From Phycisphaerales bacterium (GTDB taxonomy: Bacteria > Planctomycetota > Phycisphaerae > Tepidisphaerales > Tepidisphaeraceae), in assembly GCA_020853095.1 (NCBI GenBank), contig JADYZN010000047.1:1-40886 (forward strand): 40,886 bases of DNA, in the 5' to 3' direction. Every line of letters begins with the position of its first letter. The stretch's first letter is position 1. Position numbers and translations under genes: made by a program. Shown here in pieces: positions 1 to 40,886 of this stretch. The notes beneath the pieces are model-generated. The model saw only the letters and a program-made list of their open reading frames with translations. It searched no databases and was not told where the DNA came from.

Positions 1-13
1 CCATGCGATTCAT
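1..13 (-). CDS. Start of a leftward gene, truncated by window edge
   Basis: Only the first four codons (Met-Asn-Arg-Met) lie inside the window, so the product cannot be named. The start is supported by a strong ribosome binding site on the minus strand: AAGGAGGT ends about five bases before the ATG whose complement occupies 11-13. A second in-frame ATG follows three codons in. The gene is divergent from the tRNA-Leu to its right. Confidence 0.6.
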
Positions 14-50
14 GATCGACCTCCTTGTCGATTGTGTCTGGGTGGCCCAC

Positions 51-75
51 CCGAGCCCGTAACACGCGGGCTCGG
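51..75 (-). promoter_or_regulatory. Perfect 9-bp hairpin in leader of the left-edge gene
   Basis: CCGAGCCCG (51-59) and CGGGCTCGG (67-75) form a perfect stem around a 7-base loop. On the minus strand it lies just after a TAAAAT box (complement of 79-84), so it could sit at the extreme 5' end of the left-edge gene's mRNA. On the plus strand it is followed by CTTATTTTA and could instead act as a weak rightward terminator. No rightward gene that would need this is visible. Confidence 0.45.
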
Positions 76-139
76 CTTATTTTAGGCGCGTCACGCCAAG
101 TTGTCCCGAAAACTGGGGATGAGTCAGTTGGTTGCGGAC

Positions 140-167
140 TTGACGATCCGTTCGGCGGGCGTACAGT
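140..167 (+). promoter_or_regulatory. Sigma-70-type promoter of tRNA-Leu
   Basis: TTGACG at 140-145 and TACAGT at 162-167 are separated by 16 bases. Transcription would start near 174, about 12 bases before the mature tRNA 5' end. The match is 5/6 at -35 and 4/6 at -10. Confidence 0.55.
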
Positions 168-185
168 TTCGTGAAATTCACGGAC

Positions 186-268
186 GGCCTCTTGGCGGAA
201 TTGGCAGACGCGCTGGATTCAAAATCCTGTGCCCCAAAGGCGTGTGGGTTCGAGTCCCACAGAGGCCA
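186..268 (+). tRNA. tRNA-Leu, anticodon CAA
   Basis: The sequence folds as a class II tRNA. The acceptor stem pairs GGCCTCT (186-192) with AGAGGCC (261-267), followed by discriminator A. The T arm is GTGGG-TTCGAGT-CCCAC. The anticodon loop TTCAAAA places CAA at positions 34-36, reading leucine codon UUG. The long variable arm (GCC/GGC stem) is as expected for tRNA-Leu. The 3' CCA is not encoded. One pair in the anticodon stem is a T-T mismatch. Confidence 0.95.
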
Positions 269-341
269 TTTTTCATTTTTCATGGCGGGCGAAGGTTGTT
301 TCGCTCGCCAGCTCCCCATTTCACCGGCTATAGTGGTTTTC

Positions 342-680
342 ATGCAATGGCTGCCGGCGATTTTCGCGCTGCTGGCCGGGGCGGCCGGCTGGTATTACCT
401 GTTTTATTCCAAGGCCGCCCATGCCCTGCGTTCGGTTGAGGGGGAGCGCGTCAACAACCAGCGCATGCGATTGCGTCGCATCAACGGGCTGATGATGCTG
501 CTGCTGGCGACGGCGTTTTTCGCCGGGTTCAGGACGGTGGATGAAAAACGCTCTCCGGAGATGTTCATGCTGGTCTGGCTGGCGGTGCTGATGCTGCTGG
601 CGGTCGTCGTCATCCTGGCCATGGTGGACATGCGGCTGACGATGAAACTTCGCGAGCGACAAAACAAGGATCAACGCTGA
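342..680 (+). CDS. Small integral membrane protein, unknown
   Basis: A 112-residue protein with three likely membrane segments (about residues 4-22, 48-63 and 74-95) and a basic loop between the first two. I do not recognise a family. The reading frame stays open upstream through the tRNA gene, so the ATG at 342 was chosen as the first start outside the tRNA that gives a sensible hydrophobic N-terminus. Its stop codon overlaps the start of the downstream lipoprotein gene by one base (TGATG), so the two are probably translationally coupled and may work together in the envelope. Confidence 0.7.
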   Translation: MQWLPAIFALLAGAAGWYYLFYSKAAHALRSVEGERVNNQRMRLRRINGLMMLLLATAFFAGFRTVDEKRSPEMFMLVWLAVLMLLAVVVILAMVDMRLTMKLRERQNKDQR

Positions 681-1126
681 TGGACCGCTTATTGATGTGT
701 CTGCCGATCCTTTGCTCGTGCCTGATGTTCGCCGGCTGTGAACAGGCCCCAGCCGGTGGCCTGCCGGTCATCGAAATGAAAATCGGCTCCGAAATCTTCA
801 GGCTCGAAGTTGCCGACAACGAGGACACCCGCGCCCGCGGCCTGATGCACCGCGATTCCATGCCGGCCGACCACGGCATGATATTCATCTTTGACGCCCC
901 CCAGGAATTGAATTTTTACATGAAAAACACCCGCATCCCGCTGGACATCCTCTTTCTCGATGACAACGCCCGCGTGGTCTCCATCGCGTCGATGCGCCCT
1001 TATGACTGGTCCACCACGTCCAGCGGATCGCCGGCCCGATACGCCATCGAGCTGAATCAAGGCGCTGCCGCCCGTTGCAAGGTGGCCGTCGGAGATCAAC
1101 TGCACGTTCCCGAACGTCCCAAATAA
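680..1126 (+). CDS. DUF192-family lipoprotein
   Basis: 148 residues. The N-terminus is a lipoprotein signal with lipobox MFAGC (Cys20), so the protein should be anchored to a membrane facing the periplasm. The rest matches the DUF192/COG1430 family, with the conserved stretches RARGLMHR (52-59) and FYMKNTRIPLDILFLD (79-94). The biochemical role of the family is not firmly known. The length is normal for it. The start overlaps the stop of the preceding membrane protein gene. Confidence 0.85.
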   Translation: MDRLLMCLPILCSCLMFAGCEQAPAGGLPVIEMKIGSEIFRLEVADNEDTRARGLMHRDSMPADHGMIFIFDAPQELNFYMKNTRIPLDILFLDDNARVVSIASMRPYDWSTTSSGSPARYAIELNQGAAARCKVAVGDQLHVPERPK

Positions 1127-1240
1127 TCCTCCTTCTTCCTCAAGCTTCCCCCGTCAATCGCCGAATCCAAGAAAGGAGCCGGCCTGTTTGTTTCAACCCG
1201 CCGGCCGCGACTCATTTTTGGACTTTTTCTCGGACGTGAC

Positions 1241-2122
1241 ATGAATGAGGTGATTGAGTCGAACATTTCGATCACCGATCCGCTGGAGCGGATCGAGGCG
1301 ATGCAGCGCGAAATCCATCTCCTTCGCGGCGAATTGGATGCGCAGCATCGACGCGACCGGACCGCGCAATTTCAGATGGACCGCCTCGACGAGGAGATGC
1401 GGCTGGCCGCCAAATTGCAACGCGATTTTCTACCCAAAACATTGCCCCAGGTCGGCCAGGTCCGATTCCATGCGCTGTATCGTCCGGCCGGTTATGTCAG
1501 CGGCGATTTGTACGATGTGATGCGGCTCGACGAGCAGCACGTCGGTTTTTACATGGCCGATGCGGTCGGCCATGGCGTGCCGGCGGCGCTGCTGACGATG
1601 TATCTGAAGCGAGCCTTGATCACCAAACAGATCACCCCCGAAGGTTATCGCCTGTTGCGCCCCGGCGAATCCATGGCCCATCTGAACGCGGCGTTGATTG
1701 AACAAAACCTTTCACAGGCCACCTTCGCCACCGCCTTGTACGGCATCATCAACGTCAACACGCTTGGCATTCAATTTGCCCGCGGCGGCCATCCCACCCC
1801 CATTTTGCTGACACGCGAAGGTCAGATCGAATTTCTCCAATGCGATGGCAGCTTGCTGGGAATCTTCGATGGTGAATCGTTTGAGGATCGCCAACTGTCT
1901 ATGCGCAGCGGCGACCGGCTGCTGGTCTTTTCGGATGGAATCGAAGTCGCCTTCTCCAATGAGCAAGGTTTTGACAATGATAAATGGTGTCAGGATTTGC
2001 ACGAACGCAGACACCTGTCGGCCGAAGAATTGATCCGCGACCTGGCCGGGCGGTTGGATGCCGAATCAGGCAGCCTCGAGCCCAAGGATGACCTGACCAT
2101 CATCGCGATGGAAGCGGTTTAG
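1241..2122 (+). CDS. SpoIIE/RsbU-type PP2C protein serine phosphatase
   Basis: 293 residues. An N-terminal coiled-coil stretch (about 14-62) leads into a PP2C-like SpoIIE domain. The metal-binding acidic residues are visible in SGDLYD (88-92), ADAVGHG (106-112), SDGIE and the C-terminal PKDDLTI. This family dephosphorylates anti-sigma-factor antagonists in partner-switching systems. Here there is no adjacent sensor, anti-sigma factor or STAS gene, so the target is unknown. The absence of a receiver or PAS domain suggests that the coiled coil takes the input or mediates dimerisation. No strong Shine-Dalgarno precedes the ATG. Confidence 0.88.
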   Translation: MNEVIESNISITDPLERIEAMQREIHLLRGELDAQHRRDRTAQFQMDRLDEEMRLAAKLQRDFLPKTLPQVGQVRFHALYRPAGYVSGDLYDVMRLDEQHVGFYMADAVGHGVPAALLTMYLKRALITKQITPEGYRLLRPGESMAHLNAALIEQNLSQATFATALYGIINVNTLGIQFARGGHPTPILLTREGQIEFLQCDGSLLGIFDGESFEDRQLSMRSGDRLLVFSDGIEVAFSNEQGFDNDKWCQDLHERRHLSAEELIRDLAGRLDAESGSLEPKDDLTIIAMEAV

Positions 2123-2144
2123 CCACCTGGTGGTTGGACGGAGC

Positions 2145-2918
2145 TTAATGTCCGGGTATGCCGGGGGGGCCTTGCGATCCGGGTTGGCCGGGCGGGCCGG
2201 GCTGCTTTGCGAAAAATTGCGGGATGTCGTCGAACTTCCACTGATTGCCTTCTTTTCGGAATTGGGCATCCACCCGCAACGGCGTCTGGGTTTTCTCAAA
2301 ATCAAAGTCCAGTAACGCAACGGCCTGCTGATATCCCAATCGCGGGTCAATGCGGAATTCGGCCAAACCATTCCACCCCACTTTTTTCAGGTTTCCATAC
2401 AGCGGATTGACCTGCACCGGCTTGAGCCGAAGTGTGAATTCCTGCAAATCGACCCGGTCTTCACGGAAATGCTGGCTGAACAACTGATAAACCTGCTGGA
2501 AATTGCCGGCGGCCAGATCCGTGCTGAACTGGTCGATCAGTTTGCCGACATCCTGGCGGTCCTGGCGGTTGGCCTGTGCGTGAATGACCTGCTGGGCCAG
2601 ACCGTACCCGCTGAATCCGACCGATAACAAGATGCCCGCCCAAGCCAGCACCCGGCCGCCTTGCGTGCCGCCGCTGTTGCCAATTTGTCGCAGCGCCACG
2701 AAGGCAAAAATGATGCCCGCCAGCGGCACGACCAGCAGCACGTTGTTGACCAGCGATAGGGAGCTGGCCAAACCCAGCACCACGGCGGCGATGGATGTGC
2801 CATTGATCGCCACATAATCCTGGCTGCCGACGCCGGCGGTGGTGGACATCCGGTGCAGGCCGCGGATCGGGTCCTGTCCAGCGGCGGGGGCGGGAGATTC
2901 GTTTTCAACCTGGGCCAT
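2145..2918 (-). CDS. DUF4190-like membrane protein with collagen-like tail
   Basis: 257 residues. Residues 42-108 hold three hydrophobic segments in a DUF4190-like arrangement (GTSIAAVVLG, then LALRQIG-type turns around GGRVLAWAG). A soluble domain of about 120 residues follows and resembles small NTF2/DUF4864-type folds, but I cannot assign it. The C-terminus is PGPPGQPGSQGPPGIPGH, which reads as five consecutive Gly-X-Y triplets. The gene converges on the phosphatase gene with a 22-base gap and diverges from the small gene at 3003. Confidence 0.7.
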   Translation of the reverse strand: MAQVENESPAPAAGQDPIRGLHRMSTTAGVGSQDYVAINGTSIAAVVLGLASSLSLVNNVLLVVPLAGIIFAFVALRQIGNSGGTQGGRVLAWAGILLSVGFSGYGLAQQVIHAQANRQDRQDVGKLIDQFSTDLAAGNFQQVYQLFSQHFREDRVDLQEFTLRLKPVQVNPLYGNLKKVGWNGLAEFRIDPRLGYQQAVALLDFDFEKTQTPLRVDAQFRKEGNQWKFDDIPQFFAKQPGPPGQPGSQGPPGIPGH

Positions 2919-3002
2919 CGTGTACTTTCAAGTTCGGTTGCCCCCTTTTCCGATTCAGACAATCAGGCCGTGACACAAGCCATTTTGGAAAGTAAACACC
3001 CC

Positions 3003-3188
3003 ATGAACAAACGTCAACTCATCGATGACATCCGTCGGTTCAATACCACGGTCGAACCTCGCTTTCTGGCACAGTTCGACGAGGAGTCGCTCAAACAGTA
3101 TCTGCAACACCTGCAAAGCGCCCAGGAGAAGCGAATTCGCATCGCCGGCTGGGTTCGCCGACAGCCCAAGCTGCGGCTGGTCTCCTGA
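3003..3188 (+). CDS. Small basic protein, unknown
   Basis: 61 residues, starting Met-Asn-Lys-Arg-Gln and rich in Arg, Lys and Gln, with a predicted helical middle (FLAQFDEESLKQYLQHLQSA). No family is recognised. The ATG at 3003 was preferred to an upstream in-frame start because the upstream part overlaps the divergent gene and looks non-coding. The gene is followed by a clear terminator, which supports it as a real transcription unit. Confidence 0.6.
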   Translation: MNKRQLIDDIRRFNTTVEPRFLAQFDEESLKQYLQHLQSAQEKRIRIAGWVRRQPKLRLVS

Positions 3189-3222
3189 TGGCTGGTCTGA
3201 TAACCATGCCGTGATAAAAAAC

Positions 3223-3259
3223 AGGTCCGCACTTTTTTGATAAAGTGACGGACCTTTTT
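3223..3259. terminator. Bidirectional intrinsic terminator
   Basis: AGGTCCG plus CACTTT (3223-3235) pairs with AAAGTG plus CGGACCT (3242-3255), with one bulged base. On the plus strand a T run follows (3255-3259). On the minus strand the complement ends in TGTTTTTTATC. It sits between convergent genes at 3188 and 3299, so it can serve both. Confidence 0.85.
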
Positions 3260-3298
3260 GTTGTTGATGCGAATCGGACGGATCGCAAAAATTCGATA

Positions 3299-3541
3299 TC
3301 AATAATCTTCGTGGACGTTCCAGATGGTCAGTCGGCTTGGCGGTCGAAGCAGCAGGGCGTGGTCGATGTCGTCCATGAGCTGCTTGCCTTCAAAATCCCA
3401 GTTGCGGCCGATCATGGTGTATCGTTCACGCGAGGAATAGGCGGGGGTGGCGCCAATGTCGTTCTTCAATCGGGTGGGGCCGGTGCAGGCGGTACTGAGC
3501 AGAGTCAGTCCCAAGAGTGTCGCAATCGCAAGTGCCTTCAT
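3299..3541 (-). CDS. Small lipoprotein, unknown
   Basis: 80 residues. The signal sequence MKALAIATLLGLTLLSTAC ends in lipobox LSTAC (Cys19), predicting a lipid-anchored envelope protein. The mature part has no recognised domain. The start was chosen because AGGAAGG lies eight bases upstream. An earlier in-frame Met at 3586 has no such site and would spoil the signal peptide. A good promoter lies at 3598-3627. Confidence 0.75.
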   Translation of the reverse strand: MKALAIATLLGLTLLSTACTGPTRLKNDIGATPAYSSRERYTMIGRNWDFEGKQLMDDIDHALLLRPPSRLTIWNVHEDY

Positions 3542-3597
3542 GACAACGCCTTCCTGTTGAGTATCCGGATGCGGGGAAGATTTCACTACAATGATTT

Positions 3598-3627
3598 AGT
3601 TTAATGGTTGGGCTTTGCGCTTGTCAA
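3598..3627 (-). promoter_or_regulatory. Promoter of the small lipoprotein gene
   Basis: On the minus strand a perfect TTGACA (complement of 3622-3627) is followed after 18 bases by TAAACT (complement of 3598-3603). An imperfect inverted repeat, GTTGGGCTTTG (3607-3617) against CAAAGCCAAC (3625-3634), overlaps the promoter. It could be an operator or the 3' hairpin of the upstream YkgJ-like gene. Confidence 0.6.
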
Positions 3628-3675
3628 AGCCAACTTCGCTGCGCAACAATTTTTCGGACAAATCGGGTCTGGCAC

Positions 3676-4161
3676 TTAAATCGAGACCAGATTCAGATTT
3701 ATGAGTGCCTGTCGCCATTCAACATAAAAATATGGAATTTCCAGAGCTTGATGCAGGTCTTTGATCTGGCGATGGAACTTTTCATATTCTTGCTGTTGCC
3801 ATTCGGTGGCGGTCGGGTCGCAAAAGAAGATTCGGCATCCAAACGGACGGATGGCATGGATGCCGCACAGCCGGCCAACCTGAAACGGGCAGCCGGTGCG
3901 GTCCCAATGGGTGTCGATGGGGGGTGGCGACAAACGGTCCAGCGAAGCCAAAAAGGAGGCCATCTCGGCGGTGGTGACATACAGCCGATGTCCATAACGC
4001 TCGAATTGACAACACTTTCCGGATGCGACGCAAACGGGTTGGCGCTGGTCGATGCGTTCTTGAAGCTGTTGATGGATCGCGGTGATGGCCGTCGAGACTT
4101 CGGGCCGGGTCGCCGCTTGTCGAACGGCGGCGGCGAATTGTTCCAAATCGTCGGTCATCAA
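3676..4161 (-). CDS. YkgJ-family cysteine-cluster protein
   Basis: 161 residues. Seven cysteines follow the pattern of the CxxCxxCC/YkgJ family (putative zinc- or iron-chelating): Cys44, Cys50-Cys51, Cys91, Cys99, Cys109 in RPFGC, and Cys114. The family is thought to bind metal, and its cellular role is not established. Two start Met codons are adjacent (residues 1 and 2). The gene ends about 50 bases from the promoter of the next leftward gene and begins 20 bases after the DapA-like gene, so it may be the last gene of the 6312-3676 leftward unit. Confidence 0.85.
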   Translation of the reverse strand: MMTDDLEQFAAAVRQAATRPEVSTAITAIHQQLQERIDQRQPVCVASGKCCQFERYGHRLYVTTAEMASFLASLDRLSPPPIDTHWDRTGCPFQVGRLCGIHAIRPFGCRIFFCDPTATEWQQQEYEKFHRQIKDLHQALEIPYFYVEWRQALINLNLVSI

Positions 4162-4181
4162 AGGGTGATTTTAGGAGGTCA

Positions 4182-5240
4182 TCACCCACGGAGCCATTGG
4201 TCGCGGTGTTGGACGACAAAATCATCGTCGTTGAGGTGGGGATAGGCGGCGTAGACGCGGTCGATTTCGGCCAGTTGGCCTGGGCCGAAGGTTTCACTGG
4301 GATTGAGACACCATGTTCCCTCCAGCAGCCCCTGGCGGCGCAGAACTTCGTGCAGGCCGGCGATGCATCCCCCGAAGGCGTTGGCGGCGTCGAAAAAGGC
4401 GGCGTTGGAGTCGGTGACTTGGATGTTGCGGAGGAGCATCTCGGCGGGGATTGGCCCGCCGGAAGCGATCTGGCGGTGACATTCTTCGAGCAGTTGAACG
4501 GCTTTTTGAGTCCAGACCGACCAGTGACCAAGAAGCCCGCCGACGATTCGGCGCTCAACGGGTTGGCCTTTGACCATGAACCGGTAGGGGGTCAGCAGGT
4601 CCATGACGATGTTGTCGTCGTTGCCGGTGTACAGTGCGATGTCGGAGCGGCCGGCCTCGATGACGGCGCGAATGACGTCGATGGTTTGATAGCGGTTGAA
4701 CGGGGCCATTTTGATGGCGGCGACGTTGGGGATTTCGGCGAATCGACGCCAGAAGGAAAAAGGCAGCACCCGGCCGCCGACAGCGGGTTGTAGATAGAAG
4801 CCGATGATGGGGAGGATGTCGGAAACCTGCCGGCAGTGATCGATGAGGGTGTTTTCATCGGCGTTGCGCATGGCCGCGAGGCTGAGCAATCCGGCGTGAT
4901 AGCCCAGTTCACGAAGCAGCGAGGCTTCGCGCGTGGCCTGATCGGTGGTGCCGCAGATGCCGGCGATGCGCACCAGCGGGGTGGGGCGGTTGGCATCGGC
5001 GCGGGTCATTTCTTCGGCCGCCAGTTGCAGGACGGGTTTGAACAGTCCGATTTTGGGGTCGCGGATTTCGAATTGGGTGGTATGGACGCCGACCGCCAGG
5101 CCTCCGGAACCGGCCGCGATGTAATACCGCGCCAGGGCACGCTGGCGGCGTTCATCAAGGGTTCGGTTGGCGGTCAAAGCCAGCGGATGGGCGGGAATGG
5201 CAACTCCTTTTTGCAGGGTTTTTTGAATGGTGGGGTTCAT
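4182..5240 (-). CDS. DapA-superfamily aldolase/dehydratase
   Basis: 352 residues with the class I aldolase barrel of the dihydrodipicolinate synthase family. The Schiff-base lysine is probably Lys177 (VAAIKMAP) and the conserved tyrosine Tyr149 (GFYLQPAVGG). GGLAVGVHTTQFEIR near residue 50 replaces the usual GTTGE loop, so it is unlikely to be true DapA. The protein is about 60 residues longer than DapA because of a C-terminal extension. It lies 40 bases downstream of an SDR gene, and the pair probably acts in catabolism of a sugar acid or related keto acid. The substrate is not known. The start at MNPTIQ was chosen over upstream in-frame Met codons that run towards the SDR gene. Confidence 0.8.
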   Translation of the reverse strand: MNPTIQKTLQKGVAIPAHPLALTANRTLDERRQRALARYYIAAGSGGLAVGVHTTQFEIRDPKIGLFKPVLQLAAEEMTRADANRPTPLVRIAGICGTTDQATREASLLRELGYHAGLLSLAAMRNADENTLIDHCRQVSDILPIIGFYLQPAVGGRVLPFSFWRRFAEIPNVAAIKMAPFNRYQTIDVIRAVIEAGRSDIALYTGNDDNIVMDLLTPYRFMVKGQPVERRIVGGLLGHWSVWTQKAVQLLEECHRQIASGGPIPAEMLLRNIQVTDSNAAFFDAANAFGGCIAGLHEVLRRQGLLEGTWCLNPSETFGPGQLAEIDRVYAAYPHLNDDDFVVQHRDQWLRG

Positions 5241-5280
5241 TGGAAATCCAGTATCGCGGGTGCGATGCCCTCCGGTTGTG

Positions 5281-6312
5281 TTAAAACTTTCCATCCCGTG
5301 TTTCAAAATGGGTGGGTTTGCCCAGGTCGGCCCCGCCACGCATGATCCAGTCGGCGACCCATTGGATCATCTGTTGTGCCCCGATGCGGGGGTAACCAAA
5401 AAGATGATGACCAAGTTGGCCGTTGCTTAACAGGGCGTCGGGGGCTTCAGTGCCGACGAACTCGACGGGTTTGTTCATCAGTTGTGAAAACTGCTCACAG
5501 ACCCTGCGGACACTCATGATTTCCGGTCCGGCGACGTTTAAGGCAAACGCCGGGGATGCGGCGGTGGAAAGGGTCAACAGGGACATCGCGTTGGCATCAC
5601 CCTGCCAGATGACGTTGAAATTGCCCATCGCCAGGTCGATGGGTTGGCCGGCCCAGACCTTGCGGGCCATGTCCACCAGGACGCCGTAACGCAATTCGCA
5701 GGCGTAGTTGAGGCGAATGATGGAGATCGGCTGCGGGTTGGTTTTGGCGAAGTGTTCAAAGATGCGTTCGCGACCCAGGCAGCTCATGGCGTAATCGCCG
5801 GTGGGGTTGAGTGGATCGGATTCGATTGATCCGCCGCGGGTGATCGGCAGCAGGCCGTAGATGTTGCCGGTGGAGAAGGCGGCGATTCGGCTTTTCGGGT
5901 AGCGACGGCAGATCATTCCGGGCAGATAGGAATTCATCGCCCAGGTCAGCGGTTCGTTGCCGGATGCGCCGAATTTCATGCCGGCCATGTAGACGATGTT
6001 GGGTGCATCGGGGAGTTCGCGAAGCTGCCGCTCATCAAGCAAATCGGCGGCGATGGTTTCGATGCCCCAGTGGTTGAGACGTTGTTGCAGGTCGCCGCTG
6101 CCGAAACGGGAGACGCCGATGAGACGGCGTTTCGTGCCGGCCATTTCGTTGGCACGCTGGGCCATGCGGGCCAGGGTCGGTCCCATTTTGCCGCCGACGC
6201 CAAGGATCAGCAGATCACCCTGCAACTGGCGAAACATTTCAACCACGGCCGGTGTGGGTTCGCTGAGGGCCAGTTCCAGGTCTTCAACATCGGAGAACGA
6301 TGGATTGGGCAT
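5281..6312 (-). CDS. NAD-dependent epimerase/dehydratase-like SDR with altered active site
   Basis: 343 residues. The Rossmann nucleotide motif GVGGKMG is at 38-44, preceded by a 35-residue N-terminal extension. The fold is that of extended SDRs, with the active-site Ser/Thr in FSTGNIYG (146-153). The catalytic YxxxK is replaced by Tyr174-Ala-Met-Ser-Cys178, so the lysine is absent. I believe related planctomycete and acidobacterial proteins share the SCLGRER stretch, which would make this a subfamily feature rather than an error. It is first in a leftward pair with the DapA-like gene, and its substrate is unknown. Confidence 0.82.
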   Translation of the reverse strand: MPNPSFSDVEDLELALSEPTPAVVEMFRQLQGDLLILGVGGKMGPTLARMAQRANEMAGTKRRLIGVSRFGSGDLQQRLNHWGIETIAADLLDERQLRELPDAPNIVYMAGMKFGASGNEPLTWAMNSYLPGMICRRYPKSRIAAFSTGNIYGLLPITRGGSIESDPLNPTGDYAMSCLGRERIFEHFAKTNPQPISIIRLNYACELRYGVLVDMARKVWAGQPIDLAMGNFNVIWQGDANAMSLLTLSTAASPAFALNVAGPEIMSVRRVCEQFSQLMNKPVEFVGTEAPDALLSNGQLGHHLFGYPRIGAQQMIQWVADWIMRGGADLGKPTHFETRDGKF

Positions 6313-6384
6313 TGGATGGTTCCAAAAATATAGATTGCGGGGAATCTTAGCGGAAGATGGGATGATTCCAAGCGACAGGGCGAT

Positions 6385-6978
6385 TCAGCGGCGGGGCGAA
6401 TATCCCAGGACCAGTCCGCAGGCGACCAGCAGGAGGCCGGCGCCCATGACATAGCTGCGGGATTGGGGATTTCGGCAGATGGAGGCCATCAGGCCGCCGG
6501 GGGGATGAAATGGGGGCTGCGGCGGCGGGGGAGGGACGCGAACAAGCAGGAAAGGGGATCCGTCGACGGGGTCACGGCCGTCAAGTTTAAGGACGCTGGT
6601 GCCTTCGCGGACGAACTTCATTTGCCGCTGGGCCAGACGTTCGGCCAGCGTGGGATCGTTGGCGACTTTTTTGAGAAATTCCTCGTTGACGGCGGCCTGT
6701 TTTTGGATCTGTTCCAGGTCGGCCTTTAATTTTTGTTGTTGATAGGCGAGGCGTCGATTGGCATCCGCCTGCGGGATGATGATGCAGCAGGCCAACAGCG
6801 CGATCCCGACGCACAACAGCGTGATCGTCCAGCCGCCGGCGCGGGGGGCGGGCCGGTTGGCTGGTTCGGGCGCGACCGCGGAAGCGTGGGCCATGATGGG
6901 CGCATCGGCCGGCACGGATGGGGCCTGGGGTTGATCCCAAGGGGTCTGGTCCGCCGGAATGTCGCGATCACCTTCCAT
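6385..6978 (-). CDS. Two-TM coiled-coil membrane protein, unknown
   Basis: 197 residues. The N-terminus is Pro/Ala-rich. A first membrane segment lies at about 50-69, then an extracytoplasmic coiled coil (about 72-122), a proline run near 149-160, and a second membrane segment at about 177-192. The single helix plus coiled coil resembles septum-initiator (FtsB/DivIC-like) topology, but the second helix and proline linker do not fit, so I leave it unassigned. It begins 11 bases after the enolase stop and is probably co-transcribed with it. Confidence 0.7.
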   Translation of the reverse strand: MEGDRDIPADQTPWDQPQAPSVPADAPIMAHASAVAPEPANRPAPRAGGWTITLLCVGIALLACCIIIPQADANRRLAYQQQKLKADLEQIQKQAAVNEEFLKKVANDPTLAERLAQRQMKFVREGTSVLKLDGRDPVDGSPFLLVRVPPPPPQPPFHPPGGLMASICRNPQSRSYVMGAGLLLVACGLVLGYSPRR

Positions 6979-6989
6979 GGTGAGGTTCT

Positions 6990-8315
<1,326 letters not shown>

Positions 8316-8427
8316 TTAAACTGTAGTTGGCGGCACATCGCCACCGCCGCGCAGTTTATGCACCCTGAAAAAGGTGTCAAACGCCTTTGTCTTGCGAAAC
8401 TTTTCACTTTGATTAGGGTTTGAATCC

Positions 8428-10761
8428 ATGTTCCGGCGGATTGGCCGGAAAAGGTCGTTATTTGGGAGGCTTGATATGGCTGGGTTTGCGGGTGATCGTG
8501 GGCGACAGGGTGTGGTGTCGAAGGGCAATCCGCGTCGCGCGAGCCTCCGCGCGGCGGTGGAATCGCTGGAATCGCGGCGGCTGTTGTCGGTGACGCCGGG
8601 CGTCGGGGCGAGGTTCGACATCGTGGCCGGCGGCGGGGAGCCGGATGGGGCGAACGTGGGGACGATCGACGTTGAGCTGTTTCAGAACGTCACCCCTTTG
8701 ACCGTGGCCAATTTTCTCAATTACGTCAACAGAGGTGATTACGACAATTCGATGATCCACCGGTCCGTCCCGGGGTTTGTCATCCAGGGTGGCGGATATA
8801 ACGTCAACACGCCCGGCACGCACATCAGCGAAGACCCGCCGGTTCAGAACGAATTCAACCCGGCCAACCCGAACACCCGCGGCAAGATCGCGATGGCCAA
8901 GGCCGGCAACGACCCCAACAGCGCCACCAGCGAATGGTTTTTTAATTTGTCCAACAACACCAGCCTCGACACGCAAAACGGCGGGTTTACATCCTTTGGC
9001 CAGGCGCTGGGGGATGGGGTGCGGGTGATGGACACGGTGGGGTCGCAATCCACCTATTCGTTTGGCGGCGCATTTGGCGAGATTCCTCTGTATCGTTACA
9101 CCACCTATCCGACCATTCCGCCGACGACGGAGAATTTCTTTTCGGTTTCCAGCCTCAAGCAGGTGGACCTGCTGACGGTGAACCTTGGCGGCATTGGCAA
9201 CGAGAAGGCCGTCACGTTTTACAGTTCGCACACCGACGGCCAGGGCGTGACCACGGTTTCCAACAGCACCATCGGACTGGGCGGCGGCGGGGCGGCCACG
9301 TTGAAATTGACCGGCCTGGGCCTGAATTATGTCACGGATGGCACCACCGTCACCATCTCCGGCACGGACATCAAACTGGATGAGGCGAACACCACCGCGT
9401 TGCTGCCCAGTTCCATTCTGTACGTTTCCGGCAGCGGCTCGACGGCCATCGGCGGGTTGAACGTCACCACCACCGCCGCGCTGCGCACCATCACCTATCG
9501 CGACGCCGACAGCTCGATTGTCAACGTCAGCATGACCGGGCCGGGATTGGTAACCGCCAAATTTTCGGGAGACAATCTCCAGGTTCAGGCCGTAAAGGGC
9601 GTTTTGTACGTCACCGGCAACAACCCGCAGCTCAATGAATTGGACACCACCGCGACGACCGTCAACAGTTCGTTGAACGTCAACGCCAGGGGCGGGGCGG
9701 ATTTTCAGAGCACCATCGGCAGCATCTTCGCCGATGGATCGCTTGGCCGGATCAACGCGCCGCGAATCAACATTTCCGGCGGCCAGGTGTCGCTGGATGG
9801 CGTGGTTGGCATCCTTGACCTGCGAACGCTTAATCACAGTCTGATCTCCCAGCGCGGCACGGCCGGCTACAGCACGATCCGAATCGGCGCGGCCGGCGAC
9901 ACCTCGATCAATTCGGCCAGCCCGATCCGACTGTTCAAGACCCAGAACTGGGTGGACAACGACGATCAAAAGGATTTCATCCGCGCGCCGTACATCACCA
10001 CCATTCAGGACACCGGCAACCTGGGCGCGGGGTTGAATCTGACCGGCGCATCAACGGGATTGACGTTGACCAACGCACGGGTTCGCGGGGCCGTCAGCGG
10101 ACAGTGGTCGGTCACCGGTTCCATCGGAGCGCTCAACACCGGTTCGCTGGCCGAAGGATTCAACGCCCAGGTCAGCGGTGCGATCGGCCGGCTGCAAAGC
10201 AGGGATGTGACCGGCAGCTTGACCGCTGGTTCGATCGGTGCCATGTCGGTCCGGTCGATGAGCAGCGCCAACCTGACGTTGACCACTCCGGTCGCCGCCG
10301 GCGTTTATGCCCTTCGGTCGCTGGTGTCGGCCGGCGCGATGAACAACACGACGATCAAATCGTCGGGGAACGTCGGCTCGATCGTAGCCGGCTCGATGAC
10401 CAATTCGACGATCTTCGCGGGCGTGACGGGGAATAATCTGCCGACCAGCGCGGCCGGATTTTCCAGTCAGGCCACGATCAATTCATTGGCGCTGACCCGT
10501 CCGGTCAATGGGGCCAGCTTCGTGAATTCCAAGGTGTCTTCCTACATCCTGGGCCGCGTGGCGCTGGGGTCGATGCAGCTTTATAACAACGGCAACCCCT
10601 TTGGCGTCGCGGCCGGTTACATCCGGTCGTTGACCGCCTCCGACAGCGCCACCGGACAGTCGATCGCGTTGCAGAACGTCAGCACGCAAACGCAGGTGGA
10701 TTCGATACTGACCGCCCGCGCCTTCAATCTTGTGAATGCCAAAATCACGCTGGTGGGTTAG
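8428..10761 (+). CDS. Secreted cyclophilin-type PPIase with LEPR-XLL-like motif and beta-repeat region
   Basis: 777 residues. A basic N-terminus leads to SLESRRLLS (46-54), a variant of the planctomycete LEPR-XLL motif seen near the N-terminus of large exported proteins. Residues about 60-215 form a cyclophilin-type peptidyl-prolyl isomerase domain: HRSVPGFVIQGGG (111-123) carries catalytic Arg112, and AMAKAGNDPNSATSEWFF and FGQALGDG are also present. The remaining 560 residues are Gly/Thr/Ser/Asn-rich with recurrent short GSIG/GSM-type turns, as in beta-helix or adhesin-like surface proteins. The protein probably acts at or outside the cell surface. An alternative start lies at Met17 (8476). 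Confidence 0.85.
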   Translation: MFRRIGRKRSLFGRLDMAGFAGDRGRQGVVSKGNPRRASLRAAVESLESRRLLSVTPGVGARFDIVAGGGEPDGANVGTIDVELFQNVTPLTVANFLNYVNRGDYDNSMIHRSVPGFVIQGGGYNVNTPGTHISEDPPVQNEFNPANPNTRGKIAMAKAGNDPNSATSEWFFNLSNNTSLDTQNGGFTSFGQALGDGVRVMDTVGSQSTYSFGGAFGEIPLYRYTTYPTIPPTTENFFSVSSLKQVDLLTVNLGGIGNEKAVTFYSSHTDGQGVTTVSNSTIGLGGGGAATLKLTGLGLNYVTDGTTVTISGTDIKLDEANTTALLPSSILYVSGSGSTAIGGLNVTTTAALRTITYRDADSSIVNVSMTGPGLVTAKFSGDNLQVQAVKGVLYVTGNNPQLNELDTTATTVNSSLNVNARGGADFQSTIGSIFADGSLGRINAPRINISGGQVSLDGVVGILDLRTLNHSLISQRGTAGYSTIRIGAAGDTSINSASPIRLFKTQNWVDNDDQKDFIRAPYITTIQDTGNLGAGLNLTGASTGLTLTNARVRGAVSGQWSVTGSIGALNTGSLAEGFNAQVSGAIGRLQSRDVTGSLTAGSIGAMSVRSMSSANLTLTTPVAAGVYALRSLVSAGAMNNTTIKSSGNVGSIVAGSMTNSTIFAGVTGNNLPTSAAGFSSQATINSLALTRPVNGASFVNSKVSSYILGRVALGSMQLYNNGNPFGVAAGYIRSLTASDSATGQSIALQNVSTQTQVDSILTARAFNLVNAKITLVG

Positions 10762-10799
10762 ACAGAGCCTGGGATGTCTGGTCTGTCTCATGAAACAAA

Positions 10800-10835
10800 C
10801 CGCCCCGGGCCGTTCTGGCGAGCGGTCCGGGGCGG
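10800..10835 (-). terminator. Intrinsic terminator of the coiled-coil gene
   Basis: A 13-bp stem, CCGCCCCGGGCCG (10800-10812) with CGGTCCGGGGCGG (10823-10835), contains one G-U pair and has a 10-base loop. On the minus strand it is followed by TTTGTTTC. It also lies 38 bases after the stop of the rightward cyclophilin gene, but no T run follows on that strand. Confidence 0.75.
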
Positions 10836-10860
10836 CATCACGACGCGCATGGGTTGAAGT

Positions 10861-11127
10861 TTAATCGTTGCCGGTCGTTTCTTCGAGCATTTTTCTCAAA
10901 TACCCGTTTTCCCGACGGGTGGCCTCCAGGTCGAACACCAGATATTTGATGCTCAGGCGGAGGTAATCAAGGCTTTCCTGAAGGCTGCTGACGGTTTGGC
11001 GCAGACGCTCATGGCGCTGGCGGGTTTCGTTGGCGAGCTTTTCAAGTTTCTTTCGCTCGGTGGACGGCAGGGTGCTGATTTCACCCATCAGTTCCGCGAG
11101 CTTGGTTTGAAACTCCTGTTCGTTCAT
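10861..11127 (-). CDS. Small coiled-coil protein, unknown
   Basis: 88 residues, almost entirely charged helix with heptad-like spacing (LEKLANETRQRHERLRQTV, then LDYLRLSIKYLVFDLEATR). No catalytic motif is visible. It could be a structural or regulatory dimerising protein. The ATG at 11127 was chosen over an in-frame GTG three codons upstream because GAGGAG lies eight bases before the ATG. A terminator follows at 10800-10835. Confidence 0.7.
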   Translation of the reverse strand: MNEQEFQTKLAELMGEISTLPSTERKKLEKLANETRQRHERLRQTVSSLQESLDYLRLSIKYLVFDLEATRRENGYLRKMLEETTGND

Positions 11128-11271
11128 CGCGTGCACTCCTCAATGGTTCCGCCTGGCTAAGGCAAAGTCCGTTCCACATCCTTGTGAAGGGGAAAATTCT
11201 TTCGATTCAGTTCACTTTTCGACCCGCCGACAAGGCCCTCCGATGCCATCGGTCGAGTCGATTGTGCCGGA

Positions 11272-11362
11272 TGTTGCCAACAGGCAACATTCATCCACTC
11301 CGGCGTTGTTTCATAACCACCTGTCAGAACAACTGTTGCTGACAGGCAACGATTTTCATCCC
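11272..11362. repeat. Paired inverted and direct repeats in intergenic DNA
   Basis: TGTTGCC (11272-11278) and GGCAACA (11283-11289) form one inverted repeat. CCTGTCAG (11320-11327) and CTGACAGG (11339-11346) form a second. The two regions are also partial direct repeats of each other, sharing GTTGC, ACAGGCAAC and TTCATCC. They lie between the leftward MEMO gene and the leftward coiled-coil gene, so they may be the 3' end of the first or an operator for the second. Confidence 0.5.
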
Positions 11363-12252
11363 ACGACCACCGCCGCATATCCCACGGCGTCGGCGGGGGG
11401 GCGGCCCGATGCATCCGCCTGCACGTCATGGCTGTTGGCATGGTGTAACAGGCGGCTTTGGATGGCGCCCATTTCACGGCAGGCCGCCAGCATCGCCGCT
11501 ATCGCGCCGCCGCCACAGGCGTTGTGGTATTGCCGCACATGCGTCACCACCTGATCGGCCGACCGATTCATCAACAAGTCCAATATCCGGCGGTCGTTTT
11601 CACCGGCCCAGTCCAATCCCCGCCGGCCCACACCGGCCGGGGCAAAGCCATACGCCGGGCCATAATGCGTCAAATCGCTGCTGGCCAGAAAAACCGGCCT
11701 GCATCCGGCATCGAGCAGGCATTTCGCCGTCAGCCGGCCCATTTCCGTCGCCTGTTCGATGACCGGCACTTCCACAGGCAACAGCCTGGCCCCGGGCCAT
11801 GCCTGCTGGATCAGGGGCAATTCCACTTCCACCGCATGTTCGGTGCGATGAAAACGTTCATCGACGACGAACAAGCTTGAATTTTCGATCAGCCGATGCT
11901 GCGTGTCGGCCGACAGTTCGCTTTCACCGCCTGGGACGCGCCACAGGGCATTGGGGTCCAATACCGCCGAATCGGTGGCGATGAGATTGTGGATCGCGCC
12001 AAAAACCACGACCACATCCGCATCGCCGGCCGCCGCCATCGTGGCGATGGTCCGGCCCGCGATCGCGCCGCTGTATTTCCAGCCGGCGTGCGGAACCAGG
12101 CCGCCGATCCATCGTTGCCGGCGGTCGGCTTCATCCGCCCACAGGTACGATTGTGCCTGTTCCCGGCAAACCACGGGGTCGGCGGGATAAAACAATCCGG
12201 CCACGGCCGGATGCCGAATACTTCTCGCCACAGGCCCGGCCATGCGTTCCAT
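11356..12252 (-). CDS. MEMO1/AmmeMemoRadiSam protein B homologue
   Basis: 298 residues of the MEMO family (PF01875), which is structurally related to extradiol dioxygenases. All likely metal-site residues are present: His in VPHAGWKYSG, His in FGAIHN, His in SSDLTHYGP, and Cys in NACGGGA. In many microbes this protein is encoded beside an AMMECR1 protein and a radical-SAM protein. Neither is seen within this window. The ATG at 12252 is preceded by AGGA five bases upstream. An in-frame TTG six codons earlier is less likely. Confidence 0.88.
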   Translation of the reverse strand: MERMAGPVARSIRHPAVAGLFYPADPVVCREQAQSYLWADEADRRQRWIGGLVPHAGWKYSGAIAGRTIATMAAAGDADVVVVFGAIHNLIATDSAVLDPNALWRVPGGESELSADTQHRLIENSSLFVVDERFHRTEHAVEVELPLIQQAWPGARLLPVEVPVIEQATEMGRLTAKCLLDAGCRPVFLASSDLTHYGPAYGFAPAGVGRRGLDWAGENDRRILDLLMNRSADQVVTHVRQYHNACGGGAIAAMLAACREMGAIQSRLLHHANSHDVQADASGRPPADAVGYAAVVVG

Positions 12253-12392
12253 GATAATCCTGTGCAACAACCCCCCACAACGAATTTTGTGCCCACAACA
12301 GCCTTGCGGGCTTCATGGACCGATAATCGAGGAAAGATAAATCGATTTGGAAGGCGAATGCTCGAAGATGATGCAATCGGATCATCTTGTCT

Positions 12393-12398
12393 TATAAT
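12393..12398 (+). promoter_or_regulatory. TATAAT box directly upstream of folD
   Basis: A perfect TATAAT ends eight bases before the folD ATG at 12407. No convincing -35 hexamer is seen at the normal spacing. If used, transcription would start at or next to the start codon, giving a leaderless message, which fits the lack of a Shine-Dalgarno sequence. Confidence 0.5.
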
Positions 12399-12406
12399 CG
12401 TTGTCC

Positions 12407-13270
12407 ATGGCTCAGTGGATTGACGGCGCCGCCTTGGCGCAACAAGTACGCGACACGGTTAAACAGCGGGTTGCCGATCTGGCAAGCCGTCTCGGCCGTC
12501 CGGTTTATCTCACGGCGGTTTTGGTTGGTGGGACCGCGGCGGGGGAGCTATATGCCCAGCGCCAGCGGGATGCGTGCAAGGCGGTCGGCATCGAATATGA
12601 GCTGATCACCCTGCCGCGCGACGCCGACGCCGGGCAGGTTTCGCGGCGGATCAAGCAACTGAACGAAGACGCCGCCGTCACCGGCATCATGCTTCATCTG
12701 CCATTGCCCGAACATCTCAACGCCACCGAGCTGCAATACCAGATCAACCCGGTCAAGGATGTCGAGGGCGTCAACCCCGCCAACATCGGGTACGTCGTCT
12801 ATGGCCAGACCCTGATCGCCCCCTGTACGGCATTGGCGGCGATCGAATTGATCAAAAGCACCGGCGTGCCGATCCGCGGGGCCGAAGCGGTGGTGGTGGG
12901 GGCCAGCCAGATCGCCGGTCGGCCGATCGCGCTGCTGCTGTCGGAACAGATGGCGACCGTGACGTTGTGCCACATCGCCACCCGCGACCTGGCCGCTCAT
13001 ACCCGCCGGGCCGAAATCCTGGTGGTGGCGGTCGGCAAACCCAATCTCATCACCGCGAATCACGTCAAGGAGGGGGCCGTCGTGATCGACGTCGGCATCA
13101 ACCGGATCACCCTGCCCGATGGGTCCAAAAAGACCGTCGGCGACGTCGACTTCGCGGCGGTGGAACCCAGGGCGGCCTACATCACGCCCGTCCCCGGCGG
13201 CGTGGGTCCGATGACCGTGGCCATGCTCTTGCGCAACACACTGCGCAGCGCCGAGTTGCTATCGAAATAA
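12407..13270 (+). CDS. folD: FolD-family protein with substituted active site
   Basis: 287 residues, normal for FolD (methylenetetrahydrofolate dehydrogenase/cyclohydrolase, one-carbon metabolism). The two-domain layout is clear, with VVVGASQIAGRP (162-173) as the NADP loop and PVPGGVGPMT near the C-terminus. Compared with E. coli FolD, Tyr50 is kept (Tyr49), but catalytic Lys54 aligns with Gln53, Gln98 with His97, and Asp121 with Glu120. PCTPxG is also altered (PCTALA). Cyclohydrolase activity is therefore doubtful and dehydrogenase activity uncertain. It may be a monofunctional or repurposed paralogue. An alternative TTG start lies at 12401. Confidence 0.88.
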   Translation: MAQWIDGAALAQQVRDTVKQRVADLASRLGRPVYLTAVLVGGTAAGELYAQRQRDACKAVGIEYELITLPRDADAGQVSRRIKQLNEDAAVTGIMLHLPLPEHLNATELQYQINPVKDVEGVNPANIGYVVYGQTLIAPCTALAAIELIKSTGVPIRGAEAVVVGASQIAGRPIALLLSEQMATVTLCHIATRDLAAHTRRAEILVVAVGKPNLITANHVKEGAVVIDVGINRITLPDGSKKTVGDVDFAAVEPRAAYITPVPGGVGPMTVAMLLRNTLRSAELLSK

Positions 13271-13274
13271 ATGG

Positions 13275-13394
13275 TTATCGAAATCGACGGTAGAAATGCA
13301 TGCCCGCCCCCAGCAGGAGCAGGTACGAGACGAACAGCGGGAATCCCTGCGTGCCGGCCAGGAACGTCAGGGGAATGTAACGCATCGCCTTCAT
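13275..13394 (-). CDS. 39-residue single-pass membrane protein
   Basis: The minus strand encodes MKAMRYIPLTFLAG, then a hydrophobic stretch GFPLFVSYLLLLGAGM, ending HFYRRFR. This is one membrane helix with a basic, probably cytoplasmic C-terminus. Its stop codon is four bases from the folD stop, a tight convergent arrangement like others in this window, which supports it being real. No clear Shine-Dalgarno is seen. Its function is unknown. It lies 110 bases downstream of sppA. Confidence 0.5.
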   Translation of the reverse strand: MKAMRYIPLTFLAGTQGFPLFVSYLLLLGAGMHFYRRFR

Positions 13395-13504
13395 GGTCGG
13401 GCGTAGAATATATCCACCGTTGCCAATTTCATACCAATAATCAGCCCGTTTCCAACAGGCGACGATGGTTGGCCGTTAATTCGGGATGTTTGTAACGACG
13501 GCGC

Positions 13505-15331
13505 CTATCGCACCGTCATCACCACCGGACACACCAGCATCACGGGGTGTTCCTGGAGCAACATCAACACCTGCAACTGACGGCCAACCGCCTGCCGCAG
13601 CGCCGGCGAAAGGGCCATCAGCATCGAACCGCCATCCAGCGACAATCGCGGCCGGATGGGCATGGCCGTCTGCGGGTCTTCGCCCAACAGCAGGTCCGCC
13701 AGCGTCCTGGGCGCGGGTAGGATTCGCACTTCATACTCTCCGGGCTTCAAATTCACCCGTTTGGCCGCATCCGTCATCGCCGCATCAAGCCCCCCCAGCT
13801 CATCCACCATTCCCAGCTCTTTGGCCTGTTTGGCCAGAAATATCCGTCCCCTGGCCACCTGGTCGATGTCTTTGATCTTGTTTGCCCGCGTGGTCATCAC
13901 GCGCTGGGTGAACAGGTCATAGGTCTGTTTCATCCACTGGTTGACCTGTTGTCTTTGTTGCTCGGTGAATGGTTTGCTGGAACTGAACAGGCCGGCATTT
14001 TGTCCGCGCGAGAAGGCGGCCGTGTTCAGCCCGATTTTCTCGAACAGGTCGTGGACGACGAATTTGCCTCCCACCACGCCGATGGATCCGACGATGGCGG
14101 TGGGGTCGGCGTAAATCGTTTGTCCGGCGGAGGCCAGGTAATAACCGCCGCTGGCGGCCATGCCACCGATGCTGACGATGACCGGTTTGCTCTTGGCGAC
14201 CCGCCGCACCGACTGCCACATCGCCTCGCTGGCCACGGCGCTGCCGCCGGGAGAATCAATCCGCAACACCACCGCCTTGACGTTCCGGTCGCGGGATGCC
14301 AGCCGCATCGCCTTGCGGAACCGGCTTGATCCGATCCCTTCGCCAAGCAACCCCTCGCCCCCATCTCCGTCGGTGATCACCCCGTCGGCGTACACCAGCG
14401 CGATGGAGGGTTTGTTGGACGTTTGGGGCTTGCGCATCAACAGGCCCAGAACCTCGAACGGATTGGAAAAATCGATCTCCTCCCGCTCTTTCTGGCCGTA
14501 ATGGTGCAGCAGGTCGATTTTGGCCGACAGTTCTTTGGCAATCAGTTCCCGCAGGCCGTCGATGTCCGTCAGGTGATCGACCAGACCGTCATCGAGGGCG
14601 GCCCGCCCATTGAACAGGCCCCTGTCCATCAGTTGGGCGGTTTTCTCACGCGAGAGTTTGCGATGCGTCGCGATCTCGCTGATGAGCTGGTGATAAAGCC
14701 CATCCACCAGTTTGTTCAGTTCCCCCTTCAATTCGTCGCTGGGCTGGGTGCGGGTGAATTGTTCATCCGCCCCCTTGTACTCACCCACCTGGATGTAATC
14801 CGCCTTCACGCCGATCTTGTCGAGCAATCCCCTGGCGAACATCGCTTCCAGATTCACCCCCGGCATCATCAACTGGCCCCCTTCGAGCATGCAGATGTGC
14901 TGTGCCCCCGTGGCGGCGACGTACGCGGTCATCTCGTATTGGTCGGCGTACGCAAACGTCGGCTTGCCCGATTGCGTGATCTGCACCAAAACGTCGCGGA
15001 TCTCCAGTGCCTGCGACAGGTTCATCGCAGGGTCGTCCATCGTCAACAGCACCGCCTTCACGTTCGGATCGCACTTTGCCTTGAGCATCGCCGCGAGGAT
15101 CTCCCGCAGGGTCTGGTTTTCCCCTTCGCCCAAAAGGGAAAAATCGTCCGGCTTTTCAAGGATTCGGTTGCCCAGGTCAAAATAGGCCACGTGCAGGGTA
15201 GATTGGGTCGCATTCGTGTCGCTGGCGTCGCTGGTGTCGTGGGCGGGTGCGGTGGTGCATTGGGTCGAGGGCGCCTCCGCCCATGCCAGCACTGGGCAAA
15301 GCATCATCACGGCCAGAATCGTTCGGATCAT
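13505..15331 (-). CDS. sppA: Signal peptide peptidase SppA, long 67K-type
   Basis: 608 residues with the tandem-domain architecture of long SppA. A cleavable-looking signal sequence (MIRTILAVMMLCPVLAWAEA) replaces the membrane anchor of E. coli SppA. The catalytic Lys is probably Lys186 in GEYKGADEQF of the N-terminal domain, and the nucleophile Ser394 in GGMAASGGYYLA of the C-terminal S49 domain. VLRIDSPGGS precedes it. The enzyme degrades leftover signal peptides or lipoprotein fragments in the envelope. The start was fixed by AAGGAG just upstream. An in-frame Met 17 codons earlier would mask the signal sequence. Confidence 0.93.
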   Translation of the reverse strand: MIRTILAVMMLCPVLAWAEAPSTQCTTAPAHDTSDASDTNATQSTLHVAYFDLGNRILEKPDDFSLLGEGENQTLREILAAMLKAKCDPNVKAVLLTMDDPAMNLSQALEIRDVLVQITQSGKPTFAYADQYEMTAYVAATGAQHICMLEGGQLMMPGVNLEAMFARGLLDKIGVKADYIQVGEYKGADEQFTRTQPSDELKGELNKLVDGLYHQLISEIATHRKLSREKTAQLMDRGLFNGRAALDDGLVDHLTDIDGLRELIAKELSAKIDLLHHYGQKEREEIDFSNPFEVLGLLMRKPQTSNKPSIALVYADGVITDGDGGEGLLGEGIGSSRFRKAMRLASRDRNVKAVVLRIDSPGGSAVASEAMWQSVRRVAKSKPVIVSIGGMAASGGYYLASAGQTIYADPTAIVGSIGVVGGKFVVHDLFEKIGLNTAAFSRGQNAGLFSSSKPFTEQQRQQVNQWMKQTYDLFTQRVMTTRANKIKDIDQVARGRIFLAKQAKELGMVDELGGLDAAMTDAAKRVNLKPGEYEVRILPAPRTLADLLLGEDPQTAMPIRPRLSLDGGSMLMALSPALRQAVGRQLQVLMLLQEHPVMLVCPVVMTVR

Positions 15332-15432
15332 GCCAATCTCCTTGGTCAGGATTCGACATCCTATCAACCAGCGGCTTTCCATCGAAATTCCCTCGATTGT
15401 TTCACGTTTTCTGTTTCATCACTTTTATGGGG

Positions 15433-15438
15433 TATAAT
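15433..15438 (+). promoter_or_regulatory. TATAAT box upstream of the FHA gene
   Basis: A perfect TATAAT ends 11 bases before the ATG at 15450. The implied 5' untranslated region is only about five bases, and no ribosome binding site is seen. No good -35 hexamer was found. Confidence 0.5.
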
Positions 15439-15449
15439 ACGAAACGGGT

Positions 15450-15992
15450 ATGGCGTATCTACGATTTTCTTCACGCAATGCGGAGTCATTTGACCAGGAA
15501 CTGGTCAAAGCCCTGACCATTGGGCGGGCGCCCACCTGTGATTTGTGCCTGCCGGATGGCGCGATGTCCCGCCAGCACTGCCGCATCGAACCGGATGGCG
15601 ACCGCTGGCTGGTGGTCGATCTGGACAGCCGAAACGGAACCTTCATCAACGGCCGCCGGATTCAGCGTCAACATCTCAAGGATGGCGACCGGCTCCATGT
15701 CGGCGATTCGGTTCTGACGTTTACACAGTCCGCACCCACCGGCATCCGCCCGGCCACCCCGAAGGATGCCTTGCTGCTGGCCCGCGTGGACAACGAATTG
15801 TCCGCCAGCACCATCAGCGGCAAACGAATCCTCCCCACCCCCAGGCCACGAAAAACGGGCAAATCCGCCGCCCCGGCCAATGCACCGGAACCAAGCCCAA
15901 GCCCGATGCAGGTCTCATCCATGGTCTTCAGCCGCCCGCCGGCCCGCCCCATGATTCGCCCCGATTCCCAGCCGGCCGAATCGGAAGGCTGA
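15450..15992 (+). CDS. FHA-domain protein
   Basis: 180 residues. Residues about 22-92 form a forkhead-associated domain that binds phosphothreonine peptides, with conserved Gly25-Arg26, Ser40-Arg41, His43, Asn62-Gly63 and Asn67. The C-terminal half is Pro/Ala/Ser-rich and probably disordered. No kinase gene is adjacent, so the phosphorylated partner is unknown. The gene is divergent from sppA. Confidence 0.9.
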   Translation: MAYLRFSSRNAESFDQELVKALTIGRAPTCDLCLPDGAMSRQHCRIEPDGDRWLVVDLDSRNGTFINGRRIQRQHLKDGDRLHVGDSVLTFTQSAPTGIRPATPKDALLLARVDNELSASTISGKRILPTPRPRKTGKSAAPANAPEPSPSPMQVSSMVFSRPPARPMIRPDSQPAESEG

Positions 15993-16085
15993 GGCCGGAA
16001 TTTTTTGACTAAACCTGCTTGTTGCTCAGATCACAGACTAAAAAGGCGGGAGAAAAATTCCGCTTTGAAGCTAACTTTTGGCCGT

Positions 16086-16113
16086 TTGACCGTTCTATTA
16101 AGATGTGTAGGAT
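16086..16113 (+). promoter_or_regulatory. Promoter of the secreted repeat-tailed protein gene
   Basis: TTGACC (16086-16091) and TAGGAT (16108-16113) are 16 bases apart. The predicted transcript start near 16120 coincides with the base of the hairpin at 16121-16167. Confidence 0.5.
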
Positions 16114-16120
16114 GAATCAC

Positions 16121-16167
16121 CCAACCGGCCAAAGCCTTTTCGGGAAGGCTTTTATGAGCCTGGTTGG
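16121..16167 (+). promoter_or_regulatory. Two-tier hairpin at predicted mRNA 5' end
   Basis: The outer stem is CCAACC-GGC (16121-16129) with GCC-T-GGTTGG (16158-16167). The inner stem is AAAGCCTT (16131-16138) with AAGGCTTT (16145-16152) around loop TTCGGG. It starts where transcription is predicted to begin and lies 68 bases before the start codon. It could stabilise the message or regulate translation. Confidence 0.5.
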
Positions 16168-16235
16168 ATAATCTCGCAGGAACTGAACACACACCGATCA
16201 GACCCAGTTGGGAAACCCTATTTAGGAGCTACTTT

Positions 16236-18134
16236 ATGCACACCGTTCGTCGGATCGCTTTGGCGGGCTTTTTGATTGCCCTGATGCTTGTCACCGCGGT
16301 GCAGGCACAAGTGACGCAATTCATCCCGTCCAAGTCATTGGTGGTATTCAAGATCAGTAAATTGCAGGCCACCAGCCAGAAACTGGCGGCCTTCATCCAG
16401 CAGATGGGCCTGGCGCAGATGGACCCCCGGCTGGCCGATCCATTGGGCAGCTTCCTTGAAGAAAAGAAGACGACCAAAGGGGTCAACAAGGATGGCGACC
16501 TGGCCTTCGCGGTGTTGAGCTTCCAGAAGGATGAGGTCAAGGAGGCCGAAGCCGCCCTGGAAGGTGAGGAAGAACCGATGGAGGAACAATCGGTTTTGCT
16601 GCTGGTTCCGGTCAGCGATTACGATCAGTTCCTGAGCAACTTCACCGATGTGCAAACCGAAGAGGGCATCTCCAAGGTGACCTTCCCCGATGGGGAGGGC
16701 AACGGCTACGTGGCTCACTGGGGCGACTATGCCGCCCTCAGCCCTCGCAAGTCGAACGTGTCGGCGGCCCCGGATGGGTTGACGTTGCAAGGTCTTGCCG
16801 CCCAGGAGTTCCAGACCAAGGACGCCGTGATCTGGGCGAATTTGCCGGCGCTGCGTGAGATCGCGCTGCCGGAACTGGAAAAGAACCGGGAAAAGTTCAT
16901 CGCCGACATCACCAAAGGGATGACCAAACAGGGCGCCACCAATCAGGCGTTTGAACCGCTGGCCAAGGCGGTGGCCAATCAACTGGTCAATGCCGCCGAG
17001 CGGTATCTGAAAGATGGCCAGGCCGCCACCTTCAGCCTGAACATCGGTCAGCAGGGAATCAGCACCACGCTGATGAGCGAGTTTGAAGCCGACAGCTACC
17101 TGGGCAAGACCGTTGCGCAGGTGAATAATTCCGACCAGAACCTGATGACCGGGCTGCCGGATGAAAACTACATTGTGATGGGCGGTTTCGTGGTGGACAA
17201 CGCCGTGATCACCAACCTGCTGAACGATGCGTTGGATCCGGTTCTCAAGGAAGCCGCCGCGTTGGAAGAGAAGGGCAAGCCGATCAACGATTACTTTGAT
17301 GCCCTGAAGCGGATTCTGGCCGCGACCAACAGCGAAACCTTCGGCCTGATCGCGCCGACCGCCGCCATCGGGCAAGGCTCGTTGTTGCAGGGGCTGGCGA
17401 TCGTCAATGGCGATGCCAAGGCGATCGTCACGGGCCAAAAGGACATGGTCGATACCCAGTCGGAACTGGCAAAGATGTTCCAGGCCAACGAACTGTCCTC
17501 CCAGACGACGTACACCCCCAACGCCAAGACGGTGGATGGCGTTGCTCTGGATCAGTTCCAGACCAAATTCTCCGCCAACCCCAAAACCCCGCAGGAACGG
17601 CAGATCGCCCAGTTCATGGGGCTGCTGTATGGCCCGCAGGGTTTTAACGGGTACATCGGCGCGGTGAACGATAACCAGGCGTTGATCGTCGCCGGCCTGA
17701 CCGATGAGCAGATCAAGGCTTCGATCGACGCGGCCAAGGCGAACAACGCGGCCGTCGGCGAACGGCCCCACGTCGCCTCCGTCACCAGCGAACTGCCCAA
17801 AAACCGCGTTGGCGAAGTGTACGTTTCGCTGGATGTGCTGCTGACGACGGCGGCCAACTACGCCAAGCAATTCGGCGCCAACATGCCGTTGAATCTCCAG
17901 CCGAACCTGCCGCCGATCGGCGTGACGGTGGCGACCGAAGCCTCGGCCGTCCGCCTGGATTCCTACGTCCCCTCGCAACTGGTGCAGCAACTGGTGGCGG
18001 CCGGGATGCAGATGTTCATGGGAATGCAGGGTGGCGGCCCCGAAGAAGGCGCCCAGCCCGGCATGCACGAGGATGGCGCCCAGCCTGGCGCCCACGAGGA
18101 GGACGCCCAGCCCGGCGAATCCGGCGGGCTGTAA
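16236..18134 (+). CDS. Secreted protein with acidic repeat tail, unknown
   Basis: 632 residues. A signal peptide (about 1-24, ending VQAQ) is followed by a long soluble region with no recognised catalytic motif. The pattern of alternating helix and strand with repeated AVLSF/FSL-type strands resembles DUF3352-like planctomycete exported proteins, but this is only a suggestion. The C-terminus has three short repeats of the form EGAQPG, EDGAQPG, EEDAQPG. The ATG at 16236 was chosen for TAGGAG upstream and for the signal peptide. It has its own promoter and a downstream terminator-like hairpin, so it is probably monocistronic and well expressed. Confidence 0.75.
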   Translation: MHTVRRIALAGFLIALMLVTAVQAQVTQFIPSKSLVVFKISKLQATSQKLAAFIQQMGLAQMDPRLADPLGSFLEEKKTTKGVNKDGDLAFAVLSFQKDEVKEAEAALEGEEEPMEEQSVLLLVPVSDYDQFLSNFTDVQTEEGISKVTFPDGEGNGYVAHWGDYAALSPRKSNVSAAPDGLTLQGLAAQEFQTKDAVIWANLPALREIALPELEKNREKFIADITKGMTKQGATNQAFEPLAKAVANQLVNAAERYLKDGQAATFSLNIGQQGISTTLMSEFEADSYLGKTVAQVNNSDQNLMTGLPDENYIVMGGFVVDNAVITNLLNDALDPVLKEAAALEEKGKPINDYFDALKRILAATNSETFGLIAPTAAIGQGSLLQGLAIVNGDAKAIVTGQKDMVDTQSELAKMFQANELSSQTTYTPNAKTVDGVALDQFQTKFSANPKTPQERQIAQFMGLLYGPQGFNGYIGAVNDNQALIVAGLTDEQIKASIDAAKANNAAVGERPHVASVTSELPKNRVGEVYVSLDVLLTTAANYAKQFGANMPLNLQPNLPPIGVTVATEASAVRLDSYVPSQLVQQLVAAGMQMFMGMQGGGPEEGAQPGMHEDGAQPGAHEEDAQPGESGGL

Positions 18135-18157
18135 GTTTCAACGCCGCGATGATCCCC

Positions 18158-18186
18158 AAGGCGGGCCTCCAACCGAGGCCCGCCTT
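18158..18186 (+). terminator. Terminator-like hairpin
   Basis: A perfect 12-bp stem, AAGGCGGGCCTC (18158-18169) and GAGGCCCGCCTT (18175-18186), has a 5-base loop. Only ATTG follows, so it lacks a proper T run. It sits between the secreted protein gene and gatC. Confidence 0.6.
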
Positions 18187-18245
18187 ATTGCGCGCCGACC
18201 GGCCGCTTGAGCGGGATGGCGGATTGGATTACAAAAGGCCCCTTC

Positions 18246-18563
18246 ATGGCACACCCAAAGATCACGATGGAAGATGTCCGGCACGTGGCCCGCCTGTCGC
18301 GGCTGGCGCTGGATGAGTCGCAGATGCGAAAATTCGCCGGGCAGCTTGAGGCCATCCTGGGTTACGTCGACAAGCTGGGGACGCTGGACGTCAGCGGCGT
18401 CGAGCCGATGGCGCACGCGCTGCCGTTGCACAACGTTCTGCGCGAGGATGTGATCGAGCCGAGCCTGCCGCTGGAACAGGTTCTGCGCAACGCGCCGCAG
18501 ACGGATGGCCCGTTTTTCAAGGTTCCCAAGGTGATCGGCGCCGATGAGGATTCGGCTGGATAG
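18246..18563 (+). CDS. gatC: Asp/Glu-tRNA amidotransferase subunit C
   Basis: 105 residues, typical for GatC, the small belt-like subunit of the GatCAB amidotransferase. Family features include ITMEDVRHVARLSRLAL at the N-terminus, a central LEAILGYVDKLGTLDVSGVEPM, and the tail DGPFFKVPKVI. gatA follows 25 bases downstream. gatB is not in this window. An in-frame TTG lies 13 codons upstream, but the ATG matches the usual family length. Confidence 0.94.
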   Translation: MAHPKITMEDVRHVARLSRLALDESQMRKFAGQLEAILGYVDKLGTLDVSGVEPMAHALPLHNVLREDVIEPSLPLEQVLRNAPQTDGPFFKVPKVIGADEDSAG

Positions 18564-18588
18564 TTATTTGATCGGGGCGGGACATACG

Positions 18589-20049
18589 ATGCTCAATTTT
18601 GACACCATCATCGGCGCGCGGGATGCGATTCGGCTGAAGAAGATATCGGCCGTTGAGCTGACGCAACAGGCGATTGCTCGGATCGAAGCGGTCGATGGGC
18701 GGGTGCGGGCGTTCAACAGCACCTGTGCTCAGCGCGCGCTGGAACAGGCCCGCCTGGTGGATCAGGGTCGGCGGGGGGGCGAACTGGCCGGCGTGCCGAT
18801 CGCGGTCAAGGACAACCTTTGCACCACCTTCGGCACGACGACCTGCTCATCCAAGATGCTGGAGAATTTTCATTCCCCCTACGATGCCACGGTCATTCAA
18901 AAACTCGAATCGGCCGGCGCGGTGATCGTCGGCAAGACCAACCTCGACGAGTTCGCCATGGGCAGCTCGACCGAGAACAGCGCCTTTGGATCCACCCGCA
19001 ACCCGTGGAACTTGAATTGCGTTCCGGGCGGATCATCGGGCGGGTCGGCGGCGGCGCTGGCATCGGGCGCGTGCTGCGGATCGATCGGTTCCGACACCGG
19101 CGGCTCGATCCGCCAGCCGGCGGCACTGTGCGGCGTGGTGGGGTTGAAGCCGACCTACGGCCGGATCAGCCGGTACGGGCTTGTGGCGTTCGCCTCCTCA
19201 TTGGACCAGATCGGCCCCTTCGGTTGGACGGTGGGCGATGCGGCGCTGCTGTTGAAGGTGATGAGCGGGCACGACCCCAAGGATTCGACCAGCGTGCCGC
19301 ACCCCGTGCCGGATTATCCGGCCGAGATCGACCGCCCGATCAAGGGACTGCGCATCGGCGTCGCCAAGGAGTTCGAGCTGACCGCCGGCATGGATCCGCA
19401 CGTCAGCTCGGCCGTGGATGAGGCCATGAAGGTCTATCAGCGGATGGGGGCGCAACGGGTGGATGTGTCGTTGCCGCACACCGAATATGGGATCGCGGCC
19501 TATTACGTCATCGCCCCCTGCGAAGCCTCCAGCAACCTCGCCCGATACGATGGCATCCATTACGGCCATCGCACCAAAAAGCCGGTCAACGACATCATTG
19601 ATCTGGTCAGCCACAGCCGCGCTGAAGGTTTTGGCGATGAAGTCAAACGCCGGATTATGATCGGGACGTACGCCTTGAGCAGCGGCTATTATGACGCCTA
19701 TTACGTCCGGGCGCTGCAGGTGCGAACGCTGATCAAACGCGACTTCGACCAGGCCTTCAACCAGTGCGATGTGATCCTCAGCGCCACTTCCCCGACGGCC
19801 GCCTTCGCCGCCGGCGAAAAGACCGCCGACCCGCTGCAGATGTACCTGTGTGACGTCTTCACCGTCACCTGCAACATCGCCGGCATCGCCGGAATCTCGC
19901 TGCCGTGCGGATTCACCCCCGGCGATCAACCGCTGCCCATCGGATTGCAACTGCTCGGCCCGACGTTCGGCGAAGAAACCCTCCTGCGCGCCGCCCGCAT
20001 GTACGAATCGGCCACCGACTGGCACCAACGCCGGCCGGCGCTGAAATAA
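18589..20049 (+). CDS. gatA: Asp/Glu-tRNA amidotransferase subunit A
   Basis: 486 residues, normal GatA length. The amidase-signature triad is intact: Lys74 (AVKDNL), Ser149 (PGGSSGGSAAA) and Ser173 (GSDTGGSIRQPA). GatA releases ammonia from glutamine for amidation of Glu-tRNA(Gln) and/or Asp-tRNA(Asn). Because glnS is also present at 26653-28386, the main job here may be Asn-tRNA formation, though that is inference. The start at MLNFDTI was preferred to an in-frame ATG at 18544 that lies inside gatC. Confidence 0.96.
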   Translation: MLNFDTIIGARDAIRLKKISAVELTQQAIARIEAVDGRVRAFNSTCAQRALEQARLVDQGRRGGELAGVPIAVKDNLCTTFGTTTCSSKMLENFHSPYDATVIQKLESAGAVIVGKTNLDEFAMGSSTENSAFGSTRNPWNLNCVPGGSSGGSAAALASGACCGSIGSDTGGSIRQPAALCGVVGLKPTYGRISRYGLVAFASSLDQIGPFGWTVGDAALLLKVMSGHDPKDSTSVPHPVPDYPAEIDRPIKGLRIGVAKEFELTAGMDPHVSSAVDEAMKVYQRMGAQRVDVSLPHTEYGIAAYYVIAPCEASSNLARYDGIHYGHRTKKPVNDIIDLVSHSRAEGFGDEVKRRIMIGTYALSSGYYDAYYVRALQVRTLIKRDFDQAFNQCDVILSATSPTAAFAAGEKTADPLQMYLCDVFTVTCNIAGIAGISLPCGFTPGDQPLPIGLQLLGPTFGEETLLRAARMYESATDWHQRRPALK

Positions 20050-20091
20050 TCCCCCAACCCGCTCCCCGCGCCGATTGGTCTTCCCCCATCC

Positions 20092-20168
20092 CGTAGGTTC
20101 CGCTCCGCGGACCATTTTATACGGCCGGGTATTCATGTAATGAAATGGCCCGCGGTGCGGACCCTACG
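20092..20168. repeat. Long imperfect palindrome, family 1
   Basis: CGTAGG-TTCCGC-TCCGCGG (from 20092) pairs with CCGCGG-TGCGGA-CCCTACG (to 20168) with scattered mismatches, and the pairing continues inward through CCATTT/AAATGG. It fills the space between the convergent gatA and DUF456 stop codons. The motif GTAGGG-CCGC and the inner TTCATGTAA are shared with the repeat at 39179, so this is a dispersed repeat family, not a gene-specific terminator. Confidence 0.8.
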
Positions 20169-20169
20169 A

Positions 20170-20739
20170 CTAATTTGCCGGCGATGTGGTGGGTGGAGAT
20201 GATGCGGGAGGGGAGGGGCGTTGGGAAGTCCAGGGCAGGGCGGTCCAGGCGGCCAGGAGGAACATCGCCAGGCCGATGAGAAGTTTGACCAGGATTCCCA
20301 TCAGCCGGCCCTGTGCGGCCCCCAGTCCCACCTTGGTGGAATGCCACAATTCCCGGCGGATGGCCAGCTCGATCGATCCTGCGCCCAGAAACGCGCCCAG
20401 GCAGACGCCGACCAGCGTCCCCAGGATCGGAATGGGGACCAGGCCGGTGAACAGAAGCCCGCCCGCCAAAGCGCCGACGATCGCACCGGCCATCGCCCGG
20501 CGGGTGCCGCCCGCTTTTTTGGCCCCCGCGCTGCCGGCGGCGAATTCGGCCACCTCGGCCAGAACCGCCAGCGCCAACAGGAAAATCAGGCCTTTGACCC
20601 CCAGATACCAGCCGGAGGTGATCCACGCATACCCCGCGGCGGCCGCCACCATCAGCCACAAACCCGGCAACAGAAACAAATTCAAAATCCAGCCGGACAA
20701 CAGGATCAGGATCAGGATCAGATAATACAGCCAGTGCAT
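20170..20739 (-). CDS. DUF456-family membrane protein
   Basis: 189 residues, mostly hydrophobic, with several membrane segments and the glycine-rich stretches GALAGGLLFTGLVPIPILG and GVCLGAFLGAG typical of DUF456 (PF04306). The function is unknown. The Pro/Ser-rich tail is probably disordered. It lies 45 bases after tmk and is probably the last gene of the leftward hemolysin III-tmk-DUF456 unit. Its stop abuts the palindrome at 20092-20168. Confidence 0.82.
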   Translation of the reverse strand: MHWLYYLILILILLSGWILNLFLLPGLWLMVAAAAGYAWITSGWYLGVKGLIFLLALAVLAEVAEFAAGSAGAKKAGGTRRAMAGAIVGALAGGLLFTGLVPIPILGTLVGVCLGAFLGAGSIELAIRRELWHSTKVGLGAAQGRLMGILVKLLIGLAMFLLAAWTALPWTSQRPSPPASSPPTTSPAN

Positions 20740-20784
20740 GTCGGGCCAGTGTATGGGAGGGTCAACCGCGTGGGAAATAAGATG

Positions 20785-21411
20785 TTATGAACCGATCGGG
20801 CCGATGGCCGCGAGAATCTCCTTATGAACCGTCTCGATGTCACGGTCGGCCGGGATCACGCGATGATGATCCGGGTCCTGTCGGGCCTGTTTCAGATAAT
20901 TTTCGCGCACCTGCGCGTGATAGGACAAGGGGCGCTGTTCGATCCGGTCTTTGGCGCGTTGGAGGCGCTGAAACGACCGTTCGGGGGCGATGTCCAGCAG
21001 CAGGACCAGGTCGGGCCGGCGGTGTTGAATGGCGACATCGGCCACGGCGCGGATCTGGTCGTCGGTCAATCCTTCGCCGCCGGACTGGTAGGCCAGCGTG
21101 CTGGAGACAAACCGGTCGCACAGGACCAGTTTTCCCTCGTTCAGCGCCGGCAGGATCATCTGGCTCATCATCTGGGCGCGGGCCGCCATGTACAACAGCA
21201 TCTCGCAGCGCATCGACAGCTCGGCGTGATCGGGATCGAGCAGGATCGCGCGGATCCGTTCGCCAATCCGCGTTGAGCCGGGATCGCGGACGCTCAGGAA
21301 CGGCACGTTCTGTTTTTGTATCGCATCGACCAGCAACCGAAGCTGCGTCGATTTTCCGCTCCCTTCGGGACCGTCCAGGACGATGAATCTGCCTTGCGGA
21401 ATGGTGTGCAT
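20785..21411 (-). CDS. tmk: Thymidylate kinase
   Basis: 208 residues, normal length. It phosphorylates dTMP to dTDP for DNA synthesis. The P-loop is GPEGSGKST (14-22). The dTMP-binding arginine region is RDPGSTRIGERIR, the DR motif is CDRFVSSTLAYQ, and a LID region with basic residues follows near RAKDRIEQR. It begins 21 bases after the hemolysin III-like gene. Confidence 0.95.
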   Translation of the reverse strand: MHTIPQGRFIVLDGPEGSGKSTQLRLLVDAIQKQNVPFLSVRDPGSTRIGERIRAILLDPDHAELSMRCEMLLYMAARAQMMSQMILPALNEGKLVLCDRFVSSTLAYQSGGEGLTDDQIRAVADVAIQHRRPDLVLLLDIAPERSFQRLQRAKDRIEQRPLSYHAQVRENYLKQARQDPDHHRVIPADRDIETVHKEILAAIGPIGS

Positions 21412-21432
21412 GGGGTGTTGAAAATACCGGAT

Positions 21433-22098
21433 TTACGTCCCAATGGCCACGTAACCCAGCACCGCCAGCGCGTGCAGGGCGCTGCCGGCCATGACAAAGC
21501 CGTGCCAGATGACGTGGTTGAATGGAAGCCGTTCCCAGAGGAAAAACCCCGCGCCGGCCGTGTAGGCGATGCCGCCGGCCAGGATCAACGCCAGCGCGCC
21601 CGTTGGCAGGACGGCCAGCAGCGGGCCGGCCGCGATCAGGCCGACCCATCCCATCGCCACGTACGCCAGCGTCGAGACCAGCTCGTATCTGGCCCCGAAT
21701 CGCAGCTTGAAGGCCATCCCCGCCAGCGCCATCCCCCACAATGTGCCAAACAGGCTCCATCCCCAGCCCCCCCGCAGCAACACCAGCAAAAAGGGTGAAT
21801 AGGTGCCGGCGATCAGGGCGTAGATCATCAGGTGGTCAAGGATCTGCAGCCGCGATTTTCGCACGGGATGCCGACAGGCGTGGTAACAGGTGGAGACCAG
21901 GTACATCAGCAACAGCGGGATGCCGAACAGCAGGACCGTGACCACGTGCAACGCGCCGCCGTAAACGCCGGCCATCGTCACCAGCAGCGCCAGCGCGCCG
22001 GCACTGAGGATTGCGCCGATCCCGTGGGTGATGCTGTTCCATTTCTCCTCGGCCGGCGTCTGAATCGCCGGTGAATCAAGGCCGTTCGCACCTTCCAT
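21433..22098 (-). CDS. Hemolysin III/PAQR-family membrane protein
   Basis: 221 residues with seven hydrophobic segments. PAQR-type conserved residues are visible: STCYHACRH after the second segment, DHLMIYALIAGTYSP, and HVIWHGFVMAGSALH near the end. These form the zinc-site histidines and aspartate in this family. Bacterial members are linked to membrane lipid homeostasis, and the haemolysin name is historical. The start at 22098 (MEGANG) puts a cytoplasmic N-terminus before the first helix. In-frame upstream Met codons run into the divergent promoter region. Confidence 0.88.
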   Translation of the reverse strand: MEGANGLDSPAIQTPAEEKWNSITHGIGAILSAGALALLVTMAGVYGGALHVVTVLLFGIPLLLMYLVSTCYHACRHPVRKSRLQILDHLMIYALIAGTYSPFLLVLLRGGWGWSLFGTLWGMALAGMAFKLRFGARYELVSTLAYVAMGWVGLIAAGPLLAVLPTGALALILAGGIAYTAGAGFFLWERLPFNHVIWHGFVMAGSALHALAVLGYVAIGT

Positions 22099-22259
22099 TT
22101 TCGCAGGGTAACACGCCGGCCGATCGGAATGCAAACCCGGACCGGCCGGTTCAAACGGTTCGGAATCGGCACGGTGATCGGAGGCCCGACGTGGCATTCG
22201 GTCCACTTCATTGCCTACAATCGCAAGGGAAGTCACGGGGGTTTTTATGGAGATTGAAC

Positions 22260-22694
22260 ATGAATGAACAAGCCTGCCCATTGCCGACACCGCCGGGACC
22301 ACAAGAGAAGGCCGCCATGGAGCGGATGCTGGCCGGCCGGCGGATCGCGGTGGTGGGGTTGAGCGACGACCCCGACCGGCCCAGTTACGAGGTGGCCGAA
22401 TATCTGGCTTCCATCGGGCTGGAGATCATCCCCGTGAACCCCAAATGCGACCAGGTGCTGGGCAAAAAATGTTACGCCTCGCTGCGCGATGTTCCCGGAA
22501 CGATCGACGTGGTGGATGTGTTCCGACGGGCGGAATTTTGTCCGGAGGTGGTGCGCGATGCGATCGCGGCGGGAGTCAAAGGGGTCTGGCTGCAAAGCGG
22601 CATCCGCAGCCCGCAGGCGATGCAACTGGCCCGTGAGGCGGGGTTGGATTACGTCGAGAACCGCTGTTTGAAGGTGGAACACGCCAGGAGGTGA
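22260..22694 (+). CDS. CoA-binding domain protein (CoA_binding_2)
   Basis: 144 residues with a Rossmann-like CoA-binding domain: RRIAVVGLSDDPDRPSYEV (27-45), VNPKCDQVLGKKCYASL, IDVVDVFRRAEF and GVWLQSGIRSPQAM. Family members are stand-alone predicted CoA-binding proteins of unclear role. The start was chosen because GGAG lies nine bases upstream. It is divergent from the hemolysin III-like gene and convergent with the toxin-antitoxin pair. Confidence 0.88.
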   Translation: MNEQACPLPTPPGPQEKAAMERMLAGRRIAVVGLSDDPDRPSYEVAEYLASIGLEIIPVNPKCDQVLGKKCYASLRDVPGTIDVVDVFRRAEFCPEVVRDAIAAGVKGVWLQSGIRSPQAMQLAREAGLDYVENRCLKVEHARR

Positions 22695-22720
22695 TCCAGC
22701 CATCATCGCAAGCGTGGCCA

Positions 22721-22972
22721 TTATGTATTTTGTTCGTGTTGGATGGCCTGCGCCAGAAGGATTTTCATGAGGGATTGGTAGGGGACATCCCGTTGATTGG
22801 CCAGCATCTTCAATTCGGACAGCAACGCGGTCGGCATGCGCAGGGTGATGGTTTCCGAGGAGGGTTTGAGTTTCGGCATCGCGGGCGCGCGGACGGCGGT
22901 GGACAGGTCCAGTTTGCGGGTGCTGTCGGGCGATTCCATGGGTACGAAGTTATTCTTTCTGGCTCGCAGCAT
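22721..22972 (-). CDS. brnA: BrnA/CopG-like ribbon-helix-helix antitoxin
   Basis: 83 residues. The C-terminal half, SETITLRMPTALLSELKMLA followed by a second helix to LLAQAIQ, is a ribbon-helix-helix DNA-binding domain. It should neutralise the adjacent BrnT-like toxin and repress the operon. Its start overlaps the end of the toxin gene by 23 bases, the toxin-first order typical of BrnT/BrnA pairs. An N-terminal stretch of about 35 residues before the RHH probably contacts the toxin. Confidence 0.85.
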   Translation of the reverse strand: MLRARKNNFVPMESPDSTRKLDLSTAVRAPAMPKLKPSSETITLRMPTALLSELKMLANQRDVPYQSLMKILLAQAIQHEQNT

Positions 22973-23261
22973 AATATTCCCGTTCTTTTCGGTTCATCGG
23001 CCGGGCGGAAACGATCCGGATCAGCGGCGGTCGCAGGGTAAAACTGACGATCAACGCTTGTCCTAAATGAGATCGACCCAACGCCTTGAACCTTTGCTCA
23101 TCGTGCGAATGAACGTGGTCCTCAAGCAGCAGGAGCGGCCTGTTCATGAAAACGGACTCGGCTTCGTCGCAGGAGACCTGGTGTTTGACCAGATTCTTGA
23201 CGCGATTGCCCTTGTCCCAGTCAAAACCTTCGGCCAAGGCCAGAAGCGACTGCCAGTCCAT
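22950..23261 (-). CDS. brnT: BrnT-family ribonuclease toxin
   Basis: 103 residues. The family pattern is clear: FDWDKGNRVKNLVKHQVSCDEAESVF, then a DHVHSHDEQRFKALGRS core, and the end IRIVSARPMNRKEREYY. BrnT toxins are RelE-like ribonucleases. Three in-frame Met codons lie at the start. I chose the one at 23261 because TACAAT ends eight bases upstream, implying a leaderless message; the earlier Met codons overlap the palindrome at 23268-23286. Confidence 0.87.
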   Translation of the reverse strand: MDWQSLLALAEGFDWDKGNRVKNLVKHQVSCDEAESVFMNRPLLLLEDHVHSHDEQRFKALGRSHLGQALIVSFTLRPPLIRIVSARPMNRKEREYYAASQKE

Positions 23262-23267
23262 GCCCAT

Positions 23268-23286
23268 GTATTGTATCATACAATAC
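23268..23286. promoter_or_regulatory. Perfect palindrome, candidate BrnA operator
   Basis: GTATTGTAT (23268-23276) and ATACAATAC (23278-23286) are perfect inverted repeats around one base. The minus-strand half contains TACAAT, a good -10 box for brnT. An AT-rich palindrome over the promoter of a toxin-antitoxin operon fits autoregulation by an RHH antitoxin dimer. Confidence 0.65.
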
Positions 23287-23355
23287 TACAAGACCGCGAA
23301 CAACGCGCTGATCCGGTGTTTCGTTGACAACCTTCGGGGCATGGTCTAGCTTTGA

Positions 23356-23361
23356 TATAAT
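23356..23361 (+). promoter_or_regulatory. TATAAT box overlapping the psd start
   Basis: A perfect TATAAT overlaps the first candidate psd ATG (23360). A TTGACA lies at 23324-23329, but 26 bases away, too far for a standard promoter. If the TATAAT is used, translation would start later, for example at the in-frame TTG at 23369. Confidence 0.35.
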
Positions 23362-24097
23362 GGTTCGATTGACGCGACATGGGTGGCGGGAGATGTTGAT
23401 CGGGTCGGTGGTGCTGGTGGCCACCGGCCTGGTGCTGGGGTACGGCCTGTCCTGGGTCTTTTCGCTGGTTTGCGTGCCGGTGCTGATCTGGCTGTTCGCG
23501 TTTTTTCGCGATCCGCAGCGGCCGATCCCGCCGGCCGAACAGCACGTGATGGTCAGCCCGGCCGACGGAAAGGTGTCGGACATCACCGAGATCGAGCATG
23601 ATGAGCTGTTGGGCGGGCCGGCGGTGCGTGTGGGGATTTTTCTGTCGGTCTTCAACGTTCACGTCAACCGCAGCCCCTGCGTCGGGCGGGTGTTGGCGGT
23701 GACGTACAAAAAGGGGAAATTCATCAACGCGATGAACCACGGCGCGGCATCGGATGAGAACGAGTCGAACACCATCGTGCTGACCGAGCCGCATTCGGCC
23801 CGGCCGGTGGCGGTGGTCAAGCAGATCGTGGGGCTGATCGCCCGGCGGATCGTCTGCACGGTGCGGGTGGGGGATGCGGTGGGTCGCGGCGAACGGATCG
23901 GCATGATCAAATTCGGTTCGCGCACCGAACTGACCATTCCCAAATGGCTGCGCCCGCAGGTGCGCGTGGCGATCGGGGACAAGGTCAAAGGGGCGTCCAC
24001 GGTCATCGCGATGCTGGGCGAGGCGATTCACGTCCAGCCCCCACCGGCGGACCACAAGGAATACGAACCCCTGGTGGGGCGGGAGTCCCCCGCATGA
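23360..24097 (+). CDS. psd: Phosphatidylserine decarboxylase, short form
   Basis: 245 residues. It converts phosphatidylserine to phosphatidylethanolamine. The autocleavage site is FGSR (Ser187 from this start) rather than the LGST of the E. coli type, as in the short membrane-associated PSD subfamily. Cleavage would create the pyruvoyl group. Two hydrophobic stretches lie at about 15-50. SPADGKV and FLSVFNVHVNR are typical. The stop overlaps the pssA start (ATGA). The exact start is uncertain: ATG 23360, TTG 23369 or ATG 23393. Confidence 0.92.
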   Translation: MVRLTRHGWREMLIGSVVLVATGLVLGYGLSWVFSLVCVPVLIWLFAFFRDPQRPIPPAEQHVMVSPADGKVSDITEIEHDELLGGPAVRVGIFLSVFNVHVNRSPCVGRVLAVTYKKGKFINAMNHGAASDENESNTIVLTEPHSARPVAVVKQIVGLIARRIVCTVRVGDAVGRGERIGMIKFGSRTELTIPKWLRPQVRVAIGDKVKGASTVIAMLGEAIHVQPPPADHKEYEPLVGRESPA

Positions 24098-25026
24098 GCC
24101 TGGATGAATCATCCGATTTTTCACGCGAACAACTGCGCGAACACCGCCACCGGCGGATGATTCGCCGCGGCCGGCGGGCGTACATCCGCTCGGTCTATTT
24201 TCTGCCGAGTCTGGCGACCCTGGGCAACGCCATCTGCGGGTTCGGCGCGATGTACGTCGCCGCCCTGGAAAGCGGCGTCCGCGGACCGGACCGGTTGACC
24301 AACCTCTTTTCCCAGCACGCCTATTCGGTGGCGGCCTATCTGATTTTTCTGGCGATGGTGTTCGACGCCCTCGATGGCCGGCTGGCGCGCTTCACCCGGC
24401 ACACCACGGATTTCGGCGGCCAGCTTGACAGCCTGGCGGATGTGCTGTCGTTCGGCGCCGCCCCGGCCTTTCTGGCCCTTCAGGTCTTCAAGACCTATCA
24501 CCTGGAACTGGTGACGCCCCTCTCCCGGCTGATCTGGGCAGTCGGAGCGCTGTACGTCGGGTGCGCGGCGATGCGGCTGGCGCGGTTCAACGTCTCCAAC
24601 GAACATGGTGAACAACACCATTTTTCGTTTCTGGGTCTGCCCAGCCCCGGCGCCGGCGGGGCGGTGGCGGCGTTCATCCTGATGCAGCAGGATTTGCAGC
24701 GCAACGGACTGGAGTGGCTGTCGGCCGTCTGCGTCTGGCTGTTGCCGGGGCTGGTGCTGGCGTCCGGATTGTTGATGGTGAGCAACATCCGCTATCCCCA
24801 CCTGGTGAACCGGTATCTGCGCGGCAAACGATCCATCGGCCGGCTGGTGCTGGTGCTGGTGCTGCTGTTGCTGCTGGTGGTCTGGCATCAGTACACGCTG
24901 GGGATCGCCATGCTGATCTACGCGGCGTGGGGGCCGGCGCTGTGGGCATATGCGAGGGTGCGGGCCAGGGAGCAATCCGGGGAGAAACCCAGGGAGAAAC
25001 CCAGGGAGCAGCCCCATGCCGGATAA
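24094..25026 (+). CDS. pssA: CDP-diacylglycerol-serine O-phosphatidyltransferase
   Basis: 310 residues. The CDP-alcohol phosphotransferase motif is complete: Asp94-Gly95, Ala98-Arg99, Gly108, Asp112, Asp116. Multiple membrane helices follow. It makes phosphatidylserine, the substrate of the preceding Psd, so the pair forms the phosphatidylethanolamine branch. It is translationally coupled to psd by an ATGA overlap and overlaps gltX by 11 bases. The C-terminal tail REQSGEKPREKPREQP is encoded by a 12-bp tandem repeat. Confidence 0.93.
   Translation: MSLDESSDFSREQLREHRHRRMIRRGRRAYIRSVYFLPSLATLGNAICGFGAMYVAALESGVRGPDRLTNLFSQHAYSVAAYLIFLAMVFDALDGRLARFTRHTTDFGGQLDSLADVLSFGAAPAFLALQVFKTYHLELVTPLSRLIWAVGALYVGCAAMRLARFNVSNEHGEQHHFSFLGLPSPGAGGAVAAFILMQQDLQRNGLEWLSAVCVWLLPGLVLASGLLMVSNIRYPHLVNRYLRGKRSIGRLVLVLVLLLLLVVWHQYTLGIAMLIYAAWGPALWAYARVRAREQSGEKPREKPREQPHAG
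24968..25015 (+). repeat. Four 12-bp tandem units at the pssA/gltX junction
   Basis: Units begin at 24968, 24980, 24992 and 25004. The middle two are identical (GGGAGAAACCCA) and the outer two are variants starting GGGAGC. The array ends exactly at the gltX ATG. It is in frame in pssA, adding four residues per unit, and each unit carries a GGGAG Shine-Dalgarno-like core. Confidence 0.85.
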
Positions 25027-26656
25027 ATGCCCGGATCAATGCGTGGTGACGCGATTTGCCCCCTCGCCGACGGGATATCTGCACGTCGGCGGCGCGCGGA
25101 CGGCGCTGTTCAACTGGCTGCTGGCCCGGCATTTTGGCGGCCAGTTTCTGCTGCGGATCGAAGACACCGACTTGAACCGCAGCACCGAACAGGCGGTGCA
25201 TCAGTTGCTGGATGATCTGCGCTGGCTGGGATTGCACTGGGACAACGACCAACTGGTCTTCCAATCGAAACGGACGGATGTTTACAACCATCTCATCGCG
25301 CAACTGATCGAACGGGGGCAGGCGTACAAGGCGTATGAGACGGCCGGCGAGCTGGATGCCCTGCGAAAGGCGGCCGAACGCGAAAAACGCAATTTCATCT
25401 ATCAGCGCCCGCAACTCACCCAGGAACGGATTCGCCAATACGAGGCCGAGGGCCGGCCGCACGTGGTGCGGTTCGCGATCAAGGCGCAAACCTACCGGTT
25501 TCGTGACGTGGTGCTGGACAAGGAGATCGTGGTCCAGCCGGATCAGGTGCAGGATTTTGTCATCCGCAAGACCGATGGGATGCCGACGTATCATTTCGCC
25601 GTGGTGGTGGATGATGCAGGGATGGGCGTCACCCACATTCTGCGCGGCCAGGAACATCTGCTCAACACGATCAACCACATCGCCCTGCAGGAGGCCCTGG
25701 GGTATCCGCGCCCGGAATACGGGCATCTGCCGATCATTCTCAATCCCGATGGCTCGAAGATGGGCAAACGGGATCGCGACAAGAAAATCCGCCACCATGC
25801 GAACCTGTGGTTGAAGAACCATCAGCAGGATTCGGCGAAGCTGTCGGATGAGTCGGGGTTGTCGGCCGACCGGCTCGGGCAGTGGATCGGCGACTCTCAA
25901 AAACAGCTCGATCTGGCCGAACAATCGGCCCTGATGAAGGCGGTCGGGCTGCGCGAGTCGGACTTGCCGGAAATTCTGGTTCATGATTTTCGGCGAAACG
26001 GATATCTGCCGGAGACGTTGCTCAATTTTCTGGCCCTGCTGGGGTGGTCTGCCGGCGGCGACAAGGAACGCCTGGGCATTGATCAAATGATCGAGCTGTT
26101 TTCCATTGACGGGATCGGCAAATCCAATTCCAAATTCGACCGGGACAAGCTGTTGTCGTTCAACACCGAAGCCTGCGCGGCCGCCCCGACCGACCGGCTG
26201 GTGAAGGCGATGCGCGATTATCTGTCGGTGAATCCCGATTCACCGCTCCATCGGGCCACCGACATACAACTTGGACAGCTTTTTGAAATGAAAAAGGGGA
26301 TTCACACGCTTCGCGAGATCGACGATCTGACCGGGTTTTTCTTTCTGAAGGATGAACAGGTTGTATTCGACCCCGCCGCCGTCGAAAAGGTGTTGCGCAA
26401 ACAGGAGGGACTGGCGCACCTGCGGGAGATTCTGCCGGCGTTGCGGGCGGTGGCCGACTGGTCGGCCGGTGCCCTGGAAGCATTCGTCAAGACGTGGTGC
26501 GAACAAAAGCAACTGGGCCTTGGAAAAGTCGCCCAGCCGATCCGCATCGCCATCAGCGGCTCGACCATCAGCCCGCCGATCTTCGAGAGCCTCGAATTCC
26601 TCGGCCGATCATCCACCTTGATCCGGATCGAACGCTGCCTGCGGTCAAACGGTTAA
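25016..26656 (+). CDS. gltX: Glutamyl-tRNA synthetase with insertion after KMSKS
   Basis: 546 residues, longer than the usual 470-500. The HIGH-type motif is [10 protein letters not shown] (17-26) and the KMSKS-type motif KMGKR (248-252). Between KMGKRD and the conserved [16 protein letters not shown] (329-344) lie about 77 residues, against about 15 in E. coli, so roughly 60 residues are inserted there. It charges tRNA-Glu. The start was chosen because it matches the family N-terminus and follows a GGGAG. Its stop codon overlaps the convergent glnS stop in TTAA. Confidence 0.95.
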
Positions 26657-28386
26657 GAGGCCGGTTTTTTCTTTTCCATCTTCGACCAGGTGTCCTTCAA
26701 TGAGACCGTGCGGTTGAAGACCGGCCGCAGCGGCCTGGAATCCCTGGAATCGACGCAGAAATAGCCGTGCCGTTCAAATTGAAACCGTTCGCCTGCGGCG
26801 GCCTCTTTCAGGCTTGGTTCCAGTCTCGCGTCAGCGGCCACCACCAGCGAATGGGGGTTTAAGTTCGCCAGATAACTTTGCCCTTCGGGAACGTCGTTCG
26901 GGTCTTGCTTGTTGAACAGGTGGTCGTACAACCGCACCTCGGCCTGGACCGCGTGGGCCGCCGACACCCAGTGGATCGTCCCCTTGACCTTGCGGCCATC
27001 GGGCGAATCGCCCCCCCGCGTGGCCGGATCGTAAGTGCAGTGAACTTCGGTGATGACGCCCTGGTCGTCCTTGACGATGGTTGTGCAGCGGACAAAAAAG
27101 GCGTATCGCAGCCGCACCTCCTGCCCCGGCGCCAGGCGGTGATATTTCGGCGGCGGGATTTCACGAAAATCATCCTGCTCGATGTATAGAACCCTGGAAA
27201 ACGGAATTTTCCGCGTGCCGGCCGCGGGGTCTTCGGGGTTGTTGATCGCATCCAGCTCCTCGCTTTGGCCTTCGGGGTAGTTGTCGATGACCAGCTTCAG
27301 CGGATCGAGCACCCCCATCCGGCGCGGGGCGCGCCTGTTCATATCATCCCGCAGCGCGTTTTCAAGCCGTGAGACGTCGATCACGCTGTCGAACTTGGTG
27401 ACGCCCACCGACCGCGCGAACTGCCCGATCGCCTCGGGCGTGTATCCCCGCCGACGAAACGCGCTCAAGGTCGGCATGCGCGGATCATCCCACCCGTTGA
27501 CGTGCCCTCCTTTGACCAGCTCCAGCAGCCGGCGCTTGGACAGGACGGTGTACGTCAGGTTCAGCCGGGCGAATTCCGATTGTTGCGGCCGATACGAAAC
27601 GTTGGCCGGCGCGCCGCCCAGTTTGGCGATGTTGTCGACAAACCAGTTGTACAACGGCCGGTGGTTTTCAAATTCCAGCGTGCAGATCGAATGGGTGACC
27701 CCTTCGATCCAGTCGCTCTGGCCGTGCGCCCAGTCGTACATCGGGTAGATGCACCATTGCGAACCGGTGCGGTGATGCTCGGCATGGGCGATGCGGTACA
27801 TCACCGGATCGCGCAGGTTGAGGTTGGGGCTGGCCATGTCGATCTTCGCCCGCAGCGTCCGCGCGCCATCGGGAAATTCGCCGTTGCGCATCCGCTCCAG
27901 CAGGTCGAGGTTTTCCTGAACCGGCCGGTCGCGGTGGGGGCTGGGCGTCCCCGGCTGGGTCAACGAACCGCGCATCCTGCTGATCTGGTCGGCGCTCAGA
28001 TCGCACACGTAAGCCAGCCCCGCGCCAGTCAGCAGCACCGCCCAGTCATAGAGCCGTTGAAAATAATCCGAGGCGTAATAAAGGTGTTCGCCCCAGTCAA
28101 ACCCCAGCCAGCGGACATCCTCCATGATCGAATCGACGTATTCCTGGTCCTCCTTGGCGGGGTTGGTGTCGTCGAACCGCAGGTGGCATCGGCCGGCGTT
28201 CTCCTGGGCGAGGCCGAAATTCAAACAGATCGACTTGGCGTGGCCGATGTGCAGATAACCGTTGGGTTCGGGCGGAAACCGGGTGATGACCCGGCCGGCG
28301 AATTTGCCGCTGGCGTTGTCCTGCGCGACGATCTCGCGGATAAAGTCGCTGGCGGGCGGTGCGGGGTTCAAAGGGGCGCTGCTCAT
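26653..28386 (-). CDS. glnS: Glutaminyl-tRNA synthetase
   Basis: 577 residues, normal for bacterial GlnRS. The HIGH motif is in [15 protein letters not shown] (residues 38-52) and the KMSKS-type motif is [10 protein letters not shown]. It attaches glutamine directly to tRNA-Gln, and a matching tRNA-Gln(UUG) gene lies at 35810-35880. GAGGAAG lies upstream of the ATG. It is convergent with gltX and shares four bases with it. Confidence 0.97.
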
Positions 28387-28519
28387 GTTTTGCTTCCTCG
28401 ATGGCGGTATAATTTTATTCTCATTTACCCGATTTGGGTCGATTTGTCGCCCCGGCGGTTTGACGGCATGTTGACAGCGGCCGCCGGGCGGGGACAGGAT
28501 GGACGGGGTTGGTTAAGAT

Positions 28520-29251
28520 ATGGCGATGCGTTTTCTGGTGACGGCCGGCAGCACGCGGGAAATGATCGACCAGGTCCGCGACTGGGGCAATATTTTCACG
28601 GGCAACACGGGTCTGGCCATCGCCAGGGCCTTGTCGTCGGCGGGGCGGGTCGATCTGCTCAGCGGCAACGAGCAGCACGTGGCGGAGCTTGCGGGATCAT
28701 CCTCGATCCGTGCGTCGTTGTTTCATTCCCATGACCAGCTCAAAGGGGCGCTGGCGGCGTTGATGGCGATGGAAAGCTACGATGCGGTCTTCATGACCGC
28801 CGCCGTGGCCGACTATCGGCCGGTGAGGGTCTATGCGGTCCTTTCCCGCCAGCCCTACACCGCCGACGGGGCGCACGAACGCTGGATGGTGCAGGATGTG
28901 CAGGCCGGCAAGGTCAAAAGCAGCCACGCCGCCATCGCCGTCCTGGGCGAGCCGACCGAAAAACTGATCGACCTGTTTCGCACGGCCTGGCGCTACCAGG
29001 GGTTGCTGGTGAAGTTCAAACTTGAAGTCAACGCCGCCGAGGATGAACTGATCCGCATCGGCCAGGCCAGCCGCCTCAGCAGCGGGGCCGATTACCTGGT
29101 CGCCAACACCCTCGAAATGACCAAAGGCCCCAACGCCGGCGCCTTCCTGCTCAGCAACGCCGGCCACGAGTGGGTTTCGCGCGATGAACTGCCCTCAAGG
29201 CTGCTGATGGCCGCCCGCCAGAACATCCAATCCACCACGGCGATCAGTTAA
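28520..29251 (+). CDS. coaB: Stand-alone phosphopantothenate-cysteine ligase (CoaB-like)
   Basis: 243 residues corresponding only to the C-terminal, CoaB half of the usual bifunctional Dfp/CoaBC protein (coenzyme A synthesis). TAGSTREMIDQVRDW, TGNTGLAIA, AAVADYRP and the GKVKSS stretch match the ligase. The normal NxSSG loop reads NIFTGNTG. No CoaC (flavin decarboxylase) domain is attached or adjacent. Its stop overlaps the convergent dnaB stop in TTAA. A TATAAT at 28408-28413 is the nearest promoter-like box. Confidence 0.85.
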   Translation: MAMRFLVTAGSTREMIDQVRDWGNIFTGNTGLAIARALSSAGRVDLLSGNEQHVAELAGSSSIRASLFHSHDQLKGALAALMAMESYDAVFMTAAVADYRPVRVYAVLSRQPYTADGAHERWMVQDVQAGKVKSSHAAIAVLGEPTEKLIDLFRTAWRYQGLLVKFKLEVNAAEDELIRIGQASRLSSGADYLVANTLEMTKGPNAGAFLLSNAGHEWVSRDELPSRLLMAARQNIQSTTAIS

Positions 29252-30606
29252 AACGGCTCGGCCCCGCCCGCCAGGTTCTTAAATCGCGTCGTGCGCGAAT
29301 CGAACGTCAGTTTGACCGTGCCGGTCGGCCCGTTGCGCTGTTTGGCGATGATGACCTCGGCGATGTTGTCCGGCTGAAAATCCGGCTCGGACATGCGGTA
29401 ATAATCCTCGCGATGCAGCAGCATGATCACGTCCGCATCCTGTTCGATGGACCCCGATTCACGCAGGTCGCTCATCCGCGGCCGATGCCCATCCCGACCT
29501 TCGGCGGCGCGGTTGAGCTGGGACAGGCAGATCACCGGCACGTTCAGTTCACGCGCCACCGCCTTGATGCCGCGTGAAATCTCGCTGATCTGCTGCTGGC
29601 GGCTTTCGGGGCCGGGATTGTCCATCAACTGCATGTAGTCGATCATGATGCACTTGATGTCATGCTGCAGCTTCAATCGGCGCGATTTGGCGCGCAAATC
29701 CAGGATCGTCAAACCGGCCGAATCATCCACCCAGATCGGCGCCTTGGCCAGCTCGCCCACCACGTTGGCCAGGTGCTGATATTCATGCGCCTGCAGCATC
29801 CCTTTTCGCAGCTTGTGGGCGTCGATCTGCCCCCGGCTGCACAGCATGCGCTGGGCCAGTTGCTGTTTGCTCATTTCCAGCGAAAAAACCGCGCACGGAA
29901 TCCCCCGGCAGGCGATGTTTTCGATGACGTTCATCGCGAAGGCGGTCTTGCCCATGCTCGGACGGGCCGCGACGATGATCATCTCGCCGTTCTGCAGGCC
30001 GTTGAGCATGTCGTCCAGCTCAAAATATTCGCTCTCCAGCCCGCGCTGGCCGCGGTTTTCGATCATCTCGAACACTTCGTGAAGCACCTGCTCCATCGAC
30101 ACCAGCGCGTTGGTCACCTTCTTCTGGGCGATGTCGAAAATCTTCTTCTCGGCCTTGTCCAGCACCAGGTCGGCTTCTTCGTGGGGTGAATAGGCATCCC
30201 GCAGAATGTCGTTGCTGGCCGCGATGAGCTGGCGAAGCAGCGCCTTTTCCCGCACGATTCCGGCGTAATGCACCCCATGCGCCGCGGATGGGACCGTGTT
30301 GAGAATCTTCGCCAGGTATTCCGAACCGCCGACCTCCTCCAATAGCTGCCGTTTGATCAGTTCCTCCCGCACGATCACCGCGTCGATCGGGCGGTTCTGC
30401 TCGTACAGTTTGACCAGGATGTCGTAGAGAATCTGGTTGTCGGCCAGATAAAACGCCTCCCGGTCGATGATCTGCACCACCTGTCCGATGATGTCCTTGG
30501 TGCTGTCGAGCATCATCGACGCCAGCAGGCACATCTCGGCGTCGATCGAATGGGGTGGCAGCTTGTCAAACTGACTGGCGAAGGAAGGTTCGATCAGTTG
30601 GGTCAT
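29248..30606 (-). CDS. dnaB: Replicative DNA helicase DnaB
   Basis: 452 residues, normal length and no intein. The N-terminal domain (about 15-115) binds primase. The C-terminal RecA-like motor has Walker A at 214-221 (ARPSMGKT), Walker B in CIMIDYMQLM, and SLEMSKQQLAQRML. It unwinds DNA at the replication fork. It lies just downstream of the rpsF-ssb-rplI unit, but a terminator and its own promoter at 30640-30668 separate them. Confidence 0.97.
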   Translation of the reverse strand: MTQLIEPSFASQFDKLPPHSIDAEMCLLASMMLDSTKDIIGQVVQIIDREAFYLADNQILYDILVKLYEQNRPIDAVIVREELIKRQLLEEVGGSEYLAKILNTVPSAAHGVHYAGIVREKALLRQLIAASNDILRDAYSPHEEADLVLDKAEKKIFDIAQKKVTNALVSMEQVLHEVFEMIENRGQRGLESEYFELDDMLNGLQNGEMIIVAARPSMGKTAFAMNVIENIACRGIPCAVFSLEMSKQQLAQRMLCSRGQIDAHKLRKGMLQAHEYQHLANVVGELAKAPIWVDDSAGLTILDLRAKSRRLKLQHDIKCIMIDYMQLMDNPGPESRQQQISEISRGIKAVARELNVPVICLSQLNRAAEGRDGHRPRMSDLRESGSIEQDADVIMLLHREDYYRMSEPDFQPDNIAEVIIAKQRNGPTGTVKLTFDSRTTRFKNLAGGAEPF

Positions 30607-30639
30607 GGCGATTCGTCCCTGAAATGGCCAGTTACGAAC

Positions 30640-30668
30640 ATTATCCTAACCGCATCATCGTGATGCAA
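30640..30668 (-). promoter_or_regulatory. Sigma-70-type promoter of dnaB
   Basis: On the minus strand TTGCAT (complement of 30663-30668) is followed after exactly 17 bases by GATAAT (complement of 30640-30645). Transcription would start about 27 bases before the dnaB ATG, leaving room for the AGGGA ribosome binding site. Confidence 0.7.
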
Positions 30669-30695
30669 GCATGAATTGTACGTCCTGACTGTACA

Positions 30696-30735
30696 TCAAA
30701 AAAGAATCCGCGCCGTGAAGAGGATCACGGCGCGG
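30696..30735 (-). terminator. Intrinsic terminator after rplI
   Basis: A perfect 11-bp stem, CCGCGCCGTGA (30708-30718) and TCACGGCGCGG (30725-30735), has a 6-base loop. On the minus strand it is followed by TTCTTTTTTG. It ends the long glmU-to-rplI unit. Confidence 0.9.
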
Positions 30736-30772
30736 ACAAGTTCTGCACGAACAATGCACAACGGGAGGCGAT

Positions 30773-31294
30773 TTACGCTTCCTGTGCTTCGGTCGCGGCC
30801 GCGGCCGATTTGCGGGCGGCGTCGATAGCGGCCTTGCTTTCCGCATCGGGGGCGACCCAGATCTTGATGTCGGCCGCCAAATCCTCGGTAAAACGCACCT
30901 GCACCGTGTAGGTGTCGATGCGATCCAGCTTACCCGGCAGGTTGACATCGTCCGGATTGATGTTGAATCCCTGCGTTTGCAAGCCCCGCGCGATGTCGGT
31001 GGCGCTGACCGAACCGAACAGGTGGCCCTGGTCGTTGGCTCGACGTTCCAACGTCACCTCGACACCCTCCAGTTGCTTGATCATCGCGGCCTGCTGTTCA
31101 CGACGCTCGCGCTCCTGCCGTTCGATCTCCTGGCGGCGGGCTTCGATCTTCTTGACGTTGTTCGGTGTCGGCTCCACCGCCAACTCCTTGGGCAACAAAT
31201 AGTTGCGGGCATATCCGGGCGAAACTTCCACCACGTCTCCCACCCGACCGACGTTCTTGATCGACTCTTTCAACAACAATTTCACGCGTGCCAT
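30773..31294 (-). CDS. rplI: 50S ribosomal protein L9
   Basis: 173 residues. The N-terminal RNA-binding domain (VKLLLKESIKNVGRVGDVVEVSPGYARNYLLP) is followed by the long connecting helix and the C-terminal domain (GHLFGSVSATDIA). An Ala/Glu-rich extension of about 20 residues ends the protein. GAGGT lies close to the ATG. It follows ssb by 63 bases with no rpsR between. Confidence 0.96.
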   Translation of the reverse strand: MARVKLLLKESIKNVGRVGDVVEVSPGYARNYLLPKELAVEPTPNNVKKIEARRQEIERQERERREQQAAMIKQLEGVEVTLERRANDQGHLFGSVSATDIARGLQTQGFNINPDDVNLPGKLDRIDTYTVQVRFTEDLAADIKIWVAPDAESKAAIDAARKSAAAATEAQEA

Positions 31295-31357
31295 GTTTAC
31301 CTCAACTTTTCAATAATTTTGACTGGTTTGTAATCTCTGGTCTTCACTCTTTAATCG

Positions 31358-31870
31358 TTAGAACGGGATGTCATCATCCTGGAACTGCTGGTCTTCCGGA
31401 AACGGCGGATCCTGCGGTGGCTGCGGTGTCGGCCGGCCATTTGCCGGTCGGCCCTGCGGGCGCTGTGGCCGGGAATCATCCTGGGGAGAATCATCCGGTG
31501 ACCTGCCGGCGCCGCCACCTCCGCCACCTCCGGCGTCACGTCCGCCCAACAACTGGAAATTCTCGATGACGATGGCGTGCTTGCTGCGTTTGCCGCCACC
31601 TTGCTTGTCATCCCATGTGTCGTACTTGAGCCGGCCTTCCACCAGCAAAGGCCTGCCTTTCTGGCAATATTGATTGATCACCTCGGCCTGTTTGCCGAAG
31701 GCCGAACAATCAATAAAGCAGACTTCATCGCGGTCCTCACCGGATTTTGTACGAAAACGATGATTGACCGCCAGGCCGAAATCCACCACGGCCATCTGAC
31801 TGGGCAGATACCGCAACACGGGATCGCGCGTCAGATTGCCCATCATGATGACTCGATTGTAACTGGCCAT
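31358..31870 (-). CDS. ssb: Single-stranded DNA-binding protein
   Basis: 170 residues. The OB fold occupies about 1-110 (MASYNRVIMMGNLTRDP, then VEGRLKYDTWDD). A Gly/Pro/Gln-rich disordered linker with a run of seven glycines follows, and the C-terminal acidic tip DDDIPF recruits replication and repair partners. GGAGG lies six bases upstream but is sequestered in a short hairpin (31877-31889). Confidence 0.97.
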   Translation of the reverse strand: MASYNRVIMMGNLTRDPVLRYLPSQMAVVDFGLAVNHRFRTKSGEDRDEVCFIDCSAFGKQAEVINQYCQKGRPLLVEGRLKYDTWDDKQGGGKRSKHAIVIENFQLLGGRDAGGGGGGGAGRSPDDSPQDDSRPQRPQGRPANGRPTPQPPQDPPFPEDQQFQDDDIPF

Positions 31871-31876
31871 AACGAA

Positions 31877-31889
31877 CCTCCGGTGGAGG
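31877..31889 (-). promoter_or_regulatory. Hairpin covering the ssb ribosome binding site
   Basis: On the minus strand CCTCC-ACC-GGAGG forms a compact 5-bp GC-rich hairpin. Its 3' arm is the ssb Shine-Dalgarno. It could tune ssb translation relative to rpsF, which ends 35 bases upstream. Confidence 0.5.
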
Positions 31890-31905
31890 GTGAACGATCA
31901 AATGC

Positions 31906-32388
31906 CTATTCCTTGGCGGCGGCTTCAGCGCCTTCCTCGCGGCGGGCGCGAGGCGGTCGTCCTTCGCGGTCGCGATCCCGATCGCCACGATCACCACGAT
32001 CGCGATCACGCGGGGCGCGTTCCTCCCACGAGGGCCGTTCCTCGCGCGGCTGGATCGGCTGCGGCTCCACCGCCGCCATCTCCTCGGCGTTGAGGTGATC
32101 GGCCTTGAGCACCATCACGCGAAGAATTTCCTCGCCGAGGTTCACCTCACGCTCGATCGCGGAGATCGCTTTTCCGGGCGCCTTGAAGAACGCGATGATG
32201 TAGGTTCCCCTCTTCTGGCCGCGAATCTCATAGGCGAGCTTTCGCTCATCCCATTTCTTGATCACCAGGATCTGACCCTCGTGCCGCTCGATGATCGAGC
32301 GCGCCAGGTTGATCGCCGCATCCAGATCGGCCGCGGCCGATGCGCCAAACAAAAACATCGCCTCATACTGACTCAAAGACTCTGCCAT
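31906..32388 (-). CDS. rpsF: 30S ribosomal protein S6 with charged tail
   Basis: 160 residues. Residues 1-100 are the S6 fold (QYEAMFLFGA, VIKKWDERKLAYEIRGQKRGTY, EREVNLGEEILRVMVLKAD). The last 50 residues are an Arg/Asp/Glu-rich tail with RDRDRGDRGDRDRDRE, longer than in most S6 proteins and probably disordered. GGGAG lies nine bases before the chosen ATG. An in-frame ATG five codons earlier is possible. Confidence 0.95.
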   Translation of the reverse strand: MAESLSQYEAMFLFGASAAADLDAAINLARSIIERHEGQILVIKKWDERKLAYEIRGQKRGTYIIAFFKAPGKAISAIEREVNLGEEILRVMVLKADHLNAEEMAAVEPQPIQPREERPSWEERAPRDRDRGDRGDRDRDREGRPPRARREEGAEAAAKE

Positions 32389-32445
32389 AAAAAATGCTCC
32401 CAAGCATGGGTTCTGGTCGGTCGAGCCGACCGCCGGGTAATGAAA

Positions 32446-33063
32446 CTATTCCTCTTTCTCATCCGCGTCGGCGTTGAACCGATTCATCGCCGCCGCGATT
32501 CCATTTTTCAACCACAACTCGATCGCCGCCGCCGATCGTTCGACGGCCGGATCGACCCGCGTTCGCTGGTCCTCCGTGAACCGTCCCAGCACGTAATCGC
32601 GGCCGGGAACGCGGTTCGGCGCCGGGTCGATGCCGATCCGCAGTCGCGGGTACTGGTTGGTTCCCAGCGCCCGCTCGATGTCACGCAGGCCGTTGTGCCC
32701 GCCGCTGCTGCCGCCGGCCCGCAGGCGGATTTTCCCGCACGGCAGCGCCAAATCGTCCAGCACGACCATCAGGTCCGCCGGCGACAACTGATAAAACGCC
32801 GCCGCCGCCTGCACCGACTGGCCGCTGTTGTTCATGTAGGTGGTGGGCTTCAGCAAAAGCAGTTTATCGCTTTGGCCGCCCGATTCCACCGTTCCATCCA
32901 TCGCCAGGCCGCTGAATTTGGAGCGGGCGACGCGATTGAAATCATCGCCACCGCCGATCCATCGCAGCCGCCGCGCCAGATGATCCAGCACCTCCCAGCC
33001 GATGTTGTGGCGGGTGCCGGCGTACTGCGAACCGGGATTGCCAAGCCCGACAACCAGTTTCAT
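32446..33063 (-). CDS. pth: Peptidyl-tRNA hydrolase
   Basis: 205 residues, normal. It releases tRNA from stalled peptidyl-tRNA. MKLVVGLGNPGSQYAGTRHN carries catalytic His19. TTYMNNSGQSV, LDDLALPCGKIRLR and GGHNGLRDI match the family. The ATG at 33063 fits the canonical N-terminus. An in-frame TTG six codons earlier, next to the rplY stop, is less likely. Confidence 0.96.
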   Translation of the reverse strand: MKLVVGLGNPGSQYAGTRHNIGWEVLDHLARRLRWIGGGDDFNRVARSKFSGLAMDGTVESGGQSDKLLLLKPTTYMNNSGQSVQAAAAFYQLSPADLMVVLDDLALPCGKIRLRAGGSSGGHNGLRDIERALGTNQYPRLRIGIDPAPNRVPGRDYVLGRFTEDQRTRVDPAVERSAAAIELWLKNGIAAAMNRFNADADEKEE

Positions 33064-33085
33064 GCGGCGCAACCACTCCAACAGC

Positions 33086-33739
33086 CTACTTCTTCGGGGC
33101 TTCCTCGGCGGGGGCCTCCTCGCCCTCGGCCTTGCGGCCGATGACTTCCGGTTCGGCTTCGCCTTCGGCCGCGGGGGCGGCGGCTTCTTCCACCACCTCG
33201 CGAACCGTCGCCACGATCAAATCCTCATCCTGCAACGCCCGCACGCCCGGCGGCAACTGCAAATCCCGCACGTGCAGCACGTCGTCCAGCGCCATCTCCG
33301 ACACGTTGTGCCGGATGACTTCCGGAATCTCCGTCACCAGGCACTCGACTTCCAGTTCCGAAAGAACCTGCTGCAACACGCCGCCATCCGCCTCGCCCTT
33401 GGGCGTGCCCTTGAGTTCCAGCGTCACGGTCACTTCAACCTTCTCGTCCAGGCTGACGCGGGCGAAATCGACGTGGATCACCTCCATGCCCAGGTGGTCG
33501 TACTGCACTTCCTTGACCAGCACTTTCTCGCTGCGGCCGTCGAAGTTCAGGTCGAACACGTGCGCCCCGTGCGCCAGGTGGTTGCTGACCTCTTTTTTCG
33601 GCAACGTGATGGGGATGACGGCCTCCTTGTGGCCGTAAATCACGCCGGGAACCTGTCCCCCGTCGCGCAGGCGCTTGTTCGCCCGCGAACCCAGTTCGGA
33701 TCGTTGCTTGACACTGATTTGTGCGCTTTGCACTGCCAT
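33086..33739 (-). CDS. rplY: 50S ribosomal protein L25, general-stress (CTC) type
   Basis: 217 residues. The N-terminal L25 domain binds 5S rRNA, and the second CTC/TL5-type domain covers about 95-185. The C-terminal 30 residues are Glu/Ala/Pro-rich. GGAG lies upstream of the ATG. Order prs-rplY-pth is a common bacterial arrangement. Confidence 0.94.
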   Translation of the reverse strand: MAVQSAQISVKQRSELGSRANKRLRDGGQVPGVIYGHKEAVIPITLPKKEVSNHLAHGAHVFDLNFDGRSEKVLVKEVQYDHLGMEVIHVDFARVSLDEKVEVTVTLELKGTPKGEADGGVLQQVLSELEVECLVTEIPEVIRHNVSEMALDDVLHVRDLQLPPGVRALQDEDLIVATVREVVEEAAAPAAEGEAEPEVIGRKAEGEEAPAEEAPKK

Positions 33740-33756
33740 AATGATCTCCAGCTTTG

Positions 33757-33776
33757 GCCGGCCTTCTCTGGCCGGC
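33757..33776 (-). promoter_or_regulatory. Intercistronic hairpin between prs and rplY
   Basis: GCCGGCC and GGCCGGC form a perfect 7-bp stem with a 6-base loop, 17 bases before the rplY start. No T run follows, so it is more likely an mRNA-processing or partial attenuation element than a full terminator. Confidence 0.5.
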
Positions 33777-33794
33777 GCTCAATTCCTTAAGTTG

Positions 33795-34787
33795 TCATCC
33801 GCCGGCCGCGCGGCCCGGATCGCCGTTGAACAACGCGCTGACCGACTCGTTGTGATGAATCCGGTGGATCGCCTCGCCCAGCAGGTCCGCCACCGACAAA
33901 ACTTCCACCCGATCCTTGATCGGGTCAATCCGGCTGCCGATCGGGATCGTGTCCGTCACCGCCATCTTGCTGAACGGACAGGCCGCCAGCCGTTCCATCG
34001 CCGGCGGCGCGAACACCGCGTGCGTCGTGGCGATGTAAATCTGGTTCACGCCGTGCCCGCGTAAAATCTTGCACGCCTCGGTGATCGTGCCGGCGGTGGT
34101 GATCATGTCGTCCACCATCAGCACGTTTTTGCCTTCCACGTCCCCGATGACGTGCTTGGCCACCGTCTCCGAACCGCTCTTGCGGCGCTTGTCGATGATG
34201 CAGATCTCGCCGCCCAGCATGTTGGCGTACACCTGCGCCCGTTTGACGTTGCCCACGTCCGGCGACACGAAGACGCGGTTGCTGAGCTTCAGGCCCTTGA
34301 TCCACCTGGACAACACCGGCGCCGCGTGCAGATGGTCCACCGGGATGTCGAAAAACCCCTGCACCTGCGCTGCGTGCAGATCGACCGATACCATCCGGTC
34401 CGCCCCGGCACGTTCCAGCAGGTTGGCCACCAGCTTGGCGGTGATGGGCGTGCGCCCTTCATCCTTTCGATCCTGCCGGGCATAGCCGAAATACGGGATC
34501 ACCGCCGTCACGCGCTGGGCGCTGGCCCGCTTCAGGCAATCGATCCAGATCATCAGTTCCATCAGGTGCGCGTTCACCGGATGGCTGGTGGGCTGGATGA
34601 CAAAACAATCCCGCCCGCGCACGTCCTCATCCACCTTGACGATCAATTCCCCGTCGGGAAACAACTCGGTCTGCCCGCGACCGAGGTCGATGTCCAGGTA
34701 CTGGCAGATCTTCTTCGCCAGTTGGGGGTTGGCCCGGCCGGTGAAGACCTTCAGTTTGTCCGCGTCCGCATGAGACATAATGTTCAT
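33795..34787 (-). CDS. prs: Ribose-phosphate pyrophosphokinase
   Basis: 330 residues. It makes PRPP from ribose 5-phosphate and ATP for nucleotide, His and Trp synthesis. ATP-binding and catalytic regions are visible: FPDGELIVKV, YFGYARQDRK, the SVDLHAAQVQGFF signature, and PRPP loop VDDMITTAGTI. Two Met starts are possible (residue 1 or 4), and no strong Shine-Dalgarno separates them. It lies 19 bases after glmU. Confidence 0.95.
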   Translation of the reverse strand: MNIMSHADADKLKVFTGRANPQLAKKICQYLDIDLGRGQTELFPDGELIVKVDEDVRGRDCFVIQPTSHPVNAHLMELMIWIDCLKRASAQRVTAVIPYFGYARQDRKDEGRTPITAKLVANLLERAGADRMVSVDLHAAQVQGFFDIPVDHLHAAPVLSRWIKGLKLSNRVFVSPDVGNVKRAQVYANMLGGEICIIDKRRKSGSETVAKHVIGDVEGKNVLMVDDMITTAGTITEACKILRGHGVNQIYIATTHAVFAPPAMERLAACPFSKMAVTDTIPIGSRIDPIKDRVEVLSVADLLGEAIHRIHHNESVSALFNGDPGRAAGG

Positions 34788-34806
34788 CCGCGCCGATGGC
34801 CTTCGT

Positions 34807-35778
34807 TCATCCCAACGCCGCTTCCCGAACCGTGTTGCCCGCCAGGTTCGTCCCTTCCGGAACGATCCCCTGTCGCGGGATCATCGTCATCGGCCCGATC
34901 ACGCAGTCGCCTCCGATGCTCGCGCTTCGTCCGATGAAACAAAACGGCTGCAAAACCGTGTCCGGCCCGATCGTCACGTCCGCCTCGACGTAGGTGTTGA
35001 TCGGGCTGACAATCGTCACGCCGCCCTCACGGATGCGCTTCTGGATGCGATCCTGCATGATCGCATCCACTTCCGCCAGTTGCTGCCGGGTGTTGATCGA
35101 CAGCACATCCTCCGCCGTCACCGCCTGCACCGCGATGACCTTTCGGCCGGCGCGACGCAAAATCGAAAACACATCCGTCAGGTAATACTCGTTTTTCTTG
35201 TTCTGCGGCGTCAACTGGCCCAGCGCGCTCAATAAATCATCCGATCGAAGGCAGTAATAGCTGGGGAAAATCTCGTGGATTTCACGCTGCTGGGGCGTGC
35301 AATCCAGCTCCTCGACGATTTCATGAAAATTCCCCTCCCCATCCCGCACGATCCGCCCATAGCCGGTCGGGTTGTCCACCACCGCGGTCGCCATGCTGGC
35401 GGCGGCCCGCTCTTCATGGTGGGCATTGAGCAGCGTCCGCAACACTTCGCCGCGGATCAAAGGCCCATCGCCCGCCAGGATAAAGACCTCTCCATGCTTC
35501 TCCCGCAGGTGCTTTTCACACATCCGGGCGGCGTGGCCGGTCCCCAACTGTTCAGTCTGCTCGACCCATTGGATCCGCTTGTCCCCGTCAAACTGGCCGA
35601 TCACCTCATCTTTTCCATGCCCCACAACCGCCAGGATGCGATCAACGCCGGCGTCAAAACAGGCGTCAAAAACGTATCCCAGCATCGGCTTGCCGCAGAT
35701 CTCGTGGAGAACCTTGGGCCGCTTGCTTTTCATCCGCGTGCTTTTGCCCGCGGCGAGGATGATGGCGGTGACGGACAT
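34807..35778 (-). CDS. glmU: GlmU-like N-acetylglucosamine-1-phosphate uridyltransferase, short
   Basis: 323 residues against about 455 for bifunctional GlmU. The N-terminal pyrophosphorylase domain is complete: AIILAAGKSTRMKSKRPKVLH, EQTEQLGTGHA and AGDGPLI. About 90 residues of left-handed beta-helix follow (VSPINTYVEADVTIGPDTVL and further turns), and then the protein ends, so the acetyltransferase active site is absent. It should make UDP-GlcNAc only if GlcNAc-1-phosphate is supplied by another enzyme. The start at MSVTAIIL is chosen because an in-frame upstream start would lie in the tRNA-Gln gene. Confidence 0.9.
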   Translation of the reverse strand: MSVTAIILAAGKSTRMKSKRPKVLHEICGKPMLGYVFDACFDAGVDRILAVVGHGKDEVIGQFDGDKRIQWVEQTEQLGTGHAARMCEKHLREKHGEVFILAGDGPLIRGEVLRTLLNAHHEERAAASMATAVVDNPTGYGRIVRDGEGNFHEIVEELDCTPQQREIHEIFPSYYCLRSDDLLSALGQLTPQNKKNEYYLTDVFSILRRAGRKVIAVQAVTAEDVLSINTRQQLAEVDAIMQDRIQKRIREGGVTIVSPINTYVEADVTIGPDTVLQPFCFIGRSASIGGDCVIGPMTMIPRQGIVPEGTNLAGNTVREAALG

Positions 35779-35792
35779 AAATCCTGAAGTCT

Positions 35793-35810
35793 GTTCCCGC
35801 ATTCGGGAAC
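35793..35810 (-). promoter_or_regulatory. Hairpin at the tRNA-Gln 3' end
   Basis: GTTCCCG (35793-35799) and CGGGAAC (35804-35810) form a perfect 7-bp stem with a 4-base loop. It directly abuts the mature tRNA and includes the complement of its discriminator base. With no T run, it may guide tRNA 3' processing or attenuate entry into glmU. Confidence 0.55.
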
Positions 35811-35880
35811 TACCCGGCCTGGATTCGAACCAGGACAAAGAGAACCAAAATCTCTTGTGCTACCGTTACACTACCGGGTA
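35810..35880 (-). tRNA. tRNA-Gln, anticodon UUG
   Basis: A 71-base cloverleaf: acceptor TACCCGG/CCGGGTA with discriminator G, anticodon stem AGAGA/TCTCT with loop TTTTGGT (anticodon TTG), and T arm CCTGG-TTCGAAT-CCAGG. CCA is not encoded. It lies 31 bases upstream of glmU on the same strand and downstream of a strong promoter, so it is probably the first gene of the glmU-to-rplI unit. Confidence 0.95.
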
Positions 35881-36021
35881 ATTGGGTAGTGAACCGTCAT
35901 GAGGCCCGCCGAACCCGCGTCCGACGGTGGGGAAAGATGATCGTAACTTCTTGTCCCGCCTACCTTTCCGGCTCTCGCCGGACCTCTCGACGTCGTCCCC
36001 GCTTTTCGCGGGAAAGCATCC
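35881..36021 (-). other. Structured leader upstream of tRNA-Gln
   Basis: This 141-base stretch between the promoter and the tRNA holds no convincing gene. On the minus strand it contains CCCGC-GAAAA-GCGGG, CCGGC-GAGA-GCCGG (a GNRA-capped stem), and a longer domain closed by ACCGTC/GACGGT. It could be a precursor leader, a small RNA or a cis-regulatory element. I could not match it to a known class. Confidence 0.45.
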
Positions 36022-36049
36022 ATTTTAGCGCTGTCGCTGTGACTGTCAA
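36022..36049 (-). promoter_or_regulatory. Strong sigma-70 promoter of the tRNA-Gln/glmU unit
   Basis: On the minus strand a perfect TTGACA (complement of 36044-36049) is followed after 16 bases by TAAAAT (complement of 36022-36027). The predicted start is near 36015. Confidence 0.75.
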
Positions 36050-36111
36050 ATGGGATGGGAAATTTTGCTGACCGGACTGGAATCCACCACAAGATGGCCA
36101 TGCATCTTTCG

Positions 36112-36178
36112 TGGAGGGCGGCGGTCCTCCGTCGCCGATTTTTCCAATAATCGCGGCGTCGCGGAGCGACGCCCTCCA
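36112..36178. repeat. Long imperfect palindrome, family 2
   Basis: TGGAGGGCG-GCGG (from 36112) pairs with GACGCCCTCCA (to 36178). The pairing continues inward through mismatched CTCCG/CGGAG and CGATT/AATCG segments. It follows the stop of the DUF1570 gene by 16 bases. The sequence resembles dispersed GGAGGGCGTCGCTCC-type palindromes, and it differs from the family-1 repeats at 20092 and 39179. Confidence 0.75.
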
Positions 36179-36194
36179 TGTTTATTTCCAATCC

Positions 36195-37406
36195 CTACCG
36201 GGCCGGTTCCAGCACGGTTTCATGTTCGATTTGACCGTTGGATTCGTAAAAAAGCGTTCGCAGCCGCACGGCATCCGACCGCCGGCAAACCAAGTCCGCG
36301 ATGGGAGCGCCGGCCCGGCCGTCCAGGTGCAGCTCCTGGCGTGAAAACCGCCTTCCCCGGTCGTCGGCGAAATAGCTCAGGGCATCCTCATCGCTGCTCC
36401 ATTGCAGGTCTCCCTTGGCATAATTCATGCGATATCGCCCCTCGGCGACGGACTGCCGAAATGTGTCGATGTCGGTGAATGTCAGGCCGCGCGCGTGCAG
36501 CTCGACCAGAAGATCGGCCAGGACATTTTGTCGCTCGATCCAGCGGGCTTCGGGAGTGGGTTGAAGCGTGCGGGCGTATTCCACCAGCCGGTCTTGAAAT
36601 CCGCTGTAATTGCGCGAAAAAGCCTGCGCGAACGCCTCGGTTCCATCCGTGCCGGAATGTAAAATCCGCAACATTTCGATCAGTCGCGATCGGTACATCG
36701 GCTTGCCATCAGGTCCGGCCGCGTAAATCAGCATCTGGGTCATCGCCCACGCCTGATTGTACTGGGAGGTGGCCTGGTCACGGTTGGCCAGATTTTGAGT
36801 CCACTGGCGGGGGGTGAGGCCCATGATCTGCGCGAAGTCGATCAACCGGCCGGCGGCGATGTCCGCCTGGAGCTGACGAATTCGGCGGGGTGGCACCTGG
36901 CCGATCAGAAACCCCCGGCCGGTCCACAATCCTTCTTCAAAGACCTGTGCCAACCCTTCGTTGAGCCACGCGGGGAGATTGGGGCCAAGGGTCTGGTCGG
37001 CGAATTGATGGAAGGCTTCGTGTTGCAACGTCCGGCGGAGGGCGTCACGCCCTTGTTCGTTCAAATAAGCGGCCAGAAGATGCCGCGACGGAATGAAAAC
37101 CCCGCCGCTGTTTTCGTGGGTGATGCCGGTGAAAGCCTGATAATCCTCGCGATTCTGAAAAAGATAGACTTCGAGCTTCTGGCGGGGCTGGTTTTGAAGA
37201 AACTCCGCCAGTCGGCGGTCGTATTCCTCGTACATCGCATCGAGCCGGCGGGATAGGTCCGTCGTGAGCGGTTCATCCAGGGCGCTGTGGATGCGATAAT
37301 GACGACTGTCGTAAGATTGCAGTGCCGGCTGGGCCAACACATGCGAATGTAAAAAAAGAGTCAGCAGCGTCAAAATCAGTGCCGGCCGGAAGTTACATCG
37401 CGACAT
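36195..37406 (-). CDS. Secreted DUF1570/peptidase MA-like metalloprotease
   Basis: 403 residues. The signal peptide spans about 1-25 (LILTLLTLFLHSHVLA). The zincin motif HEAFH (129-133) is followed by AWLNEGLAQ with Glu150 as likely third ligand, a gluzincin arrangement. The C-terminal 130 residues have no recognised domain. The family is abundant in planctomycetes. The substrate is unknown. The gene is divergent from lysS with about 80 bases between the starts. Confidence 0.85.
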   Translation of the reverse strand: MSRCNFRPALILTLLTLFLHSHVLAQPALQSYDSRHYRIHSALDEPLTTDLSRRLDAMYEEYDRRLAEFLQNQPRQKLEVYLFQNREDYQAFTGITHENSGGVFIPSRHLLAAYLNEQGRDALRRTLQHEAFHQFADQTLGPNLPAWLNEGLAQVFEEGLWTGRGFLIGQVPPRRIRQLQADIAAGRLIDFAQIMGLTPRQWTQNLANRDQATSQYNQAWAMTQMLIYAAGPDGKPMYRSRLIEMLRILHSGTDGTEAFAQAFSRNYSGFQDRLVEYARTLQPTPEARWIERQNVLADLLVELHARGLTFTDIDTFRQSVAEGRYRMNYAKGDLQWSSDEDALSYFADDRGRRFSRQELHLDGRAGAPIADLVCRRSDAVRLRTLFYESNGQIEHETVLEPAR

Positions 37407-37485
37407 TGTTTTTCCGTGGTGGGTGCATCCGTATCATTTTGTGTCACCGGCAACTATCATCGTCAAACTTTTGGATCGCGACAAC

Positions 37486-38997
37486 ATGGATCAAACCTCA
37501 AATATTTACGAACAGGAACGCCGCCAGAAACTCAACAAGCTGCGCGAGGCGGGAATCGATCCCTTTGGGCAATCCGAACCCGGCGTGCGGCCGCTGTCCG
37601 AGCTGAAGGCTTTATACCAGCCGGAGATGGGCCATGACGGGGGGCCGACGGTCAAAGGAGCCGGGCGAATCATCCTCAAACGCGACATGGGAAAGTTGAG
37701 CTTTTTGACGCTGCGGGATGACAGCGGCGATTTGCAGGTGGCGCTGGACAAAAAGCGGCTCGATGAGCGCGGGTGGACCATTCGCGGGTTGCTGGACCTT
37801 GGCGATCTGATCGTGGTGGAAGGGCCGCTGGGGACAACCAACAAGGGAGAGACGACGATCTGGGCGGGCCGGCTGGAGATGGCGTCCAAGGCGCTGTTGC
37901 CCCCGCCGGCCAAGTGGGAGGGATTGTCGGATGTCGAATTGCGCTATCGCCAGCGATACGTCGATCTGTGGGCCAATCCCGATGTGATGCGGCTGGCCAA
38001 ACTGCGCATCCGAATCATCGATGAAATCCGCCGGTACATGAGCGATCGCGGCTATCTCGAAGTCGAGACGCCGATGATGCAGATCATCCATGGCGGGGCG
38101 GCCGCCCGGCCTTTCGTGACGCACCACAACGCGCTGGACATGAACCTGTACCTGCGGATCGCGCCGGAATTGTTTTTGAAACGGCTGCTGGTCGGCGGAT
38201 TTTCCAAGGTTTTTGAAATCAATCGCAATTTCCGCAACGAAGGGATCAGCCCGCGCCACAACCCGGAATTTACGATGTTGGAGGCGTACGAGGCGTTTGG
38301 GTCATGGGAGACGATGGCGGACCTGGTCGAGGGCATGGTCTGCCGGTTGGCCGAGACGTTGTTTGGCGGATTGAAGATCGAGCACAAAAACGCGGATGGC
38401 GCGGTGGCGCGGACGATCAACCTGCAACGCCCCTGGCGTCGGGTGCGCATGATGGACCTGGTGGAGGAGCGCACGGGGTGGAAATTCAATAAGGAGCCGA
38501 TTTCCGCCGACCAGTTGGCCGCCTTGCGTCAGGCCAATCCCGGCAAGGAGATCAAAGTCCACGGCTCCCCCGCCGAGCAATTGGTGGAAATCTATGAGAA
38601 ACTGATCGAGCCGACGCTGATCGATCCCTGCTTTGTGACGCACGTTCCCAGCGTGATTATCCCACTGGCGCGCAAGAACCGCGAAGATGATTATTTCGCG
38701 GACGTATACGAACTGGCGATCAACGGCCAGGAAATCTCCCCCGGCTACTCGGAATTGAACGATCCGGACGTCCAGGCCGCGAATTTCGCCCACCAGGTCG
38801 GCGACAAGGAGGAACAGCAGAAAACCGATGAGGATTTCCTCAACGCCCTCCGCCACGGCATGCCCCCGGCGGGCGGCATGGGATTGGGAATCGACCGCTT
38901 GATTATGATGCTGACCGGAGCGGAGAGTATTCGCGACGTGATTTTGTTCCCGTTGATGAGGCCGGAACGTGATGCGTTATGCGTGAAGCATAAGTGA
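37486..38997 (+). CDS. lysS: Lysyl-tRNA synthetase, class II
   Basis: 503 residues. The N-terminal OB domain (about 55-165) binds the anticodon. Class II motifs are clear: motif 2 FEINRNFRNEGISPRHNPEF and motif 3 GGMGLGIDRLIMMLTG. The normal family end (VILFPLMRPE) is followed by the unusual tail RDALCVKHK, encoded by the left inverted repeat of the element at 38969-39245. The start at MDQTSN is the last plausible Met before the conserved YEQERRQKL region. Confidence 0.96.
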   Translation: MDQTSNIYEQERRQKLNKLREAGIDPFGQSEPGVRPLSELKALYQPEMGHDGGPTVKGAGRIILKRDMGKLSFLTLRDDSGDLQVALDKKRLDERGWTIRGLLDLGDLIVVEGPLGTTNKGETTIWAGRLEMASKALLPPPAKWEGLSDVELRYRQRYVDLWANPDVMRLAKLRIRIIDEIRRYMSDRGYLEVETPMMQIIHGGAAARPFVTHHNALDMNLYLRIAPELFLKRLLVGGFSKVFEINRNFRNEGISPRHNPEFTMLEAYEAFGSWETMADLVEGMVCRLAETLFGGLKIEHKNADGAVARTINLQRPWRRVRMMDLVEERTGWKFNKEPISADQLAALRQANPGKEIKVHGSPAEQLVEIYEKLIEPTLIDPCFVTHVPSVIIPLARKNREDDYFADVYELAINGQEISPGYSELNDPDVQAANFAHQVGDKEEQQKTDEDFLNALRHGMPPAGGMGLGIDRLIMMLTGAESIRDVILFPLMRPERDALCVKHK

Positions 38998-39007
38998 TGA
39001 GTCGCGT

Positions 39008-39178
39008 ATGAATGATCAACAGTGGCTCAAAGAAGTGCCCGGGGTGATTCAGGAGGATGTGCTTTGGAAAATAGAGGCTTATCGGCTGTCATTGTTTCCG
39101 GGAGATGTTTCATGGCAGGATGTGACAAAGCTCGTTTCGGATCGCCGAACGCTATCCTTGTCCGATCAGCAATATTTT
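39008..39178 (+). pseudogene. Truncated four-helix-bundle protein gene
   Basis: 57 residues resembling the first half of the four-helix-bundle family related to 23S rRNA intervening-sequence proteins and Avd (KIEAYRLSLFPGDVSWQDV, then DRRTLSLSDQQYF). Full members are about 115-130 residues and continue with a conserved GSISANIAEG-type helix, which is absent. At codon 58 the sequence changes into a palindromic repeat and the frame then runs out of phase into the permease gene. It is most likely a remnant. Confidence 0.6.
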
Positions 39179-39216
39179 GTAGGGCCCGCACCCGTGCGGA
39201 CCTTTCATGTAAATGG
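39179..39216. repeat. Partial copy of palindrome family 1
   Basis: GTAGGGCCCGCACC-CGTGCGGACC followed by TTTCATGTAAATGG shares the arm and inner sequence of the repeat at 20092-20168. It is shorter and begins exactly at codon 58 of the truncated four-helix-bundle gene. Confidence 0.7.
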
Positions 39217-39258
39217 TATTAACCTTTTCACGCATCACGCATCACGCACCACGATCTC

Positions 39259-40689
39259 ATGTACAAACTCCACCTCATCCTCAAATACCTCCGCAAACGC
39301 CGGATCGCATGGGTTTCCCTGATCGCCGTGATGCTTTGCACCACGATGGTGCTGGTCGTCATCAGCGTCATGGGTGGGTGGCTGCGGATGTTTCGCCAGT
39401 CGTTTCATGGGCTAAGCGGCGATGTGCTGGTCGAGGCCGATTCGCTGGCGGGGATTCCGTATTACCAGGAGATGATCGACAAGATCGAAAAGCTGCCCGA
39501 GGTGGAGGCGGCGGTGCCGACGATTCGGACGTTCGGGCTGATCAACATCGCCAACCAGCTTCGCAAAGGCGTGCAGGTGCTGGGGTTGCCGATGGACCAG
39601 ATCGGCAAGGTGAACAAATTTCCCCAATCGCTCCACCGGCAATATCAAAAATACATCGACGAGGGCAAAACGCCCCCGACACCGTCGTTCGGCCTGGTGC
39701 CGAACGTGCCGTATCAACTCCTGGCGCCCAACGACAAGCGGGCCATGGAACGTCCGGGAATGGTCGTCGGCGTGGGGGTGGTGGGGATTCACAAGGACAA
39801 AAACGGCAAGTGGGTCCGCCCGGATTGGCTGTACGACAACTGGGCCAAACTGACCGTCGTGCAGGTCAACCCCGAAAGCGCGGTCCTGGACCTGAGCAAA
39901 AGCCAGGCCGACACCTACTACTGGATCGTGGACGACAGCAGCACCAAGGTTTACCAGTACGACTCGCAGACGGTCTACGTCCCGTTTGACATCCTGCAAC
40001 GCGACCTGGGGATGGACCCCCAGCAGGCGACCAATCCGAACACGGGCGAGAAAATCACCCTGCCCGCCCGCACCAGCGACATCCAGATCAAGGTCAAACC
40101 CGGTTTTGACCTGGTGGCCGTGCGCGAAAAAATCGGGCGGATCGTGGATGAGGTTCGCCAGGAACGGAAAATCGGAGCCTATTACCCCATCACCGTCGAG
40201 ACCTGGGAGGAAAGCCAGAAGGTCTGGCTGGGGGCCATCGAAAACGAAAAATCGCTGGTGACGTTTCTGTTCGGCCTCATCAGCATCGTGGCGATTTTCC
40301 TGATTTTCTGCATCTTTTACATGATCGTGGTCGAAAAGACGCGCGACATCGGCATCATCAAAAGCGTCGGGGCCACCAGCGGCGGGGTGGCGGCCATTTT
40401 CCTGGGATATGGCACCGCCATCGGCATCGTCGGCAGCGGGCTGGGGCTGCTGGCGGGATACCTGATCGTCCACAACATCAACTACCTGCACACGGAACTG
40501 GGCCGGCAGCTTGGCATCGTGATCTGGAATCCGGAGGTCTATGCGTTTGACATCATCCCCAATACGATGAACCCGGTTGAAGTGACCGTGATCCTCTCGG
40601 TGGCGATCGTGGCGTCGATCCTCGGAGCGCTGGTGCCGGCGATCCGGGCGGCGCGGATGAATCCGGTGGAATCGCTGCGGTGGGAATGA
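39259..40689 (+). CDS. ABC transporter permease, LolC/LolE/MacB type
   Basis: 476 residues. One N-terminal membrane helix (about 17-40), a large extracytoplasmic domain of about 280 residues, then three helices near 335-358, 375-405 and 440-462 (FtsX-like domain). The ending PAIRAARMNPVESLRWE is typical. With the ATPase gene 24 bases downstream it should form a lipoprotein-release or MacB-type exporter. The extracytoplasmic domain contains an Asp/Tyr-rich stretch (ADTYYWIVDDSSTKVYQYDS). No strong Shine-Dalgarno is seen. Confidence 0.9.
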   Translation: MYKLHLILKYLRKRRIAWVSLIAVMLCTTMVLVVISVMGGWLRMFRQSFHGLSGDVLVEADSLAGIPYYQEMIDKIEKLPEVEAAVPTIRTFGLINIANQLRKGVQVLGLPMDQIGKVNKFPQSLHRQYQKYIDEGKTPPTPSFGLVPNVPYQLLAPNDKRAMERPGMVVGVGVVGIHKDKNGKWVRPDWLYDNWAKLTVVQVNPESAVLDLSKSQADTYYWIVDDSSTKVYQYDSQTVYVPFDILQRDLGMDPQQATNPNTGEKITLPARTSDIQIKVKPGFDLVAVREKIGRIVDEVRQERKIGAYYPITVETWEESQKVWLGAIENEKSLVTFLFGLISIVAIFLIFCIFYMIVVEKTRDIGIIKSVGATSGGVAAIFLGYGTAIGIVGSGLGLLAGYLIVHNINYLHTELGRQLGIVIWNPEVYAFDIIPNTMNPVEVTVILSVAIVASILGALVPAIRAARMNPVESLRWE

Positions 40690-40713
40690 TCAACCCTTTG
40701 CCGGTATCGGAAA

Positions 40714-40886
40714 ATGGCGCAAATGGCGCAACACACAATTTCGCCCAAAACCGATGCGGCCGTCATCCTGCGCGCCCAAGGCCTGCGCAAGAGCTTTCGC
40801 ATGGGCGATACCCGCATCGAGGTGCTCAAAAGCGTCGATCTGACGGTTCGGCAGGGGGAGTTTATCGCCATCGAAGGGCGCTCCGG
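40714..40886 (+). CDS. ABC transporter ATP-binding protein, LolD-like, truncated by window edge
   Basis: The first 57 codons are present. VILRAQGLRKSFRMGDTRIEVLKSVDLTV and GEFIAIEGRSG lead into the Walker A motif, which is cut at the window end. The frame and content match LolD/MacB-type ATPases. A second in-frame ATG is at 40723. It is the partner of the permease encoded just upstream. Confidence 0.9.
   Translation, partial: MAQMAQHTISPKTDAAVILRAQGLRKSFRMGDTRIEVLKSVDLTVRQGEFIAIEGRS

Follow-up and report, generated by a model that had tools for sequence, protein, structure and literature searches.

Possible function of a leader before tRNA-Gln

What is the function of the roughly 140 nucleotides that separate a promoter from a tRNA-Gln gene in a member of the Tepidisphaeraceae (Phycisphaerae)? 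The locus lies in the window, by which we mean the whole stretch of 40,886 nucleotides analysed here (contig JADYZN010000047.1). The first-pass annotation had described a near-consensus promoter (TTGACA, TAAAAT), a leader of about 140 bases with three stems, one of them GNRA-capped, and then tRNA-Gln and glmU, and it had recognised no known riboswitch consensus. The promoter is borne out, with 11 of 12 positions matching the consensus; two promoter-like sites occur in 1.8 kb, while 0.7 are expected from shuffles. The 139-nt leader folds with a minimum free energy of -59.7 kcal/mol (z -2.52; 4 of 200 shuffles are equally good), and the three stems are present: the 5' hairpin with the GAAAA loop, P2 with the GAGA (GNRA) cap and a 3' hairpin. 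The gene order is confirmed, with a glmU-like gene on the minus strand behind the tRNA (Table 1). The Rfam search of the leader and its surroundings is in line with the riboswitch statement, as the tRNA is the sole match above the cut-offs; the remaining matches at E up to 10 are weak, chance-like and far under the families' own cut-offs. A search of the minus strand for intrinsic terminators gave none within the leader.

Table 1. Features of the leader and of the operon behind it, in window coordinates
Feature	Position	Strand	Details
Promoter	36022..36049	-	-35 TTGACA 36049-36044; 16-nt spacer; -10 TAAAAT 36027-36022
P0, 5' hairpin	35996..36014	-	CCCGC/GCGGG type; GAAAA loop
Conserved core	35952..35997	-	P1 35992-35989 with 35960-35957; match to covariance model R1, 52.7 bits
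Core internal loop	GAGAGG 35988-35983 / AAGGUA 35966-35961	-	between P1 and P2
P2	35982-35977 with 35972-35967	-	GAGA cap; part of conserved core
Anti-core strand (predicted)	35895..35908	-	pairs with 35992-35979; ends 13 nt before tRNA
tRNA-Gln	35809..35881	-	anticodon TTG; tRNA match (Rfam)
glmU-like nucleotidyltransferase	34807..35778	-	hexapeptide repeat; missing at this place in 5/21 operons
prs	33795..34787	-	ribose-phosphate pyrophosphokinase (PRPP synthase); downstream in 21/21
rplY	33086..33739	-	two-domain L25 (Ribosomal_L25p + TL5_C); downstream in 21/21
pth	32446..33081	-	peptidyl-tRNA hydrolase
rpsF	31906..32403	-	ribosomal protein S6
ssb	31358..31870	-	
rplI	30773..31294	-	ribosomal protein L9

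Upstream of the leader, on the same strand, lies a gene for a DUF1570/Peptidase_MA-like protein (36195-37406). A palindromic REP/BIME-like repeat (GGAGGGCGTCGCTCCGCGACGCC and its partner) occupies 36112-36178, between this gene and the promoter, and has 47 matches in its own genome, itself included. A putative lysyl-tRNA synthetase-like gene (37423-38997) is divergent from the DUF1570/Peptidase_MA-like gene.

Conserved and covarying core

The tRNA-Gln loci of relatives were gathered by a DNA search of 61 genomes. Before the tRNA the leaders of the family share the pattern CGUC-GAGAGG-P2 hairpin-NNGGUA-GACG. It corresponds to a core of 12 pairs, in which the helices P1 and P2 flank a 6x6 purine-rich internal loop, GAGAGG/NNGGUA, most bases of which are near-invariant across the family leaders. 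The free minimum-energy structure of the window leader is different and gives P1 a probability of 0; the conserved P1 was detected solely via the comparison with relatives.

Covariation was scored in alignment A3 of 18 sequences, from which L005, L007 and L020 are left out for their long P2 inserts. In it 93.9% of the cells are paired; shuffling lowers this to 79.3%, and sliding the partners to 46.0% or less. Eleven of the 12 core pairs have changes on both sides, with a covariation score of 0.589 versus 0.302, and two genomes have GCU/AGC in place of the P1 triplet GUC/GAC. The pair variants include U-G/G-U, which argues for an RNA structure and not for a DNA palindrome or operator. The first-pass annotation had proposed such an analysis of relatives; the outcome that it named as contrary, no conserved covariation, is refuted. 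The core is a conserved, covarying structured RNA, matching no Rfam family.

Occurrence of the core

The core is present at the same place in 21 of the 26 Tepidisphaeraceae genomes examined. Model R1 gives one strong match each in 20 of them, with E 0.0032 or better, and in the 21st (G011), which has a long P2 insert, the core was found by pattern. For the remaining five (G002, G004, G014, G023, G025) the core stretch is not assembled: the G002 contig ends 6 nt before the tRNA, the G004 contig begins within glmU, and the other three give no rplY match. The core is single copy per genome, with extra matches in the family only at E 0.02 and above, and none of the other tRNA or rRNA genes in these genomes is preceded by a copy.

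Outside the family, 272 other genomes of the class gave 7 matches at E 0.012-0.057, and 391 further genomes of the phylum, partly overlapping the class set, gave 2 at E 0.006-0.008; both are at chance level. Among 80 rplY loci no match outside the family is better than E 1.4. In the family, class and phylum searches the core was never found away from the tRNA-Gln operon. A literature search, which largely left subscription papers uncovered, found no description of the core RNA. As the core is conserved and has no Rfam match, we suggest that it is probably an undescribed control element.

In another family of the class, L018 and L019 have a different, well-folding leader upstream of tRNA-Gln. 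By eye these two leaders do not share the core, and they perhaps represent an independent leader RNA.

Variation among leaders

Of the 20 leaders scored automatically, 14 have a promoter of the form TTGAC[AT]-16-TANNAT at 10-31 nt upstream of the core; the 21st, L117, was left out of this set. The distance from the end of the -10 element to the core is 10-12 nt in four leaders and 27-31 nt in ten. A hairpin at the P0 position is seen by eye in most leaders with the longer spacing, while the shorter spacing leaves no room for it. Downstream, the distance from the core to the tRNA ranges from 61 to 261 nt, and both the length and the 3' half of the leaders vary widely.

Ten leaders, which we call type A, carry an additional helix, P3, with a GCGGU loop that forms a pseudoknot with CCGC[GA] further downstream. 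Covariation of type A was scored on the seven leaders without long inserts, where 91.9% of the cells are paired. In these seven, 5 of 9 pairs of P3 are changed on both sides; in the pseudoknot this is the case for 1 of 7 pairs, and 4 are invariant. The length of the downstream complement is reached by 3-196 of 1000 shuffles in nine genomes and by 756 of 1000 in L013. Type B leaders, the window included, are missing the P3/pseudoknot domain.

Predicted alternative helix in the window's genus

The free minimum of the window leader contains a long helix of 35992-35979 with 35908-35895. Its anti-core strand pairs with the 5' strand of P1, the loop and the 5' strand of P2, so that the core is excluded. 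Forcing the core gives -53.3 instead of -59.7 kcal/mol, a cost of 6.4 that is calculated without credit for non-canonical pairs in the loop. In the window's genus the anti-core duplex reaches z -2.9 and -3.7, in L024 -2.5, and significance of the helix is confined to L001, L002 and L024. Over the 11 type B leaders the mean z is -0.74 (Fisher P 0.008), and no signal is seen in the 9 type A leaders (Fisher P 0.88). Duplexes with own and with swapped downstream parts hardly differ in energy (-16.2 versus -15.5 kcal/mol). The best anti-core site ends at most 14 nt from the tRNA in 7 of the 11 type B leaders, with 2.9 expected (P 0.009 in a post hoc test). A C to U difference separates the window from its sister L002 in the 5' strand common to both helices; the anti-core strand compensates it by G to A, but P2 is left with a mere G-U wobble. 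We suggest that the leader likely would switch between core and anti-core helix in the window's genus, and that other leaders may do so.

A direct downstream complement of GAGAGG was also considered as a general switch and rejected, since it is not above shuffles in most of the 20 leaders. In the window's genus the 5' flank of the tRNA (35881-35894) repeats part of the tRNA start (CACTACCC-AAT-TACCCGG), and CACTACC could thus pair with GGTAGTG inside the tRNA. CAC stands directly before the tRNA in 11 of 26 tRNA-Gln loci.

Operon behind the leader

The order core, tRNA-Gln, prs, rplY is constant in all 21 operons (20 stretches and the window), an apparent transcription unit. Between the tRNA and prs, glmU is missing in five of the 21 (G003, G008, G009, G011, G015), and thus it is not the target of the leader. 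The first-pass annotation had proposed a possible cis-regulator or small RNA linking the expression of tRNA and metabolic genes. What stands of this is the conserved RNA structure, with its 11 of 12 covarying pairs; the link to glmU falls with the five operons, and the reading as a tRNA-Gln/glmU regulator is not supported. Other families have the same operon without the core (L120, L121 and L123-L126). The leader is therefore a family-level addition to an older operon.

L25 as the candidate ligand

A purine-rich, near-invariant loop enclosed by two helices is typical of sites bound by proteins. We infer that the internal loop of the core is a putative binding site, with a protein as a likelier ligand than a small metabolite. 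Loop E of 5S rRNA is the binding site of bL25. The core strands C-GAGAG and GGUA-G are letter-identical to the classical bacterial 5S loop E, which is present in seven further genomes of the class (L057, L066, L070, L072, L074, L083, L086), and their order in the core is swapped. The columns follow the same order in both, C-G, G.A, A.U, G.G and A.G. Unlike loop E, the core is 6x6 and not 7x7, its strands are swapped and the second half of the motif is missing.

The core also differs from the 5S rRNA of the family itself. There loop E reads [G/A]AUGAUAC / GGAAAGUA in 15 of 15 family genomes shown, with A.A in place of the G.G of the leader and of the classical form, plus a flipped closing pair (5S genes of L062-L085). 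The core is a half-match to classical loop E, and at two positions it departs from the corresponding site in the 5S rRNA of the family. Several other families of the class retain the classical 5S loop E.

The GUA facing GA in the core is also shared with sarcin-ricin and bulged-G loops. Their usual arrangement is asymmetric, whereas the core is a symmetric 6x6 in which G.G and A.G are expected. Mimicry of rRNA beyond 5S was considered and rejected, as two 23S and one 16S rRNA of the family gave no GAGAG/GGUA loop enclosed by a convincing outer stem. According to the available part of one source, sarcin-ricin/loop E-like modules are widespread and their presence alone is uninformative on the ligand (PMC8450098).

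The part of PMC10931766 at hand describes the binding of bL25 to 5S rRNA. With rplY in the operon, this binding and the core loop, which resembles half of classical loop E with the strands swapped, make L25 the leading candidate. Within the reading as a cis-acting leader we regard L25 as a possible ligand, with the odds clearly against it. Enterobacteria offer a parallel: in the accessible text of PMC10931766 and PMC7247131, the rplY/L25 leader has a narrow phylogenetic range and forms an irregular hairpin close to the 5' end of an L25-encoding transcript. Unlike our leader, the E. coli L25 operator, as given in the same part of PMC10931766, lies directly before rplY, acts on translation and has a weak GAGA SD. 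In the family the tRNA and one or two genes intervene before rplY. The E. coli rplY leader has no GAGAG/GGUA loop.

Possible roles of the leader

Our preferred reading is a lineage-specific, cis-acting leader RNA of the ribosomal-protein type with which the tRNA-Gln-(glmU)-prs-rplY-pth-rpsF-ssb-rplI transcript begins and whose core binds a ligand. We give this reading a probability of about one half.

Processing of the tRNA 5' end requires a cut by RNase P. This cut would leave a folded RNA with its own promoter, present once in each genome as a housekeeping RNA would be and able, in the form of the window, to close its 5' to its 3' end in a long helix. Such a stable leader might act in trans as a stand-alone small RNA, for instance by sequestering L25 or a different RNA-binding protein. 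We consider this rather unlikely, although it is the best of the alternatives, because the 3' half and the length vary so widely (61-261 nt from core to tRNA) and the RNA is never found apart from this operon. Identity with SRP RNA is rejected, since SRP RNA is located elsewhere in the genome; 6S RNA was rejected as well, with no match in the genome by a model that also misses most of 14 control genomes.

The 5' structure might merely protect the leader-tRNA transcript, which is long and untranslated, or modify RNA polymerase, as in antitermination of the put/nut type. Two observations favour such a role: no terminator to switch is recognisable, and where the -10 element lies 10-12 nt upstream, as it does in four leaders, the core starts only a few nucleotides from the predicted transcript start. 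The near-invariance of most loop bases exceeds the need of mere protection, and this role is also made quite improbable by the fact that no further tRNA or rRNA gene of these genomes has the core in front of it.

A metabolite riboswitch, for PRPP or a nucleotide for example, controlling prs and the genes behind it would suit the compact pseudoknotted fold of type A and the constant presence of prs, but it is very unlikely given the single locus per genome, the tRNA between leader and first gene, the lack of an Rfam riboswitch match for the window and for two type A leaders, and the absence of the pseudoknot domain from the window and the other type B leaders.

Proposed mechanism and its meaning

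For the cis-acting leader we suggest the following. The internal loop of the core would be the binding site, with L25 (bL25) from the same operon as the best candidate, and binding of the ligand would stabilise the core. In the window's genus, the tRNA-proximal strand would, without the ligand, invade the core and form the long closing helix. Since RNase P separates the leader from the mRNA, control most likely takes place before that cut, or on the processing itself; Rho-type termination, transcript stability or tRNA maturation might be affected. The 3' end of the tRNA must be freed too, which makes the blocking of downstream ribosome binding unlikely. Regulation before or of processing thus fits better than blocking of a distant ribosome site.

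In its most specific form, which we hold to be unlikely, the mechanism would have L25 sense its own excess via a strand-swapped mimic of 5S loop E before the tRNA gene. One switch would then tune a tRNA, PRPP synthesis and several ribosomal proteins before the RNase P cut, and the leader would preserve the loop E form that other families of the class have, in contrast to the 5S of the family itself, which has changed.

To our knowledge, few regulatory RNAs have been studied in Planctomycetota. The core adds to this phylum a well-supported structured RNA without an Rfam match. The leader is thereby a defined object in which the joint control of tRNA and ribosomal-protein genes in one transcript, despite the processing of the tRNA, may be studied.
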